Shown here piece by piece: positions 1-64,000 of a stretch of DNA of 64,000 bases (position 1 is the stretch's first letter; each line of letters opens with the position of its first letter). A program made the position numbers and the translations under genes. A model generated the notes under the pieces. The model did not search any database. It was not told the DNA's origin and worked only from the letters and a program-made list of their open reading frames with translations. The stretch comes from Candidatus Korobacter versatilis (GTDB taxonomy: Bacteria; Acidobacteriota; Terriglobia; Terriglobales; Acidobacteriaceae): contig JACPNR010000011.1 in assembly GCA_016185395.1 (NCBI GenBank), positions 62,001-126,000 on the forward strand. The letters run 5' to 3'.

Positions 1-816
1 GCGCGGCTCCAGCGCGGGCACGCTGATGCCGCACTCCGGACAAGCCATGCGCGAGGAATAGAGATAGTCCTCACCCTCGACGACGGAGACGACCACCAGG
101 CCGTTTGCCAGCTTCATCGCCACGTTGATGGAGTTCTCGAGGCGCTTCTCGATGCCCGGCTTCACCAGCAGCCGGTCGATGACGACCTCGATGGTATGGT
201 TCTTGCGCTTGTCGAGCGCGACGTCCTCTTCGAGATTACGCAGCTCGCCATCGATGCGGGCGCGGACGAAGCCGTGCTGCGCCAGCTTCTCCATCTCTTT
301 CTTGAACTCGCCTTTGCGTCCGCGGACGATGGGCGCGAGGATCATGACGCGGTCCTCGGGCTTCTGCCCCGCCGCGCCCACGCCGGGCTGCATGATGCGG
401 CCCACGATCTGCTCGGCGGTCTGGCGCGAGATGGGCCGGCCGCACTGCGGACAATGCGGCGCGCCGACGGTCGCATAAAGTAAGCGCAAATAGTCGTATA
501 TCTCGGTGATTGTCCCTACGGTGGAACGCGGGCTGCGCGAAGTAGTCTTCTGCTCGATGGAGATGGCGGGAGAGAGTCCGTCGATGGAATCCACGTCGGG
601 GCGCTCCATCTGATCGAGGAACTGGCGGGCGTAGGCGGAGAGCGTCTCGACGTAGCGACGCTGGCCTTCGGCGTAGATGGTGTCGAAGGCCAGCGACGAC
701 TTGCCGGAGCCGCTCAGTCCGGTGATGACGGTGAGCGAGTTCCGCGGAATCTCCACGGAGACGTTCTTCAGGTTGTGCTGCCGCGCGCCGCGGACGGTGA
801 TCTTAGAAATGCCCAT
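1..816 (-). CDS. uvrA: UvrA excinuclease subunit A, N-terminal part (runs off the window)
   Basis: Damage-recognition ATPase of UvrABC nucleotide excision repair, acting in the cytoplasm on DNA. The 272 codons visible read from ATG at 816 down to base 1. Residues 33-40 are the Walker A motif GLSGSGKS, followed by the UvrA signature around [14 protein letters not shown] zinc-binding Cys pair (CPQC) and a second pair (CPECG) near the window edge fit the UvrA zinc modules. The gene is partial because it continues left of the window. Family identity is clear; nothing unusual is seen in the visible part. Confidence 0.97.
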
Positions 817-1060
817 GCTGGGGAACAGAAGAGAGCGGCGGTCCCACAGACGGGCCTGCCGAAGGGTTTGCGCAGCTCTACGTTCGTATCTTAGTGGTTA
901 CTAGCGCAAGTCGTCAAAGCAGTGCAGATTCAGTGGTGCAGACGGGGAAGGGGCCATGTACCGCCGTAACGGTGACAAGCGCGCCGCGCCGTCGGAAGAT
1001 GCGCGATGCGAAACAACGAACCGGGACCAACGGACATCCTAGGCTGAGGTAAGCGGAACC

Positions 1061-1231
1061 TTGCAGACCATGTTGATCGGCACGACATTCTTTTTAGTAC
1101 TGACCGCGGCATTCTCTTTCGGCATCCTCGCCGGCTACGCGGTGATCCTCGGCATCCTGCACCTGTTCGCGCGCTCGCGCCGCACGAGTGAACCGCCTCC
1201 GACGGCAGTGCTCGCAGCGATGACGGACTGA
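1061..1231 (+). CDS. small single-pass membrane protein
   Basis: A 53-residue frame from ATG 1070, or 56 residues if it starts at the in-frame TTG 1061. I prefer TTG because GAGGT at 1046-1050 lies 10 bases before it, whereas ATG is 19 bases away. Residues run through one long hydrophobic helix (FFLVLTAAFSFGILAGYAV) and end in a short charged tail, so it is probably an inner-membrane peptide. No family is recognised. It ends directly before a hairpin element. It could be a chance frame, but the composition and the RBS favour a gene. Confidence 0.55.
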   Translation: MQTMLIGTTFFLVLTAAFSFGILAGYAVILGILHLFARSRRTSEPPPTAVLAAMTD

Positions 1232-1233
1232 GC

Positions 1234-1342
1234 AGTTCTCAGTATCCAGTTCTCAGTTCTGAGGCAAATCAAGAGCTTAGGAAAAGCTGGGCGAGGGTGT
1301 GCTCGGCAATAAGTGAGCGCTGAGAACCGAGAACTGAGAACT
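1234..1342. repeat. word-repeat hairpin element A
   Basis: Left arm 1234-1263 repeats AGTTCTCAG. Right arm 1320-1342 repeats its complement CTGAGAAC. The loop is about 56 bases. It sits between two convergent genes, starting 2 bases after the stop of the small membrane protein, and its right end overlaps the TAG stop of the minus-strand gene. It uses the same word as element J, which carries a gene. Confidence 0.85.
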
Positions 1343-2264
1343 AGTTATTGCGATTCTGGTCGTCGGGAATCTCGCGGTCGGGGATCGGCTGCGGATTCTG
1401 CGGCTGAGCGTTCGGGTTCTGCTGCTGCTGTTGCTGCTGCATCTGTTGCAGTTCTTGCAGCAGTTGTTCGGGGGTCTTGACCTGGCCGGGCTGCTGCTGT
1501 TCTTGCTGGGGCTGTTGCTGCTCGGGCTGTGCCTGCTGGATCTCTTCCGCCGGGGCATCCTCCGGCGGGCCTTCTTCGTCGGATTGTTCGTCGGGATCAG
1601 GCCGTTGGACCATCGGCCGGGGGACGGGGTTCGACGCGACCGTGGTCTCCGTCGCCGATGGAGCACCCGCCTTCGGCATGAGCACCACGCGCGCGACCAA
1701 GGCCGGGTCGGTGGGCGAGCCGACGATGGCGAAGTTGAAGCGCGAGCCATCGAGCAGCGCCGCCAGGATATCTTTCGGCGCGCCGGGGCCGAGCTTGGCA
1801 TAGACGCGGTCGGCGCTCGAGACGCCACCCATCTCGAACTGCGCGCCGGTCTGCGCGCGCACCGAGTTCAGCACGTCTGCCATGGTCGAGTTGTTGGCGA
1901 GGATGCTGAGCTTTCCGTGGTTGAAAGTGACCGTGGGACGCGTCGGCGGGAGCTGCTCCGGCTTCGGCGGCGGAGGCGCCTGCACCGGTTGTTCGGCCTG
2001 CGCCTGGTGCTTGCCGTTCTTCCCCTTGGCCTTCGTCGTGAAAGGCTTGGCCGCGGCAGTCTTCGCCGGTGTCTTGGTCGCGGTCATCGCGGCCGCGGTG
2101 GGGCGCGACGCCGGTGCTGTTTGCGTCCTGGTGGGCGCCGGAGATGCCGCGCTCGGCGGGTGTACGAAACGCCATGCCGGGCCGGTCTGTCCCTGGACGG
2201 GCAGGCACACCCCCGTCGCGAGCAAGAAGGCTAGAAACCCGGCGCGATGGGACCAGCGAGGCAT
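1341..2264 (-). CDS. exported Pro/Gln-rich protein with a secretin-type STN-like region
   Basis: 307 residues from ATG 2264; an upstream in-frame extension crosses another gene and is rejected. A signal peptide (residues 1-25) is followed by an Ala/Thr/Lys/Pro linker. The middle segment, roughly 110-190, reads TVTFNHGKLSILANNSTMADVL and onward and resembles the short STN domain found before secretin or TonB proteins. The tail is a low-complexity Gln/Pro/Glu run. No secretin pore domain is present. It may be a periplasmic pilotin-like or peptidoglycan-adjacent protein; this is inference. It ends within hairpin element A. Confidence 0.7.
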   Translation of the reverse strand: MPRWSHRAGFLAFLLATGVCLPVQGQTGPAWRFVHPPSAASPAPTRTQTAPASRPTAAAMTATKTPAKTAAAKPFTTKAKGKNGKHQAQAEQPVQAPPPPKPEQLPPTRPTVTFNHGKLSILANNSTMADVLNSVRAQTGAQFEMGGVSSADRVYAKLGPGAPKDILAALLDGSRFNFAIVGSPTDPALVARVVLMPKAGAPSATETTVASNPVPRPMVQRPDPDEQSDEEGPPEDAPAEEIQQAQPEQQQPQQEQQQPGQVKTPEQLLQELQQMQQQQQQQNPNAQPQNPQPIPDREIPDDQNRNN

Positions 2265-2480
2265 ATATTCGTTAGATGCGAAAACCGGCGAGCAACTCGG
2301 CCGTTCGCGCGTTTCATTGATTGTACGCGCCGATGGAGCCGGGTGTGCGGAGCACAGCGCCTCACTTCCATGGGCCCACGGGTCTCGGCCCACGGTGCCC
2401 ACGGTGCGCGGCAGACGCATCTTTAACGGCCCGGAACGGCATCTATACCAGAGTAGCCCCTCGTTCGGTGAGTGACTCCT

Positions 2481-3473
2481 ATGACCATTCGACGCATCCT
2501 GAATCTCTTCGTTCTCCTGCTTTGCATTCCCGCATTCGCGGCGGCCGAGAGCTGCCTGACCACCGGCGACATGGACCCGGCGACGAAGAGCGCGATCGAG
2601 TCGGCCGCGCGCCAGATGTATGGCTATACCGTTGCCGGGGACGTGGCCTCGATGCGGGCCAGCGCCATCCCCAGCCTGGCGGGGAACTTTGGCGGCATCG
2701 AGCGCACCGTGATCGGCAACAAGGACGCCTTTGCCGGCACGCAGCCGAACATCTACTCCACGTATATTCTCGACGCGACCGGCGGGCCCGCCACCATCGA
2801 CACCGCGATGTTCGTCTGCGGCGTGTACAACTCGGCCGAACGCATCCAGTTCTCCATCCCGAACCTGCCGGCGGCGAAGTACGCGATCGTCATCATGGAC
2901 GCGAACGGGCCAAAGGGGCCGTACTGGCTTTCCGTGATCTTGCGGCAGATGGGCAATGGCTGGAAGCTGGGCGGGTTCTATCCCAAGCCGCGCAAAGTCG
3001 GCGACAAGGGAGCGGGGTGGTACCTCACGCAGGCGCGTGACTATCGCGCGAAAGGCGAGCTGCACAACGCCTACTTCTATTACGTCACCGCGCGCGACCT
3101 CGCGCTGCCCGTCTCGTTCATGATCACGCGGCCAGTGGAGAAGCTCGATGGCGAAGCGCAACCCATCGTGCCCAAGGACCTGCCGGGGGATTCTCCGATG
3201 ACGCTCGCGGCGCCCAGCGGCAAGACCTACCAGATCACGCAGCTCTTCCCGGTGCAGGTCGGCGACGGCATGAACCTCGTCATCAAGTACAAGGCGCTCG
3301 CCGACGTGAACGACACGCGCACGAGCTTTGCCAACAACATGGAGCTGATCAAGGCGTTCGCGCAGCGCTATCCGGAGTACAAGTCGGCCTTTGCCGGCTA
3401 CGTGGCGCGCGCGGTGGACCCCGCCAGCGGCGCCGATTACGGCACGGTGCTGGGAATGAACGACCTGAGATAA
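2481..3473 (+). CDS. secreted protein of unknown function, paralogue of the gene at 60125
   Basis: 330 residues from ATG 2481; a GTG at 2472 in the same frame is less likely because the signal peptide starts cleanly at MTIRRILNLF. Mature residues contain a helical stretch ending DYRAKGELHNAYFYYVTARDL and a C-terminal block KAFAQRYPEYKSAFAGYV. Both blocks recur in modified form in the 60125-61102 protein (RYPEYREVFAGIIVRA; GHSLNSALLYSAAL), so the two are paralogues of one exported family. The function is unknown. It is transcribed alone, divergent from the 1341-2264 gene and convergent with ligD. Confidence 0.85.
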   Translation: MTIRRILNLFVLLLCIPAFAAAESCLTTGDMDPATKSAIESAARQMYGYTVAGDVASMRASAIPSLAGNFGGIERTVIGNKDAFAGTQPNIYSTYILDATGGPATIDTAMFVCGVYNSAERIQFSIPNLPAAKYAIVIMDANGPKGPYWLSVILRQMGNGWKLGGFYPKPRKVGDKGAGWYLTQARDYRAKGELHNAYFYYVTARDLALPVSFMITRPVEKLDGEAQPIVPKDLPGDSPMTLAAPSGKTYQITQLFPVQVGDGMNLVIKYKALADVNDTRTSFANNMELIKAFAQRYPEYKSAFAGYVARAVDPASGADYGTVLGMNDLR

Positions 3474-3571
3474 GTCTGCAGTCTGCAGTCTTCAGTCTTG
3501 GGCTTGCGGCCGCGCACCACGCGCGGCCGTTTTCTTTTGTTCTGAGGACCGACGACTGAAGTCTGAAGACT
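3474..3571. repeat. word-repeat hairpin element B with an internal terminator
   Basis: The left arm, about 3474-3499, repeats AGTCTGC/AGTCTTC. The right arm, about 3550-3571, repeats GACTGAAGTCTGAAGACT. It fills the whole gap between two convergent genes, beginning at the TAA of one and overlapping the TAG of the other. The loop holds a GC-rich hairpin and T-tract, listed separately. Confidence 0.8.
3508..3538 (+). terminator. intrinsic terminator of the 2481-3473 gene
   Basis: Stem GGCCGCGC (3508-3515) pairs with GCGCGGCC (3521-3528) across loop ACCAC, and GTTTTCTTTT follows. It lies 35 bases after the stop codon, in the loop of element B. Confidence 0.8.
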
Positions 3572-5459
3572 AGCTTTCTTCGCCCGCCTCGGCCTTCTTC
3601 ACTTCCTTCATCACCGGCCTGGCGCGCTCGAAGCGGCAGTCTTGCGCCTTCTTGTCGGTGCGGAGGCCCATGTAGACGGGCGCGCGCATCTTGACCTGCC
3701 CGGTCTCGCCCTCGTGTGTCCACTCGATGAACTTGATCTCGGCGACGAGCTGCGGCTTGGTCCAGTGGTTCTTGCGCAGCGTGTCCACGCGTCCGTCGTA
3801 GGGGTTCTTCGCGGTCTCGAGCGGCTTCAGCTTCTTCCACATCGCGGCATGCGACTGCTCGGTGAAGCCGGAGCCGGCTTGGCCGACGTGAATGAGTTTC
3901 CCTTTGTCGTCGTAGAGGCCGAGGATGACGGAGCCGAAGTGCTCGCGCGAGCCTTTCGGGTCGGTGTAGCCGCCGATGACGCACTCGATGCGCTGCGTGA
4001 TCTTGATCTTCAGCCATTCGCGCGTCCGCTTCTGGATGTAGCAGCTCGCGCGCCGCTTCGCCAGGATGCCCTCGAGCGATCGCTGCCGCGCGAGTTCAAA
4101 CAGCGCGTTGCCTTTGCCGACGACATGGTCGGAGAAGAACAGCCGCTCGTCTTTTCCTAAGATCTGCCGCAGCAACTCCTTGCGCTGCTCGAGGCCCACC
4201 TGCATCAGGCTGTAACCCTCGAGCCAGATGACGTCGAAGGCATAGAAGACGATGGGGACATCGCGGCGGGCGATGCCGATGCGGCCGGGACGGCCGGTGT
4301 CCATGCCGGTGCGCTGCTGCATGAGCGAGAACGAGGGACGGCCCTCGGCGTCGAGCGCAACGATCTCGCCATCGAGCACCGCCTGCTTCGCTCTCACGCC
4401 CTCGGCGAGCGCGGCTGCGACTTCGGGGAAGCCGGCGGTGAAATCGTTCTGGTTGCGCGAGACCAGCCGGACGTTGCCACCGTCGAGGTACGCGACGGCG
4501 CGATAGCCGTCCCACTTGATCTCGAAGAGCCACTGCTCGTCGTCGAAGGGGCCGTCCACCAGCGTGGCGAGCATGGGCGTGATGGCGCGGGGCATCGGCG
4601 CGCGCTCCGCGCCCTTGAGGGTTTTTACCGCCGAGCTCGCAGAGGACGCCGAGAAATTCCTTTGCTTGGGCCGGAGGCTACGTGTGTCACCCTCCGCGGC
4701 GGACGCCGAGGCTTTCACGACGCGCGCCGAAGGCGTTTTCTTTCTTCCTTTGGGTTTCTCGGCGATCTCGGCGTGCTCGGCGGTTCCCCGCCTTTTCCGG
4801 TCGGCCTTGGCGACGGAATCCGCCAGCCAGGCGTTCTTGCCGCCGCGCGAGGCGGGCGCGGCCTTCTTACGGCTCTGCCACTCACGGGCGCGCGCGTCGC
4901 CGGCGATCTCCGCCAGCGACCGTTTGGTCAGCACCGACCAGTCGAGCTTGCGGTCACCGGCGTCGAAGCCGGCCACGTCGCCCGCGCCGCGGTGCTTGAT
5001 GAGCAGCCACTCGTTGCCCTTCGAGCCCGGACGCCGCGAGCGCATGCGCGCGAGGACGAAGTCGCCTTTCAACTTCCTGCCCTTCAGCCGGAACTTGAAG
5101 TCGCCCTTGGTGAGCATGGCGTGCGCTTCGCCAAGCGGTTCCCACGTGCCCACGTCCCACACCTGCACCGAGCCGGCGCCGTAGTTGCCTTCGGGAATGA
5201 TGCCCTCGAAATCGAAATACGAAACGGGATGGTCCTCGACCATCATGGCCAGGCGCTTGTCGTCCGGATCGAGCGAGGGCCCCTTCGGCACCGCCCATGA
5301 TTTCAGGACGCCATCCATCTCCAGCCGGAAGTCGTAATGCAGCCGCGACGCGTGGTGCTTCTGCACCACGAAGCGGTGCGCGTCGCGCTTGCCGAGTTTC
5401 GGTGGCGGCTCGGGAGTGTCTTCAAAGCGGCGCTTCTGCTTGTATTCTTCGAGAGCCAT
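3570..5459 (-). CDS. ligD: LigD-type ATP-dependent DNA ligase with 3'-phosphoesterase domain
   Basis: 629 residues. The N-terminal phosphoesterase domain, about 15-180, has the family residues in [15 protein letters not shown] (H35, H41, D43, R45) and H77. The ligase domain, about 290-620, has the adenylation motif EIKWDGYR with K315. No primase-polymerase domain is present, so this is the two-domain form used in non-homologous end joining or stationary-phase repair. No Ku gene is in the window. Residues about 226-278, the linker between the domains, are encoded by a hairpin element inserted in frame (4627-4784). The segment reads as low-complexity [10 protein letters not shown]...[10 protein letters not shown] and probably forms a flexible tether. 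Confidence 0.95.
4627..4784. repeat. word-repeat hairpin element C, in frame within ligD
   Basis: Left arm 4627-4658 (ACCGCCGAGCTCGC... word GCCGAG). Right arm 4755-4784 (word CTCGGCG) is its reverse complement with few mismatches. The loop is about 96 bases. It keeps the ligD frame open and codes for the interdomain linker. The GCCGAGG word is shared with the inner arms of element L in dnaE2. Confidence 0.8.
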
Positions 5460-5648
5460 CGGGCTATTTCACCACATCACAGAGACGGTGGCGCGCATTG
5501 GCTGGTTGTTCGGGGCCGAAAAGCCTACCGCGGATGAACGCAGAGGAACGCGGTAAGGTTTTTGGGTTTTCGTGCGACATGCCCGCCACGCGGGACATCC
5601 AACCGGTATCCGTTCATGACCCTTCTGAACGCGTAGGAGGCAGTTTCC

Positions 5649-6341
5649 ATGACGGCCGAACGAGCCAAAGAGAAACCTTTGAGCGAGGTGGTGCGCGAGC
5701 GCCGCGCCACGCCGCACTTCGATCCCTCCGCGCCGGTCCACGAAGGCGACCTGGCGAAGATCCTCAGCGCGGGACTGCACGCGCCCTCGGGCTACAACCT
5801 GCAGCCGTGGCGGTTCGTGGTGGTGCGCGATCCCGAGCAGCGCAAAAAGCTGCGCGCGGCGGCGATGAACCAGCCCAAGGTAGAAGAGGCGCCGGTGGTC
5901 ATCGTGGCGTGCGGCGACAAGGAAGGATGGAAGAAGGGCGACCTCGACGACGCGCTCGAGATGGCCAAAGAGCACGGGTACGGTGGTGATGCCGAGCACG
6001 CGGTGGTCAAGAAGAACGTCACCGGGTTCCTCGGTTCGCAGCCTGGCTCGGCGGGAGGCATTGCGCCCGACCTGGGGGTGTGGGTCAATCGCCACGTGAT
6101 GATCGCCTTCACCACGGTGATGTGGATGGCCGAAGCGCTCGGCTATGACACCGCGCCGATGGAAGGCTTCGACGAAGCGTCGGTGAAGAAGCTGTTGCAC
6201 ATCCCGGACTCCGTGCGCGTGGTCGCGCTGCTCGCCATCGGGCATCGCAAGGGCGAGGACAAGCCCTACGGAGGCCGTTTCCCCATCGAGCGCCTGTGCT
6301 TCGCCGACGATTGGGGCAAGCCCCTCAAGCTGCCTGAGTAG
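5649..6341 (+). CDS. nitroreductase-family FMN oxidoreductase
   Basis: 230 residues with the nitroreductase fold signature. RRATPHFDPSAP near the N-terminus and GLHAPSGYNLQPWRFVVVRD at about 43-62 contribute to FMN binding. C-terminal VVALLAIGHRK is the usual late strand. AGGAGG at about 5635-5640 precedes ATG 5649. These enzymes reduce nitro groups, quinones or enones with NAD(P)H; the substrate here is unknown. It is transcribed divergently from ligD. The TAG stop abuts hairpin element D. Confidence 0.88.
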   Translation: MTAERAKEKPLSEVVRERRATPHFDPSAPVHEGDLAKILSAGLHAPSGYNLQPWRFVVVRDPEQRKKLRAAAMNQPKVEEAPVVIVACGDKEGWKKGDLDDALEMAKEHGYGGDAEHAVVKKNVTGFLGSQPGSAGGIAPDLGVWVNRHVMIAFTTVMWMAEALGYDTAPMEGFDEASVKKLLHIPDSVRVVALLAIGHRKGEDKPYGGRFPIERLCFADDWGKPLKLPE

Positions 6342-6428
6342 CAGTACCCGGTACTCGGTACCCAGTACCCGGTCGGCGACCCAATCCTTGGCTGAGTACT
6401 GGGTACTGGCAACGTACTGAGTACTGCC
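6341..6428. repeat. word-repeat hairpin element D
   Basis: Left arm 6341-6373 repeats AGTACCCGGTACTCGGTACC. Right arm 6392-6428 repeats TGAGTACTGGGTACTGGC. It starts at the last base of the nitroreductase stop codon. The word GTACT/GGTACC is not used by any other element here. Confidence 0.8.
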
Positions 6429-6517
6429 AACTAGGGCTTTCCCCCGCTCGCTTCGCGAGTTGCTGCTGGTGTAGAGTTTTCAAGCATTTCCGGGCGTCCC
6501 TCCCGGCTCTACCGCCA

Positions 6518-8875
6518 GTGAAACTTCTGCTTCGACAAGTCGCGACCGGCGGCGCCAGCTTCATGCAGAAGCTGCGGCGCGTGGACTACGCCATCGCGGT
6601 CGTGGTCACGCTGGCGAGCCTGTTCGTGTTCTACAAGATGGCGGACGGCTCCGAGAATCCCATCATCAGCTTTGTGCGGAACGTGGAGCAGCGCTCGCTC
6701 GACGCGCGCTTCGAGTTGCGCGGCGAGCGTCCGCATGACGACCGCATCGTCATCGTCGGCATGGACGAGAAGACGCTGCACAACGTGGGCGCGTGGCCCA
6801 TCCCGCGCGACGCGTACGCCAAGCTCATCGACAAGCTGAAGCAAGGTGGCGCGCGCGTGGTCGCCTTCGACGTGACCTTTCCCACGCGCGAAAAGAACGG
6901 TGGCGTCGAGGCCCTGAAGCAGCTCGAGGCGCAGACGCAGAACACGGCCTCTCCGGAGATGGCGGCGCGGGTCCACGCACTCGAACTGGCGAGCGACAAA
7001 GATGCGCAACTCGCCGCGGCGATGAAGCGCGCCGACAACGTCGTTCTCGGGCACCTCTTCCTGGATAAGACCCGCGTCTTCGAGATGGACCCCAAGGCAG
7101 CGCAGGAGTATTACGACGTCGCGTGGGGGAAATCGTTTCCGCAGATCAATGCCGTCGGCATTCCGAAAGGCGGCAAGCTCGATACCGGCAAGGCATTCGC
7201 CGAGAACGGCGGCGTGGTCTTCGATGGCGTGGAGCCGAACCTCAAGCTGCTCGCCGAATCCGCCAAGTCCTTCGGGTTCTTCAACGCCACGGTGGACACC
7301 GACGGCACGGTTCGCCGCGCCATGCTCGTGGCGCGCTACCAGGAGCTCGACTGGTTCCCGTCGCTCGCGCTGCAGACCCTGCGCGAGGCGGAGAACATCC
7401 AGGACCAGGACGTGAGCATGTCCATTTCGCCCGCCGGACTCGAGAGCGTGAAGCTCGGGCGCTACAACATCAAGGTGCCGCCCGATGGTTCGCTGCTGGT
7501 CAATTACGCCGGGCCGTACCGGACCTACCAGCACCACTCCATGGCCGACGTGCTCGATGGCACCGTGCCGCCGGAGACGTTCAAGGACAAGATCGTCTTC
7601 CTGGGCGCGACCGCGCTCGGTATCGGCGACATGCGTAGCACGCCGTTCCACGGCGACACCTACATGGGAGTGGAGATCCACGCCAACGAGCTCGACAACA
7701 TGCTGCACTACGACGAGCGCGGCCGCGGCTTCCTCACCCGCGGACGCACGCAGGAACTCATCGACCTGTGCTTCATCGTGTTCTTCGGCATGGGCATGGG
7801 ATACGCCTTTAGCTATCTCAAGCCTCTGACTTCGACCATCACCATGGCCGGGACGCTGGCGCTATTCACCGGCTTCGAGCAGTGGGAGTTCAGCCATTAC
7901 GGCGTGTGGCTCAGCTTCGTAGTGCCGGCCGCCACGCTGGTGGCGAACTTCGCGGCCATCACCAGCTTCCGCATGATCTTCGAGGAACGCGAAAAGCGGA
8001 AAGTGCGGCGCACGTTCGAGCGCTACGTCTCACCCGGCGTCATCCGCCTGATCGAGCAGGACCCGGGCAAGTACTTCCGCGCCGGTGGCGAGATGAAAGA
8101 CCTCACCATCATGTTCAGCGACATCCGCTCGTTCACCGCCATCGCGGAAGGCCTCACACCCAACGAGCTGGTCGAATTGCTGAACGAATACCTGGGCGAG
8201 ATGACGGAGATCCTCTTCCAACACTGGGGCACGCTCGACAAGTACATCGGCGACGCCATCATGGGGTTCTGGGGGTCGCCGTATCCGCAGGAAGACCACG
8301 CCATCCGCGCGTGCGGCGCCGCGCTGCGCATGGGCGAGCGGCTCGACGAGCTGAACGAGAAGTGGTCGGCGGAAGGCGGGAAGACGCTGAACATCGGCAT
8401 CGGGCTGAACTCCGGACCGGTCAACGTGGGCAACATGGGTTCCGACAAGCGCTTTGCCTGGACGGTGATGGGCGACCACGTGAACCTAGCGTCGCGACTC
8501 GAGGGGAAAACAAAAGACTACGGCGTCCGCGTGATCATCAGCGAGAACACATATGAGCAGGTGAAGGAAGCCTTCGTCACGCGCGAGATCGACCGCATCA
8601 CGGTGAAGGGCAAGACGCAGCCGGTCTCCATCTATGAGCTGATGGGCTTCATCGTGGACCAGGACCGCCACGTCGAGCTCATCAACTTGTTCGCCTCGGC
8701 GCTCGACGCCTATCGCCGCATGGAGTGGCAGGAGGCGATGGACAAGTTCGAGGAGATACTCACCGTGTATCCTGGCGACGGTCCCACGACCGCGCTGCTG
8801 CATCGCTGCCACCACTTCATCATGGAGCCGCCCCAGCCGGGCTGGGACGGCGTCTACGAGATGAAAACGAAATGA
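6518..8875 (+). CDS. CHASE2-domain class III adenylate cyclase
   Basis: 785 residues from GTG 6518; ATG 6563 is an alternative that keeps the first membrane helix. The order is TM helix about 24-41, extracytoplasmic CHASE2 sensor about 45-400, two or three TM helices about 413-485, and a cytoplasmic cyclase domain about 525-700. Metal-binding D535 lies in FSDIRSFT and D579 in YIGDAIMG. K575 and D653 fit adenine recognition, and N656 and R660 stabilise the transition state, so it should make cAMP from ATP. A short helical TPR-like tail follows. ATGA overlap with the next gene shows an operon. Confidence 0.93.
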   Translation: MKLLLRQVATGGASFMQKLRRVDYAIAVVVTLASLFVFYKMADGSENPIISFVRNVEQRSLDARFELRGERPHDDRIVIVGMDEKTLHNVGAWPIPRDAYAKLIDKLKQGGARVVAFDVTFPTREKNGGVEALKQLEAQTQNTASPEMAARVHALELASDKDAQLAAAMKRADNVVLGHLFLDKTRVFEMDPKAAQEYYDVAWGKSFPQINAVGIPKGGKLDTGKAFAENGGVVFDGVEPNLKLLAESAKSFGFFNATVDTDGTVRRAMLVARYQELDWFPSLALQTLREAENIQDQDVSMSISPAGLESVKLGRYNIKVPPDGSLLVNYAGPYRTYQHHSMADVLDGTVPPETFKDKIVFLGATALGIGDMRSTPFHGDTYMGVEIHANELDNMLHYDERGRGFLTRGRTQELIDLCFIVFFGMGMGYAFSYLKPLTSTITMAGTLALFTGFEQWEFSHYGVWLSFVVPAATLVANFAAITSFRMIFEEREKRKVRRTFERYVSPGVIRLIEQDPGKYFRAGGEMKDLTIMFSDIRSFTAIAEGLTPNELVELLNEYLGEMTEILFQHWGTLDKYIGDAIMGFWGSPYPQEDHAIRACGAALRMGERLDELNEKWSAEGGKTLNIGIGLNSGPVNVGNMGSDKRFAWTVMGDHVNLASRLEGKTKDYGVRVIISENTYEQVKEAFVTREIDRITVKGKTQPVSIYELMGFIVDQDRHVELINLFASALDAYRRMEWQEAMDKFEEILTVYPGDGPTTALLHRCHHFIMEPPQPGWDGVYEMKTK

Positions 8876-9351
8876 GAAAGCTTGCCGCGGTCGCTGCTGG
8901 ACTCCTGTTGTCTCTCCCGCTGCTCGCGCAGCAAGCCGCTCCCCCTATCGCGAACCCGAAGGTGGCGGGGGCGGCCGCGAGTTCCGAGACGTTCACCGCT
9001 GCCGTGGCCAACGACCTGCTCAACCAGTTCGCGCGCGGCATGGAAGGCCGCAACTCCCGCATGACGCTCGGCGCCTTCGACGCGGCGAAGTTTCCCGAGT
9101 ACGAGCGCTTCTCCGCCCAGGTGAGCGCGTGGTTCCGCGAGATGTCCGGCTTCCGCGTCTACTACAAGGTGAAGCAAGCATCGATGGAAGACGCCCGCGG
9201 CGTGGCGATGGTGGAGTTCGAATACGAGGCCACGCCGTCCGCCGAGGGCGAGTCGCCCGTTCGCCGGCACGAGCAGATGCGCTTCGCCTTCGAACGCGGC
9301 GCCAAGGGATGGAAGATCGTGGAACTCTCGCCGCGCAATCTCTTCTCTTAG
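8872..9351 (+). CDS. exported protein, possible NTF2/SnoaL-like fold
   Basis: 159 residues. ATG 8872 overlaps the TGA of the cyclase gene (ATGA), so translation is probably coupled. A signal peptide of about 20 residues is followed by ETFTAAVANDLLNQFARGMEGRN. A beta-rich half (FRVYYKVKQASMEDARGVAMVEFEY... GWKIVELSPRNLF) looks like the curved sheet of NTF2-like proteins. It probably acts in the periplasm beside the CHASE2 sensor. The specific function is unknown. Confidence 0.75.
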   Translation: MRKLAAVAAGLLLSLPLLAQQAAPPIANPKVAGAAASSETFTAAVANDLLNQFARGMEGRNSRMTLGAFDAAKFPEYERFSAQVSAWFREMSGFRVYYKVKQASMEDARGVAMVEFEYEATPSAEGESPVRRHEQMRFAFERGAKGWKIVELSPRNLFS

Positions 9352-9362
9352 GAGCAAGACCT

Positions 9363-9437
9363 CACCACAGAGACACGGAGACACAGGGGAAGCAGAAAAG
9401 AAATAGGATTCCTCCGTGTCTCGGTGCCTCTGTGGTG
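9363..9437. repeat. word-repeat hairpin element E
   Basis: Left arm 9363-9389 (CACCACAGAGACACGGAGAC...) and right arm 9411-9437 (CCTCCGTGTCTCGG... TGTGGTG) are complementary. The loop is about 21 bases. It lies in the gap before the NUDIX gene, 15 bases upstream of its ATG. The same word forms element G at 10224. Confidence 0.85.
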
Positions 9438-9452
9438 GACTCAGGTTTGAGC

Positions 9453-9887
9453 ATGAAGCGCGAATATCCCGACCGTCCGCTGATCGGCGTGGGCGCGATC
9501 ATCATCGAGCGCGGGCGCGCGCTCGTCATCCGCCGCGCCACCGAGCCGCTCAAGGGCGAGTGGTCCATCCCGGGCGGCATGCTCGAGTTGGGGGAGACGC
9601 TGCGCACGGGCGTGGCGCGCGAGGCGAAAGAAGAGACTGGGCTGGAGGTGGTCCCGCTCGAAGTGCTCGACGTGTACGACCGCATTGTCGCCGATCCCGA
9701 CGGACGCACGCGCTACCACTACGTCCTCATCGATTACCTGTGCGAGGTCTCGGGCGGGGAACTGCGTGCCGCGAGTGACGCGAGTGAGGTGCGATGGATC
9801 ACGGAGGATGAGCTGAAAGGCTTTGCCATAGCAGATTCAGCGGAGGAAGTGATCCGCAAGGGATTCGACAAAGTAGCTAGGAGTTAG
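9453..9887 (+). CDS. NUDIX hydrolase
   Basis: 144 residues from ATG 9453. The full Nudix box is at residues 42-64 (GMLELGETL...REAKEETGL), with REAKEE supplying the metal ligands. GEWSIPGG precedes the box as in ADP-ribose/nucleotide hydrolases. The substrate cannot be told. The last codons (KVARS) and the TAG stop come from the left arm of hairpin element F, so the element probably replaced the original C-terminus. Element E lies just upstream. Confidence 0.92.
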   Translation: MKREYPDRPLIGVGAIIIERGRALVIRRATEPLKGEWSIPGGMLELGETLRTGVAREAKEETGLEVVPLEVLDVYDRIVADPDGRTRYHYVLIDYLCEVSGGELRAASDASEVRWITEDELKGFAIADSAEEVIRKGFDKVARS

Positions 9888-9951
9888 TAGTTAGGAGTTA
9901 GCGCGCGGGCGCATTCACTTGCTAGCTCCTAACTACTAGCTACTAACTCCT
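9874..9951. repeat. word-repeat hairpin element F
   Basis: Left arm 9874-9901 repeats TAGGAGTTAGTAG. Right arm 9920-9951 repeats CTCCTAACTACTAGC. The loop is 18 bases. The NUDIX stop codon (9885-9887) lies inside the left arm. Confidence 0.85.
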
Positions 9952-9955
9952 CTAT

Positions 9956-9987
9956 CAAAAGGAAGCGGCCCGCCGTAGGACGGGCCG
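9956..9987 (-). terminator. terminator of the candidate RNA
   Basis: On the minus strand the perfect 9-base-pair stem CGGCCCGTC...GGCGGGCCG class hairpin at 9966-9987 is followed by CTTCCTTTT. The tail is short of a pure T-tract but the stem is strong. Confidence 0.6.
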
Positions 9988-10078
9988 CCGGTGGAACTGT
10001 TGAGTTTGGCTTGAGGCTTCCGCTCACTCGAGCGGTCCCTACACCACGTGGGGACAGAAAGGCTTCAGAGCGGACGCC

Positions 10079-10147
10079 CTAAGCCTCAGCCACCTCACCT
10101 AACGCCGGTCTCAGCCGACTACTACCATCTTCAGATCTCATTTGCAC
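10079..10147 (-). CDS. 22-residue peptide frame with a near-perfect Shine-Dalgarno
   Basis: GTG 10147 opens VQMRSEDGSSRLRPALGEVAEA and stops at TAG 10079-10081. GGAGG (10155-10159) is 7 bases before GTG and sits in a run matching 13 of 14 bases complementary to the usual 16S 3' end. An ATG two codons later (10141) is an alternative. The peptide is hydrophilic with no signal or membrane helix. It may be a small protein, or a leader whose translation decides the fold of the RNA behind it, because its stop codon abuts the pairing strand 10081-10092. Confidence 0.4.
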   Translation of the reverse strand: MQMRSEDGSSRLRPALGEVAEA

Positions 10148-10223
10148 TGGACCACCTCCTTTCCGGTGTACGCCCACAATAGCGCGGGTGAGGAGCTGAT
10201 TCAATCCCCCAGAAAGGAAAAAT

Positions 10224-10294
10224 CCACCACAGAGACACAGAGGCACAGAGGAATCCAGATGAAAAAACTCCGTGCCTCAGTGCCTCCGTGGTGG
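10224..10294. repeat. word-repeat hairpin element G
   Basis: Left arm 10224-10251 (CCACCACAGAGACACAGAGG...) and right arm 10268-10294 (CTCCGTGCCTCAGTGCC...GTGGTGG) are complementary. The loop is 16 bases. The word matches element E 800 bases away, but the loops differ. Confidence 0.85.
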
Positions 10295-10304
10295 GTGTGG
10301 GTTT

Positions 10305-10931
10305 CTATCCTTTCCAGCGATACGCACCCGGCTGGCGGAGGCCGAGGTGCTGGAGTACGCGGGCGGCGAACTCGCGCGCCATCTCGCCCGCCGATTTCGG
10401 CCGGTTATAGAAGGTAGGGATGAGCGGGAAGATGGTCGCGCCGGCGTCGGCGGCGCGCAGCATGTTCTGCAGGTGGATCTTGTTCAGCGGGGTCTCGCGG
10501 ACACACAGGATGAGCGGCCGCTGCTCCTTCAAGCAGACGTCGGCGGCGCGCTCGGTGAGCTTCGATGCCAGCCCACAGGCGATGCCGGCGAGCGTCCCCA
10601 TCGAGCATGGGATGACGACCATCGCGTCCGAGGGATAGCTGCCCGAAGCGACGTTGGCGCCGATGTCATCGTTGTTCTGCTGGTGCGTCTTCGATTTCTT
10701 AGGTGCGCCTTTCCCGAGCAGTTGCGGCAGGATGTTGCTCCGCCCCTTGACGCCGAGTTCTTCCGCCAGCACGCGCAACGCGTTGTCGCTGGCGATGAAG
10801 TTCACGGTGGCGACGCGGCCATCGCGCTCGAGGGCCAGCAGCAGCTCGCGGGCGAAGACCGACCCAGAGGCGCCGGTCATGGCGACGGTGATGTTGACGT
10901 TGCCGGGAAGATGGGCTGGCATGGGCGACAT
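10305..10931 (-). CDS. ubiX: UbiX-type flavin prenyltransferase
   Basis: 208 residues from ATG 10931; ATG 10922 is equally possible. It makes prenylated FMN, the cofactor of UbiD-type decarboxylases, from FMN and dimethylallyl phosphate. Visible family motifs are MTGASGSVFARELLLAL, the late PCSMGTLAGIACGLASKLTERAADVCLKE block, RETPLNKIHLQNM and PTFYNRP. The enzyme may serve ubiquinone/menaquinone synthesis or an aromatic decarboxylase; no ubiD is in the window. It is divergent from larB with about 60 bases between starts. Confidence 0.93.
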   Translation of the reverse strand: MSPMPAHLPGNVNITVAMTGASGSVFARELLLALERDGRVATVNFIASDNALRVLAEELGVKGRSNILPQLLGKGAPKKSKTHQQNNDDIGANVASGSYPSDAMVVIPCSMGTLAGIACGLASKLTERAADVCLKEQRPLILCVRETPLNKIHLQNMLRAADAGATIFPLIPTFYNRPKSAGEMAREFAARVLQHLGLRQPGAYRWKG

Positions 10932-10994
10932 CGAGGATATCAGGCTGGCTAGTGCCTTCGTCCAGTCGGCGCATTTGATACTCTGACTGCCTCC

Positions 10995-11741
10995 GTGGAC
11001 GCTCAATCCATCAAGCAGCTTTTCGACCAGGTGCGGGCGCGCAAGCTCTCGCCCGATGAGGCGGTCGCGCGCCTGCGCCACATGCCGTTCGAGGACCTGG
11101 GCTTTGCCAAGGTAGACCACCACCGCGCGCTGCGCGCGGGCATGCCGGAGGTCATCCTGGCAAAAGGGAAGACGCCGGCGCAGGTCGCGGGCATCTTCGC
11201 GAAGCTGGCGAAACATGGCCGGAACGTCCTCGCCACGCGCGCGACCAAGGCGCAGTACGCCGCCGTGCGCAAGGAGCTGAGAAAAGCGGAGTACCGAGAA
11301 CTCTCCGGCGCCATCGTCCTCGAGCAGGACACGCGCAAGTACGGCAAAGGGAAGATCACCGTCGTTTCCGCGGGAACATCCGACATCCCCGTCGCGGAAG
11401 AAGCCGTCGTGACCGCCGAGGTGATGGGCAACGACGTGGAGCATCTTTACGACGTCGGCGTCGCCGGCATCCATCGCCTGCTGGCAAACCGCAAAGTGCT
11501 CACCGAGGCGCGCGTGGTCATCGTCTGTGCCGGGATGGAAGGCGCGCTGCCGAGCGTGGTCGGAGGAATGGTCGGCGTTCCGGTGATCGCCGTGCCTACG
11601 AGCGTGGGCTACGGCGCGAGCTTCGAAGGCTTGGCCGCGCTGTTGGGGATGCTGAACTCCTGCGCGTCGAACGTGAGCGTGGTGAACATAGACAACGGCT
11701 TCGGCGCGGGCTACGTGGCGAGCGTCATCAATCGGCTGTAA
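10995..11741 (+). CDS. larB: LarB, nickel-pincer cofactor carboxylase
   Basis: 248 residues from GTG 10995. The C-terminal half is a PurE-like AIR carboxylase fold ([62 protein letters not shown]), which in LarB carboxylates and hydrolyses nicotinate adenine dinucleotide for the cofactor of lactate racemase-type enzymes. LarC and LarE are not in the window. The start lies only 12 bases after a GATACT motif, so the mRNA leader may be very short. It is convergent with purB. Confidence 0.92.
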
Positions 11742-11748
11742 AGGCCTT

Positions 11749-11827
11749 TAACCACGAAGGACACGAAGGAACACGAAGGATTTCCATTTTTCTTTCCTTG
11801 GTGAACCTTCGTGACCTTCGTGGTTTA
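11749..11827. repeat. word-repeat hairpin element H
   Basis: Left arm 11749-11779 repeats CACGAAGGA. Right arm 11796-11827 repeats CCTTCGTG. It fills the gap between convergent larB and purB and its right end overlaps the purB stop. The word is shared with element U at 45359. Confidence 0.85.
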
Positions 11828-13132
11828 GCTTTTCTTGGACTTCCCGAAGACCCGCTCGAAGATCTTGTCCACGTTCTTGAGCTGGCGCTTGAGGTCGAAG
11901 GCGCGCTCGATCTGCTTGCGCGGCACGCGCGCCGTGACCTGCTTGTCCTTCATGATGAGCTGCTTGAAGTTCTCGCCCTGCTTCCACGCGCGCATCGCGT
12001 TCTTCTGCACCTGGCGATAGGCCTGCTCGCGCGACATGCCATGCTCGGCGAGGTCGAGCAGCACTTGTCCGCTGAAGACGAGGCCTCCGGTGGACTCGAG
12101 GTTGGCGAGCATGCGCTTGGGATAGACCAGCAGCGTGTCGATCAGGTTCGTGGTCTTCGCCAGCATGTAGTTCAGCAGGATGGTGGAATCCGGCAGGATG
12201 ACGCGCTCCACCGACGAGTGCGAGATATCGCGCTCGTGCCACAGCGCCACGTTCTCGAAGGCCGCCTGCGCGTTCCCGCGGATAACGCGCGCGAGTCCGC
12301 ATATCTGCTCGCACGTCACGGGATTGCGCTTGTGCGGCATCGCCGACGAGCCCTTCTGCTTCTCGCTGAAGAATTCCTCGGCTTCACGCACTTCCGTGCG
12401 CTGCAGGTGACGGACCTCGAGCGCGACCTTCTCGAGCGTGGCTGCGATCACGGCCAGCGTCGCCAGGTAGTTGGCGTGACGGTCGCGTGAGATGACCTGC
12501 GTGGTGATGGAATCGACTTCGAGACCGAGCCGCTCGCATATCTGCTCTTCAAACTCGGGTTCGAGGTGCGCCAGGTTCCCGACGGCGCCGGAGAGCTTGC
12601 CGACGCGCATCTCTTCTGCCGCGCGCTCGAAGCGGGCGATGTCGCGCTCGACCTCGGCGTACCAGGTGGCCAGCTTCAGGCCGAAAGTGATGGGTTCGGC
12701 ATGGATGCCGTGCGTGCGGCCGATCTGCGGCGTGCGCTTGAACTCGAAGGCGCGGCGCTTGAGCACGTCGCGCAGCTTGTCGAGGTCCTTGCGGATGATG
12801 CTGCTTGCGTCCTTGACCTGCAGTGCCTGCGCCGTGTCCACCACGTCGTTGGAGGTAAGCCCGTAGTGCAGCCAGCGCGCTTGCGGTCCGACTTTTTCCG
12901 CGACCGCGGTAGTGAAGGCGATCACGTCGTGCTTGACCTCGGCCTCGACCTCGTGGATGCGCTTGAGGTCGAAGCCGCCTCTATCGCGGATGGCGGCGGC
13001 GGCTTCCGCGGGGACGATGCCGGCGGCGGCCAGCGTCTCAGTGGCGGCCACTTCCACCTTCAGCCACATGCGGAACTTGTTCTCGTCACTCCAGATGCGG
13101 CCCATCTCAGGACGCGTATAGCGAGGGATCAC
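11825..13132 (-). CDS. purB: adenylosuccinate lyase
   Basis: 435 residues from GTG 13132, chosen because AAGGAG lies 8 bases upstream; the longer frame upstream has no family similarity. It catalyses two fumarate-releasing steps of purine synthesis (SAICAR to AICAR, adenylosuccinate to AMP). The signature SSAMPHKRNPVTCEQI is present with the mobile catalytic loop, as are GLTSNDVVDT and IGRTHGIHAEPITFG, which hold the catalytic His. It ends in a Lys-rich tail (FGKSKKS) beside hairpin element H. Confidence 0.96.
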   Translation of the reverse strand: MIPRYTRPEMGRIWSDENKFRMWLKVEVAATETLAAAGIVPAEAAAAIRDRGGFDLKRIHEVEAEVKHDVIAFTTAVAEKVGPQARWLHYGLTSNDVVDTAQALQVKDASSIIRKDLDKLRDVLKRRAFEFKRTPQIGRTHGIHAEPITFGLKLATWYAEVERDIARFERAAEEMRVGKLSGAVGNLAHLEPEFEEQICERLGLEVDSITTQVISRDRHANYLATLAVIAATLEKVALEVRHLQRTEVREAEEFFSEKQKGSSAMPHKRNPVTCEQICGLARVIRGNAQAAFENVALWHERDISHSSVERVILPDSTILLNYMLAKTTNLIDTLLVYPKRMLANLESTGGLVFSGQVLLDLAEHGMSREQAYRQVQKNAMRAWKQGENFKQLIMKDKQVTARVPRKQIERAFDLKRQLKNVDKIFERVFGKSKKS

Positions 13133-13319
13133 GGGGCAAGCTCCTTGCGGTTTTTGTGTACCGACAGCGCCAAAAATCGTACGATGGGGAAACTCTGGAT
13201 TGTAAACGCTGGGGCCTCCGCCGGCCAAAGCGAGCACACAAAAGGAACGTGCGCTCCCCCGCCTGCCGAATGGTAGCGAGGGGATGACTCTCGGCAGAGG
13301 GAAGCGCACGGGAGCGAGA

Positions 13320-13805
13320 ATGCGACGTATTATATCGGAGAGCGATAGAATAGCAGGGGCCCGGGGGAACCCGCGCCCGGGCAACGACTATTACCGTGCC
13401 ATGTCCGAATTCCGGCACCAGATCCGCCGCTTCGTCCGCTTCAGTGAGGGCGTAGCGGAAGGCGCCGGCGTGGAACCGCAGCAACACCTGCTGATGCTCG
13501 TTATTCGCGGACTGCCCGAAGGCATGAAACCTTCGATCCGCGGGCTGGCCGACCGGCTGCTGCTCAAGCACCACAGCGTGGTCGAACTGGTGGACCGCTC
13601 CGAGCGCATGGGACTGGTGCGGCGCGTGGCCGATAAAGACGATCGCCGTCTCGTGCTGGTCGAACTGACCAGCAAGGGCGACCGCCTGTTGCAAAAGATA
13701 TTCGTCCAGAACCGCGAGAAGCTGCGTTCGCAGTCGCGCGAGCTTTCCGAGGCGCTGGCCAGGCTCACCCGCGAGCAGAAGGCAGGCGGTCGACGGCGTA
13801 AGTAG
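13320..13805 (+). CDS. MarR-family transcriptional regulator
   Basis: 161 residues from ATG 13320. The winged-helix signature lies at PSIRGLADRLLLKHHSVVELVDRSERMGLVRRVADKDDRRLVLVELT. ATG 13401 would remove a conserved-looking DYYRA segment, so the earlier start is kept, although a GC hairpin at 13358-13382 falls inside the reading frame. The clcA-like channel gene starts 50 bases downstream, so the regulator probably controls or shares its transcript. It is divergent from purB. Confidence 0.85.
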   Translation: MRRIISESDRIAGARGNPRPGNDYYRAMSEFRHQIRRFVRFSEGVAEGAGVEPQQHLLMLVIRGLPEGMKPSIRGLADRLLLKHHSVVELVDRSERMGLVRRVADKDDRRLVLVELTSKGDRLLQKIFVQNREKLRSQSRELSEALARLTREQKAGGRRRK

Positions 13806-13854
13806 CCACGGCCTCCGGCGGATGCGCGCGTGCATCCCACTTACCGGAGGCAAC

Positions 13855-15654
13855 ATGCCAGCAAGCGCAGCGACAGCGGGCAAGCCCGCCGCTTTCACCG
13901 CCGAATTCCGCATGCTCACCGTGTCGCTGCTCGCGGCGGCCATCGGCATCGTGGCGGGCGTTATCGCCTTCCTGCTGTACAACCTCATCGGCTTCTTCAC
14001 CAACCTCTTCTTCTTCCACCACATGGGTTTCGTTTTCCCGAGCCTGCAGACGAACACGCTTGGCTTCTGGGTGATCGTGGTGCCCGTGGCCGGCGGACTC
14101 ATCGTCGGACTCATGGCCCGCTACGGCACGGACAAGATCCGCGGTCACGGCATCCCGGAAGCGATGGAAGCGGTGCTGGTGAACCGCAGCCGCATCTCGC
14201 CGCGTGTCGCCGTGCTCAAGCCCATCTCGGCGGCGATTGCCATCGGTACCGGCGGGCCGTTCGGCGCGGAAGGCCCGATCATCCAGACAGGCGGAGCGTT
14301 CGGCTCGCTCGTCGGCCAGGTCTTCCACACCACCGCCGCCGAACGCAAGGTGCTGCTCGCGTGCGGCGCGGCCGCGGGCATGGCGGCGACCTTCTCCACG
14401 CCCATCGCGGCGGTGATCCTGGCCATCGAACTGCTGCTCTTCGAATTCAAGGCGCGAAGCTTTATCCCGCTGGTCATCGCTTCCACGCTCGCGACTTCCA
14501 TCCACATCCGGCTGATGGGCCCCGGTCCGATGTTCGACGTGGGCACGCACGACTTCGGCGTGCCGCGCGCGCTGCCGTTCTATTTGCTGCTCGGGTTGCT
14601 GTGCGGCGTGGCCGCCGTCGGGCTGAGCAAGCTGCTCTACTGGGTCGAAGACCTGTTCGAGAAGCTGCCGGTGAACGAGATGTGGTGGCCGGCCATCGGC
14701 GCGCTCGGACTCGGCATCATCGGATACTTCGTGCCGCGCGTGCTCGGCGTGGGTTACGACACCATCTCTGACATCCTCACCGACCGGCTCACGCTCTCCG
14801 TGCTCGTCCTGGTGCTGGTCTTCAAGACGCTGGCACTGGTCATCTCGCTGGGCTCGGGGACGTCTGGCGGCTTGCTGGCCCCGACTTTCATGTCGAGCGC
14901 GGCCATGGGCTCGGTCTTCGCCGTCGCCATGAACCGCATCTTCCCCGCGGCGCACCTCTCGCCGGCGGCCTTCGCGCTGGTCGCGATGGGAGCGGTCTTC
15001 GGCGCGGCTTCGCGCGCGACGTTCACGTTCATCATCTTCGCGTTCGAGATCACGCGCGATTACAACGCGGTGCTGCCGCTGATGCTGGTCTGCGTGATCG
15101 CCGACGGCATCGCCATCTGGATGCAGCCTGGCGCTTCCATCATGACGGAGAAACTTGCGCGCCGCGGCCTGAAAATCCATGCCGAATACGAGCCCGACGT
15201 GATGACGCAGGTCACGGTCGGCACTGCGATGACGCCCGACATTCCCACCATTCCCGCGACCATGCCGCTGCTCGAGCTTGCCGGGATGATGACCAGCGGA
15301 CATCCCCTCGCCCGGCATTATGCACTGCCCATCGTGGATGGGGAGGAACGGCTCGTCGCCATCATCACGCGCGGCGACGTCGTAAAACGGCTCGAGCACG
15401 AGCCGCAATCGAGCGCCACCGTACTCGAGGCGGGCACGCCCGATCCGGTGGTGGCGTATCCGGACGAGGGGCTGCACGAAGCCGTGGAGCGGATGCTGCG
15501 CGCCGAGGTCGGGCGGCTGCCGGTCGTCAGCCGTGAACACCCGAAGCGCGTGGTGGGATATCTCGGACGCGCCGGCGTGATGGCCGCCCGCATGCGCCGC
15601 CTCGAAGAGGAGCACGTCCGCGAGCCGGGCTGGTGGGGAAAGACGACGGCTTGA
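13855..15654 (+). CDS. ClC-family chloride channel or antiporter with two CBS domains
   Basis: 599 residues from ATG 13855, with CCGGAGG 5 bases upstream. About ten membrane helices fill residues 18-430. The first selectivity motif is GHGIP (97-101) where most ClC proteins have GSGIP. GAEGP (137-141) keeps the gating glutamate E139. GSGTSGGLLAPTF supplies the third anion-site segment. Two CBS domains (about 455-590: VGTAMTPDIPTIPATMPLLELAGMM and onward) close the protein and usually bind adenine nucleotides. The Ser to His change makes ion preference uncertain. It is likely co-transcribed with marR. Confidence 0.93.
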   Translation: MPASAATAGKPAAFTAEFRMLTVSLLAAAIGIVAGVIAFLLYNLIGFFTNLFFFHHMGFVFPSLQTNTLGFWVIVVPVAGGLIVGLMARYGTDKIRGHGIPEAMEAVLVNRSRISPRVAVLKPISAAIAIGTGGPFGAEGPIIQTGGAFGSLVGQVFHTTAAERKVLLACGAAAGMAATFSTPIAAVILAIELLLFEFKARSFIPLVIASTLATSIHIRLMGPGPMFDVGTHDFGVPRALPFYLLLGLLCGVAAVGLSKLLYWVEDLFEKLPVNEMWWPAIGALGLGIIGYFVPRVLGVGYDTISDILTDRLTLSVLVLVLVFKTLALVISLGSGTSGGLLAPTFMSSAAMGSVFAVAMNRIFPAAHLSPAAFALVAMGAVFGAASRATFTFIIFAFEITRDYNAVLPLMLVCVIADGIAIWMQPGASIMTEKLARRGLKIHAEYEPDVMTQVTVGTAMTPDIPTIPATMPLLELAGMMTSGHPLARHYALPIVDGEERLVAIITRGDVVKRLEHEPQSSATVLEAGTPDPVVAYPDEGLHEAVERMLRAEVGRLPVVSREHPKRVVGYLGRAGVMAARMRRLEEEHVREPGWWGKTTA

Positions 15655-15662
15655 TCGCAGCT

Positions 15663-15685
15663 TTGAGATTGCAGATTGCAGAATA
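15663..15685. repeat. single arm of a word-repeat hairpin (I)
   Basis: TTGAGATTGCAGATTGCAG is the same word as element N in dnaE2 but has no complementary arm nearby. It looks like a half or decayed element between convergent genes. Confidence 0.5.
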
Positions 15686-15735
15686 GGCCGGGAGTGACGG
15701 CTCATTCGGCGATCAGAGATTCCGCAAACTCCCGA

Positions 15736-15990
15736 CTAGCCCGTGACCCCGAACAGCTTCTCCATCTCGTCATAGAGAAACCCTTCGCCGGGTTTATAGG
15801 GCTGCACCCACGCGTCGTCGAGCACGAATTGCGGGATGGCGCGCTTGCCCGTTTGCTTGACCACTTCGTCCGCCGCGCCGGGCGTGGACTCGATGTCGAT
15901 CTCGCTGTAAGCGATGTTGTGCTTGGCGAGCCAGCGCTTGGCCTCGCGACAGTCAGGACACCAGGGAGCGGAATAAACGGTCAGGGCCAT
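15736..15990 (-). CDS. glutaredoxin
   Basis: 84 residues, the normal size for a monomeric glutaredoxin. The dithiol active site is C11-P-D-C14. IPQF supplies the cis-proline (residues about 53-56). It would reduce disulfides or act as a NrdH/mycoredoxin-type cytoplasmic thiol carrier. It stands alone, convergent with the ClC gene. Confidence 0.9.
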   Translation of the reverse strand: MALTVYSAPWCPDCREAKRWLAKHNIAYSEIDIESTPGAADEVVKQTGKRAIPQFVLDDAWVQPYKPGEGFLYDEMEKLFGVTG

Positions 15991-16031
15991 GGGGGAATAG
16001 ATGACGGCACGCGCTGCAAAGTTTCAGGCAA

Positions 16032-16065
16032 GCAAAAGCCGTCCGCCGTGGCGGACGGCTTTTGC
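16032..16065 (-). terminator. strong terminator downstream of clpC
   Basis: GCAAAAGCCGTCCGCC pairs with its complement across a tiny loop, and the flanking A and T runs let it work on both strands. It lies 9 bases after the clpC stop codon. Confidence 0.85.
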
Positions 16066-16073
16066 TTGATGGT

Positions 16074-18521
<2,448 letters not shown>

Positions 18522-18714
18522 GTCCCTCTCCGCGGAGGACCTGCGCAGCGGCCGCACCATGCGGCAGCGCCAAGCCTCCTTGTTGCGCCCCCGGAGTCAC
18601 CGCTGATCCCGGAAGCAAACACTGTTATCGCTGGCCCTGCGACGATTATGCGCTTCCCATCGCCGCTCTCCCAACAAAACCTTTACTCGTCCACTTCTTG
18701 CCACCCGCGCACCT

Positions 18715-19431
18715 CTACGCCGGCAGCGCTTCCGGTCGCAGCTCCTCGACACGGCCGGCGGCCATGCGCAATACGCGGTCGCAGCGGCGCGCAAAATCCA
18801 TGTTGTGGGTGACGATGAGGGAGGTGAGCCCGTGCTCGCGATGCAACCTGGAGATCAGCTCGAAGACCAGCTCGGCGGTCCTTGTATCCAGATCGCCGGT
18901 CGGCTCGTCGGCCATGAGCAGTTGCGGATGGGTTATCAGCGCGCGCGCCAACGCGACCCGCTGCTGCTCCCCGCCGCTGAGCTCGCCGGAACGATGGCCG
19001 GCGCGGTCTTCGAGTCCCACTTCGCGCAACCACCGGCGGGCTTCCTGCTCGGCCTCAGACTTGTTGTGGCCCCGCATCAACAGCGGCATCGCCACATTTT
19101 CCACAGCTGTGAATTCCGGCAGCAGGTAGTGGAACTGCCATACGAACCCTATTTGCCGGTTCCTGAATTCCGCCGCGGCATCGTCTGAGAGCGATCGCAG
19201 CTTCATTGCGGCGCAGTATACGTCACCTGCGGAAGCGCTATCAAGCGCGCCGAGGATGTGCAGTAAGGTACTCTTGCCCGCGCCGCTCTCGCCCACGATC
19301 GCCAACATCTCTCCCTTCCGTACCCGGAAGGACAAGTTTTCAAAGAGCACCAGGTCCGACTGCCCGCTGCGAAAGACCTTCTTGAGGCCTTCGACCCGCA
19401 GCAGCTCTGTCGTCTGTTCTATTGGATGCAC
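18715..19431 (-). CDS. lolD: LolD-like ABC transporter ATP-binding protein
   Basis: 238 residues from GTG 19431, with GGAGG 4 bases upstream. Walker A is GESGAGKS, the signature LSGGEQQRVALARAL, and Walker B LLMADEPTGDLD; the H-loop is THNMDF. Family features match the LolD/MacB group, which powers release of lipoproteins from the inner membrane. A LolC/E-type permease lies 8 kb away at 27732 on the other strand and is the likely partner, though MacB-type partners elsewhere cannot be excluded. Confidence 0.88.
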   Translation of the reverse strand: MHPIEQTTELLRVEGLKKVFRSGQSDLVLFENLSFRVRKGEMLAIVGESGAGKSTLLHILGALDSASAGDVYCAAMKLRSLSDDAAAEFRNRQIGFVWQFHYLLPEFTAVENVAMPLLMRGHNKSEAEQEARRWLREVGLEDRAGHRSGELSGGEQQRVALARALITHPQLLMADEPTGDLDTRTAELVFELISRLHREHGLTSLIVTHNMDFARRCDRVLRMAAGRVEELRPEALPA

Positions 19432-19731
19432 TCGTCCTCCGGTAGGAAGCGGAGATTCCGCACGTCCAGCATGGGTTTCCCCCGTGCTTCCTATTAGAAC
19501 CCCGGTTCCGGCGCGAGGTTCCGCCTGCGAGGTTACCCCGCCGCAGCGGGTCGGGCAACCAAACTCGAATATGGGATTCGGTAGAAGCAACCACGTAGAT
19601 AGAACGGGGAAGTCCGGCAGTTTTGCGGACTGGATTTGCAGCGCCGGTTTGCAGAGTAAGACTTTTCTGTTTTACTGAATGTTTGGCCCGAGTGGCCGGA
19701 AGCGGCCTGAAGGCCCGGAGAACAAGACGGA

Positions 19732-20808
19732 ATGAAGTCAGGGATCATTGGTTTACCGCAGGTGGGCAAGAGTTCGCTGTTCAAGATCCTCACCAAGGCG
19801 CACGTGGACGCCGCCGCCTACGCCAAGGCGAACCTCGGCGTGGCCAAGGTGCCGGACGAGCGTCTCGATAAGCTCTCTGCGCTCTACAGCCCGAAGAAGA
19901 CGGTGCATGCGAGCATCGAGTACGTGGACGTGGCCGCCGTGGGCGAAGAAGCGCTGAAGGAAGCCGCCTACGCCAACACGTTGCGCAACGTGGATTCGCT
20001 CATCCACGTGGTGCGCGCGTTCGAGAATCCCGCGGTCGCGCACGTGGGCGAGATCGATCCGCTGCGCGACATCAAGAACGTGGAGTTCGATCTGATGGTC
20101 TCCGACCTCGGGCAGATCGAGAAGCGCATGGAGCGTCTCGAGCGCGACCTGAAACGTGGGAAGGCGCCCGAGCTGGTGCGCGAGCACGAGGTGCTGGTGC
20201 GCGCGAAGGCGTGGCTCGAAGCGGAGAAGCCGCTGCGCGAGATGGAGATCACGCCGGACCAGGAAAAAGCCATCCGCGGCTTCATGTTCCTGAGCCAGAA
20301 GCCCATCCTTTATGTATTGAACATCAGCGAGAGCAGCGACCTCGGCAAAGACCTCGACGCCGCCGTCGAGAAGTTCAACCTGAAAGAAGTGGCGTCACGG
20401 CCCGGCGCGGGGGCGACGGCTATCTGCGGCAAGGTCGAGGCGGAGCTGGCGGAAATGAGCGACGCAGACGCGGCCGACTTTCTCTCCAGCTATCAACTGA
20501 CCGAGAGCGGCCTGGCGCGCCTGATCCGCAAGACGTACGAACTGCTGGGGCTGATCTCGTTCTTCACCGTCGGCGAAGATGAATGTCGCGCGTGGACCAT
20601 TCGCCGCGGATGGCGCGCGGTGGAAGCCGCCGGCGCCATCCACTCCGACCTGGAAAAACATTTCATCCGCGCGGAGACCATCCACTGGGACCAGCTGCTG
20701 GAAGCCGGTTCGGAGGCGAACGCGCGCGGCAAAGGCACGCTGCGCCTCGAGGGCAAGGACTACGTGGTTCGCGATGGGGACGTGATGCACATTCGGCACT
20801 CGGGCTGA
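19732..20808 (+). CDS. ychF: ribosome-associated ATPase/GTPase YchF
   Basis: 358 residues, normal length for YchF/Ola1. The P-loop is GLPQVGKSS (7-15). The G3 region and a coiled-coil insert follow, and a TGS domain closes the protein (FFTVGEDECRAWTIRRGWRAVEAAGAIHSDLEKHFIRAE). YchF prefers ATP and is linked to translation quality control and stress. Its TGA (20806-20808) is the first base triplet of hairpin element J. The 300 bases upstream, shared with lolD, contain no gene; I see only likely divergent promoters there. Confidence 0.96.
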   Translation: MKSGIIGLPQVGKSSLFKILTKAHVDAAAYAKANLGVAKVPDERLDKLSALYSPKKTVHASIEYVDVAAVGEEALKEAAYANTLRNVDSLIHVVRAFENPAVAHVGEIDPLRDIKNVEFDLMVSDLGQIEKRMERLERDLKRGKAPELVREHEVLVRAKAWLEAEKPLREMEITPDQEKAIRGFMFLSQKPILYVLNISESSDLGKDLDAAVEKFNLKEVASRPGAGATAICGKVEAELAEMSDADAADFLSSYQLTESGLARLIRKTYELLGLISFFTVGEDECRAWTIRRGWRAVEAAGAIHSDLEKHFIRAETIHWDQLLEAGSEANARGKGTLRLEGKDYVVRDGDVMHIRHSG

Positions 20809-21231
20809 GTTCTCAGTTCTTGGTTCTCAGTTCTCCGCCCATACGAGGAGGAGGAAGATGGGACAGTCCTACCAGGAGCTGATTGCCTGGCAGAAAGCCA
20901 TGGTACTGGTGACCGACATCTATCGGGCGACCCGTACTCTCCCGAAGGAAGAGACCTACGGCCTCACATCACAGATTCGTCGCGCTGCAGTCTCGGTGCC
21001 GAGTAACATCGCGGAAGGACAGGCGAGGCAATCACAGAAGGAGTTCAGGCAATTCCTGAGTCACGCTCGGGGTTCCTTGGTCGAGGTTGAGACGCAATTT
21101 CTTATCGCCCGCAACCTGGGCTTCTTGAATGAGCTGGCCTCAAAGGCACTGCTGGATTCGGTCGCGGGACTCGGCCGCATTTTGAATGGACTGATTGCTT
21201 CGATACGACTGAGAACTGAGAACTGAGAACT
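20806..21231. mobile_element. hairpin element J carrying a four-helix-bundle gene
   Basis: Left arm 20806-20836 repeats GTTCTCAGTTCT. Right arm 21207-21231 repeats CTGAGAACTGAGAAC, the exact complement. The 370-base interior is one complete gene with its own RBS. The element begins in the ychF stop codon and its last bases abut the TTG start of the ZIP gene. It is the only element in the window with cargo and shares its word with the empty element A. I infer that it is the autonomous form of the family. Confidence 0.75.
20858..21226 (+). CDS. four-helix-bundle protein (S23/23S rRNA intervening-sequence type)
   Basis: 122 residues, the usual length. Family residues: LIAWQKAMVLVTDIY in helix 1, YGLTSQIRRAAVSVPSNIAEG spanning helices 2-3, SQKEFRQFLSHARGSLVEVETQ in helix 3, and a last amphipathic helix. 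A purine-rich RBS (GAGGAGGAGGAAG) abuts ATG 20858. The last residues RLRTEN and the stop codon are encoded by the right hairpin arm. Relatives are encoded by stem-loop intervening sequences in 23S rRNA and by Avd of diversity-generating retroelements. The biochemical role is not established; binding to a nucleic-acid hairpin is inference. Confidence 0.92.
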   Translation: MGQSYQELIAWQKAMVLVTDIYRATRTLPKEETYGLTSQIRRAAVSVPSNIAEGQARQSQKEFRQFLSHARGSLVEVETQFLIARNLGFLNELASKALLDSVAGLGRILNGLIASIRLRTEN

Positions 21232-21971
21232 TGTCCCCCATCGCCATCTCCGTATTGCTGGGCATCACGGCGGCGAGCGCCAACGTCTTTGGCGGCGCCA
21301 TCATGGTGCAGCGGCACTGGGAGCGGCGCTACTTGAACTATTTCATCGCGCTCGGCTCCGGGTTCATGCTCGCCACCGCGATCCTGGAAATGATCCCCGA
21401 GAGCCTGAAGCCGGAGCTCAACCGGCACGGCTGGGCGCCTTTCTTCATCCTGGGCGGATATCTCATCGTCCATCTGTTCGAGCACACGCTCACGCCGCAC
21501 TTCCACTTCGGCGAAGAGACGCACGAGCACGAGGTCACGCCGCCGCACCGCAGCCTGTCAGTCTTGTTCGGATTACTCATCCATGCTTTCTTCGACGGCA
21601 TCGCCATCGCGAGCGGCTTCCTGGTCTCGACTTTTCTGGGATGGATCGTCTTCATCGCCGTCTTCCTGCACAAGGTGCCGGAAGGATTCACGGTCGCGTC
21701 GGTGATGCTGGCCAGCGGACGCAGCCGCTTCAAGTCCTGGGGCGCGTCCGTGATGCTGGGCGGCGCGACGCTGCTCGGCGTGCTGACCATGGCCGTCTTC
21801 CGTCACGGCGTGGACGCGGGCTTGCCACTCTCCGCCGGTGTGACCATCTACGTGGCGGCCACCGACCTGCTGCCCGAGGTCAATCGCGAGCCGGGAGTGA
21901 AGATGGCACTGGTCGTCTTCCTCGGCGTCGGCCTGATGTTCGCGCTCGACCACCTCTTCCACGTTCACTAG
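21231..21971 (+). CDS. ZIP-family divalent metal transporter
   Basis: 246 residues from TTG 21231, the only upstream start that leaves the first helix complete. About seven or eight membrane helices. The metal-binding motifs are HAFFDG (H118, D122) and HKVPEG (H147, E151), and a His-rich loop lies at about 90-106 (HFHFGEETHEHE). It probably imports zinc or iron. The TTG directly follows the right arm of element J, so insertion may have displaced an earlier start and RBS. Confidence 0.9.
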   Translation: MSPIAISVLLGITAASANVFGGAIMVQRHWERRYLNYFIALGSGFMLATAILEMIPESLKPELNRHGWAPFFILGGYLIVHLFEHTLTPHFHFGEETHEHEVTPPHRSLSVLFGLLIHAFFDGIAIASGFLVSTFLGWIVFIAVFLHKVPEGFTVASVMLASGRSRFKSWGASVMLGGATLLGVLTMAVFRHGVDAGLPLSAGVTIYVAATDLLPEVNREPGVKMALVVFLGVGLMFALDHLFHVH

Positions 21972-22052
21972 GAAGCTGCGAGGCCCGAGGCGCGAGCAAA
22001 ACCCGCGACGGGATTGCCGGGGTTCCTCAGGACTCGGGGCCCGCGCCTGGTA

Positions 22053-23267
22053 TTACTCCACCACATGCTTCGCGTTGTAGCCTTCGCGCGCGATGATCTG
22101 GTACTTCAATTCCTTGCCTTTCTCGTTCACCATCTTCAGCGGCGCGCCGTTCTGCGGATTGATGAGCTCGATCTTGATCTTGCGATAGGAACCATCCTGG
22201 CGCGTGTTGCTGGGGTGATAGGTGAGCGAGTACTGATTGCGGATCACGTTGGCGATGGAGTTGAAGATCTCCGGAAATTCGCCGAGGAAGCGCGGACGGT
22301 ACGATTGTCCGCCGGTCATCTTGGCGAAGTAGTTCATCTGGTTGTCGGCCTGCAAATAGTTGAGCTGCGAGATCGGCCCCATCCTCGGCTCATAGGCGGT
22401 GCGCAGGTATCCGCCGGTGCTGATGGCAAAGATGGTGACGTTCGGCGTGGTCTTCACCTTCTTATAGGCGTCGTCGAGCGTGTGCTTGCTGAAGGTATCG
22501 ACGCCGCTGGCGATCAGGATCACGTACTTGCGTCCCTCGATGCGGTCGATGCGGTCGAGCGTGTCGTAGAGCGCGTCGAAGAGGTTGGTCTCACTGAAGC
22601 CGGGGATACGCAGGTGTCCAAGCGCGGCGTAGATCTGCCGCTTGTCCTGGGTAAAGTCGGCCATGATCTGCGGCTTCATGTCGTAGGAGACCACCGCGAC
22701 CCAGTCTTGCGGCTTCAGTCCCTGCGCGAAGGTGTAGGACGCGTTGAGCATGTCCCGCACGAAGCTGTAGTTGGTGTTGGCGAACTCGACCAGCAGGACG
22801 GCGGTGATCGGCGCCTCGGTCTGCGTGAACGTCGTGACCTTCTGCGGCACGCCGTCTTCGAGCACGCGGAAGTTTTCCTGGTGCAATCCGGGGACGAACC
22901 CGCCCTCGCGCGTGAGCACGGTCACATCCACGTTGACGGAGGGCACGTCCACGCGGACAGAGAAATCCGGCATGCCGGCGGGGTTCTTGAACTTCTCCGG
23001 CTTGTCCTTCTTCTCGACGGACGAAGACTCATCTTTCTTCTTGGGGACGGCGATGGTGCCCACGTCGCCCCCGGGACCGCCTGCGGTGGGATTCGCTTCC
23101 TGGGCATCCTTGTTTTGGGGATCCGGCGTCTGCGTGCCCGGCTGCTGCTGCGGCGGCGCGGGTTGTTGCTGACCAAACGCAGGGACGACCGCCCCTACCC
23201 ACAGGGCCAGAAGGACTACGGATGCAATGTGTTTTGCCGGCTGTACTAAGAGTGTTTTGGGGAGCAT
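22053..23267 (-). CDS. secreted VWFA-domain protein of acidobacterial type
   Basis: 404 residues with a signal peptide (to about 33), a Pro/Gln-rich linker (34-70) and a domain starting VRVDVPSVNVDVTVLTREGGFVPGLHQENFRVLEDG. That opening is typical of the VWFA-related acidobacterial family (TIGR03436). The VWA core follows (ITAVLLVEFANTNYSF; LLVEF replaces the usual DxSxS, so the metal site looks degenerate). It is a periplasmic or surface protein of unknown role and a good taxonomic marker. It is convergent with the ZIP gene and divergent from the S55 gene. Confidence 0.88.
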   Translation of the reverse strand: MLPKTLLVQPAKHIASVVLLALWVGAVVPAFGQQQPAPPQQQPGTQTPDPQNKDAQEANPTAGGPGGDVGTIAVPKKKDESSSVEKKDKPEKFKNPAGMPDFSVRVDVPSVNVDVTVLTREGGFVPGLHQENFRVLEDGVPQKVTTFTQTEAPITAVLLVEFANTNYSFVRDMLNASYTFAQGLKPQDWVAVVSYDMKPQIMADFTQDKRQIYAALGHLRIPGFSETNLFDALYDTLDRIDRIEGRKYVILIASGVDTFSKHTLDDAYKKVKTTPNVTIFAISTGGYLRTAYEPRMGPISQLNYLQADNQMNYFAKMTGGQSYRPRFLGEFPEIFNSIANVIRNQYSLTYHPSNTRQDGSYRKIKIELINPQNGAPLKMVNEKGKELKYQIIAREGYNAKHVVE

Positions 23268-23333
23268 GGCTGCCTGTGTCCAGAGATTCTGATGCTAGTA
23301 TAGATGCCGAATCATCCCTTTTGGTCATGCGAC

Positions 23334-23355
23334 GGGCGGCTTTGGCCGCCGTTTT
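23334..23355 (+). terminator. terminator-like hairpin in the leader of the S55 gene
   Basis: GGCGGC (23334-23339), loop TTTG, GCCGCC (23344-23349), then G and five T. It reads on the plus strand 27 bases before the S55 start and has no plus-strand gene just upstream, so it may attenuate the S55 transcript. Confidence 0.5.
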
Positions 23356-23381
23356 TCGGCTAGGGGGAGGCCCCAAGCTGT

Positions 23382-25274
23382 ATGAAGATTCCAATCCTAT
23401 CGCGCCTCGTCTTCCTGCTCGCCATCGCGGTGTGCGCTCCAGCCGGGACAGCCGCCACTCCTAAGCAGCCCAAAGCAGCGCCAGCGCCGCCGGCGGCCGC
23501 CGTGACCGCAGCAGCCGCGCCCGCTCCCGCCGCGCCTATCGTCGCGGAAAAGCTGAACATCATCCCCATCGCGGAGATCAAGCCGGGGATGCGCGGCGTC
23601 GCCTACACCGTCTTTGAAGGCGTGAAGCCCGAGGCGATGGAGGTGGAAGTCCTGGGCGTGCTGAAGAACAATTTCAACGGCCCGAAGAGTGACGTGATCC
23701 TGATCCGGCTCCACGGACAGAAAGTGGAGTTCACCGGCGTGGTCGCGGGCATGAGCGGCAGCCCGGTCTATTTCAACGGACGGCTCGCCGGCGCGCTCGC
23801 TTTCCGTCTCGGCGAGTTCTCGCGCGAGCCCATCGCCGGCGTGACTCCCATCGCGGAGATGCTGGAGATCAACGAGCTGGATAAGACCATTCCCGCCGAT
23901 TCCGTCTCCGGCAGCAAGGCCGGCTCGGGCGTGAAGCCGGAAGCCACCAAGACTTCCATGACCGCACCGGAAGCGCCATCCACCGCGCCCGGTTACGCGC
24001 AGTACCTGAAGCCCATCGGCGCGCCGCTCGTCTTCAGCGGATTCGGCGAAGATTCCATCCGCCGCTTCGCGCCGCAGTTCGCCTCCGCCGGCGTGATGCC
24101 GGTGATGGGCGCCGGTTCGGTGAGTGACGAGAAACAGCCGGAAGCGCTCGAGCCCGGCTCGTCGGTGAGCGCGCTGCTGGTCCGCGGCGACATGAACATC
24201 GCCGCCACCTGCACGGTCACCTACATGGACCCGCAGCGCCTGCTCGCCTGCGGCCATCCGCTATTGCAGTTCGGCATGGTCGACATGCCGATGACGAAGT
24301 CGCGCGTGCTGGCGACGCTGCCTTCCCCCGCCAACGCCTTCAAGATCGTGAACGCCACGGAAGAGGTGGGCTCGTTCGTCCAGGACCGCCACACCGGCAT
24401 CATGGGCCGCTTCGACAAGCAGCCGCGCATGATCCCCGTCACGCTCAACGTGCACGGGGGACCCACGCCGCGCAGCTATCACTTCGAGGTGCTCTCCAAT
24501 TCGAAGATCACCCCGCTGCTGATGATGACCACGGTGTTCAACTCGCTGCAGAGCATGAACGACGCCGGGGACGACATCACCTTCCGCATGGCGGGCAGGA
24601 TCAGCGTGGCCGGATATCCCGATGTGAACCTGCGCAACATGTACGCGCCGCTCGATTCCAACGTGCCCACCGCCTTCGCCGTGGCCATTTCTCTGGGCGA
24701 CCGTTTCGGACGCATCTTCGATAACCCGTACTCCACGCCGAACATCCAGGGCGTCACCATGGACCTGGACATGGTCCGCGAGCGCCGGTTCGCGAAGCTC
24801 GAAAGCGCGCGCACCGACGTGACGGAAGCGCGGCCCGGCGACCAGATCGTGGTGGAAGCGGTGCTGCGTCCGTACCGCGGCGAGCGCATCCTGCGGCAGA
24901 TCCCGGTGAAGGTGCCGACCTCCACCCCGAAGGGCACGCTGCGCATCCTCATCTCGGATGGCGACACGCTCGACCGCCCGCGCCGCATGAGCATGGCCTA
25001 CGGCTCGCGCTTTGATCTTGGCACCACGATCGCGTCGCTCAACAAGGACCACCAGAACGACCATCTCTACGTCTCGCTGCTGGAAGCGAACCCGCAGGCG
25101 ATGATCGAAGACAAGGTGATGCCCACGCTGCCGCTCTCCGTGATGAACGTGATGGACGGCATGCGCGGCACGCGCGACATGCTCATCACCGGCGAGAGCG
25201 CGGTGAATGAAGCCTCCACGCCGCTGGATTACGTGGTGAGCGGCGCGCAAGTCATCACCGTCACCATAAAATGA
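23382..25274 (+). CDS. exported SpoIVB-type (S55) serine peptidase domain protein
   Basis: 630 residues. A signal peptide (to about 24) and an Ala/Pro linker precede the S55 domain at about 60-290. The nucleophile motif GMSGSP spans 123-128 (Ser125 by analogy with GDSGG). The region ACGHPLLQFG at about 287-296 carries a probable catalytic His. The C-terminal half is beta-rich with no known domain. In spore formers this family cleaves regulators; here the substrate is unknown. It starts an apparent three-gene plus-strand run with the beta-propeller and LolC/E genes, broken by a terminator at 25291. Confidence 0.85.
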   Translation: MKIPILSRLVFLLAIAVCAPAGTAATPKQPKAAPAPPAAAVTAAAAPAPAAPIVAEKLNIIPIAEIKPGMRGVAYTVFEGVKPEAMEVEVLGVLKNNFNGPKSDVILIRLHGQKVEFTGVVAGMSGSPVYFNGRLAGALAFRLGEFSREPIAGVTPIAEMLEINELDKTIPADSVSGSKAGSGVKPEATKTSMTAPEAPSTAPGYAQYLKPIGAPLVFSGFGEDSIRRFAPQFASAGVMPVMGAGSVSDEKQPEALEPGSSVSALLVRGDMNIAATCTVTYMDPQRLLACGHPLLQFGMVDMPMTKSRVLATLPSPANAFKIVNATEEVGSFVQDRHTGIMGRFDKQPRMIPVTLNVHGGPTPRSYHFEVLSNSKITPLLMMTTVFNSLQSMNDAGDDITFRMAGRISVAGYPDVNLRNMYAPLDSNVPTAFAVAISLGDRFGRIFDNPYSTPNIQGVTMDLDMVRERRFAKLESARTDVTEARPGDQIVVEAVLRPYRGERILRQIPVKVPTSTPKGTLRILISDGDTLDRPRRMSMAYGSRFDLGTTIASLNKDHQNDHLYVSLLEANPQAMIEDKVMPTLPLSVMNVMDGMRGTRDMLITGESAVNEASTPLDYVVSGAQVITVTIK

Positions 25275-25290
25275 GGGGACCAGTCGCTGA

Positions 25291-25325
25291 AGGCGCGGCT
25301 ACGGCCGCGCCTTTCGCATTTTCTC
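25291..25325 (+). terminator. terminator between the S55 and beta-propeller genes
   Basis: A perfect 9-bp stem AGGCGCGGC/GCCGCGCCT (25291-25299, 25304-25312) with a 4-base loop is followed by TTCGCATTTTCT. The T-rich tail is interrupted, so readthrough is likely. Confidence 0.6.
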
Positions 25326-25356
25326 CGGCGAACGTCGTACACTAAACCGCTACGTC

Positions 25357-27726
25357 ATGAGAAGAATCCTGCTCGTCCTCCTGCTCCTTCCTTCCTGCGC
25401 GTTCGCCCAGGGCACGCGCGCGTGGCAGCAATCCTCCTTCGACGACTTCGAGAAGGGGACAGCCAAGGGCGTTGCCATCCGCTCGCCGGGCGCGCTCGAG
25501 CTCGCTCCCGCCTTCAAGCCGCTCTACACCTCGCCCTCGACGTATGTATGGGCGGTCGCGAGCGACGCCAAGGGCAACGTCTATCTCGCCACCGGGTCGC
25601 CGGCGCGCGTGTACAAGGTCGCGCCCGACGGCACGTCCACCGTGGTCTTCGATCCCAAAGAGTTGCAGGTGCAGGCGCTCGTGCTCGACAAAGACGGCGT
25701 GGTCTACGCGGGGACGTCGCCGGACGGCAAGATCTACCGCATCGTTCCTACTGAGAATCCGGCGGCGAAAGCTGCCGACCAGGACAAGAAAGGCAAGAAG
25801 CCGGCCAAGCCCGCGAGCCAGCAAGCGGTCGGACCGGAAGCCGCTGCGGCTCCCGCCGAGCCGGCGACCGGCGGCAACGGAGGCTACGCCGCTACCGTCT
25901 TCTTCGATCCCAAGACGAAGTACATCTGGGACCTGGCGCTTGGCAAGGACGGCGAGCTCTACGTTGCCACCGGCGACCGCGGCGAGATATTCCGCGTCAC
26001 TCCGAAGGGAGAAGGCCGCGTTTTCTTCAAGAGCGACGAAGCGCACATCCGCGTGCTCGCGTTTGACGACAAGCAGAACCTCATTGCCGGCTCCGATGGC
26101 AGCGGCTTGGTGTATCGCATCTCGCCGGCAGGCGAAGCGTTCGTGCTCTATAGCGCGCCGAAGAAAGAGATCACCGCGCTCGCCATCGACAAGGACGGCA
26201 ACATCTACGCCGCCGGCACCGGCGAGAAGCGGGGGGGGCCCGCGCCGACCCTGAGCATCGCACCGACGGGCGGCAGCGCCGGCTTCACCTTATCCGCCAA
26301 CGCGACCGCGAACCCGCAGAATCCGGCGGCAGCCGGCGCGGCCGCGATCCAGCCCGCCGGGCCCGCGGCACCGCTGCCCATCTTCAGCGGGCCGGGCGGC
26401 TCCGAGATCTACCAGATCGCGCCAGACGGCTCGCCCAAGCGCCTGTGGGCCTCGCGCGAAGACCTTGTCTACGCGCTTGCCTTCGACAATGCCGGCCGCC
26501 TGCTCGCCGGCACCGGTAACAAAGGACGCGTCTACGTGATTCTGAAGAATGGCGACTACACGGACCTGCTCAAGGCCAGCGCCACGCAGGTCACGGGCTT
26601 CGCGCGCGCGCCCGCGAGCGGCCTCTACGCGGCGACCAGCAACCTCGGCAAAGTCTTCCTGCTCGGTGGCCAGCCGGAGAACGAGGGCACCTACGAGAGC
26701 GACGTGTTCGATGGACGCATCTTCTCGCGCTGGGGACGCGCCGAGTTCCGCGGCGCGGGCAACGTGGAGCTGTTCGCGCGCAGCGGCAACGTGGACAATC
26801 CCGACCGCAACTGGAGCGAGTGGAAGAAAGTAGACCTCACGCGCGACGCTCGGCTCGATATTCCGGCGGCGCGCTTCGTGCAGTGGAAGGCGGTGCTGCA
26901 TCCCGGCGAGACGTCCGCGCGCGTGGACAGCGTGAGCCTGAACTATCGCTCGAAGAACGTTGCGCCCGTGGTGGACGACGTCGCGGTGCAGCCCGGCGCG
27001 CGCTTTCAGGCCAGCGTGCGCGCGCAGGCGAACGACGATGGCGGCCCGATCCAGGTAGGAGGTCCGGCGCAGCCGGCGCAACCCGCCGCCGCGCGCCCTG
27101 ATTTCGCGCCGCCGGCATATCGCGACGCGGATCACGTCGCCATCCGCTGGACCGCGCACGACGACAACGACGACGACCTCGTCTACTCGCTCTCCTATCG
27201 CGGCGACAACGAGAAGAACTGGAAGCTGCTCAAGGCCGACCTGACCGACAAGTACTACTCCACCGAGACCGCGCTGCTGCCCGACGGCGGCTACGTGGTG
27301 AAGGTCGTCGCCTCCGATTCGCCCTCGCATTCGCCCGACGACGCGCTCAGCGACGAGAAGGAGAGCGCGCGCTTCGAGATCGACAGCACCGCGCCCGTGA
27401 TCAGCGACCTCAGCGGCGCGAATGAAGGCGGCGCGATGCACGTCACCTTCCGCGCCGCGGATAGTTTCTCGCCCATCCGCCGCGCCGAGTATTCCATCGA
27501 CGCCGGCGAGTGGAAGTTCGTTGAGCCGGTGGACCAGATCTCGGACTCGAAGGCGGAGAACTACGACTTCAGCGTGCCGCTGCCGCAGTCCGGTGGCGTG
27601 GCCGGCGTGAAGCCCGGTGGAAAACAGAGTGCCGGAGATTCCGCCGAGCACGTGGTCGTTGTCCGCGTCTACGACCGTTACAGCAACATGGCCACGGCAA
27701 AGGCGGTCGTGCGCAGCGGCAAGTAG
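25357..27726 (+). CDS. secreted beta-propeller protein
   Basis: 789 residues with an 18-residue signal peptide. Repeats of about 45 residues carry DKDGVVYAGTSPDGKIYRI, GKDGELYVATGDRGEIFRV and NAGRLLAGTGNKGRVYVI, typical of NHL/WD-like propeller blades, at about 60-430. Ala/Pro-rich linkers separate the blades. A lectin-like or Ig-like C-terminal part (SWEWKK-type jelly roll near 480 and ISDLSGANEGG... at 670-770) suggests cell-surface binding. The function is unknown. It is followed after 5 bases by the LolC/E gene, so the two are translated from one message. Confidence 0.8.
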   Translation: MRRILLVLLLLPSCAFAQGTRAWQQSSFDDFEKGTAKGVAIRSPGALELAPAFKPLYTSPSTYVWAVASDAKGNVYLATGSPARVYKVAPDGTSTVVFDPKELQVQALVLDKDGVVYAGTSPDGKIYRIVPTENPAAKAADQDKKGKKPAKPASQQAVGPEAAAAPAEPATGGNGGYAATVFFDPKTKYIWDLALGKDGELYVATGDRGEIFRVTPKGEGRVFFKSDEAHIRVLAFDDKQNLIAGSDGSGLVYRISPAGEAFVLYSAPKKEITALAIDKDGNIYAAGTGEKRGGPAPTLSIAPTGGSAGFTLSANATANPQNPAAAGAAAIQPAGPAAPLPIFSGPGGSEIYQIAPDGSPKRLWASREDLVYALAFDNAGRLLAGTGNKGRVYVILKNGDYTDLLKASATQVTGFARAPASGLYAATSNLGKVFLLGGQPENEGTYESDVFDGRIFSRWGRAEFRGAGNVELFARSGNVDNPDRNWSEWKKVDLTRDARLDIPAARFVQWKAVLHPGETSARVDSVSLNYRSKNVAPVVDDVAVQPGARFQASVRAQANDDGGPIQVGGPAQPAQPAAARPDFAPPAYRDADHVAIRWTAHDDNDDDLVYSLSYRGDNEKNWKLLKADLTDKYYSTETALLPDGGYVVKVVASDSPSHSPDDALSDEKESARFEIDSTAPVISDLSGANEGGAMHVTFRAADSFSPIRRAEYSIDAGEWKFVEPVDQISDSKAENYDFSVPLPQSGGVAGVKPGGKQSAGDSAEHVVVVRVYDRYSNMATAKAVVRSGK

Positions 27727-27731
27727 GTCCC

Positions 27732-28991
27732 ATGCGCTTCGAACTCTTTATCGCGTCCCGCTACCTGCGCGCCAAGCGCCGGCAGGCGGTCATTGGGGTC
27801 ATCACCGCCATCTCCGTGATCGGCGTAGCCGCGGGCGTGGCGTCGCTGGTCATCGCGCTCGCCATCAACAACGGTTTTCGCGTGGACCTGGAGCGGCGCC
27901 TGCTCGGCGCCTCCAGCCATGTGAACCTCATGCGCGTGGAATCCGACGGCATCAAGGACTGGAAGCCGCTGCTCGAGCGGCTCGAGAAGCAGCCGGGAGT
28001 GAAAGCGGGCGCGCCCGCGGTCTACGAGCAGGTGCTCATCTCGCGCGGCGCGCGCGCGACCGGCGCCGTGGTGAAAGGCGTGCTGCCACAGTATGAGAAG
28101 AAGGTCAGCGAGCTGCTCGGTACCGTGAAGCTCGGCTCGGCGGAAACACTAGAAGAGGCAGCGTCACCGAACGAGGCCACGGCAGGGCAGACACCCACTC
28201 TCCCACCGATCGTGCTCGGCAAAGAGATGTCCAACGAACTGGGCGCGACGGTCGGCTCGATCGTGCTCGTCACCTCGCCGCAGGGCGAACTCACGCCCTT
28301 CGGCATCGTGCCGAAGTACGTGCGCTTCAAAGTGGTGGGCATCTTCAACTCCGGCTTCTTCGACTACGACAAGTCGTGGGCGTTCATCCGCCTGCGCGAC
28401 GCGCAACAACTCTTCGGCCTCGGCGACGTCGCTAGCGTGCTCGAGTTCAAGATCGCCGAGATCGACCGCGCCGCCGACGTGGGCCACCAGCTTGAAGCCG
28501 CGGCCGGGCCGGGCTTCATGTCGTCGAACTGGATGGAGCAGAACAAGCAGATCTTCGAGGCGCTGCAGATGGAGCGCCGCGTGATGTTCCTCGCCATCGG
28601 GCTCATCGTGTTTGTCGCCGCGCTCAACATCCTCATCTCGCTCACCATGATGGTGATGGAGAAGACGCGCGACATCGCCGTGCTCATGTCCATGGGCGCG
28701 AAGCGCTCGCAGGTGCGGCGCATCTTCATCGGGCAGGGCGTGCTGATCGGCCTGATCGGGACCTTCTTTGGAACGATCCTCGGCTACCTCGGCACGTGGG
28801 CGCTCAGCCATTACCAGTTCTTCAAGCTGAATCCCGAGGTGTACTCGATCGCGTACGTTCCCGCGACGCCGCGCCTGATCGATGGCGTCATGGTCGCGCT
28901 CGTCGCGCTTGCCATCTCGTTCGTCGCGACCATCTATCCCTCGTGGTCGGCGGCGCGCATCCTTCCGGCGGAATCGCTGCGCTACGAGTAA
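27732..28991 (+). CDS. LolC/LolE-type ABC transporter permease
   Basis: 419 residues in the FtsX/MacB-like arrangement: one N-terminal helix (about 20-45), a large periplasmic domain (about 50-270), then three helices (about 285-410). The start RFELFIASRYLRAKRRQAVIGVITAISVIGVAAGVASLVIALAI and MVMEKTRDIAVLMSMGA are typical of lipoprotein-releasing permeases. It works with a LolD ATPase; the only candidate nearby is 18715-19431. It may extract outer-membrane lipoproteins. Confidence 0.9.
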   Translation: MRFELFIASRYLRAKRRQAVIGVITAISVIGVAAGVASLVIALAINNGFRVDLERRLLGASSHVNLMRVESDGIKDWKPLLERLEKQPGVKAGAPAVYEQVLISRGARATGAVVKGVLPQYEKKVSELLGTVKLGSAETLEEAASPNEATAGQTPTLPPIVLGKEMSNELGATVGSIVLVTSPQGELTPFGIVPKYVRFKVVGIFNSGFFDYDKSWAFIRLRDAQQLFGLGDVASVLEFKIAEIDRAADVGHQLEAAAGPGFMSSNWMEQNKQIFEALQMERRVMFLAIGLIVFVAALNILISLTMMVMEKTRDIAVLMSMGAKRSQVRRIFIGQGVLIGLIGTFFGTILGYLGTWALSHYQFFKLNPEVYSIAYVPATPRLIDGVMVALVALAISFVATIYPSWSAARILPAESLRYE

Positions 28992-29477
28992 CTAGCGCGG
29001 GCCCGGCATCTTGGCCACGCCCCACAGCACGGCCAACCCCATCAACAGGACCACTTGCTCGAGTCCAGTGGAGACGCGATGGAGCTGGTTGAACTGCGCG
29101 CGGCGAGCGTCCGTGGGCGGGATGGAGTCGATCTCTACCATGTCGCGGCGCAGCGCCTGCATCTTCGGCGAGACGCCGTACTGCGAGACGAGCGTAAGCG
29201 CGAGCATCGCGACCATGAGCAGATGGTGCCAAGCGAGCGGCGCAGCCGAGCCGCTGGTCAGGCGCGAATAGACGAGCGACGCGAAGAGAAAGACGACGCC
29301 GCAGGCGATGCCGATCCAGTGCAGCGCGCCGAGCGAGCGCGTGACCACCATGCCGGCCATCTCGCGCTTGGGCAGAGTGGCGAAAAGCGTGGGCGCAAGC
29401 ACCGCGCCGAAGAAGACGATCCCGCCGAGCCACACGACCAGCGCGAGCAGCATGAGGAAGCGGAGGAAAGTCGGCAT
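28992..29477 (-). CDS. DUF4149-like integral membrane protein
   Basis: 161 residues with four hydrophobic helices (about 5-30, 50-72, 84-103, 138-155). The N-terminal WLGGIVFFGAVLAPTLFATLP and LGALHWIGIACGVV resemble DUF4149/TMEM205-like proteins. The role is unknown. ATG 29477 overlaps the TAA stop of moxR (TAATG), so the two are translationally coupled. Confidence 0.78.
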   Translation of the reverse strand: MPTFLRFLMLLALVVWLGGIVFFGAVLAPTLFATLPKREMAGMVVTRSLGALHWIGIACGVVFLFASLVYSRLTSGSAAPLAWHHLLMVAMLALTLVSQYGVSPKMQALRRDMVEIDSIPPTDARRAQFNQLHRVSTGLEQVVLLMGLAVLWGVAKMPGPR

Positions 29478-30445
29478 TAGACCGGGACGGGGACGCTGTC
29501 CACGATCTCCCGGAGGATCTGCTCCGACTGCTCGGTCTTCTTGAGCGTGGTGGAGTAGCGCGCGTTGGGCACCACGCGGTGCGCGAAGACGGCGCTGGAG
29601 AGCTGCTTGAAGTCTTCCGGGGTGGCGAAGCTGCGGCCTTCGACGAACGCGAGCGCCTGGGCGGCGCGGTAGAGCATGAGCGAGCCGCGCGGCGAGACGC
29701 CGAGCGACAAGTACTCGGACTCGCGCGTGCGCTTCACGATCTCGAGCGTGTACTCGACCAGGGACTCGTCCACGCGGACGCGCGTCGCTTCCTGCTGCAT
29801 CGCGACGACCTCCGCGGCAGTCAGTACCGGCTGCAGCGCTTCGAGCTGCGCCGTGCCGGCTTCGGCGCGCAGTATCTCGCGCTCGCTGCCCGAGTCCGGA
29901 TATCCCATGCGCGCGCGGATGAGGAAGCGGTCCATCTGCGACTCCGGCAGCGGATACGTGCCGTGATGCTCGACCGGGTTCTGCGTGGCGATCACCACGA
30001 ACGGTTGCGGCAGGATGTGCGAATGGCTGTCCACTGTGACCTGGCCTTCGTTCATCGCCTCGAGCAGCGCGGATTGCGTCTTCGGAGTGGTGCGGTTGAT
30101 CTCGTCGGCGAGCACGACGTTGGCGAAGATCGGTCCCGGCTTGAACTCAAACTTCTGCTCCATGGCGGAATAGATGGAGATGCCGACCACGTCCGAGGGC
30201 AGCATGTCGGCGGTGAACTGGATGCGCTGGAAGGTGCAATCGACGGCGCGCGCGAGCGCCTGCGCCAGCGTCGTCTTGCCCACGCCGGGGACGCCTTCGA
30301 TGAGCAGATGGCCGCGCGCAAGGATGGCGACCAGCGACAGCCGGACGACCTCGTCCTTGCCGCGGATCACGCGCTGGAGCGCGCTCTCGAGGGCGGCGGC
30401 GCGTTTCGCCAGCGCCTCCGCTCCCACTGCCGTTTGCGGGTTCAT
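29477..30445 (-). CDS. MoxR-family AAA+ ATPase
   Basis: 322 residues from ATG 30445; the frame extends upstream to 30610, but that part lacks family similarity. Walker A is GVPGVGKTT, Walker B VLADEINRT, sensor ATQNPVEHHGTYPLPESQMDRF. The C-terminal lid follows. MoxR ATPases act as chaperones, often with DUF58 and VWA partners, none of which is adjacent here. A minus-strand TATACT lies 13 bases before the ATG. The 222 bases upstream (30446-30667) hold no clear gene. Confidence 0.92.
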   Translation of the reverse strand: MNPQTAVGAEALAKRAAALESALQRVIRGKDEVVRLSLVAILARGHLLIEGVPGVGKTTLAQALARAVDCTFQRIQFTADMLPSDVVGISIYSAMEQKFEFKPGPIFANVVLADEINRTTPKTQSALLEAMNEGQVTVDSHSHILPQPFVVIATQNPVEHHGTYPLPESQMDRFLIRARMGYPDSGSEREILRAEAGTAQLEALQPVLTAAEVVAMQQEATRVRVDESLVEYTLEIVKRTRESEYLSLGVSPRGSLMLYRAAQALAFVEGRSFATPEDFKQLSSAVFAHRVVPNARYSTTLKKTEQSEQILREIVDSVPVPV

Positions 30446-30667
30446 GGATGGTGGAGTATATCGTTTTTTCGCGCTTTTCCGCTTCCCGGGTTCGGTGGCG
30501 TAGTCGATGACGGCGTGCGCCTTGGGCATGCGCTCCGCCAGCGCCGGCACACCTTTTTCCATGAGTGCCGCTATGCATTCCCTCCGTGACAGGAAGGATG
30601 CGGCGCGCACAGCGGACGTTGGCGCGGAAGCAGCGGCAGCTCCCGAATCGCGAGCTGCTGCGGAAGG

Positions 30668-31990
30668 TTATTTATTGCGCGTGAGGGCGCGTTGCAGCGT
30701 GAGGTCGAGCGCCGCCTTGTGCTGCGCGTAATCCTCGGCGGAGATCCTGCCGGAGGCGCGATCGGTTTCGAGCGAGAACAACTCTTCCTTCAGCGCATCG
30801 AGCAGCAGGGCAGAGCGTCCGTTGCCGGCGGCGTGCGCGGCAGGAGACGCGGGGCCGGCACGCGGGGCCACCCCTCTGGTTTGCGCTAAGCTCGTCCGCC
30901 GCATCGGCGCGTCGTTCGCCTCCGCTTCCTCAGGCAGCGCGGGCTGCTTGTAGAAGAACCAGGCGCCGGCGGCAAGCAGCGCCACGAAGCCGGCGAGGAT
31001 CCACCACATGTAGGGCTGCAACGGGTTCGGCGCCTCGATGGGTTTGCCGATGCCGCCGCCAGGCAGCTCGCGTCCGTTCGCGGACTGGCCGCCGGCCGCG
31101 CTCGTTGCGCCGGATGCTCCCGGCGCTGCTTGCTCGCTCTCCGGGGGGAATGTCCCGGTGCCGGAAAACTTGAACGCTGTGTTCCTGGTGGCGTCCACGT
31201 TGGTGGCCACGCGCACGGTGGCGCCCGTGTCGTCTGGCATGGCTTCGAATATCGAAGGGTCGGCAGGCGTGAGCGTCACGCCGGGCGGCACCATCACGAC
31301 CAGATGCTCGAGCGTCCCGTTGAGGTGCGGTTTCAACTCCATGCTGCCGGAGTACGGCACGTGATACGCGACCTGGAAGCGCGTCTCCCCCGGACGCAGC
31401 GGGAACATAAAGCCATACTCGCCCGGCTTCTTGCCCGGGATGGGACTGCCCGTCACCGGCATGCCGCCCGCGGAAGCTACCAGCGCAGTATCGATCTTCG
31501 CGTCGGGCGGGATGGTGAACTCGAAGGTGCGGTCACTCATCTGCGAACGCGGCGGCTTGGACTCGTTCTTCACCGCGTAGAGCTCCATCACGTTCACCTG
31601 CCCGTTTTGCGGCTCCACGCGCATGATGTTCATGCTGGTGCGGACGCCGGCCACCTTCGCCGCCGACTCATACACGTCGACGTCAGCGACCTTGCTGCCC
31701 GGAGGCGCCTGCTTGTGGTAGGTCACGTCCTGATAGACGACGCGCACCAGATGCGGCGCGCCTTCGTCTTCGAGCGTGATCCGGTAGCGGCCTTGCGCGT
31801 CCGTTTTCGTGCGCCCGCCCTCTTCCATGCCCTGCGCCAGTTTCAGCAGGATGACGTCCGCGCGGGCCGCCGGCTTGTTCGTGGTCTTGTTGGTGACGGT
31901 GCCGGTGAGCTCGGCCGCGCCGGCCAAGGTGGCAACCGCACATATGAGGATGACAAAGAGGGCGGTGGGTAGGGAGCGTTGCATTCTCAT
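30668..31990 (-). CDS. carboxypeptidase-regulatory-like membrane protein of the cytochrome c operon
   Basis: 440 residues from ATG 31990 (ATG 31984 also possible). Signal peptide to about 25, then a carboxypeptidase-regulatory-like fold (ELTGTVTNKTTNKPAARADVILLKL... YRITLED). A long beta-rich exported region follows and a single TM helix (about 335-355). The C-terminal cytosolic tail KEELFSLETDRASGRISAEDYAQHKAAL is of the same short-helix type as the tail of the CcmI-like protein upstream. It closes the ccm operon. It may help assemble or anchor apocytochromes; the role is inferred only. Confidence 0.75.
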   Translation of the reverse strand: MRMQRSLPTALFVILICAVATLAGAAELTGTVTNKTTNKPAARADVILLKLAQGMEEGGRTKTDAQGRYRITLEDEGAPHLVRVVYQDVTYHKQAPPGSKVADVDVYESAAKVAGVRTSMNIMRVEPQNGQVNVMELYAVKNESKPPRSQMSDRTFEFTIPPDAKIDTALVASAGGMPVTGSPIPGKKPGEYGFMFPLRPGETRFQVAYHVPYSGSMELKPHLNGTLEHLVVMVPPGVTLTPADPSIFEAMPDDTGATVRVATNVDATRNTAFKFSGTGTFPPESEQAAPGASGATSAAGGQSANGRELPGGGIGKPIEAPNPLQPYMWWILAGFVALLAAGAWFFYKQPALPEEAEANDAPMRRTSLAQTRGVAPRAGPASPAAHAAGNGRSALLLDALKEELFSLETDRASGRISAEDYAQHKAALDLTLQRALTRNK

Positions 31991-31997
31991 GAAAGGT

Positions 31998-32285
31998 CTA
32001 AGCCTGCGCCTCGTTCCATTCAGCGTGTTGCAGCGTGTCGATCTCGGCGAGCAGTTCGGCGGCCTCATTCTCGAGCGACGACCGCAGCGACTCGTAATCA
32101 TCCGGCGAGAGTTTTCCCGCCTTATTCTCGAAGTTCAGGTCGCGCAGGTTCTCGTAGACCACGTCGCGGCGCTCGCGCAGGAACTCGATCCGCGACTTCT
32201 GCGGACGCGCGATGCGGACGCTCTGAGGCCAGAAGATGTAGGCCAGGCAACCGGCGGCGAGCAACGCACAGGCGGCGATGATCAT
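31998..32285 (-). CDS. CcmI-like cytochrome c maturation membrane protein
   Basis: 95 residues: one N-terminal TM helix (about 3-20) and a charged helical part (VVYENLRDLNFENKAGKLSPDDYESLRSSLENEA). This short form matches CcmI-like/SHOCT-type tails found after ccmH. The start overlaps the ccmH stop by 4 bases, so the genes are coupled. Only a helper role in haem-ligation is likely, by position. Confidence 0.75.
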   Translation of the reverse strand: MIIAACALLAAGCLAYIFWPQSVRIARPQKSRIEFLRERRDVVYENLRDLNFENKAGKLSPDDYESLRSSLENEAAELLAEIDTLQHAEWNEAQA

Positions 32286-32818
32286 ATTTCTGTCTCCCGG
32301 CGCGCTTGTTCGCGGAAGCGGTCAAAGCCGGGCGCGCCGGCCGGCGCCGCTGCCATGCCAAGGCCGTCCGTCCGCCAGCGCCGCACCACCATCCCGGCAA
32401 ACAGCGTCGCGAGCGCGAGCACGAGGAAGGGAACGATCCACGCCACGAGGTTGAATCCAGTCTTCGTGGGCGCCGCGAGGATGGTGTTGCCATACTTTTG
32501 CGTGAACGCCTGCGTGATGGCCTCGTCGCTGTCGCCGGCGTTGAGCTGCGCCTGCAACTCGGCGCGCATCCGGTCGGAGTACTGGCAGCCCACGTGATTG
32601 CACTCCAGCAGTATCTGGCTGCATCCGCAGGGACAGACCATGCCGTGTCCGAGGGTGCTGAAGCGCTGCGCATTGTCGCCCGCGCCCATGAACACGAGCG
32701 CTAGCAGAACAATGACGGTTACGCGGACCAAAAGCTTGAAACGCAGAGAACGCGAAGGCCGGCCAGAGATCGCAGAGGCTAGCGACTGACGACTGACGAC
32801 TGGCGACTGCTTTTCCAT
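32282..32818 (-). CDS. ccmH: CcmH, thioredoxin-like apocytochrome c reductase subunit
   Basis: 178 residues from ATG 32818, which overlaps the ccmF stop (TGATG). The conserved cysteine cluster is C62, C64, C66 (VCPCGC), rather than the textbook LRCPxC. NHVGCQYSDRMRAELQAQLNAGDSDEAITQAFTQKYG and two TM helices follow. It presents apocytochrome c cysteines to the haem lyase CcmF in the periplasm. Its first 14 residues (MEKQSPVVSRQSLA) are encoded by a single word-repeat arm (K), so the N-terminus has been extended by that sequence. Confidence 0.9.
   Translation of the reverse strand: MEKQSPVVSRQSLASAISGRPSRSLRFKLLVRVTVIVLLALVFMGAGDNAQRFSTLGHGMVCPCGCSQILLECNHVGCQYSDRMRAELQAQLNAGDSDEAITQAFTQKYGNTILAAPTKTGFNLVAWIVPFLVLALATLFAGMVVRRWRTDGLGMAAAPAGAPGFDRFREQARRETEI
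32780..32810. repeat. word-repeat arm K at the start of ccmH
   Basis: GCGACTGACGACTGACGACT repeats the word CGACTGA. No matching complementary arm lies within 100 bases, so this is a half element. It codes for the N-terminus of CcmH. Confidence 0.5.
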
Positions 32819-34836
32819 CAGTCTCCCTCCACGGCGAGCGGCTCCGCGGCCAGCGCGTGCTGCCGCTGCTCCGCCGCCTGCATGTTCGGGACGAGCGCGA
32901 TGAGTGTTCCCAGGATGGTGATGACCACGCCGAACCATATCCATCCCACCAGCGGGTTGAGGTACGCCTTGATGATGGGCTTGGTGCCGGTCGCATTCAG
33001 TCCGGCGAACACGAGATAAAGGTCGTCGCGCAGCGTGGAGCGGATGGCGACGATTGTGCCCGGCTCGTTGTTCGCCTTGAACAGGCGCTTTTCCGGATAC
33101 ATCGTGCCCAGCGGCTTGCCGTTCTCGTAGACGTCGATGATGGCCGCGTCGCTGGTGTGGTTCGGCGTGTCGTCCTGGGTGAACGTCTTGCCCACGAGTT
33201 TGTAGCGGCCTAGTTGCATGGTGTCGCCGAGGCCCATCTCCTGCTCGCGCTCCTGGTTGAAGGCGGCGCCCGCGAACCCGATCATGATGAGCACCACGCC
33301 GAAGTGGACAAGATATCCGCCGTAGCGCCGCGTGTTGCGGCGCGTGAGGTGCACCATCGCGGCGACCACGTTCTGTCCCGTCTTGCCGCTGATGACGCGC
33401 GCGCCGCGGCCGAACTCGGCAAAGATCGTGGCCGCGACCAGCACCGACAGCACGATGGTCGTCCAGGAGTAGAACTCTGTCAGCGACGCCCACGGCGTCA
33501 TCCAGCGCAGTCCGATCATCGCGATGCCGGAGGCGATGGCGATCAAGGTGGGCACGGTGAAGTTGCGCTTGAGGCTGCCGAGAGACGTCTTTCTCCACGC
33601 CAGCAGCGGTCCGACGCCGGTCAGGACAAGCAGCAGCAGTCCCACCGGGACCATCACGCGATTGAAGAACGGAGGCCCCACCGTCACCTTCGTCCCCTGG
33701 ATGGCTTCGCTGAGCAGCGGGAAGAGCGTTCCCCAGAGCACGGTGAAGCACGCCACCAGGAAGATCACGTTGTTGAACAGGAAGCTCGACTCGCGCGAGA
33801 GGATGGCCTCCAGCCGGTGCTCACTCGAAAGATGATCGAAGTTCAGGATGAAGAGTGCCGCGCAGACGACAAACGTCATACCCAGGAACACGAGGAACCA
33901 CACCCCGATGGAGGACTGCGCGAAGGCGTGCACCGAACTGATCACGCCGCTGCGCGTGAGCCACGTTCCCAGGATCGACAGCATGAAGGTGATGAAGATG
34001 AGCCACATGTTCCATTTCTTCATCATGCCGCGCTTCTCCTGCATCATCACCGAGTGCAGGAAAGCGGTGCCGGTCAGCCACGGCAACACGGACGCGTTCT
34101 CCACCGGGTCCCATCCCCAGTAGCCGCCCCAGCCCAGCACCGAGTACGCCCAGTGCATGCCGAGGAAGACCCCGACGGTCAGGAACCCCCACGTCACCAT
34201 CGTCCAGCGGCGCGTGATGTGTATCCACTTTTCCCCCGGATAGCGCATCGCCAGCGCGCCCAGCGCGAACGCGAACGGCACGCTGAAGCCGACGTAGCCG
34301 AGATATAGCATCGGCGGATGGATCACCATCTCGGGATACTGCAGCAGCGGATTCAGTCCGTTGCCGTCTTCCACCGCGCGCGCCGCCAGCCCGAACGGCC
34401 GTGCCGCAAAGTTCAGCAGCAGCAGGAAGAAGATCTGGATCGCCGCCAGCACGACGGACGCGTAGGCCACCAGCTTCGGGTCCACCTTGTGGCGAAGGCG
34501 CAGCACGAAGCCGTATCCGGCGAGCAGCCACGCCCATAGCAGCAACGAACCTTCCTGGCCCGACCAGAGCGCGGAAAACTTGTAGATGCCCGGCAGCGCC
34601 TTGTTCGAGTGCTGCCGCACGTACTCCACGGTGAAGTCGTTGGTAAACGCGGAGTAGATGAGAGCAAACGCGGCGGCGGTCACGCAGACGAACACCGCGA
34701 TGCCCGCGCGGCGGGCCGTCTCGCTCAGCGCCGCCGATTGCCGGCGCCGGAAGGCCAACGCCAGCAATCCGGCAAAAAACGCGTAACCGGAGAGGGCGAG
34801 GCCGATCAGGAGCGCAAAAGTGCCAAAAGAAGCCAT
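32818..34836 (-). CDS. ccmF: CcmF haem lyase
   Basis: 672 residues with about 15 membrane helices. The tryptophan-rich WWD-type motif WGGYWGWDPVENASVLPWL is present, as is the large periplasmic loop near the C-terminus. It ligates haem to apocytochrome c with CcmH. It is the first gene of the operon ccmF-ccmH-ccmI-like-carboxypeptidase-like. A CRP-type palindrome 75 bases upstream (34911-34926) may regulate it. No ccmA-E is in the window. Confidence 0.95.
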   Translation of the reverse strand: MASFGTFALLIGLALSGYAFFAGLLALAFRRRQSAALSETARRAGIAVFVCVTAAAFALIYSAFTNDFTVEYVRQHSNKALPGIYKFSALWSGQEGSLLLWAWLLAGYGFVLRLRHKVDPKLVAYASVVLAAIQIFFLLLLNFAARPFGLAARAVEDGNGLNPLLQYPEMVIHPPMLYLGYVGFSVPFAFALGALAMRYPGEKWIHITRRWTMVTWGFLTVGVFLGMHWAYSVLGWGGYWGWDPVENASVLPWLTGTAFLHSVMMQEKRGMMKKWNMWLIFITFMLSILGTWLTRSGVISSVHAFAQSSIGVWFLVFLGMTFVVCAALFILNFDHLSSEHRLEAILSRESSFLFNNVIFLVACFTVLWGTLFPLLSEAIQGTKVTVGPPFFNRVMVPVGLLLLVLTGVGPLLAWRKTSLGSLKRNFTVPTLIAIASGIAMIGLRWMTPWASLTEFYSWTTIVLSVLVAATIFAEFGRGARVISGKTGQNVVAAMVHLTRRNTRRYGGYLVHFGVVLIMIGFAGAAFNQEREQEMGLGDTMQLGRYKLVGKTFTQDDTPNHTSDAAIIDVYENGKPLGTMYPEKRLFKANNEPGTIVAIRSTLRDDLYLVFAGLNATGTKPIIKAYLNPLVGWIWFGVVITILGTLIALVPNMQAAEQRQHALAAEPLAVEGD

Positions 34837-34910
34837 GAAGGTAAGTGCCTATTCTTTCAGATGGTTCAGGCCACCGCAAATGAGCATACAGAGCGGCTGC
34901 CGAGCCCGGC

Positions 34911-34926
34911 TGTGACGTGCGTCACG
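34911..34926. promoter_or_regulatory. CRP/FNR-type palindrome upstream of ccmF
   Basis: TGTGACGTGCGTCACG matches the CRP consensus TGTGA-N6-TCACA in 9 of 10 positions and contains the perfect inverted repeat GTGACG/CGTCAC. It is 75 bases before the ccmF start, a workable activator position. Confidence 0.5.
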
Positions 34927-35103
34927 TGAGGTTGCGACGTCCCGAAGTGGGGCTCACCTGCGCGTTTTGTGCGTTTCTCCCGCCAGCTGCGCGAGGTGCT
35001 GGCGGCGAACACTCGCCCCGCGGCAATCCGCGTGGAGCCCGCCAACGGGGAAAGCCCGCAGGAGGCGCCTCGGCCCGGGCCCGCTAAATCACGCACCCAA
35101 AAA

Positions 35104-35553
35104 CTACGCGCTCTTCTGCGTCCGGCGCGGGCGCTCGGCGTGCGCGTCGCGCGCCTGGTTTTCACTCGACCGGCCGTCGCTGGCGCGGGCGAGTATCTCG
35201 GCTTCGGCGCGCAGCCAGTGCTCACGGTCGCGCCCGTGGTGGCGGCCATCCTGCTCATAGAGTTCGTAGGCGCGGCGGCGGATCTCGTCTTCCGCGTTCC
35301 GCGGCGTCTCGCTCACGGGCAGCGTGGCGCCGTACTCGGGCGCGGGCATCGTCGCCGAGGCCGGGGGCTTCGCTTCCGTCACGCCGCGCGAAGCGTCGCG
35401 CGTGGGCCCGGGGCTCGCAGCGGCGGTAGCGACCGACGACGGATCTGCGGATGGGATTGCAGAGGGGGTGGCAGAGGTCGTCCGGCGGCGGGTGGTCTTG
35501 GGGACGGCGCCGGCTTCGGCGTCGGCTTTGTTCTCGCCTTTTGATGTTGCCAT
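35104..35553 (-). CDS. DUF2934-domain protein
   Basis: 149 residues from ATG 35553; AGGAG lies 7 bases upstream, which decides this start over the longer frame. The first 90 residues are low-complexity Ala/Thr/Ser/Pro. Residues about 100-130 (EDEIRRRAYELYEQDGRHHGRDREHWLRAEAEI) are the DUF2934 helix pair. A basic tail follows. The function is unknown; such proteins are abundant in acidobacteria. It lies 62 bases after the dnaE2 stop on the same strand. Confidence 0.82.
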   Translation of the reverse strand: MATSKGENKADAEAGAVPKTTRRRTTSATPSAIPSADPSSVATAAASPGPTRDASRGVTEAKPPASATMPAPEYGATLPVSETPRNAEDEIRRRAYELYEQDGRHHGRDREHWLRAEAEILARASDGRSSENQARDAHAERPRRTQKSA

Positions 35554-35615
35554 TGCGGTACTCCTTCTAGGAAGAACCGATGTTAAATCAATCGCCTGTG
35601 GATGTGGCCGCCGGC

Positions 35616-38600
35616 TCAATGAAAATCGTGAGAAGAAGTCTCGGCCTGGGTCACGCGCAGCGGTTCCACGCGCTCGGCCTTCACCGAAAGCACGTTGTCT
35701 TGGTTCTGCAGCACGCCTTCGATGAGCAGGAAACGTTCGCGCGCCAGCTCGGACCGGTAGCGATCATAGAGGTCCGGCGTGACGATGGCGTTGGCGATGC
35801 CGGTCTCGTCTTCCAAACTTAAAAACACAAAGCCTTTGGCCGTCCCGGGCCGTTGCCGCGCAATGACGCACCCGGCCACCTTCAATCTTCTTCCGCTGCG
35901 GAAGCGCGGCAGGTCGATGGCGCGAAAGACGCCGCGCTCGATCATCTGTCGGCGATGGAAGGCCATGGGATGAGGCCCGGCGGTCAGCCCGGCGCCGCGG
36001 AAGTCGGCGACCAGGCGCTCTTCGTCGGTCATGCGGGCGAGCGGTGAAGGCGCGTCGGGCGCGGGGATATCGCGCAGCAGCGGGCCGACGAGGCGGCCGG
36101 AGCGCTCGACCTGCCAGAGGGCGTCGCGGCGATGGAAAGGGTTTCCAGTTTCCAGTTTCCCGTTTCCGGAGGCGGAAACCTCAACGCCGAGGCGCAGAGA
36201 CGCCGAGGAGTTCCTTTCTTTCTTGTTATTCTCCGCGCCTCCGCGCCGCGGCGTTGCGGTTGAAACTGGAAACCGGAAACTGGAAACCGGAAACTGAGAG
36301 ATGAAGTTCAGGGCGCCGACTTCCGCCAACTTCACCAGTTCGTCTTTGCGCAGCTCGGGGACGCGGCGGGCGAGGTCGTCGATGGAAGCGAACGGGGCGC
36401 ACCCTCGTTCGCGGACGATGGCCTGGCCGGCTTCCTCGCGCAGGCCTTTGACGTAGCGCAGGCCCAGTCGAAGAGCGAAGTTGCGAGTTGCGAGTTGCGA
36501 GCTTCGAGTAGCCGATTTTGAAACTTGAAACTCGAAACTTGAAACTTCCTCGAGCGTGCAGAGCCAGCCGGACTTCGTCACGTCGATGGCTTTCACCAGC
36601 AGGCCGTGGCGCTGCGCGTCTTTTATCAGCGTGGAGGGATGGTAGAAGCCCATGGGTTGGTTGTTGAGCAGGGCGGCGGTGAAGGCGGCGAGGTAGTGGC
36701 ACTTGAGCCACGCGCTGGCGTAGGCGAGCAGCGCGAAGCTGGCGGCGTGCGATTCGGGAAAGCCGTAGAGCGCGAACGAGGTGATGGCCTTCACGATGGC
36801 GTCCTGCTGCGCGCCGGTGATGCCGTTGCGCGTCATGCCGGTGCGCAGTTTTACTTCCACATCGCTCATGCGCGCCTCGGCGCGCTTGAAGCCGAAGGCA
36901 CGACGCAGCTCTTCCGCTTGCCCGCCGGAGAATCCCGCGGTGATCATCGCCATGCGCAGCAGTTGTTCCTGGAAGAGGGGAACGCCGAGCGTCCGCTCCA
37001 GTGCCGGCTCTAAAGAAGCGTGCGGATACTCGACCGGCTCGCGTCCCTGGCGGCGCTTGAGATACGGATGCACCATGTTCCCGACGATCGGCCCCGGCCG
37101 GATGATGGCGACCTGCACCACGATGTCGTAGAAGTTGCGCGGCTGCAGGCGCGGCAGGCAGGACATCTGCGCGCGGCTCTCGATCTGGAACATGCCGACG
37201 GTGTCCGCCTTCGACAACGCGGCGTAGACGGCGGGGTCGTCGGGCGGAAGCTGCGCGAGGTCAACGTCTTCTTTGTAGTCGCGGCCGATGGTGGCGATGG
37301 TGTCTTCGAGCACGGCCATCATGCCGAGGCCGAGCAGGTCGACCTTCACGATGCCGAGATCGGCGCAGTCGTCCTTGTCCCACTGCACGACGACGCGCCC
37401 GGGCATCGCCGCCGGCTCGAGCGGGACGACGGAATCGAGCTGTCCCTGGCACACCACCATGCCGCCGGAGTGCTGGCCGAGGTGGCGCGGCAGGTCCTGC
37501 ACGGCGTGCATGAGCTGGTAGAACTTGCGGATGCGCGGATGGCGCAGGTCAAAGCCGGCGTCGCGGAACTGCCGCTCGCGCGTGTCCCTGGGATCGTGGA
37601 ACTCCCACGAGCCGACCTGGCGCGCCAAGCGGTCGAGCGTCTCGGGATCGAAGCCCAGCGTCTTGCCGACCTCGCGCGCGGCCGACTTGCCGCGGTAGGT
37701 GATGACGTTGGCGGTCATCGCGGCGCCGCGCTCGCCGTAACGCTGGTAGACGTACTGGATGGCGCGCTCGCGCTGCTCGCCGGAGGGCAGGTCGAGATCG
37801 ATATCCGGCCACTCGCCGCGTTCTTCGGAGAGAAAGCGCTCGAAGAGCAGGTCCATGCCGACGGGATCGACGGCGGTGATGCCGAGCGAGTAGCAGACGG
37901 CGGAGTTGGCGGCGGAACCGCGGCCTTGTACGAGGATGCCGCGCTCGCGGCAGAAGCGGACGATGTCCCACACGATGAGGAAGTAGCCGGCGAGCTGGAG
38001 TTTCTCGATGAGGCCAAGCTCGCGGTCGAGCTGGCGGCGCGCGCGCGGCCACAGGTGGCGCTTGCCCGCGGTGAGATAACGCAAGCGCGCGCCTTCGCCG
38101 GTGCGCTGGCGCAGGAACGAGTCCATCGTTTCGTTCTCTGGAACGGGATAGCGCGGAAACTCGTAGCCCAGGCCGGCGAGCGTGAACTGCAATCGCGATG
38201 ACAGCTCGCCGGTATTCGCGATGGCTTCGGGAAGGTCGGCGAAGAGCCGCTCCATCTCTCGCGCGGGCTTCAGGCAGCGCTCGGAGTTCTGCGCGAGCAG
38301 CCGCCCGGCGCGGTCGAGCGTCGAGTGTTCGCGGACGCAGGTGAGCACGTCGAGCACTTCGCGCTCGTTGGGCGCGGCGTAGGCCACGCCGTTGGTGGCG
38401 ACGAGCGGCAGGCCAAGCTCGCGCGCCAGTTCGACCGCGACCTGGTTGCGCGCTTCTTCGGCGCGGTCGTAGTGGCGCTGCAGTTCGACATAGACGTTGC
38501 CGTGGCCGAAGGTCGCGACGAGTTTTTCCAACTCGCGGCGGGCTTCTGTCTTCCCTGATGCACCCCCGCCGCCGCGCGCGAGGGCGGCGGCCAGCGGGCC

Positions 38601-39086
38601 GTGCTGATCTCCAGTCAGGCAGATGAGTCCGCGGGCGTGCTGCGCCAGTTCGTCGTAGTCCGTGGCGCGCGCCGCGGCGCGCTCGCCGTGCTGGGGATGC
38701 TTGGGCAGGCGGAGCTTCATCCTGGTCACGAGCCGGCAGAGGTTCTGGTAGCCGGAGCGATCGGCGACGAGGAGGGGGATTGCAGATTGCTGATTGCAGA
38801 TTGCAGAATTGGCCGGGCTTGATTCTGCAATCTGCAATCCGCAATCTGCAATTGTTTTGCCTCCGCGCCTCGGCGGTGAAAAGGATATTTCCGAACCAAT
38901 GTGCGCTTTCACGCCGGTCTTTCTTGCGGCCAGATGGAAGCGCGGGGCGCCGTAGACGCCGTCGCGGTCGGTGAGGGCGATGGCGGGCAGCGCGAGCGCG
39001 GCGGCGTAGGCGGCCAGCTCCTCGGGCAGGGAAGCGCCGGCGAGGAAACTGAAGGCGGAGCGGGCGTGAAGTTCTACGTAAGTCAT
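35616..39086 (-). CDS. dnaE2: error-prone DNA polymerase DnaE2/ImuC with three in-frame hairpin inserts
   Basis: 1156 residues, about 80-120 longer than usual. An N-terminal PHP domain (YVELHARSAFSFLAGAS), the catalytic acidic motif WPDIDLDLPSG near 425-431, the finger/thumb region and an OB domain closing with SSHDFH all fit ImuC. It does mutagenic lesion-bypass synthesis with ImuA and ImuB. The extra length is the translation of word-repeat hairpins at residues about 78-104, 847-870 and 930-982. Stops are avoided throughout, so the enzyme may still be active; the first insert falls in the PHP domain and could impair it. Confidence 0.93.
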   Translation of the reverse strand: MTYVELHARSAFSFLAGASLPEELAAYAAALALPAIALTDRDGVYGAPRFHLAARKTGVKAHIGSEISFSPPRRGGKTIADCGLQIAESSPANSAICNQQSAIPLLVADRSGYQNLCRLVTRMKLRLPKHPQHGERAAARATDYDELAQHARGLICLTGDQHGPLAAALARGGGGASGKTEARRELEKLVATFGHGNVYVELQRHYDRAEEARNQVAVELARELGLPLVATNGVAYAAPNEREVLDVLTCVREHSTLDRAGRLLAQNSERCLKPAREMERLFADLPEAIANTGELSSRLQFTLAGLGYEFPRYPVPENETMDSFLRQRTGEGARLRYLTAGKRHLWPRARRQLDRELGLIEKLQLAGYFLIVWDIVRFCRERGILVQGRGSAANSAVCYSLGITAVDPVGMDLLFERFLSEERGEWPDIDLDLPSGEQRERAIQYVYQRYGERGAAMTANVITYRGKSAAREVGKTLGFDPETLDRLARQVGSWEFHDPRDTRERQFRDAGFDLRHPRIRKFYQLMHAVQDLPRHLGQHSGGMVVCQGQLDSVVPLEPAAMPGRVVVQWDKDDCADLGIVKVDLLGLGMMAVLEDTIATIGRDYKEDVDLAQLPPDDPAVYAALSKADTVGMFQIESRAQMSCLPRLQPRNFYDIVVQVAIIRPGPIVGNMVHPYLKRRQGREPVEYPHASLEPALERTLGVPLFQEQLLRMAMITAGFSGGQAEELRRAFGFKRAEARMSDVEVKLRTGMTRNGITGAQQDAIVKAITSFALYGFPESHAASFALLAYASAWLKCHYLAAFTAALLNNQPMGFYHPSTLIKDAQRHGLLVKAIDVTKSGWLCTLEEVSSFEFQVSKSATRSSQLATRNFALRLGLRYVKGLREEAGQAIVRERGCAPFASIDDLARRVPELRKDELVKLAEVGALNFISQFPVSSFRFPVSTATPRRGGAENNKKERNSSASLRLGVEVSASGNGKLETGNPFHRRDALWQVERSGRLVGPLLRDIPAPDAPSPLARMTDEERLVADFRGAGLTAGPHPMAFHRRQMIERGVFRAIDLPRFRSGRRLKVAGCVIARQRPGTAKGFVFLSLEDETGIANAIVTPDLYDRYRSELARERFLLIEGVLQNQDNVLSVKAERVEPLRVTQAETSSHDFH
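36141..36297. repeat. nested word-repeat hairpin element L, in frame within dnaE2
   Basis: Outer arms 36141-36169 (word TTTCCAG) and 36262-36297 (word CTGGAAA) enclose inner arms 36182-36210 (word GCCGAGG) and 36231-36257 (CCTCCGCG...GGCGTTG). The inner pair uses the word of element C, so one element seems to have inserted into another. It codes for residues about 930-982 of DnaE2. Confidence 0.75.
36477..36548. repeat. word-repeat hairpin element M, in frame within dnaE2
   Basis: Left arm 36477-36508 repeats GAAGTTGCGAGTT. Right arm 36520-36548 repeats GAAACTTGAAACTCG. The arms are complementary with several mismatches. The word is that of element Q in imuB. It codes for residues about 847-870 (SSFEFQVSKSATR). 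Confidence 0.7.
38778..38853. repeat. word-repeat hairpin element N, in frame within dnaE2
   Basis: Left arm 38778-38810 repeats GATTGCAGATTGC. Right arm 38821-38853 repeats CTGCAATCTGCAATC. The loop is 10 bases. It codes for residues about 78-104 (IADCGLQIAE...). Just past the right arm is a GCCTCGGCGG stretch like the C/L word. Confidence 0.85.
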
Positions 39087-39097
39087 AAAAACTTTTT

Positions 39098-39172
39098 AGC
39101 CACGGATAAACACGGATGAACACGGAGCAGGAGAAAATCGCGAAATCCGTTAAAATCCGTCGAAATCTGTGG
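39098..39172. repeat. word-repeat hairpin element O
   Basis: Left arm 39098-39126 repeats CACGGATAAACACGGATGAA. Right arm 39144-39172 repeats AAATCCGT. Complementarity is imperfect. It lies between imuB and dnaE2, 12 bases before the dnaE2 start, and shares its word with element X. Confidence 0.65.
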
Positions 39173-39199
39173 AGATCTGCCGGATATCTGTGACGGACC

Positions 39200-39265
39200 A
39201 GCTCTCAGCATTCAGCTATCAGCGCTCAGCAACAGCAAAGGTTTGGCTGAAGGCTGATAGCTGAT
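39200..39265. repeat. word-repeat hairpin element P
   Basis: Left arm 39200-39230 repeats CAGCTATCAGCGCTCAGC. Right arm 39245-39265 is GGCTGAAGGCTGATAGCTGAT. It lies in the imuB-dnaE2 gap, 11 bases after the imuB stop. Confidence 0.7.
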
Positions 39266-39275
39266 CGCCGAACGC

Positions 39276-40940
39276 CTAGTCGTACGCGCCATAGACGAAC
39301 CAATCTCCTGTGGTGACGTCGCGGTACATCCGGTAGAGCGCGGGGCCGGGCGTGGTTTTAGAAAAGCCGGTTTTGAGGGAGACGTCCCACTCGTCGCGCT
39401 GCCAGCCGTCGTTCGTCCACCACTCACCGGAGGTGCGCCACGGGCCGGCGCAGGCGGTGACCTCGGCGCGCGCGTGCTCCAAAAAAGAAACGCGCACCGG
39501 CTTCGCGCCCTGCATCTCGACGCGCGCGCGCAGTGGGGGACGGAACAAGCGCAGCGCGAGACGCGCTGCGCTTGAGTTTCGAGTTTCGAGTTTCAAGTTT
39601 CGAGAACCGCGCTTTTGAGACTCGAAACTCGAAACTTGAAACTTCCTGATCCGGTGCGCGTCGGGACGGTGCGAATCGAGCACTTCCGGCGCGCCGATGT
39701 TCGGTGCGCCGACGATGGCGGCGACGCGCGCGAGCAGCAGCTCCAGCTTTTCCGGCTCGGGCGCGACGGGGACGAAGAAGCCCTCCTGCGTGGCGCGCGG
39801 CTGCACCGGCCCGGCGCGCAGCGCGAGCTTGGCGACGGGCGCGCCGGGGGGATGCGCGGCGAGATCGAGCTGCAGAAGCTTGAGCAGGACGCGCGGGTCC
39901 TGCATCGGGACGGGAAGTCGCAGCGTACGGCAATGACGATTGTCGAATGACGAATGACGAATATCTCCGGACGAGCTTTCATTCGACATTCGACATTCGG
40001 CATTCGTCATTGGTTCTAACTCACAGGTGAGCCGCAGCTCGTTGGTCGCGAGCGAGCGCGCTTTTAAACGGCCGCATAACTGTTCCAGCATCCGGTGCAG
40101 CAGAAAGGCCAGCGGCTCGAGGTTCTCGACGGGATATTCCAGCTCGCACGTCTCTTCGAACACCAGCGGCGGCTCGAAGGGGACGAGCGTGCGCGTCCAC
40201 TCGCCGCGCGCGAGGCGCTGGAGCAGCAACCCGCGCTGTCCCAGGCGCTCGACCACGGCGACCGAGGGCAGCGCGGCGAAGGAACGCAGCGTGCGCATCC
40301 CCCAGCGTTCCATCACTTCGGCAAACCGCTGAACCGGTTGCGCGCCATCGAAATCGCTGGGCCTTTCGGCTTCCGGTGCGAGGATCTCGACCGGCAGCAG
40401 GCCGAGGCGATCGGCGGTCTGGTCGGGCGGGATGACGGTCACGCCGGCAAAGCCGCGGGCGGCGTAGACCGCGGCGTCGGGATTGGCAGCGACGGCGACG
40501 TGCGCCTCCACGCCGAGGCCGGAGGCGCGCCGCGCCAGGTCGCGTCCGAGCTTTGCGGGCGGACCGAACAAGGCCTCGAGGCCGGCGAGGTCGAGCACGA
40601 CGGTGTCCGCGGCGGTGGCTTCCACGCGCGGCGAGAAGGCGCAGGCGGCGTCGAGTAACGCGGCGTAGGTGGCGGCCTCCTGCGCGGGCGAGCGCGACAG
40701 CAGCCGGACGTTTTCCGCACCCCCTTCCGCGCCCTTTTCCGTACCCCCGCGATAGCTCTCGGCTTCGAGGCGGGTCATGCCCGGGGCGATGCCGAGCGAG
40801 CGCGCGCGTTCGTTCGCGGCCATCACTTTCTCAAGCGGCGGCTTGCCCGCGAGCACCGCGACCGCGTGCTCGCGCAGCGCAGGTTGGGCACGGACGATCG
40901 CTTCGACGGGGAGGTCCGGGATGTAGAGGGCGGCAAACAT
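39276..40940 (-). CDS. imuB: ImuB, catalytically inactive Y-family polymerase subunit, with two in-frame inserts
   Basis: 554 residues from ATG 40940; ATG 40955 lies within a word-repeat arm and is rejected. MFAALYIPDLPVEAIVRAQP has no active-site Asp where DinB has one, so it is the scaffolding ImuB form. C-terminal GDWFVYGAYD is typical. ImuB links ImuA, DnaE2 and the beta clamp in SOS mutagenesis. Hairpin elements R (residues about 311-337) and Q (about 433-457) are translated in frame, giving runs such as TNAECRMSNESS and RKFQVSSFE. Confidence 0.9.
   Translation of the reverse strand: MFAALYIPDLPVEAIVRAQPALREHAVAVLAGKPPLEKVMAANERARSLGIAPGMTRLEAESYRGGTEKGAEGGAENVRLLSRSPAQEAATYAALLDAACAFSPRVEATAADTVVLDLAGLEALFGPPAKLGRDLARRASGLGVEAHVAVAANPDAAVYAARGFAGVTVIPPDQTADRLGLLPVEILAPEAERPSDFDGAQPVQRFAEVMERWGMRTLRSFAALPSVAVVERLGQRGLLLQRLARGEWTRTLVPFEPPLVFEETCELEYPVENLEPLAFLLHRMLEQLCGRLKARSLATNELRLTCELEPMTNAECRMSNESSSGDIRHSSFDNRHCRTLRLPVPMQDPRVLLKLLQLDLAAHPPGAPVAKLALRAGPVQPRATQEGFFVPVAPEPEKLELLLARVAAIVGAPNIGAPEVLDSHRPDAHRIRKFQVSSFESQKRGSRNLKLETRNSSAARLALRLFRPPLRARVEMQGAKPVRVSFLEHARAEVTACAGPWRTSGEWWTNDGWQRDEWDVSLKTGFSKTTPGPALYRMYRDVTTGDWFVYGAYD
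39572..39644. repeat. word-repeat hairpin element Q, in frame within imuB
   Basis: Left arm 39572-39604 repeats GAGTTTCGAGTTTC. Right arm 39617-39644 repeats CTCGAAACTTG. The loop is 12 bases. Same word as element M. Confidence 0.85.
39932..40011. repeat. word-repeat hairpin element R, in frame within imuB
   Basis: Left arm 39932-39962 repeats AATGACGAATGACG. Right arm 39980-40011 repeats CATTCGACATTCGG. The arms are complementary with few mismatches and a 17-base loop. Confidence 0.85.
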
Positions 40941-40965
40941 AAGGACAAATGACAAAGGACAAATG
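40941..40965. repeat. word-repeat arm S between imuA and imuB
   Basis: AAGGACAAATGACAAAGGAC repeats the word GACAAATG. No complementary arm is found nearby. It starts 6 bases after the imuA stop and ends at the imuB start. Confidence 0.5.
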
Positions 40966-40971
40966 AAAAAC

Positions 40972-41844
40972 TCAGGTTGTCCAGGCTGTGCTGGCTGAGA
41001 ACTGAGTGGGTTTACTGGAAGCCGCGAACTTCTTTTGCGCGTGACCGCGGATGAGCGCGGCTTGCGTGTGCAATCCGGTGAAAATGCGCGCGTGCGCCGG
41101 CGATGTCCCGGTTGAAGACTGAAGACTGAAGTCCGCGGGCTGGAGTTCGAGCACGACCTTCGCGCAGCTTTTCGCGTGCGGTTCCTGCTCGAGCACCACG
41201 AGCGCCGTGGGCGTGCCCTCGACGGCGCGGCAGAAGCGGAACCAGGTGGTCAGCGGGACGCGGCGGGCTGCGTCTGGAGAAACGTCGCCGAGGTCGAGCG
41301 CAATGAGGCCGAAGCCGCCGTTCATGAGCAGCAGGTCGGCGACGCGCAAGCAACGTTCTAGCGGACGGAGCGCGGGCATTTTGCATGTACCGGGGATATC
41401 CTCGGCCACGCCTCGGCGGCGGGACGCCACCGAGACAGCCGGCGGGACGCCGGCGCTACATTTCACCCACAGCAGGCGCGCGAGATCCACGCCTGCGATT
41501 TCCGCCGAGGCGGGATCGAAGCTGCCGGTCGCGTCGAGCAGGGCGCAGAACTCGTGGCGGGCGGTGACTTGGGCGAGGAGGGAGAGCAGGAGCGAGGTGC
41601 GTCCGGAGGACGCCGGGCCGGTGAACTCGGAGAGTGCGCCGCGGGGGATGCCGCCGGAGAGCGCGTCCACCTCCGCCACGCCGGTGGGCAGGCAGACGGC
41701 GGCGGGACGCTCCCGCAGCGTGAGCGCGGAGGGGACTTTCTTCTCCAGCGCCGCCTCGACTTGCGCCTTAATAAGGTGGAACTTCGAGCATCCGGCGGGC
41801 AGCGCCGACAGGTCGACCGTGGGAACTGCGAGGGGAGAAGCCAT
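40972..41844 (-). CDS. imuA: ImuA, RecA-like subunit of the SOS mutasome
   Basis: 290 residues from ATG 41844. A RecA-like fold: LPTGVAEVDALSGGIPRGALSEFTGPASSGRTSLLLSLLAQV holds a P-loop-like GPASSGRTS. ImuA inhibits RecA and acts with ImuB and DnaE2. Two foreign-looking stretches are in frame: residues about 129-147 (SAGVPPAVSVASRRRG) and about 238-245 (SLQSSTG, from word arm T). No clear LexA box is seen; a GTTC-N5-GTTC direct repeat lies at 41882-41894. It heads the imuA-imuB-dnaE2 operon. Confidence 0.85.
   Translation of the reverse strand: MASPLAVPTVDLSALPAGCSKFHLIKAQVEAALEKKVPSALTLRERPAAVCLPTGVAEVDALSGGIPRGALSEFTGPASSGRTSLLLSLLAQVTARHEFCALLDATGSFDPASAEIAGVDLARLLWVKCSAGVPPAVSVASRRRGVAEDIPGTCKMPALRPLERCLRVADLLLMNGGFGLIALDLGDVSPDAARRVPLTTWFRFCRAVEGTPTALVVLEQEPHAKSCAKVVLELQPADFSLQSSTGTSPAHARIFTGLHTQAALIRGHAQKKFAASSKPTQFSASTAWTT
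41112..41133. repeat. word-repeat arm T, in frame within imuA
   Basis: GTTGAAGACTGAAGACTGAA is a single arm of the GACTGAA word used by element B. There is no partner arm nearby. Confidence 0.45.
41405..41460. repeat. GC-palindrome repeat, in frame within imuA
   Basis: The stretch ends in AGCCGGCGGGACGCCGGCGC (41437-41456), a hairpin that recurs almost unchanged in the intergenic region at 50917-50940. It translates as CSAGVPPAVS. This is a second repeat class, distinct from the word-arm hairpins. Confidence 0.65.
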
Positions 41845-42207
41845 ATATAAGGACCATGAGGTGGCGGCTCGAGGGTCCAGGGAACAGACCGAACGAGCCG
41901 CCAAGGCCGAAGGGGAGGGGCTACGATGATTCGCCTTTTCTTCGCCTTATCTGGATCCGATTCTGCGCCTGGCCGGGTGGGTTGTCAAGCCCCTTTTTTC
42001 ACCGGTGTCTGAAATACATTCCGAGCGCAGCGAGGAATCCCTATAGCGATTTTGGTTTTTGAGATGCTTCGTCGCCCGCCGCAGCGGGCTCCTCAGCATG
42101 ACGCCCTGAGAGGAGTTTCGCAGCGATAGGGCTCCCTCGCCCGCCGCGGCGGGCTCGGGATGTAAATCATCAGGACGAAACCAGCCTGCTAGAATGAGCA
42201 ATTCCTC
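41845..42207. other. gene-free divergent region between imuA and alaS
   Basis: 363 bases without a gene. It holds two GC hairpins: GCCCGCCGCAGCGGGC (42073-42088) and GCCCGCCGCGGCGGGC (42138-42153). The first sits in a CTTCGTC...CTCAGCATGAC repeat resembling 46833 and 46898. A TAGAAT at 42190-42195 is a possible alaS -10. A GTTC direct repeat lies at 41882. Confidence 0.6.
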
Positions 42208-45200
42208 ATGGCCCAGCGTCCGCACATGTCGGGTTCCGCGATCCGCGAGATGTTCCTGCGCTACTTCGAACAGCAGAAGCACCGGCGGGTGCATTCGTCG
42301 TCGCTGGTGCCGGCGAACGACCCCACGCTGCTGTTCACCAACGCGGGGATGAACCAGTTCAAGGACGTCTTCCTCGGCCTGGAGAAGCGCGATTACAACC
42401 GCGCGGTGACGTCGCAGAAGTGCGTGCGCGCGGGCGGGAAGCACAACGACCTCGAGAACGTTGGCTTCACCAGCCGCCATCACACCTTCTTCGAGATGCT
42501 CGGCAACTTCAGCTTTGGCGACTACTTCAAGAAGGAAGCCGTGGAGTACGCGTGGGAGCTGGTCACCTCGCCCGACTGGTACGGCGTGGACAAGTCGAAG
42601 CTTTACGCCACCATCTTCCAGGGCGAGCAGGGCATTCCGCGCGACGACGAAGCGGAGAAGCACTGGCTCGCGGTCGGCGTCCCCAAAGAACGCGTCTTCG
42701 CCATGGGGATGAAGGACAACTTCTGGGCGATGGGCGATACCGGCCCGTGCGGTCCGTGCTCGGAGCTGCACATCGACCTGGGCCCCGAGGCGAGTGACAA
42801 GAAGGCGCCCGAGTGCGCGGCGGGGAAGTGCAAGTTCCCGTGTCCGGAGGACTGCGGCCGCTACATGGAGATATGGAACCTCGTCTTCATGCAGTTCGAC
42901 CGCGACGCCACCGGCACCTACACCCCGCTGCCCAAACCGTGCGTGGATACCGGCATGGGGCTGGAGCGCGTCGCGGCGGTGCTGCAGGGCAAGCTCTCGA
43001 ATTACGACACCGACCTGTTCACGCCGCTGCTGGCGCGCGCGGCCGAGCTGTGCGGCGTCGACGCGAAGAAAGAGCTGGCCGCGGAACGCGGGTCGCGCGG
43101 TGCGGCGTCGTTGCGCGTGATCGCGGACCACGCGCGGGCGTCCACATTCCTCATCTCCGACGGCGTGATCCCGGCGAACGAAGGCCGCGGCTACGTGCTG
43201 CGCAAGATATTGCGGCGCGGCATCCGGCACGGGCGGTTGCTTGGCCAGAACGAGCCGTTCATGTTCCAGATGGTCTTCGCCGTCCGCGACCTGATGAAGG
43301 ATGCATATCCGGAGCTGAACGAAACGGCCGAGCGCGTGAGCAAGGTCGTCCACGAGGAGGAGCGGAGGTTCGCGCACACGCTGGACCTTGGGCTGAAAAA
43401 GCTGGAAGAGGATTTCGCCGAATCTAAGGCGTCAAGTGCCAACATCCTTCGTCGCATCGAGCAAGGCCTTGCGTTGGTCCGTGCCGAGACTCAAGACCGA
43501 GTTGCGGCGACGCCACCGGGCAACGATGTGATTATCGGCGGCGAACGGCTGGGCTGGATTAGTTCGGATTTTAAATTACCTAGGAAGTTTATCGAGGATG
43601 TCTTCCGTACAGAGATAGCGCGGAATTATTCGGTAAATCCGACTGACTATCGCGAAACGAAGGACCGACTCGGCTTCTCCGAAGAAGAGTCGGAGCTCAT
43701 ATTCAATTCCATTCGGATCATTCCCCCTAAGACTGGGATAACACTCGGAGATTCCGTGGAATGGCGGTCGAAGGAGGTTTTTTCGCTCGCGAAATTGACG
43801 TTTACCCCGGTCTACCCGGGCTACAAGGCTTTCAAGCTCTACGATACTTTCGGCTTGCCTCTCGATTTCATTGAGGATGCTGCGCGAGATCAAGGCATTG
43901 AATTTGATCGCGACGGATTCGAGCGCGCCATGGCCCTGCAGCGCGAGCGCGCGCGTGCGTCGTGGAGGGGCGGCGCGGGGAAGGCGACGGCGTCGCCCGT
44001 TCTGCGCGACCTGGCGAAGACCGTCTTCGAAGGCTACGCGCAGACGGAGTCCGCCGGTTGCGAGGTGCTCGCCATCGTCAAAGCCGGCGCAGGCGCAAAG
44101 GAACTCCGCCCCGGCGAAGAGGGCGAGGTGGTGCTCGACCACACGCCGTTCTATGCGGATTCTGGCGGGCAGGTCGGCGACACGGGCTGGCTGATGGACT
44201 CCGCCCGCAACGTCATCGCGGAGGTCCGCGGATGCACGTTGCCGGTGCAGGGCGTCCGCGCGCACCAGGTGGTCGTCCGCCACGGCGGACAGCCCATCAC
44301 GGTGGGCGACAAGGTGGTGGCTCGCGTGAACGCCGAGGTCCGCCAGCACACCATGCGGAACCACACGGCGACGCATCTTCTTCACGCGGCGCTGCGCGAG
44401 ATCCTCGGCAAGCACGTGAAGCAGGCCGGGTCGCTGGTCGATCCGGCGCATCTGCGCTTCGATTTCTCGCACTTCACCGGCGTGGCCGACGAAGAGCTGC
44501 AGGACATCGAGGACCTGGCGAACAAGGAAGTCCTGCGCAACGAGAAGATACAGGTCATCAACGACGTACCCATCGACGTCGCGGTGAACGAGTACCACGC
44601 CATGGCGCTGTTCGGCGAGAAATACGGCGAGAGAGTCAGAGTCATCAAGATCGGCGATTTCTCAACCGAGTTGTGCGGCGGCATCCACACGGGCGCGACG
44701 GGCGAGATCGGGCTGATCAAGGTGCTCAAGGAAGGCTCGGTGTCTTCCGGCGTGCGGCGCGTGGAAGCCGTGACCGGCGAAGGCTCGCTGCGCCACTTCC
44801 GCAAAGACCACGAGCTGGAGAGCGTCGTGGGAACGTTTATTAGTACGGCGGCCCGCGGCGCGGAACAGTCGCCGGCGGCGGCGCTGCGCTCGGAGCTGGA
44901 GCGGCGCGACGAAGAATTGAAGAAGCTGCGCAAGGAACTGGAGCAGTCGCGGATGAAGTCGGCCGCGTCGGCCGTTTCCGCCACCGGCGACAGCGTGCGG
45001 ACGGTGAAGGGCGTGAAGGTCGCGGTGCAGCGGGTGGAGAACGTGGACCGCAACCAGATGCGCGTGCTGGTGGACAACCTGCGCAACAAGCTGGGCTCGG
45101 GCGTGGTCGTGCTGGGAACGGCACTCGGCGCCGCGGACAAAGAAGCCGGACGCGTCGCTATCGTCGTGGGCGTGACCAAAGACCTCACCGACAGAGTGCA

Positions 45201-45351
45201 GGCCGGGAAGATCGTCGGGCAGGTAGCGCAGAAGGTCGGCGGCAAAGGCGGCGGGCGTCCCGACCTGGCCGAAGCCGGCGGGCCTGACGCCGCGCAGCTC
45301 GATGCCGCGCTCGACTCCGCCTACGGCGTTGTCGATGCGCTCTTGTCGTAA
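42208..45351 (+). CDS. alaS: alanyl-tRNA synthetase with a low-GC internal insertion
   Basis: 1047 residues, about 150 more than usual. The class II core (about 1-400, motif-2 region [13 protein letters not shown] and [12 protein letters not shown]), the editing domain ([11 protein letters not shown] and [11 protein letters not shown] supply the zinc ligands) and the C-Ala domain are all complete. Residues about 407-540 interrupt the join to the [21 protein letters not shown] segment. In this stretch the DNA is near 47 percent G+C by my count over 43561-43800, against about 64 percent around it. There are no splicing motifs, so it is not an intein. A single intact frame suggests the enzyme works. 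Confidence 0.96.
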
Positions 45352-45358
45352 AACGGTT

Positions 45359-45442
45359 CACACGAAGGGCACAAAGTACTCACGAAGGCGCTCGTGCACG
45401 ACCTTCGTGAAACCTTCGTGAAACCTTAGTGACCTTCGTGTG
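45359..45442. repeat. word-repeat hairpin element U
   Basis: Left arm 45359-45388 (CACACGAAGGGCACAAAG...) and right arm 45402-45442 (CCTTCGTGAAACCTTCGTG...) are complementary. The word CACGAAGG is that of element H. It lies 8 bases after the alaS stop. Confidence 0.8.
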
Positions 45443-45476
45443 CTGCTTTTTCCCTTGCCAGACGTAGAATCCCCGC

Positions 45477-45878
45477 GTGAGTCCAACCCCTACACCGCCC
45501 GCCGCGCCGTCCCCGCCGCAGCTCCCTCGCGGATATCAGCGGCCGCTGCCGCGTCGCAGCGGCTCGCCCAAAGACTGGCTGATCGGCATCGTGATGATGT
45601 CGTTCTTCTTCTGGGGCGCGTACCAGATGATCGCGCTGGCGCGGCGCGTCCCCATGCTGGGATACTTCTTCGCCGCCATGGCGGTGCTCGGCTTCGCCTT
45701 CGACGTGCTGATGCTCGCGCGCGGGCACTCCATGATCATTGTGTGGGGCGCGATCTTCGCCGCTGCCACCGTGCTTACTTTCGTTCCCGATCTCGCGCTG
45801 GGCGCACTGCTGGCGCTGCTCACCGCGGCGGCCTACGTGGGCGGCCTGCTGCTCATCGCCTTCCGCAAACGCGCGTGA
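45477..45878 (+). CDS. small integral membrane protein
   Basis: 133 residues from GTG 45477. A Pro-rich cytosolic N-terminus (SPTPTPPAAPSPPQLPRGY) is followed by four hydrophobic helices (about 34-53, 58-78, 84-103, 106-127). No family recognised. A TAGAAT at 45465-45470 lies only 6 bases before the GTG, so the message may be leaderless. It begins a short plus-strand run of three genes. Confidence 0.7.
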   Translation: MSPTPTPPAAPSPPQLPRGYQRPLPRRSGSPKDWLIGIVMMSFFFWGAYQMIALARRVPMLGYFFAAMAVLGFAFDVLMLARGHSMIIVWGAIFAAATVLTFVPDLALGALLALLTAAAYVGGLLLIAFRKRA

Positions 45879-45929
45879 CCGGAAGCGAGGGCTTTGGTTT
45901 AGTATTTGCGGCACGAAGAGGGGTTCCCC

Positions 45930-46298
45930 ATGGAGCGCGTCCGGTTCATCACGCACAAGGGCAAGCAGGTGCTGCTGCTCGACTACCACGGGCTCGCCGA
46001 CGAGGCGGAGACGCTGGCGATGATCGAGGAGCGGAAGCGCATCGTGACCTCGCAGCCGAAAGGCTCGGTGCTCACCGTGGCCAACGTCGCGGGCGCCCGG
46101 TTGTCCAAGGACGCGCTCACCAAGATCAAGGAAGCGAATGTGTACGACCTGCCTTACGTGCGCCGCGCCGCGCTCGTCGGCGTGGACGAACGGCAGGAAA
46201 AAAAAGTGGAAGCCGTGGAGACGTTCTCCCATCACCACCACGAGCGCTTTGCCACGATGGAAGAGGCGCTCGACTGGGTCGTCCGCGAGGAAAAGTGA
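45930..46298 (+). CDS. STAS-fold-like small protein
   Basis: 122 residues from ATG 45930, with GAGGGG upstream. MERVRFITHKGKQVLLLDYHGLADEAE and alternating strand-helix spacing (VLTVANVAGARLSKDALTKIKE, AALVGVD) resemble SpoIIAA/STAS-like domains. The phosphorylatable Ser of anti-sigma antagonists is not evident. A role in binding partners is inferred from the fold only. Its stop overlaps the GTG start of the next gene. Confidence 0.65.
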   Translation: MERVRFITHKGKQVLLLDYHGLADEAETLAMIEERKRIVTSQPKGSVLTVANVAGARLSKDALTKIKEANVYDLPYVRRAALVGVDERQEKKVEAVETFSHHHHERFATMEEALDWVVREEK

Positions 46299-46801
46299 CC
46301 ACGCCTGCTGCCGCCGCCGGCACGAAGAAGGTCACGACGTTCAAGGGCAAGCTGAAGACGTGGCTGGCCATGCCGGGCAAGGGCGCGTGGTGTTTCGTGC
46401 GCGTACCGGATTCGGCCGCGCGCTTCGGCATCCGCGCGCAGTTCCCCATCGTGGGGACGATCAACGGACACAAGTTCCGCTCCTGCTTGCAGCCCGACGG
46501 CAAAGGCAACCACTGCCTGATGGTCAACAAAGTCATGCAGCAGGGCGGCGGCTTCAAGCCGGGGGATACTGTGCTGCTGGACGTGAAGGTGGATAAGTCG
46601 CCGCGCGTGGTCGCGCTGCCGCCCGTCGTCCGCAAAGCGCTCAGGACGGACAAGAAAGCGAAAGCCTTCTTCGACAGGCTCGCGCCTTCGCACAAGAAGC
46701 AGTACGTGGAGTGGGTCGCCGGGGCGAAGCAGGCCGAGACGCGCGCGCGCCGCGCCGCCAAGATGGTGGCCATGCTTGCGGCCGGCAAGAAAATGGACTA
46801 G
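46295..46801 (+). CDS. DUF1905/YdeI-like protein
   Basis: 168 residues from GTG 46295, which overlaps the previous TGA (GTGA). The N-terminal part (VTTFKGKLKTWLAMPGKGAWCFVRVP... VGTINGHKFRSCLQPDGKGNHCLMVNK) fits DUF1905. The C-terminal KALRTDKKAKAFFDRLAPSHKKQYVEWVAGAKQAETRARRAAKMVAMLAAGKK is the YdeI/OmpD-associated helical motif. The biochemical function is unclear. Confidence 0.85.
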   Translation: MTTPAAAAGTKKVTTFKGKLKTWLAMPGKGAWCFVRVPDSAARFGIRAQFPIVGTINGHKFRSCLQPDGKGNHCLMVNKVMQQGGGFKPGDTVLLDVKVDKSPRVVALPPVVRKALRTDKKAKAFFDRLAPSHKKQYVEWVAGAKQAETRARRAAKMVAMLAAGKKMD

Positions 46802-46832
46802 CGCGGAGCCATTTCTCAGTGCGGCGAATGCA

Positions 46833-46867
46833 TGGATACCTTCGTCGAGGACTCCTCAGGATGACAA
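46833..46867. repeat. CTCAGGATGACA repeat copy 1
   Basis: GGATACCTTCGTCGAGGACT... ends in CTCAGGATGACAA. A second copy is at 46898-46928 and a related one at 42067-42101. These form another small dispersed class. Confidence 0.5.
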
Positions 46868-46897
46868 TCTTTTCTCACGAGTGATCGTCGGCGGTGA

Positions 46898-46928
46898 GAT
46901 CCTTCGCCGCGGCGGCCCAGGATGACAC
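46898..46928. repeat. CTCAGGATGACA repeat copy 2
   Basis: AGATCCTTCGCCGCGGCGGC... ends in CCAGGATGACAC. It lies 65 bases from copy 1 in the gap between convergent genes. Confidence 0.5.
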
Positions 46929-46944
46929 TCCCCCCATGATTGTT

Positions 46945-46975
46945 GTGGGAGGCGGGCGGGATCGCCCGCCTCCAC
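46945..46975. terminator. bidirectional hairpin between convergent genes
   Basis: A long GC stem, GGAGGCGGGCG against CGCCCGCCTCC with loop GGAT. It lacks a T-tract but stands between the ends of two convergent genes, so it may protect or end both messages. Confidence 0.45.
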
Positions 46976-46990
46976 ACGACTCTCGCTCCC

Positions 46991-48265
46991 TTAGGCCCGC
47001 GCGGGCTCCGGCTTCGCCGCCTTCGCGAACTTGGCCGTCCAATCCACGCGGCCCGTGAGCTGCATCACCACGAAGAGCGTGACGATCGAGCCGATGGTCA
47101 CGCCCAGCCCGGTGAATCCCTTGAAGAAGAAGGCGTAGGAGAAGAGCACCAGGTAGACGAACTGCGCGAGGCCGGCCTCGACCGCGGCGAAGCGTATGCC
47201 GACCACCAGCCGCAGGTACGAGATGACCAGGAAGATGGAGACGAGCGAGCTCGCGGCGAACGCCAGGTGGATGGAGATGTGGTCGACCAGGTAGGCCAGG
47301 AGCAGGTGGAAGGCAAAGAACGCGGCGGCGAGGAAAAAGTAGTTCATGGGATGCAGGTCGATGCCGCGCAGCGTGGTGATGATGAACATGAGGAAAAAGA
47401 AGAAGAACAGCGAGACGGGCGCGAAGAAGCTGATCTGCCCGGCGAGCGGCCCGGGCTGGAGATGCTCGGGCATGACCATGCCGAGGGAGTATCCGGTGAC
47501 GAGGTTGGTGTAGTCCCAGTCGAGCGCCCAGCCGTTGGGCGTCTCGCGCTTGGTGGTGGGCGAGAGCGTGTTCTCGGCGAAATCGATGTCCTTGAAGTTG
47601 GTGGTCATGTGGAGTTTGAAATCGTGGACCTGGGCGACTCCCTCCCCGGGAGCGAAGTTGTAATGCCACGTATCAAGGCCGTGCGACTGATAAGAGACGT
47701 GCAGCACGGCCGTCTCTCCGGCCGCGAGCGTGGCCTTTCCGGTGACACTTCCGCCAATCACGTTTCTTTCCTGCGTGCTCGTGGGAACCTTCTGCCCGTT
47801 CACCTCGAAGACGAGCTTGTCGTAGATGGTGGCCTTCGCGGGGAAGAAAAACTCAAACACGATCTGCTGTTCCTCGTTGGTGTCGTTGGGAAAGCGATAG
47901 TCGGCGGCAAAGTCCACGACGTAGGTGCGATACCAGAGCAGCCCCTTCTGGCGATGTTCGAGGTCGAGCGCCACGTTGATCGCGCTGCCGGCGATCGCAA
48001 GTTTCCCGTCGTCGGTGTACTCGACCACGCGCTTGAAGTGCCGGCCCTGCTTGTCCTGGTCGTCCTCGGTGCGCTTCTTCGTTTTCGTCCAGGTGGCCCG
48101 TGGGGGGAATTGCTGCTGCGATGTGCCCCAGTTCGTTTCGACGCGGCTAAACAGGTCGCCGCTGCGGACGTCATAGGTGCGCGCCATGATGGTGCTGCCC
48201 AGGATGATCCACGCCACCGTGGTGCAAGCAAAGATAAAGATCAAAGCCGCTAGCCGTTTCGCCAT
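46991..48265 (-). CDS. CreD-like inner-membrane protein
   Basis: 424 residues from ATG 48265; GAGGAG lies 6 bases upstream. One N-terminal TM helix, a large periplasmic beta domain (about 30-285), then five or six TM helices (about 290-410). The helix block DLHPMNYFFLAAAFFAFHLLLAYLVDHISIHLAF matches CreD. CreD is linked to beta-lactam and envelope stress responses in proteobacteria; a CreBC pair is not seen here. It is a monocistronic gene. Confidence 0.82.
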   Translation of the reverse strand: MAKRLAALIFIFACTTVAWIILGSTIMARTYDVRSGDLFSRVETNWGTSQQQFPPRATWTKTKKRTEDDQDKQGRHFKRVVEYTDDGKLAIAGSAINVALDLEHRQKGLLWYRTYVVDFAADYRFPNDTNEEQQIVFEFFFPAKATIYDKLVFEVNGQKVPTSTQERNVIGGSVTGKATLAAGETAVLHVSYQSHGLDTWHYNFAPGEGVAQVHDFKLHMTTNFKDIDFAENTLSPTTKRETPNGWALDWDYTNLVTGYSLGMVMPEHLQPGPLAGQISFFAPVSLFFFFFLMFIITTLRGIDLHPMNYFFLAAAFFAFHLLLAYLVDHISIHLAFAASSLVSIFLVISYLRLVVGIRFAAVEAGLAQFVYLVLFSYAFFFKGFTGLGVTIGSIVTLFVVMQLTGRVDWTAKFAKAAKPEPARA

Positions 48266-48432
48266 ACCGTACTCCTCGTTCCCGTCGCGAAGAGAGGCTA
48301 GCACAGAGGACTTTACAATGCAAAGTGAAAAAGAAAGCGGCTGGGGCGGTGCGAAGCGCGGTCGCTTGCCGCCGTTGACGCGCCTCCCCGCAACCGCCTA
48401 ACATACAGCTCCCGCCGGATTCGGGCGCTCCC

Positions 48433-50640
48433 ATGATCAACAGAACTGTCGGACACTATCGCGTCGTCGAACGCCTGGGCAGCGGCGGCATGGGTGTGGT
48501 CTACCGCGCCGAGGACACCATGCTCGGCCGTGATGTCGCCCTGAAATTCCTGCCGCCGGAAGCCGTGGCCGATCAGGCCGTGCTCGACCGCTTTCTGCGT
48601 GAGGCGCGCGCCTCCGCCGCGCTCAACCATCCGCACATCTGCACCATCCACGAGGTAGAGACCTTCGACGGCCAGCCCGTCATCGTGATGGAATACCTCG
48701 AGGGCGAATCGCTGAAGGCGCGTATCGAGCGCGATCCGATCCCCGCCGATGAGCTCCTCACCCTCGCCATCCAGATCGCGGAGGGTCTGCAGGCGGCACA
48801 CGCGAAGGGCGTCACGCATCGCGACGTCAAGCCCGCCAACATCTTTCTCGGGGCCTCGGGTCAGGCCAAGATCCTCGATTTCGGGCTGGCCAAGTTCGCG
48901 ACCCGGCGACAGCACGCGGGGGCCGCCGCCGGCGGCGCGTCCATCACCCTCGACTCCGAAGGGCTCACCTCGCCCGGCTCCGCCATTGGCACCATCGCCT
49001 ACATGTCGCCCGAGCAGGCTCGGGGTGAGGAACTCGACGCGCGCACCGACCTCTTCTCTCTCGGCGCCGTGCTCTACGAGATGTCCACCGGTCAGGTGCC
49101 CTTTCCCGGCAGCACCTCGGCGGTGATCTTCGATGGCATCTTGCATGGCGCCCCGCGTCCGCCGCTCGAGCTCAATGCCAAACTGCCGGCCGAGCTGGAG
49201 CGCATCGTCAGCAAGGCGCTGGAGAAGGACCGCGACCTTCGCTACCAATCCGCTTCCGAGTTCAAGAGCGATCTGAAGCGGTTGAAGCGCGACCTCGATT
49301 CCAGTGGGCGACAACCGGCGGCCAAGGCATCGTCCGCCGGCAACGCCGCCGCTGAGCCGGCGCAGGCCGAGAAGTCTCTCGCCGTCCTCTACTTCGAGAA
49401 CCTCAGCGGCACCAAAGATGACGAGTACTTCCGCGACGGCATGACAGAAGACATCATCACCGAGCTCTCGAAGATCGCGCGTCTCAAGCTGTTCCCGCGC
49501 TCCGAGGTGCTAGCCTACCGCGACAAGCCGGTGACCGCGCCCCATGTCGGACAGCAGCTCAACGCCCGCTACGTGCTGGAAGGCAGCATCCGGCGCGCCG
49601 GCAACCGCGTGCGCATCACAGCGCAGCTGGTCGAGACCGCCACGCGGCACTCCGTCTGGGCGGAACGCTACGACCGCCAGCTCGAGGACCTCTTCGCTAT
49701 CCAGGACGAGATCGCCCGCAGCATCGCCCAGGCGCTGCGTATCACGCTCTCGCCGCAGGAAGAGAAGACGATAGGACGCAAACCCACCGAGAACGCCCAG
49801 GCCTACGACTTCTACCTGCGCGGCCGCAGCTATACCCGCCGCTTCGAGCTCGACTTCGCGCTGCACATGATGGAGCAAGCCATCAAGCTCGATCCCAACT
49901 TCGCGCTCGCCTATGTGGGTACGGCGTGGATCTGCGGCGTCATCATCGAGTTCCGCGACAAGGACCCGAAGTGGCTGGCGAAGGGCATCGCGGCCTGTGA
50001 TAAGGCGCTCAATCTCGAGCCGCAGTTGCCCGAAGCTCTGGCCGCGCGCGCCCGCCTGTTCTTCGCGGAGGGGAAACACGAGGACGCGATCCGCTACGCG
50101 CGCACCGCGATCGCGCTGCGCCCGGACTGTGACGGCGCCTACGACGCTCTTGGCCGCGCGCTCTTCTCTTCCGATCGCTACGCCGAAGCTGCCGACATCG
50201 CCGACAAAGCTCTCGAGGTCAACGGCGACGATTACAACACCTACATCCCTTACTACAACTCGCTGCAGCGCATGGGCCAGACCGACCGCGCGCACACCGT
50301 CGCCGTGCGCCATGCCACCGTGCTGGAGCGGCAACTCGAGCTCAACCCCGACGACATCCGCGCCCGTATCCTGCTGGCGGCACGCTTCGCCGAATTGCAA
50401 CGCGGCGACGAGGCCGTGCAGCATCTTCAGGTCGCGGCGGCGCTGCGGCCCAACGACACCAACGTGCTTTACAACGCCGCCTGCACCTACGGCCTGTTGC
50501 AGCGCAAGCGCGAGGCCTTGGATACGCTCAAGCAAGCGCTCGATGCCGGATTCGGTAACCACGACTGGGCCGCCCGCGACCCCGATCTCGCCTGCCTCCA
50601 CAACGACCCCGAGTTCCTGGCGCTGCTCAAGCGAGGATGA
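48433..50640 (+). CDS. Ser/Thr protein kinase with TolB-like and TPR regions
   Basis: 735 residues. Kinase domain about 8-295: glycine loop GSGGMG, K38 in ALK, HRD with D131 in THRDVKPANI, DFG with D149, and SPEQARGE. Residues about 325-445 (SLAVLYFENLSGTKDDEYFRDGMTEDIITELSK... RYVLEGSIRRAGNRVRITAQLVE) form the TolB/FlgO-like fold often found beside cyclases and kinases. TPR repeats run from about 450 to the end. No TM helix is seen. It would phosphorylate cytosolic targets, with the TPR part for partner binding. Confidence 0.94.
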   Translation: MINRTVGHYRVVERLGSGGMGVVYRAEDTMLGRDVALKFLPPEAVADQAVLDRFLREARASAALNHPHICTIHEVETFDGQPVIVMEYLEGESLKARIERDPIPADELLTLAIQIAEGLQAAHAKGVTHRDVKPANIFLGASGQAKILDFGLAKFATRRQHAGAAAGGASITLDSEGLTSPGSAIGTIAYMSPEQARGEELDARTDLFSLGAVLYEMSTGQVPFPGSTSAVIFDGILHGAPRPPLELNAKLPAELERIVSKALEKDRDLRYQSASEFKSDLKRLKRDLDSSGRQPAAKASSAGNAAAEPAQAEKSLAVLYFENLSGTKDDEYFRDGMTEDIITELSKIARLKLFPRSEVLAYRDKPVTAPHVGQQLNARYVLEGSIRRAGNRVRITAQLVETATRHSVWAERYDRQLEDLFAIQDEIARSIAQALRITLSPQEEKTIGRKPTENAQAYDFYLRGRSYTRRFELDFALHMMEQAIKLDPNFALAYVGTAWICGVIIEFRDKDPKWLAKGIAACDKALNLEPQLPEALAARARLFFAEGKHEDAIRYARTAIALRPDCDGAYDALGRALFSSDRYAEAADIADKALEVNGDDYNTYIPYYNSLQRMGQTDRAHTVAVRHATVLERQLELNPDDIRARILLAARFAELQRGDEAVQHLQVAAALRPNDTNVLYNAACTYGLLQRKREALDTLKQALDAGFGNHDWAARDPDLACLHNDPEFLALLKRG

Positions 50641-50944
50641 ACCTTGCGGCGGTTTGCGGGCGTGGGGTCGCTGCGGCGACCGGGAGCCCGCCGGCGAAAT
50701 CCGGAGCGAGTCGGCGAGGCGAAGGATCCCTACCAGGACAAAATGCTTGTCAAATGGCCGGTGCCCCACCTTTTCGCGTCCGCGAAAGGTGGGTGGCCAA
50801 GGGTCTGTCCCCCGACCGGTCGGGGGATTGGACTAGACTCTCGCTCCCAGCCTTTGCTCCGCGATGGACCCGCTCCGCAAGGGATGGAGCACCCGAGAGT
50901 TTGGTTGGGGTACCAAGCCGGCGGGGACGCCGGCGCTCCAACTA
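50641..50944. repeat. gene-free region of stacked hairpin repeats
   Basis: 304 bases hold at least three palindromes and no gene: CCCACCTTTTCGCG with CGCGAAAGGTGGG (50764-50793), CCCCCGACCGGTCGGGGG (50809-50826), and AGCCGGCGGGGACGCCGGCG (50916-50935), the last a copy of the imuA repeat. GCTCC...GGAGC pairings around 50850-50890 may add another. Confidence 0.6.
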
Positions 50945-52030
50945 TCAGCTTCTCCAGTGCAGCGTGACCGGGCCGGCGAGCGGATGCTTGAAGGGCTGGC
51001 CGGTGCGTTTCGATTCCAGGTGAGACGCCTTCAACTGGAAGTACCACTTGGCGGGCTTGTCGGCGTCGTCGATGAGCATGAGCGAAGGATTGTGTTTCAG
51101 GCCCTGCGCCTGCTGCACCATGGTCTGGCGGTCCTGCTCGACGAACTGCTTGCCGAAGTGGCGGGCGATGGTCATGGCCAGCGGCACGTGCAGGAAGATG
51201 TTCCACGCCGCGGCCACGTCGATGCGGCAGCGGTCGCGCGTGATGGGCGTCACGGTGGTGAGCGAGGCGAACCAGTACTTGCCCGCGCGGATGGTCTCGT
51301 AGCGCAGGTTGGGCAGGACGAAGTCGATGGTGGTCGTCACATCCGCATCGCCGGCGTACCACTTGAGCAGCTTGTAGGGCGCGGAGTTCTTCGAGGGCAC
51401 GTGCGCCGACATGCGGAAGCCGAGCGGGATGTGCTCGAAGTGCTTCTCCTTTTCGTGGATGGAGTCGCGCTTCCGCCACCACCATGCCGAATGGACGAAC
51501 GGGCCGTGCGCCGGGTCCATGAGCCCGATGATGCCGTGGTCCACGTTCGAGGGCAGCTCGGCCCAGAGGTGGGTACGGCGGTAGTTTTCGCTGAAAGTCG
51601 GCAAGACTGGCGCGGGGGCATTCGCTTCGCCGGAGGTGCCGGGATCGGGAATGAAGACCCAGAGGTACCCGTCGCGCTCCTCGCAGTGGAAGTGTCCGGC
51701 GCGGATCTTGTTAGGATCCAGCTTGTCGTCCCTGGTCAGCGAAGGAATCTCGACGCACTGGGCGGAGCAGGCGTCGAACTTCCAGCCGTGGTAGCTGCAC
51801 TGGACGTTCTGGCCGTCGAACCATCCGTAGGAGAGCGGGATGCCGCGGTGCGGACAATTGTCGCGCATGGCGAAGGCCTGGCCGGAGTCGGTGCGGCCGC
51901 AGACCAGGGGCACCTCGATCAGCATGACGGGAACGAGCTGGCGCGGACGGACTTCCTCCGAGCGCAGCGCGCGGTACCAGAAGCCGGTGAGCATTTCGCC
52001 GGTGGCGGTGAATGGGGAAGCGGTGGACAC
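50945..52030 (-). CDS. Rieske non-haem iron oxygenase
   Basis: 361 residues if started at GTG 52030; ATG 51994 is the alternative. The Rieske cluster ligands are C59, H61, C78 and H81 (CPHRG, CSYHGW). The catalytic domain carries NVDHGIIGLMDPAHGPFVH with the Asp and His ligands of mononuclear iron. It would oxygenate an aromatic, a lipid or a choline-like substrate; the target is unknown. No reductase is adjacent. The frame continues upstream through hairpin element W to 52117, so the N-terminus is uncertain. Confidence 0.88.
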   Translation of the reverse strand: MSTASPFTATGEMLTGFWYRALRSEEVRPRQLVPVMLIEVPLVCGRTDSGQAFAMRDNCPHRGIPLSYGWFDGQNVQCSYHGWKFDACSAQCVEIPSLTRDDKLDPNKIRAGHFHCEERDGYLWVFIPDPGTSGEANAPAPVLPTFSENYRRTHLWAELPSNVDHGIIGLMDPAHGPFVHSAWWWRKRDSIHEKEKHFEHIPLGFRMSAHVPSKNSAPYKLLKWYAGDADVTTTIDFVLPNLRYETIRAGKYWFASLTTVTPITRDRCRIDVAAAWNIFLHVPLAMTIARHFGKQFVEQDRQTMVQQAQGLKHNPSLMLIDDADKPAKWYFQLKASHLESKRTGQPFKHPLAGPVTLHWRS

Positions 52031-52046
52031 CTCCGGCAGTATAGCG

Positions 52047-52141
52047 ACTGCCGAAGTGCCGAATTGCCGAAGTGCCGAACTTGAGAACGTGCGGGCGGCT
52101 GTTATCCGATCCGGCAATTCCGCCCTTCCGCACTTCGGCAG
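52047..52141. repeat. word-repeat hairpin element W
   Basis: Left arm 52047-52080 repeats TGCCGAAGTGCCGAAT. Right arm 52112-52141 (CGGCAATTCCGCCCTTCCGC...) is complementary with few mismatches. The loop is about 30 bases. It sits upstream of the Rieske gene. Confidence 0.8.
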
Positions 52142-52216
52142 TCCCTCTTCGGAGTTTGCCGTGTTTCATGCCTGTTTCTTCCGGTTACTTAGGTTGGTTC
52201 CACGGTATCTGCCTGA

Positions 52217-52245
52217 TTGATAACCGATAAGGACTGCGCTAGAAT
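52217..52245 (+). promoter_or_regulatory. sigma-70 promoter of the lytic transglycosylase gene
   Basis: TTGATA at 52217-52222 and TAGAAT at 52240-52245 are 17 bases apart. Transcription would start near 52252, about 70 bases before ATG 52322. Confidence 0.7.
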
Positions 52246-52321
52246 CCCGCTACTCTGGTTGGTCTCCGTCAGGTTGGGGTCAAGGTGAAGGCCGCAGTGT
52301 CGGCGGCCGAGGGAATGGCGC

Positions 52322-53215
52322 ATGCATAAACACCTTTTGATCGGCCTGCTCGGCTTAGTGACTCTGAGCGCAAATCCGGCGCCAGCGGAGATCGTAGCGG
52401 TCAAGGAGAACGGCCGCACCGTCTACGTGGACGTGCCCGCGCCGGGTTCCGGCGGCATTTCCGTCGCGCCGCAGTACGCCCCGCGCAAGACGTATTCCTA
52501 CTATTCGAAGAGCGAGCACCGCTGGAAGCGCGTGCCGCCGGCGAGCGGAGCGACGATGCGCAAGGCGCGCTCGGCCGCCGCCGACGTGGAGCAGTACATC
52601 GTGTGGCGCCAGCAGCAGCCCGCCTTCCGCGTGGATTTCGGCCAGACGGCCCCGGAAGCCGCGGCGAAGCCGGCCGAGCCGGCGTCGAGTGAGGCCGCTG
52701 AAAAGGAGAGATCCGAGACGCCGGAACTGGCGGCGCCCACGCGCAAGGGACTGACCGCCGAGCAGCTCGACGCCATCATCGACGAGGCGGCGGCGAAGCA
52801 CGGCGTGGATTCAAACCTTGTCCGCGCACTGATCAAGGTGGAATCGAACTTCAATCCGCGGGCGGTCTCGCGCAAAGGAGCGATGGGCCTGATGCAGCTC
52901 ATGCCCTCGACGGCGCGCAGCCTGCAGGTGACGAACCCGTTCGACGCGCAGCAGAACGTGGACGGCGGCGTGCGCCACCTGAAGAGCCTGCTCGAGAACT
53001 TCAACGGCGACGTGACCAAGTCCGTGGCGGCATACAACGCGGGCGCCGGCGCGGTGGCGCGCAATCATGGCGTGCCGCCCTTCGCCGAGACACAAGCTTA
53101 CGTGCGGCGCATCAACCAGTTGTATGGCGGGCAGACGCCGATGCGCGCGAACCAGGCGGCGCCGATCCGGGTGTACCGCGACAAATTCGGCGTGTTGACG
53201 TTCTCGAACGACTAG
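52322..53215 (+). CDS. lytic transglycosylase, SLT domain
   Basis: 297 residues: signal peptide, a linker with Ala/Glu-rich text (110-140), then an SLT lysozyme-like domain at about 150-280 with catalytic E174 in ALIKVESNFNPRAVS, GAMGLMQLMPSTAR and SVAAYNAGAGAV. It cleaves peptidoglycan to 1,6-anhydro products in the periplasm. The neighbouring amidase gene follows on the same strand, giving a wall-remodelling pair. Confidence 0.93.
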   Translation: MHKHLLIGLLGLVTLSANPAPAEIVAVKENGRTVYVDVPAPGSGGISVAPQYAPRKTYSYYSKSEHRWKRVPPASGATMRKARSAAADVEQYIVWRQQQPAFRVDFGQTAPEAAAKPAEPASSEAAEKERSETPELAAPTRKGLTAEQLDAIIDEAAAKHGVDSNLVRALIKVESNFNPRAVSRKGAMGLMQLMPSTARSLQVTNPFDAQQNVDGGVRHLKSLLENFNGDVTKSVAAYNAGAGAVARNHGVPPFAETQAYVRRINQLYGGQTPMRANQAAPIRVYRDKFGVLTFSND

Positions 53216-53290
53216 CCGGGCCCAGCAAGACAGGCATTGGGCCCGCGAAGGCTGATTCGCGCAGAGGACCTCGCGAGCGATCCGCGACGA

Positions 53291-55447
53291 GTGACGAAGG
53301 CTGGCCCAATCCGGCGCACCACCCAGGCGGCCATGGGAATCCTGCTCGCCGCCGCCGTTACGTTTGGTAATCCCGCGTTTGCCGCGCCGCGCAGCGTGCA
53401 GCAGAAAAAAGCCGCCGCGCTGCAGCGCTTCGAGAAAGCCGAACAGATGCGCGAGGCGCTCAACGGACGCCAGGCGGGCGAGCGTTCGCGCAAGGACTAT
53501 CAGAAGGTCATCGAGGCGTATCGCAGCGTCTACTACGTGGCGCCGACCTCGCAGAAAGCGGACGAGAGCGTGGTCGCGGTCGCCGAGCTGCTCGCCGACC
53601 TGGGCCGCGTGTTCGGCGACGACAAGGCGTTCCAGTCGGCCATCGGCCAATACGAGTTCCTGCGCAAGCAGTATCCGGGGAGCCGGTATCGCTTTGATGC
53701 GCTGTTCACCGTTGCGCAGCTTTACGCCGATGACCTCGACGACCAGGCGCAGGCGAAGGCGACGTACGAAGAGTTCCTGAAGCAGTATCCGCACCATCGT
53801 CTGGCCACGGACGCGCGCCAGGCGCTCGACGACATGGCGGCGGAAGCGGCGGCGAAGCGCAAGGGCAGCAAGACGCCGAAGGAAAAGCAGAAGGAAGCGG
53901 CGCAGGCGCAGGCCACGAAAGATGCGGCGCAGAGCGCAGCGCAAAGCGCAGCCCAGAACGTCTCGCTGACGCCGCCGAGAGCGCCGCACGGGAAGTATCC
54001 GCTGGTCACGGGCATCCGGCACTGGTCCACGCCGGATTACACGCGCGTGGCCATCGACCTCGAAGGCGAAGTGAAGTACGAAGCGGGACGCATCCCGAAT
54101 CCCGACCGCATCTTCTTTGACCTGCACGGCACCAAGCTGGCGCCGGAACTGGTGGGCAAGACATTCGACGTGGAAGACGGCTTTCTGCGGAAGATACGCG
54201 TGGCGCAATACCAGATCGGCGAGACGCGCCTGGTGCTCGATGTGGACGATGTGTCGGATTACTCGGCGTTCCTGCTGCCGAACCCATATCGCCTGATCGT
54301 GGACATCCACGGCAAGAAGCCGGCGCAGACGTTCGCCAAGCTAACGGCGCCAGAAACGAAGGCGCCAGAGTCGAAGCCGGTTGTGAAGCTGGAGAAGCCC
54401 GCGGCGGTGGCGAAGCAGGCGGCCCCGTCCTCGGCAGCTACGTCGAAGCCGGAGGAGCAGAAGCCGGCGGACGAGAAGCCGGAGATGGCGAGCGTCTCGA
54501 AGCCTCCGGTCGAGGTGAAGGCAACGACGAAGCCGACGTCCGGGCCAACGTTCGAGAAGGTGGCGCCGCGGGAGACGAAGGAGAGTGCGAAGGATTCGGC
54601 AAAGAACTCCAAAGGCAGCGTCGCGAAGCTGGAGGCCGAGCCGGAAGGCAAGGGCACAAAAGCGAAGCCGACGTCGAGCGGCGAGCGTTCGCTCATCCGC
54701 GCGCTGGGATTGAAGATCGGACGCATCGTGGTGGACGCGGGCCACGGCGGGCACGACACCGGCACCATCGGTCCGCACGGTTTGCAGGAAAAGGACCTCG
54801 TGCTCGACGTCGCGCTGCGACTCGGCAAACTCATCGACCAGCGCATGGGCGCGGAGGTCGTGTATACGCGCGATGACGACACGTTCATCCCGCTGGAGAC
54901 GCGGACGGCCATCGCGAACAAAGAAGAGGCGGACCTGTTCATCTCCATCCACGCGAACTCGAGTGACGACGAGAGCGCGCGCGGCATCGAGACGTATTAC
55001 CTGAACTTCACTTCGTCGGCCGACGCGCTGGAGGTGGCGTCGCGCGAGAACGCGGTCTCGGAGAAATCCATCCACGAGCTGCAGGACCTGGTGAAGAAGA
55101 TCGCGCTGAAGGACAAGATCGACGAGAGCAAGGAATTCGCCGGCGACGTGCAGAAGTCGCTCTACTCCGGCCTCGCGGCGAAGAACAAGGGGCTGCGGGA
55201 CCGTGGCGTGAAGAAGGCGCCGTTCATCGTGCTCATTGGGGCGAACATGCCGTCGATCCTGGCGGAGATATCGTTCGTCTCCAATCCGCAGGACGAGAAG
55301 AAGCTGCAGACGCCGGAATACCGGCAGAAGATCGCGGAGAGCCTCTACCGCGGCATGGCGAAGTACGTGAGCGGGCTGTCGGGCGTGAAGGTCGCCGCCA
55401 AGCTCTCCGGCACCAAGCTGCCCGTTGCCAAGCTCGACGGCCAGTAG
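53291..55447 (+). CDS. N-acetylmuramoyl-L-alanine amidase with TPR-like and AMIN domains
   Basis: 718 residues from GTG 53291 (ATG 53333 gives 704; both leave a Sec signal MGILLAAAVTFGNPAFA). The order is an outer-membrane-lipoprotein-like TPR part about 30-200, AMIN domain about 240-350 (VAIDLEGEVKYEAGRI... IFFDLHGT), a low-complexity Lys/Pro/Ala linker about 350-480, and amidase_3 about 485-700 with VDAGHGGHDTG, the zinc Glu in QEKDLVLDV, SIHANS and LAEISFVSN. It cleaves stem peptides in septal wall splitting. The TPR part may recruit it to partners. Confidence 0.9.
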   Translation: MTKAGPIRRTTQAAMGILLAAAVTFGNPAFAAPRSVQQKKAAALQRFEKAEQMREALNGRQAGERSRKDYQKVIEAYRSVYYVAPTSQKADESVVAVAELLADLGRVFGDDKAFQSAIGQYEFLRKQYPGSRYRFDALFTVAQLYADDLDDQAQAKATYEEFLKQYPHHRLATDARQALDDMAAEAAAKRKGSKTPKEKQKEAAQAQATKDAAQSAAQSAAQNVSLTPPRAPHGKYPLVTGIRHWSTPDYTRVAIDLEGEVKYEAGRIPNPDRIFFDLHGTKLAPELVGKTFDVEDGFLRKIRVAQYQIGETRLVLDVDDVSDYSAFLLPNPYRLIVDIHGKKPAQTFAKLTAPETKAPESKPVVKLEKPAAVAKQAAPSSAATSKPEEQKPADEKPEMASVSKPPVEVKATTKPTSGPTFEKVAPRETKESAKDSAKNSKGSVAKLEAEPEGKGTKAKPTSSGERSLIRALGLKIGRIVVDAGHGGHDTGTIGPHGLQEKDLVLDVALRLGKLIDQRMGAEVVYTRDDDTFIPLETRTAIANKEEADLFISIHANSSDDESARGIETYYLNFTSSADALEVASRENAVSEKSIHELQDLVKKIALKDKIDESKEFAGDVQKSLYSGLAAKNKGLRDRGVKKAPFIVLIGANMPSILAEISFVSNPQDEKKLQTPEYRQKIAESLYRGMAKYVSGLSGVKVAAKLSGTKLPVAKLDGQ

Positions 55448-55506
55448 CGCGTTTCTTCCGCGGGTTTCTCCCGCTGGCGCGACCAAACCCGCACATCTGT
55501 TGTCTA

Positions 55507-56667
55507 ATGGAAACAGTGATGAGAGCCCGCTTCCTGCTTACGCTCCTGCTCGTTGCGTCTTGTTTTGCCGCGGACAAGCCGGCTGCCAAGCCGAGGGAGA
55601 AGCCTGCCGCGTTGCTGCCGCAGGAGTTTGCGGAGTGGCGGAAGACCGCGCCCCAGGCGACCACGGACCCCGGCGTCGCGGACCCAGCCAATGCCGCGGT
55701 GATGAAGGAATACGGCTTCACCGACTTCGAGTCCGCCACGTACGCCAAGCCGGGACGCACGCTCAAGCTGCGTGCCGCGCGCTTCGAGGACAAGAGCGGC
55801 GCCTACGGGGCGTTCACGTTTTACAAGCAGCCACAGATGATCACGCAGCAGATCGGCGACCAGGCATCGTCGGGAAACGAGACAGTCCTGTTCTATAAGG
55901 GCAACGTGCTGGTGCAGGCGGTGTTCGACCGCATCACCGGGATGTCCGCTGCGGAACTGCGCGAGCTGGCGGATGCGCTGCCGCAGCCGGCGGGCGAGGC
56001 GCAGGTGCCGCCCACGCTGCCGACGTATTTTCCCAAGCCGTCGTACGTGAAGAACTCGGTGAAGTACGTGCTCGGCCCCGCGGGGTTGAACGCGGTGGGC
56101 GCGCCCATCGCGGGCGAGCTGGTAGATTTCTCGAAGTCGCCGGAGATCGCGCTGGCGCACTACACCACCTCGGCGGGCGAGGCCACGCTCATGCTCCTCT
56201 ACTATCCGACGCCGCAGATCGCGGCGGTGCGGCTGCGCGAGATCGACGCCGCAATGAACGCCAATCCGGATGCGCATAGCGAACGCGACACGTACGCGTC
56301 GAAGCGCACCGGCCCGATCGTGGCGCTCGTCACCGGCGCCGCGCCGATGGGCGAGGCGAAGTCGCTGCTCGCGTCGGTAACGTACGACGCCGACGTCACC
56401 TGGAACGAGAAGACGAAGCTCACGCCGCGCGACAATCCCATCAATCTGATATGGGCGGCCATCAAGCTGACCGGGTATCTGCTGGCCGCGATGTTCGCGC
56501 TCGGCATCCTGTACGCGGCGGGGCGGATCGCGTTGCGCAAGTACTACCCGCAGTACGTCCGCGACGGCGGCGAGATGATCTCGCTCGACCTGCGGGCACG
56601 GACGAGCGCGACCGAGGGTGCCGGTCCGCCGTTATCGTCCCCCTTACCGCCGGGAGAGGCTAAGTAG
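55507..56667 (+). CDS. exported protein with a C-terminal membrane helix, unknown function
   Basis: 386 residues from ATG 55507. A signal peptide (to about 22) leads into a periplasmic domain with two repeats of a beta-rich fold (RTLKLRAARFEDKSGAYGAFTFYKQPQM and AHYTTSAGEATLMLLYYPTPQI). One TM helix lies at about 317-338, and a basic cytosolic tail follows. The domain may be DUF6599-like, but I am not certain. No operon partner is obvious. Confidence 0.72.
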   Translation: METVMRARFLLTLLLVASCFAADKPAAKPREKPAALLPQEFAEWRKTAPQATTDPGVADPANAAVMKEYGFTDFESATYAKPGRTLKLRAARFEDKSGAYGAFTFYKQPQMITQQIGDQASSGNETVLFYKGNVLVQAVFDRITGMSAAELRELADALPQPAGEAQVPPTLPTYFPKPSYVKNSVKYVLGPAGLNAVGAPIAGELVDFSKSPEIALAHYTTSAGEATLMLLYYPTPQIAAVRLREIDAAMNANPDAHSERDTYASKRTGPIVALVTGAAPMGEAKSLLASVTYDADVTWNEKTKLTPRDNPINLIWAAIKLTGYLLAAMFALGILYAAGRIALRKYYPQYVRDGGEMISLDLRARTSATEGAGPPLSSPLPPGEAK

Positions 56668-56790
56668 CTGATTCCTCGGGGGCTCGGGCCAGAGTACCTG
56701 CTGTAATGTGACAAAAAGTGTCAAAATAGGGCGATGAACCTAGTTTTCGTATCTTATTGAAAACATTAGTATTTATTTCGGAAAAAATTC

Positions 56791-56820
56791 TTGACACCTC
56801 TCTCGCCTCGCCCATAAGAT
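56791..56820 (+). promoter_or_regulatory. sigma-70 promoter in an AT-rich patch
   Basis: TTGACA at 56791-56796 and TAAGAT at 56815-56820, 18 bases apart, preceded by an AT-rich stretch (GAAAAAATTC) like an UP element. A TGACA-N5-TGTCA inverted repeat lies near 56709-56723. Confidence 0.65.
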
Positions 56821-56827
56821 TTCGCCA

Positions 56828-56913
56828 GAAAGTTTTAGCGGTGTGCAAGCTCCGTTGGAACTATTCTCCCTTAAGAAAGCGCCGCCCACTGCCGGGCGGC
56901 GTTTTCGTTTCTT
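56828..56913 (+). ncRNA. candidate small RNA or attenuated leader
   Basis: About 85 bases between the promoter at 56791 and the terminator at 56880-56913. The stretch contains no start codon with a good RBS in the right place. It could be a free small RNA or the leader of the 56928 gene, which begins 15 bases after the T-tract. Confidence 0.4.
56880..56913 (+). terminator. intrinsic terminator before the 56928 gene
   Basis: CGCCGCCC (56880-56887) pairs with GGGCGGCG (56894-56901), loop ACTGCC, then TTTTCGTTTCTT. A strong form of the usual motif. Confidence 0.75.
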
Positions 56914-56927
56914 GTGAGACGAGGTGG

Positions 56928-57353
56928 ATGGTGCCGCGCTCGGTCCGCATCGCCGCGTGGTTGCTTTCGGCGTACGCCGCCTCATTGCTGCTCGAGGCGT
57001 TCTGGATCTCCGTCGCGGTGCGCTGGTCGGGTGCGGCGCGGGCGTGGAACGCGATCCACCCGCCGGGGTCGGCGCTCAAGCAGACCGTTGCGGCACTGAT
57101 TGCGCTGGCGATTATCGGCGCGTTGCTCCGCGGTCATCGCTGCGCATGGTTCGTCGCCCTGAGTTGGACGACGCTGCTGGTCGCGCTCGGCGGTGTCCTG
57201 CTCGGCCTCGCGCTGTTGCGGGGGACCCTGGCGCAGCAGTTCGTCTCTGCGCATCCGCTGGAAGAGCTCGTGGGCACGGTGAGTTGGATCTGCTTGCTGG
57301 GCGCGATGAGCTGCCTGTGGCGCAGCGACGCGCGCGCTTACTTCCGGCATTGA
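56928..57353 (+). CDS. four-helix integral membrane protein
   Basis: 141 residues from ATG 56928; a GTG at 56931 also has a suitable RBS (GAGG 6 bases before). Hydrophobic helices at about 7-28, 45-66, 74-99 and 118-133. No family recognised. A longer upstream frame is rejected because it crosses the terminator hairpin. Confidence 0.65.
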   Translation: MVPRSVRIAAWLLSAYAASLLLEAFWISVAVRWSGAARAWNAIHPPGSALKQTVAALIALAIIGALLRGHRCAWFVALSWTTLLVALGGVLLGLALLRGTLAQQFVSAHPLEELVGTVSWICLLGAMSCLWRSDARAYFRH

Positions 57354-57381
57354 GCCGGTTTCCCCGCGGAGGGGAGGGCGT

Positions 57382-58203
57382 TCACTGGAGCTTCATCGCG
57401 TCCACGCCCCACTCAAACTGCACCGAAGGAGCGCACCGCTTGCCTTTGGCCGTGAGCCGGGTCACGCCATTCCTCTTGCCGGCGACGAACGGCAACACCG
57501 CAAAGTCGAAGTGACCTTGGCTGTCGGTGCGAACCACGCTGCTGTGTGGCTCGCCGTAAGAGCTGTTGCTGATGTCCAGGTCCTCGGCGGGCGCGAAGCC
57601 ATCCCCTTGGATCACCGCGAGTGAGCTTCTAGCGGCGCGGATCACATTCAGGTTGCACCCTTGAGCGGCAGCTGTGATAGGAAAAGGCGTGACGAAAAAG
57701 GAGACCCGCGACTTGCCATCGTTCGATACCAGCGACAGGAACCTGCGCTCACCCTTGGCCGCCACGATGACCGGATCGAGCGGCTCATTCAGGATCCCGC
57801 AGTTCATTCCGGCCACGCACGTCGGGGTGCAGTTACCTTCCATGCCGCAAATCAGGCCATTGGGCGTGAGCCGCAAGCTGTAACCGATAGGAACCTCGCC
57901 GGTATCCGTTCCCGGCTCCCACACCATCAGCGTGTAGAGCTGGTCGGCGGGTACTCCAGTTACGACGAAGCGATAGGCCACGCCCGTGCCCTCCTCGCCG
58001 GGTGTGCGGCGCAGCTCGCGCGCTTCGACCTTGGCGCCCGCGGCGCTCTGCTTCTCCCATCCGAGCATGAGCTGCACCGCAGAGTTTGCTTCTTTGGGCA
58101 GCGGGACTTGCGCCTGGAACGCGAAGGGAATGCGCTGGGCGAGGAGAAAGAATGCGGCGGCAGCAGCAATGCGAATGAGGTGGAACGGGCGCGCAGCGAT
58201 CAC
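57382..58203 (-). CDS. secreted protein with a cysteine cluster, unknown function
   Basis: 273 residues. Signal peptide (to about 30) and a region with spaced cysteines (LICGMEGNCTPTCVAGMNCGILNEP, about 118-142), which could form disulfides or bind metal. The C-terminal half is a beta-rich domain (SSLAVIQGDGFAPAEDLDISNSSYGEPHSSVVRTDSQGHFDFAVLPF), like an Ig-fold. Not recognised further. Confidence 0.68.
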   Translation of the reverse strand: MIAARPFHLIRIAAAAAFFLLAQRIPFAFQAQVPLPKEANSAVQLMLGWEKQSAAGAKVEARELRRTPGEEGTGVAYRFVVTGVPADQLYTLMVWEPGTDTGEVPIGYSLRLTPNGLICGMEGNCTPTCVAGMNCGILNEPLDPVIVAAKGERRFLSLVSNDGKSRVSFFVTPFPITAAAQGCNLNVIRAARSSLAVIQGDGFAPAEDLDISNSSYGEPHSSVVRTDSQGHFDFAVLPFVAGKRNGVTRLTAKGKRCAPSVQFEWGVDAMKLQ

Positions 58204-58304
58204 CGGTAGGCTCCGAAACAGGATTGTTGGATTTCCCGCAGTCTAGCGCAATTACGCGATGCCGTGACGATGAAAATCGGAGCGGGGACGATCGAGACTG
58301 CTGG

Positions 58305-58727
58305 TCACGATGGCTTGTAGATGAGGCCGATGGCCGCGCCGACGGCGACCCACTGGATGAAGTAGGCGATGCCCTGGTAGACAGTCAGTTTGAGGCCGAT
58401 GTTCAGATGGACGTAGTTGTGAATGACGAAGGTGCAGAGCGAGAAGATGCCGATGAGCACGCCGAGGCATAGACCGGAGGCGATGCCACCGCCGGCAGGA
58501 TAGATCCTGGCGTAGAGAACGGCGACGACCACGATGCTGAGCAGGATCCCGACCATGCCGAAGGGCATGACTTTCATCATGCTGTCCTGCGCGCGGAAGA
58601 CGTTGGGGTACTTCATGAACTCGGACTTCATGGCAGGCAAGGCGGCAAACAGGATGAAGCCGCAGGCGAAGTAGGCGACGGTGGCGCCGAGAGCCGCGAG
58701 AGCGATACTGGCGTAGTTCACAGGCAT
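58305..58727 (-). CDS. four-helix membrane protein
   Basis: 140 residues from ATG 58727, with AAGGGG nearby. Four hydrophobic helices (about 6-28, 52-72, 79-98, 112-135). Unknown function. It lies 177 bases before tRNA-Thr, with hairpin X between. Confidence 0.65.
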   Translation of the reverse strand: MPVNYASIALAALGATVAYFACGFILFAALPAMKSEFMKYPNVFRAQDSMMKVMPFGMVGILLSIVVVAVLYARIYPAGGGIASGLCLGVLIGIFSLCTFVIHNYVHLNIGLKLTVYQGIAYFIQWVAVGAAIGLIYKPS

Positions 58728-58790
58728 TCCCCTTTGGCGTGGTTCGGGATCCGCGGAGGATACTACGTCCCCGGTGTACGGCACAGTAAG

Positions 58791-58889
58791 ACCTTTTGGC
58801 CACGCCTGAACACGGACCCCACGGATAAACCTGTTCTTGAATCTTTCGGATGCGGGTTCATCCGTGCAGATCCGTGGCGAAAAGGTTTT
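58791..58889. repeat. word-repeat hairpin element X
   Basis: Left arm 58791-58826 (ACCTTTTGGCCACGCCTGAA...) and right arm 58860-58889 (TCCGTGCAGATCCGTGGCGA...) are complementary. The CACGGAT word is that of element O. It sits between the membrane-protein gene and tRNA-Thr. Confidence 0.75.
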
Positions 58890-58904
58890 CTACGGGGAGG
58901 AAAA

Positions 58905-58980
58905 TGGAGCCGACGATCGGACTTGAACCGATGACCTGTCGATTACGAATCGACTGCTCTACCAACTGAGCTACGTCGGC
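58905..58980 (-). tRNA. tRNA-Thr (anticodon CGT)
   Basis: 76 bases including the encoded CCA. The acceptor stem is GCCGACG/CGTCGGC, the D-loop GCTCAGTTGGTAGAGC, the anticodon stem GTCGA/TCGAC with loop TTCGTAA, and the T arm GGTTCAAGTCC. It reads ACG codons. Confidence 0.95.
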
Positions 58981-59202
58981 TTCTTCGCTCGGGCGAGACG
59001 GGAGCGCTGCAGAAGAGAACTGCCGAAATTCATTCTACTGGTTGGATGCGGAACGCGTAAAGGCACGGGACGGAAGAGGGCAGTCGCATCCCGATAACCG
59101 CTTGGTAATCCGGCGGTGGTCGCAGCTTAACTAGGCGGGCAATATCGGCCGGGAGTGCAAACCCCTTTTTCCACTTGCACTTCCACAGAACGGAAACTCA
59201 TA

Positions 59203-60123
59203 ATGGGTCGCAAGTTGGACAACATCCTGGAACACGAAGGCACAGTGAACCGATATCCACGAGCGGACGCCCTGCGCATCCTTCGGATCACCACCCGGCA
59301 GTTGTTGGGATGGGAAAAGGCCGGGCTGGTGGAACCTTCCGAGACGTATTCCTTTTTCGAACTCCTGCAACTGAAGAAGCTGCGCGACCTGCGCGCGAAT
59401 AAAGTGCGCTCGGCGGTGATCCGCCAGTCGCTCGAAGCGATGCAGCGCCAGGTCTCGGGCATGGTGAATCCGCTGCTCGAGGCGGGGACGTTCTCGACCG
59501 GGACGCGGGTGGCGTTCCGGCACCGCGGAAAATCCGTGGAGCCGATGTCGGGCCAGTTCGTGATGGATTTCGCCAGCAAGAACAACCAGGTCATCTCGGC
59601 GAAGGTGCGCCACTTCCGCACGCTGGAGAACGCGGCGGAGTGGTTCGCCAAGGGCATCGGACTGGAAGAAGATCCGGCGACGCAGCTCGAGGCCATCGAG
59701 GCCTACCAGAAAGCGATCGAACTGGAGCCGCACCACGCCGCCGCGCACATCAACCTGGGCACGCTCTTCTACAACCGCCAGGACTACGTGCAGGCGGAGG
59801 CGTTCTATCGCAAGGCCGTAGACGTGGATCCGCGGTACGCGCTGGCATATTTCGATCTCGGTAATGTGCTCGATGAGACGGGGCGGCTGCCGGATGCGGT
59901 CCGCGCCTACAAGACCGCCATCGGCCTCGCGCCCACCTACGCCGACGCGCACTACAACCTCGCGCTCGCCTACGAAAAGATGCGGCAGCCGCGCAAGGCC
60001 CTGCCGCACTGGCGGGCTTATGTGAAGCTCGACCGCTCGGGGCCGTGGGCCGTCCACGCCAAGAACCAGATACGGCGGATACTGGACGACGACACGCTGC
60101 GGCTGGTCAAGCGCGTGCGGTAG
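59203..60123 (+). CDS. MerR-type DNA-binding domain fused to TPR repeats
   Basis: 306 residues from ATG 59203 (an in-frame earlier start at 59155 lacks support). Residues about 20-75 are a MerR-like winged helix (YPRADALRILRITTRQLLGWEKAGLVEPSETYSFFELLQLKKLRDLRA). Residues about 160-290 are TPR repeats (AIEAYQKAIELEPHHAAAHINLGTLFYNRQDYVQAEAFYRKAVDVDP). It may be a DNA-binding scaffold or regulator that senses partner proteins rather than a metal. Its 3' neighbour starts 2 bases after the stop. Confidence 0.85.
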   Translation: MGRKLDNILEHEGTVNRYPRADALRILRITTRQLLGWEKAGLVEPSETYSFFELLQLKKLRDLRANKVRSAVIRQSLEAMQRQVSGMVNPLLEAGTFSTGTRVAFRHRGKSVEPMSGQFVMDFASKNNQVISAKVRHFRTLENAAEWFAKGIGLEEDPATQLEAIEAYQKAIELEPHHAAAHINLGTLFYNRQDYVQAEAFYRKAVDVDPRYALAYFDLGNVLDETGRLPDAVRAYKTAIGLAPTYADAHYNLALAYEKMRQPRKALPHWRAYVKLDRSGPWAVHAKNQIRRILDDDTLRLVKRVR

Positions 60124-60124
60124 G

Positions 60125-61102
60125 GTGAAACGGGCTCGCCTTCTCGGAGTCTTGCTCTTCCTGACGGCGATTGGATTCTCACAGCAACCGAAGCCCACCT
60201 GTTTTGTTGACGGCGCAATCCCCAAGAACACCAAAGCTGCGATCGAGCGTGAGGCCCTCGCATTCTTGGGAACCGCGCTCGGCGAAAAACCAGCAACGGC
60301 GTACCAGTTCCTCACAGCGCAGTCGCAGCGTGAAGTGGGGCTCGAAGCGTTCACTGCGCTCGCGACTGGCCTCTCACACAGCACTGAACCACGAAACCTA
60401 CGAGTCGCACATTCATTTCTGGTCCGCGAAATCACCCAAGAGCGGGTCGCGGCCGCGTGTTCTAGTGCCGACCCCGACCAGTCCGTCATTGTTGCAACCG
60501 AGCCTCGTGCACAACAAGCCTACGTCTTGTTTGTGGCTGATGGCGTGAACAATCGCGTCGCTTTCCCGGTGTGGCTTGTTGAGGAAGAGCTGGCTTGGAA
60601 AATCCGGGGCTTCATCGGCTTTCCGACATCCCTCGCGGATAAGGATTCCTCCGCACTTCGTGCGATGGCGCAGACCGAACGGCAACGAGGACACAGTTTG
60701 AATTCCGCGCTTCTCTATTCGGCAGCACTGCAAACCAGGGTGAGCCCTCTGCTTGAATACGGTAACGCGACTGAACTTCGCAAGGAGCTGAGCGGACTCA
60801 AGGTGCCCGCCGAGATCGAAGGCCAACCGCCTTTCGTTTGGAAGAGCGCGAAGCACTCCTTCGAAGTTTCATCGGTTCAACCAATGGCGATTGGGGGAAA
60901 ACTATTCCTCGTTGTCGAGCGCGTAGCCGACACCTGGCCTTCTGACAAAGAGATCGATGCGGCCAGCAAAGACCTCATCACTTTTTTGCAGCAACGGTAC
61001 CCGGAATACCGAGAGGTCTTTGCAGGCATCATTGTCAGAGCACACGAGAAAAACGGTTCCCGGGGATTCGGGACCGTCGAAGAAGACCAGCCCAAGCCTT
61101 GA
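60125..61102 (+). CDS. secreted protein, paralogue of the gene at 2481
   Basis: 325 residues from GTG 60125, 1 base after the MerR-TPR stop, so it is coupled. Signal peptide to about 20. It shares with the 2481 protein the helix block GHSLNSALLYSAAL and the C-terminal FLQQRYPEYREVFAGIIVRA. Codon use is less GC-biased than neighbours, with many A/T third bases. The function is unknown. Confidence 0.85.
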   Translation: MKRARLLGVLLFLTAIGFSQQPKPTCFVDGAIPKNTKAAIEREALAFLGTALGEKPATAYQFLTAQSQREVGLEAFTALATGLSHSTEPRNLRVAHSFLVREITQERVAAACSSADPDQSVIVATEPRAQQAYVLFVADGVNNRVAFPVWLVEEELAWKIRGFIGFPTSLADKDSSALRAMAQTERQRGHSLNSALLYSAALQTRVSPLLEYGNATELRKELSGLKVPAEIEGQPPFVWKSAKHSFEVSSVQPMAIGGKLFLVVERVADTWPSDKEIDAASKDLITFLQQRYPEYREVFAGIIVRAHEKNGSRGFGTVEEDQPKP

Positions 61103-61104
61103 AT

Positions 61105-61130
61105 GCGGGCAACGCCCGCGTTTTCTTTTT
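61105..61130 (+). terminator. terminator after the 60125 gene
   Basis: GCGGGC (61105-61110), loop AAC, GCCCGC (61114-61119), then G and TTTTCTTTTT. It starts 2 bases after the stop codon. Confidence 0.85.
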
Positions 61131-61185
61131 ATCCACCCGCCGCAGTAGAATCACGGGTTACGCATTCTTGCTGCAAGGAATCTGT

Positions 61186-62364
61186 ATGTCGCAGGCTGTA
61201 GCCCCGAAGCACACCAACCCGCCGCTGGTCGCGCTCACCGAAGACGAGCAGTTGTTCCGCGACAACATCCGGCAGTTCGCCGACGAGAAGGTCCGCCCGC
61301 ACGTACGCGAGATGGACGAGAAGGGCGTGTTCGAGAAGTCGCTGATCGACGATTTCTTCCAACTCGGGCTGATGGGCATCGAGATCCCGGAGCAGTACGG
61401 CGGCGGCGGTGGCACGTTCTTCGAGGCCATCTTAGCTGTGGAAGAGCTCTCGCGCGTGGATGCGTCTGCCGGCGTGATCGTCGACGTGCAGAACACGCTG
61501 GTCAACAACGCGCTGATGAAGTGGACGACCGACGAGCAGAAGAAGCGCTACCTTCCCAAGCAAGCTGCTGACACCGTGGGGGCGTACGCGCTCAGCGAGG
61601 CGAGCTCCGGCTCCGACGCCTTCGCCATGCAGACCAAGGCCGAGCTGAAGGGCAACGACTGGGTCCTCAACGGACGCAAGCTCTGGATCACGAACGGCAA
61701 GGAAGCCGGGGTGTTCATCATGCTGGCGACGGTGGACCCGGCGGCCGGGTACAAGGGCATCACTGCGTTCATCGTGGAGAAAGGTTTCCCCGGATTCACC
61801 GTGGGGAAGAAGGAAGACAAGCTTGGCATCCGCGCGTCTTCCACGTGTGAACTCATCCTCGAGGACTGCAAGGTTCCCAAAGAGAACCTGCTGGGCGAAA
61901 AAGGGAAGGGATACAAGATCGCCATCGAGACGCTGAACGAGGGGCGCATCGGCATCGGGGCCCAGATGCTGGGCGTGGCGCGTGGCGCGTTCGAGTACGC
62001 GGTGAAGTACGCGCAGGAGCGCAAGCAGTTCGGCAAGGCGATCTCGGATTTCCAGGGCGTGCAGTTCCAGCTCGCGCAGATGGCAACGGACATCGAGGCG
62101 GCGCGCATGCTGGTGTACAACGCGGCGCGCATGAAAGACGCCGGCATGGACTTCGTGAAAGAAGCCGCCATGGTGAAGTTGTTCGCCTCGCAGGTGGCCG
62201 AGCGCGTGACGTCGCTGGCCATCGAGATATACGGCGGCTACGGCTTCACCAGGGACTATCCGGTGGAGAAGTACTGGCGCGATTCGAAGATCGGGAAGAT
62301 CTACGAGGGCACGTCGAATATGCAGTTGCAGACGATCGCTAAGTTAGTCCTGGGAGGCAGGTAG
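61186..62364 (+). CDS. acyl-CoA dehydrogenase
   Basis: 392 residues from ATG 61186 (AAGGA 6 bases upstream). It oxidises an acyl-CoA to the 2-enoyl form using FAD and electron-transfer flavoprotein. YALSEASSGSDAFAMQT is the FAD/substrate loop; the catalytic base is E374 in KIYEGTSNMQLQ. The position of this Glu fits short-chain or branched-chain enzymes. TAGTGG overlap joins it to the PilZ gene. Confidence 0.95.
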   Translation: MSQAVAPKHTNPPLVALTEDEQLFRDNIRQFADEKVRPHVREMDEKGVFEKSLIDDFFQLGLMGIEIPEQYGGGGGTFFEAILAVEELSRVDASAGVIVDVQNTLVNNALMKWTTDEQKKRYLPKQAADTVGAYALSEASSGSDAFAMQTKAELKGNDWVLNGRKLWITNGKEAGVFIMLATVDPAAGYKGITAFIVEKGFPGFTVGKKEDKLGIRASSTCELILEDCKVPKENLLGEKGKGYKIAIETLNEGRIGIGAQMLGVARGAFEYAVKYAQERKQFGKAISDFQGVQFQLAQMATDIEAARMLVYNAARMKDAGMDFVKEAAMVKLFASQVAERVTSLAIEIYGGYGFTRDYPVEKYWRDSKIGKIYEGTSNMQLQTIAKLVLGGR

Positions 62365-62663
62365 TGGCCGCTGCGCAGAATAAAGAGAACCGCCGCGCCT
62401 TCGAGCGCTTTCCTATCTCCGAGCACGCCGTCGCGACGGACGAAAAAGGCGCCATGCTCGGCCACGTCTCAACGGCGGGCGGCGGCGGCATGACCATCCA
62501 CGCGGATTCGGCGGCCATCGCCGAAGCGCTCGCGCCGGGGCGGAAGCTGACCGTCACCGTGGTCGAGCCCGACAACAAGGTCTCGAACACGGTGGACGTG
62601 GAAGTCCGCTACCGCAAGGGCGCGGAGATCGGCGTGCAGTTCATCACCGCCGGCAAGAAGTAG
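62364..62663 (+). CDS. PilZ-domain protein
   Basis: 99 residues from GTG 62364, whose first base is the last of the dehydrogenase TAG. RRAFERF and GHVSTAGGGGM match the two parts of the c-di-GMP-binding motif (RxxxR and D/NxSxxG), although the second has Val-Ser in place of the usual Asp/Asn-x-Ser, so affinity may be reduced. It is a single-domain receptor, probably cytosolic. Confidence 0.85.
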   Translation: MAAAQNKENRRAFERFPISEHAVATDEKGAMLGHVSTAGGGGMTIHADSAAIAEALAPGRKLTVTVVEPDNKVSNTVDVEVRYRKGAEIGVQFITAGKK

Positions 62664-62817
62664 GTCGCGGCACGATAGAGAGCATTTTCGCTGGTCAATC
62701 GCGCGGCCCCTCGGCTACACTGCCGCCACCGCGCGACCCTCATTCCGCTGGCGAAGCACCGCGCGAAGACCCTCAGGGCTCCCAGGACTTCGAAGACCCG
62801 GGCCACAGGAGACGGCT

Positions 62818-64000
62818 TTGCCGCAGACTCCCATCCACCAGTTGCTGGACCTTGCCGCGGTGCACGGGTTCTATCTCTCATTGCTCGAGCACGTGACGGG
62901 CGAGGCGGTGCCGGTGCCGCGCGGCACCACGCCGGCGGAGCGCGAGGGCACGCCGGTGGAGCAGTCGGTCTCCATCCTGCGGCGGTGGCTGAACATCCTT
63001 GACCTGGCCATCTCGCCGCCGATGTTCCGCGACGCGCTCAAAGACACGCCCGACGCAACCACGGCGGAATCGCTGCTGCGCTACTACGTGCTGAAGATCT
63101 CGCACAACGACGTGGACCGCGACAAATGCGACTTCATCAATACCTTCCTCTATCGCAACTGGCGCAAGTCGAAAGGCAAGAGCGAGGCGCCGGCGGAGGC
63201 GCTCGAGATCGCCCTCGACGAGACGCTCGCCTACGAGGGCGAGATCTACGTGATGCTGGGCGAGGTGGAGCCACCCGAGCTGCCGCAGGAGCACATGCAA
63301 CTGGCGCGCGAGTTCGACCACCTGCGTTTGGAAGTGGACGAGTTCCTGCACTTCGACAAGCTGATGGATTCGGGCATCATCGGGCGCGTGCGCGAGATCA
63401 AGCACTCGTTCGCGACCTCGTTCTACCATCCGCACGTGCTCGCGAACGTGGCGCTTTACAACGCATTCTTTGGGCGCAAGTTCGACCAGTTGTTCGCGCA
63501 GGCGGCGAGCGAGATCAAGAGCTTCGCGCAGACGGTGCAGCAATCCGGCGGGTCGATGCAAACGCGGTTGAACGACGAGGTCACGGTGCAGCAGCTCGCC
63601 GACGTGCACGATGAAGAGATACACCACGAGGAATACGGCAAGGCGCGCGACCACCTGCGCAAGCTCGCCGAGTTCAAGCGCGTGGTGGACATCCGGCGCA
63701 AGGGGCGCTACACCGCGCCGCTGCCGATGAACGCTCCCGCCGTGGCGGCGGCGATGGGAGCGAACGTGGAGCCGCGCAACGTGGTGCCGATCTCCTCCTA
63801 CGCGGGTGAGGCGGCGGCGCAGCCGCGCGTCACCACGCCGCCCGGGGTGGCGCCGGCGACGGAACTCGCGCCCAGCCACAAGGCGGAAGACCACAAGATC
63901 GACGCCACCAGCGACATGATCCGCAATTTCATCCTGGTGGCGGACAAGAGCTTCGCCAACGTTGTGCCGCTGCGCAACTGCAGCGTGCTGCTCACTCCGG
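62818..64000 (+). CDS. unknown protein, N-terminal part (runs off the window)
   Basis: About 394 codons are open from TTG 62818 (AGGAG 7 bases before) to the window edge. Residues 1-300 are helical and charged (MPQTPIHQLLDLAAVHGFYLSLLEHV, DFINTFLYRNWRKSKGK, LNDEVTVQQLADVHDEEIHHEEYGKARDHLRKLAEF), with no signal peptide or TM helix. A Pro/Ala linker follows, then MIRNFILVADKSFANVV. No family recognised. Confidence 0.7.
   Translation, partial: MPQTPIHQLLDLAAVHGFYLSLLEHVTGEAVPVPRGTTPAEREGTPVEQSVSILRRWLNILDLAISPPMFRDALKDTPDATTAESLLRYYVLKISHNDVDRDKCDFINTFLYRNWRKSKGKSEAPAEALEIALDETLAYEGEIYVMLGEVEPPELPQEHMQLAREFDHLRLEVDEFLHFDKLMDSGIIGRVREIKHSFATSFYHPHVLANVALYNAFFGRKFDQLFAQAASEIKSFAQTVQQSGGSMQTRLNDEVTVQQLADVHDEEIHHEEYGKARDHLRKLAEFKRVVDIRRKGRYTAPLPMNAPAVAAAMGANVEPRNVVPISSYAGEAAAQPRVTTPPGVAPATELAPSHKAEDHKIDATSDMIRNFILVADKSFANVVPLRNCSVLLTP

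Follow-up and report, generated by a model that had tools for sequence, protein, structure and literature searches.

The window, a 64,000-nucleotide stretch of the Candidatus Korobacter versatilis genome, carries between two protein-coding genes what is probably an autonomous copy of a mobile hairpin element. Its protein, a four-helix bundle of the S23/IVP family, would recognize the element's own 7-nt word, and gene-less hairpins would be the non-autonomous copies. Comparison of sequences establishes block-like presence and absence, the occurrence of one element at several loci, ends built of word arrays, a coupling of word to protein, and empty hairpins whose words match. The initial annotation had proposed an autonomous/non-autonomous pair in which a small protein binds or copies hairpins and spreads empty copies. 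Of this proposal, mobility and the word match within a genome are borne out, and the binding, copying, and spreading by the protein are what we infer. The element and its neighbors are organized as follows.

19732..20808, + strand: ychF, left neighbor, aligned to the empty site of the genus-mate G001
20805..20837, + strand: 5′ arm, a word repeat of about four AGTTCTC heptamers beginning at the ychF TGA stop codon
20858..21226, + strand: intact IVP/S23 four-helix-bundle gene, 122 aa (PF05635, TIGR02436, fold match)
21204..21234, + strand: 3′ arm, GAGAACT heptamers complementing the 5′ arm, overlapping the end of the ORF and touching the TTG start of the ZIP gene
21231..21971, + strand: right neighbor, ZIP-family zinc transporter gene

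A gene inside a word-repeat hairpin had been annotated at 20806–21231; both coordinates and content are correct, and the S23/IVP ORF is intact. The core arm sequences, AGTTCTCAGTTCTTGGTTCTCAGTTCTC (20808–20835) and ACTGAGAACTGAGAACTGAGAACT (21208–21231), are 92% complementary over 24 nt and are separated by 376 nt. GGAGGAGG is found upstream of the IVP ORF (20858–21226). In profile searches, this ORF matched PF05635 (1e-38, 132 bits, cut-off 33.8) and TIGR02436 (1e-37, 129 bits, cut-off 24), with a subthreshold match to the bAvd profile (28.7 bits vs. the NCBI cut-off of 80). RNA folding of the element gives z = −3.6 relative to shuffled sequences, and the stem that closes the structure is made up of the two arms. 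It is intergenic between ychF and the ZIP gene, not within a 23S rRNA helix, and its coding content is a single ORF matching PF05635 only, without a known recombinase or a Y1 transposase.

The genome of the window (G000; 2.5 Mb, 90% complete) contains seven IVP matches. All seven lie between complementary arms of heptamers, and the word differs from copy to copy (AGTTCTC, AGTGGCT, TTAGGAG, GAGTACC, GTTGGTC, GTGGACA, and GAATGAC). One of these copies is frameshifted and one truncated, indicating that IVP copies decay. We then compared 157 IVP genes and their flanks from G000, 40 relatives, and named genomes of more than ten phyla: Acidobacteriota, Bacteroidota, Planctomycetota, Bacillota, Pseudomonadota, Desulfobacterota, Verrucomicrobiota, Kiritimatiellota, Nitrospirota, Spirochaetota, Chloroflexota, and others. 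With a complementarity score of at least 28 as the criterion, arms were detected at 123 of the 157 genes (78%), compared with 10 of 766 pseudo-genes of equal size within the studied loci (1.3%) and 2.4% of mismatched flanks; at about a fifth of the IVP genes no arms were detected. The suggestion that relatives of the gene are likewise flanked by complementary word repeats thus holds for most of the family, including most copies on viral contigs and cyanobacterial plasmids. Identity at a lag of seven reaches 71% within the arms, compared with 25% for the remaining lags and for neighboring DNA. Seven is the best lag in 105 of the 123 armed elements, and 14 prefer a lag of eight. The median aligned arm is 31 nt long, or roughly four and a half words, and the 5′ arms are polarized relative to the gene (AGT 225 vs. 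ACT 28). As arm mismatches comprise 161 G–U and 185 A–C pairs, without a G–U excess, there is no sign of selection for pairing in the sense RNA. A location of these loci in 23S rRNA was rejected, long conserved 23S motifs being missing from 157 of 157. Within 6 kb, locus L064 (G007:C13:26974–35250) holds three IVP genes that belong to another, more distantly related clade with AATTG/ATTTG-type words. Word-armed IVP genes are also carried by IMG/VR contigs (L243–L263), putatively viral and possible vehicles between phyla.

The ychF–ZIP junction of G001 measures 2 nt and lacks the window element. As an IVP copy recurs between ychF and ZIP in other genera, this gap may reflect loss as readily as gain, and element loci can be old and vertically inherited. 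On related conjugative plasmids, the unit lies between two genes in Trichormus variabilis and Scytonema, and the empty sites of Nostoc linckia, Fremyella, and Aulosira, 97–98% identical, read AAAAAGTAATTAACAAATAA. GTAAT flanks the occupied site on both sides, a 5-bp duplication seen in this one clean comparison and ambiguous or absent elsewhere (window vs. G001; Nostoc junctions). The arm of the Scytonema copy is shorter by exactly two words, arm length changing in steps of seven. One element was found at three loci, with similarity stopping at the arms. Different plasmids sharing a Nostoc operon have a copy at one junction, a copy with another word at the next, or none, and presence/absence was further observed between Picosynechococcus 7003 and 7002, between Anabaena 90 and Dolichospermum, and among Nostoc plasmids. 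Plasmid copies also split cas6–cas4, cas10–cmr3, and nrd gene pairs, with element-free relatives for the cas cases; the copies within CRISPR-cas operons of cyanobacterial plasmids are L265 and L267 (cas6–cas4) and L272 (cas10–cmr3). A decayed copy on pC052_E of Nostoc C052 (L332) retains the left arm and the N-terminal part of the IVP, followed by a deletion up to the next gene; relatives have the full unit or nothing at this site.

Presence/absence at 97–98% identity, the 5-bp duplication, and the occurrence of one element at three loci together show a discrete mobile unit. The empty sites anticipated by the initial annotation were found both in G001 and on cyanobacterial plasmids. As these sites contain no hairpin, the arms arrive with the gene, and we rejected the landing of an IVP gene in a pre-existing hairpin. 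A recent duplication involving two Calothrix plasmids was discarded as evidence of transposition: the neighboring genes match too, and it is uninformative.

About two dozen other hairpins of this architecture had been counted in the window. Our count is lower: 27 heptamer arrays, but about ten paired heptamer hairpins that contain no gene, plus four whose words are 8 or 9 nt long, compared with one hairpin in the reversed-sequence control. These gene-less hairpins are the following.

1240..1350: AGTTCTC, the word of the window element; G001 contigs break here in another word, GTCCACA
3470..3571: CAGTCTT; slightly diverged words in G001
6341..6413: GTACCCG/GTACTCG
9365..9435: 8-nt words, CACAGAGA
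9872..9955: TTAGGAG, the word of the IVP element L003 of G000; missing from G001 (9874–9955), with one base between the aligned flanks
10226..10292: 8-nt words, CACAGAGG
11752..11828: words of about 9 nt, ACGAAGGA; dispersed in G001 also
36138..36297: GTTTCCA
36476..36549: GTTGCGA/GTTTCGA; the G001 site holds an octamer CACAGAGA hairpin
38775..38854: ATTGCAG; the G001 site holds an octamer CACAGAGA hairpin
39211..39270: TCAGCTA/TCAGCGC, degenerate
39570..39646: GAGTTTC; both arms are GAGTTGC/GAGCTGC in G001, a concerted change
39934..40015: GAATGAC, the word of the IVP relic L007 of G000
52046..52143: 8-nt words, GTGCCGAA

Several junctions carry a hairpin in both G000 and G001 with wholly different words. 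These differences, together with the arms that once changed in concert, suggest a rapid turnover of gene-less copies. In G001, the hairpins built of 8- or 9-nt words (CACAGAGA, ACGAAGGA) have many dispersed copies, and the octamer CACAGAGA hairpins have no clear IVP partner in G000. Arms resembling CACAGAGG flank an IVP gene in a Nitrospirae MAG (L133); the 8- and 9-nt hairpins may therefore represent a further word class within this system. Some G001 contigs end inside word arrays (L158, position 14443; L159, position 1); such hairpins therefore appear to break short-read assemblies, and their copies would be undercounted.

The word follows the protein. We compared words among all armed elements and, for unrelated loci, dropped pairs with shared flanking ORFs. 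From the bin below 40% protein identity up to that of 65–80% (n = 22 pairs), a common word was found in 2.3, 4.0, 5.8, 9.2, 18.9, and 63.6% of unrelated-locus pairs. The Mantel correlation between word and protein is 0.17 (0 of 2000 permutations), and the coupling drops off quickly below 60% identity. As it persists without the pairs having shared flanking ORFs, orthologous loci were rejected as its sole source. The antiparallel reading of the word is not common to similar proteins. The proteins of the five AGTTCTC elements group together: four of these elements lie between ychF and ZIP in different genera, and L079 is at an unrelated locus. The ychF–ZIP element is inverted in two genera (L078 and L080 vs. 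L001 and L011), as expected from recombination between arms or re-insertion. Similarly, AGTGGTT is common to a well-supported IVP clade at unrelated loci of Thiohalocapsa, Ruminococcus, and a Clostridia bacterium.

Within a genome, the words of empty hairpins agree better with those of the resident IVP genes than with IVP words from other genomes (22.0 vs. 17.7, sd 1.04, 0/2000); the matching words are TTAGGAG and GAATGAC in G000, GATTTGTG in G007, AGTGCTG in G039, and AGCTTCT in G008. Equal abundance of empty hairpins in genomes devoid of the gene would have spoken against the proposed pair. We counted 39 in 1051 kb from ten IVP-carrying relatives and four weak ones in 394 kb from seven relatives lacking IVP genes. 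Several IVP-carrying genomes have no empty hairpins in the 60–95 kb sampled, and some genomes lacking IVP genes do have word arrays.

An out-of-sample prediction came from the GGGAATC heptamers of Xanthomonas, which form 70 inverted pairs in X. campestris and were described with no protein partner (Rehm et al. 2015; PMC4692102): IVP genes of Xanthomonadaceae should have GGGAATC arms. Arms were found at 26 of 29 and 14 of 14 IVP loci in two sets, mostly with the words GGGAATC, GGGATTC, and GGGACTC. In the second set, 13 of the 14 proteins are identical to XCC0516 (2gsc) at 59–68 of 92 residues. Among 198 Xanthomonadaceae genomes, GGGAATC arrays are about 15-fold commoner in those with an IVP gene. 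Exact GGGAATCGGGAATC averages 32 per genome with IVP and 2.2 without (p 1e-10), and GGGAATC arrays are commoner where the IVP arms bear that word (p 6e-5), both p-values being inflated by shared ancestry.

We know of no catalytic activity in the S23/IVP family, which leaves strand transfer with no enzyme candidate encoded by the element. The model of the window protein (pLDDT 90) is matched best by 2gsc (Z 19.4, 1.9 Å over 115) and 2rld (Z 18.7), followed by the Avd proteins of diversity-generating retroelements (DGRs; 4dwl, Z 15.4; 8ub8, Z 16.2). The 2gsc crystal contains five chains, and this relative is a homopentamer (PMC4990558). Two candidate partner enzymes were considered. No RVT_1 reverse transcriptase gene was found in G000 or G001, both element-rich, and a reverse transcriptase was rejected as the partner in G000. 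Y1 transposase genes occur in most relatives, with eight in G000. In G025, four IVP loci have arms although no Y1 gene is present, which excludes this enzyme as a necessary partner of armed loci, and the density of empty hairpins does not follow Y1 counts in the sampled genomes.

Several known systems resemble parts of this unit. The 23S rRNA intervening sequences (IVSs) with S23p of Coxiella burnetii and Leptospira encode the same family within a stem-loop of about 430 nt around one ORF, and their mobility was suggested earlier; as in the window element, the ORF is enclosed by a stem of complementary ends. Known IVS copies, however, lie in 23S helices, whereas window-type copies lie between protein-coding genes, and the IVS literature cited here does not mention a link between word and protein, relatives lacking the gene, or unoccupied sites outside rRNA. 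The 5′ end of the Coxiella IVS has three tandem GACAGAT heptamers upstream of the S23p ORF, in a number that varies between strains (PMC4990558). As this IVS combines S23p, complementary ends, and heptamers, we read the 23S rRNA IVSs as a special case of the element. Heptamer repeats are known as the STRR of cyanobacteria, GGGAATC of Xanthomonas and Nostoc, and TAACTGA of Beggiatoaceae (PMC4692102; PMC4679880). Like them, the window element has tandem 7-nt words and is intergenic, but they were described as regulatory, G4-forming, or of unknown spread, with no protein partner, whereas here GGGAATC-type words are the IVP arms of Xanthomonadaceae. Searches of open-access literature turned up no link of S23/IVP genes to heptamer repeats outside rRNA, and a prior description may exist in subscription papers or preprints.

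REPINs, too, are small hairpins between genes, and their dispersal is attributed to a protein encoded separately and acting in trans, the RAYT. However, RAYTs are Y1 tyrosine transposases and REP ends are of a fixed GTAG/CGTC type, whereas IVP is an unrelated four-helix bundle with variable-word ends; the two systems have no defining component in common. DGR Avd shares the fold and a weak profile match, but the window protein scores far below Avd cut-offs and no reverse transcriptase was found in G000. MITEs and their parent ISs form autonomous/non-autonomous pairs with shared ends; in contrast, the IVP element lacks a known recombinase and its word-array ends differ between copies.

Other routes for the spread of the hairpins are conceivable. 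In a retro-mobility scheme, the transcript would fold, RNase III would free the hairpin, and a reverse transcriptase acting in trans would copy it back, with IVP in an Avd-like role. Avd sits in a reverse-transcriptase complex and has the IVP fold, RNase III cuts the IVS out of Coxiella RNA (PMC4990558), and the window element folds well as RNA, with arms polarized relative to the gene. Given two element-rich genomes devoid of RVT_1 and arm mismatches that bear no mark of sense-RNA pairing, we nevertheless consider this scheme unlikely. The IVP gene might instead be cargo, or a regulator, on hairpins mobilized by another enzyme, for instance a RAYT or IS200-like Y1 transposase. Enzymes of the Y1 family act on hairpins, their genes are widespread in the relatives, and word arrays occur in some genomes lacking IVP. 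This reading is improbable in view of the four armed elements of G025 and the independence of empty-hairpin density from Y1 counts, and cargo would leave unexplained why the word follows the protein.

The hairpins could also be stationary host structures, terminator-like, regulatory, or otherwise tied to 3′ ends, whose words shift by slippage and quasi-palindrome correction and which IVP, as a host protein, uses. This would account for the G000 and G001 junctions that hold hairpins with different words, for the conservation of the ychF–ZIP locus across genera, and for arm lengths that change by sevens. It would not account for clean presence/absence at 97–98% identity with a duplicated target, for one element recurring at unrelated loci and across phyla, or for IVPs inside CRISPR-cas and nrd pairs on plasmids, and we regard it as very unlikely. 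Short inverted repeats are common in DNA, and palindromes might surround an unrelated gene by chance or artefact, but the contrast between 78% and the two controls, together with the replication in Xanthomonadaceae with an independently published word, leaves this explanation a negligible probability.

We therefore return to the mobile hairpin element. Its unit consists of a 5′ arm of 7-nt words, a Shine-Dalgarno sequence, one S23/IVP gene, and a complementary 3′ arm. It would insert as a block at gene junctions, often within operons, and in time disappear or become inverted. Hairpins that have its word but no gene would be its non-autonomous relatives. An IVP ring may read the word, perhaps with each subunit contacting one 7-nt word of an arm that is single-stranded and oriented; the seven-base spacing on an oriented strand and the five chains of the relative 2gsc suggest this arrangement. 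The TRAP ring, which reads (G/U)AG repeats, offers an analogy for such reading. The protein would hold the folded element and recruit host replication or repair, or a nuclease, to copy it into a new junction. For the insertion chemistry, we favor help from host replication or repair on the folded strand. Slippage in sevens and the copying of one arm from the other could keep the arms alike, and insertion of the element into rRNA helices would have produced the 23S rRNA intervening sequences.

More tentatively, these elements may constitute an unrecognized class of mobile elements, present in at least ten phyla, whose ends are tandem 7-nt words in place of a fixed sequence. Each subunit of a cognate four-helix-bundle ring protein would recognize one word, word and protein would coevolve as lock and key, and the element would move without a known recombinase of its own. 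Such a class would unite S23/IVP proteins, 23S rRNA IVSs, and the heptamers of cyanobacteria and xanthomonads. If this is true, swapped words should abolish binding, and after loss of the IVP gene matching empty hairpins should no longer be gained and should slowly disappear. If the protein does move hairpins, this would be a mode of transposition without a known recombinase and with word-specific ends. The element brings three old puzzles within a single testable framework: what S23/IVP proteins do, how 23S rRNA IVSs arose, and how heptamer repeats spread.
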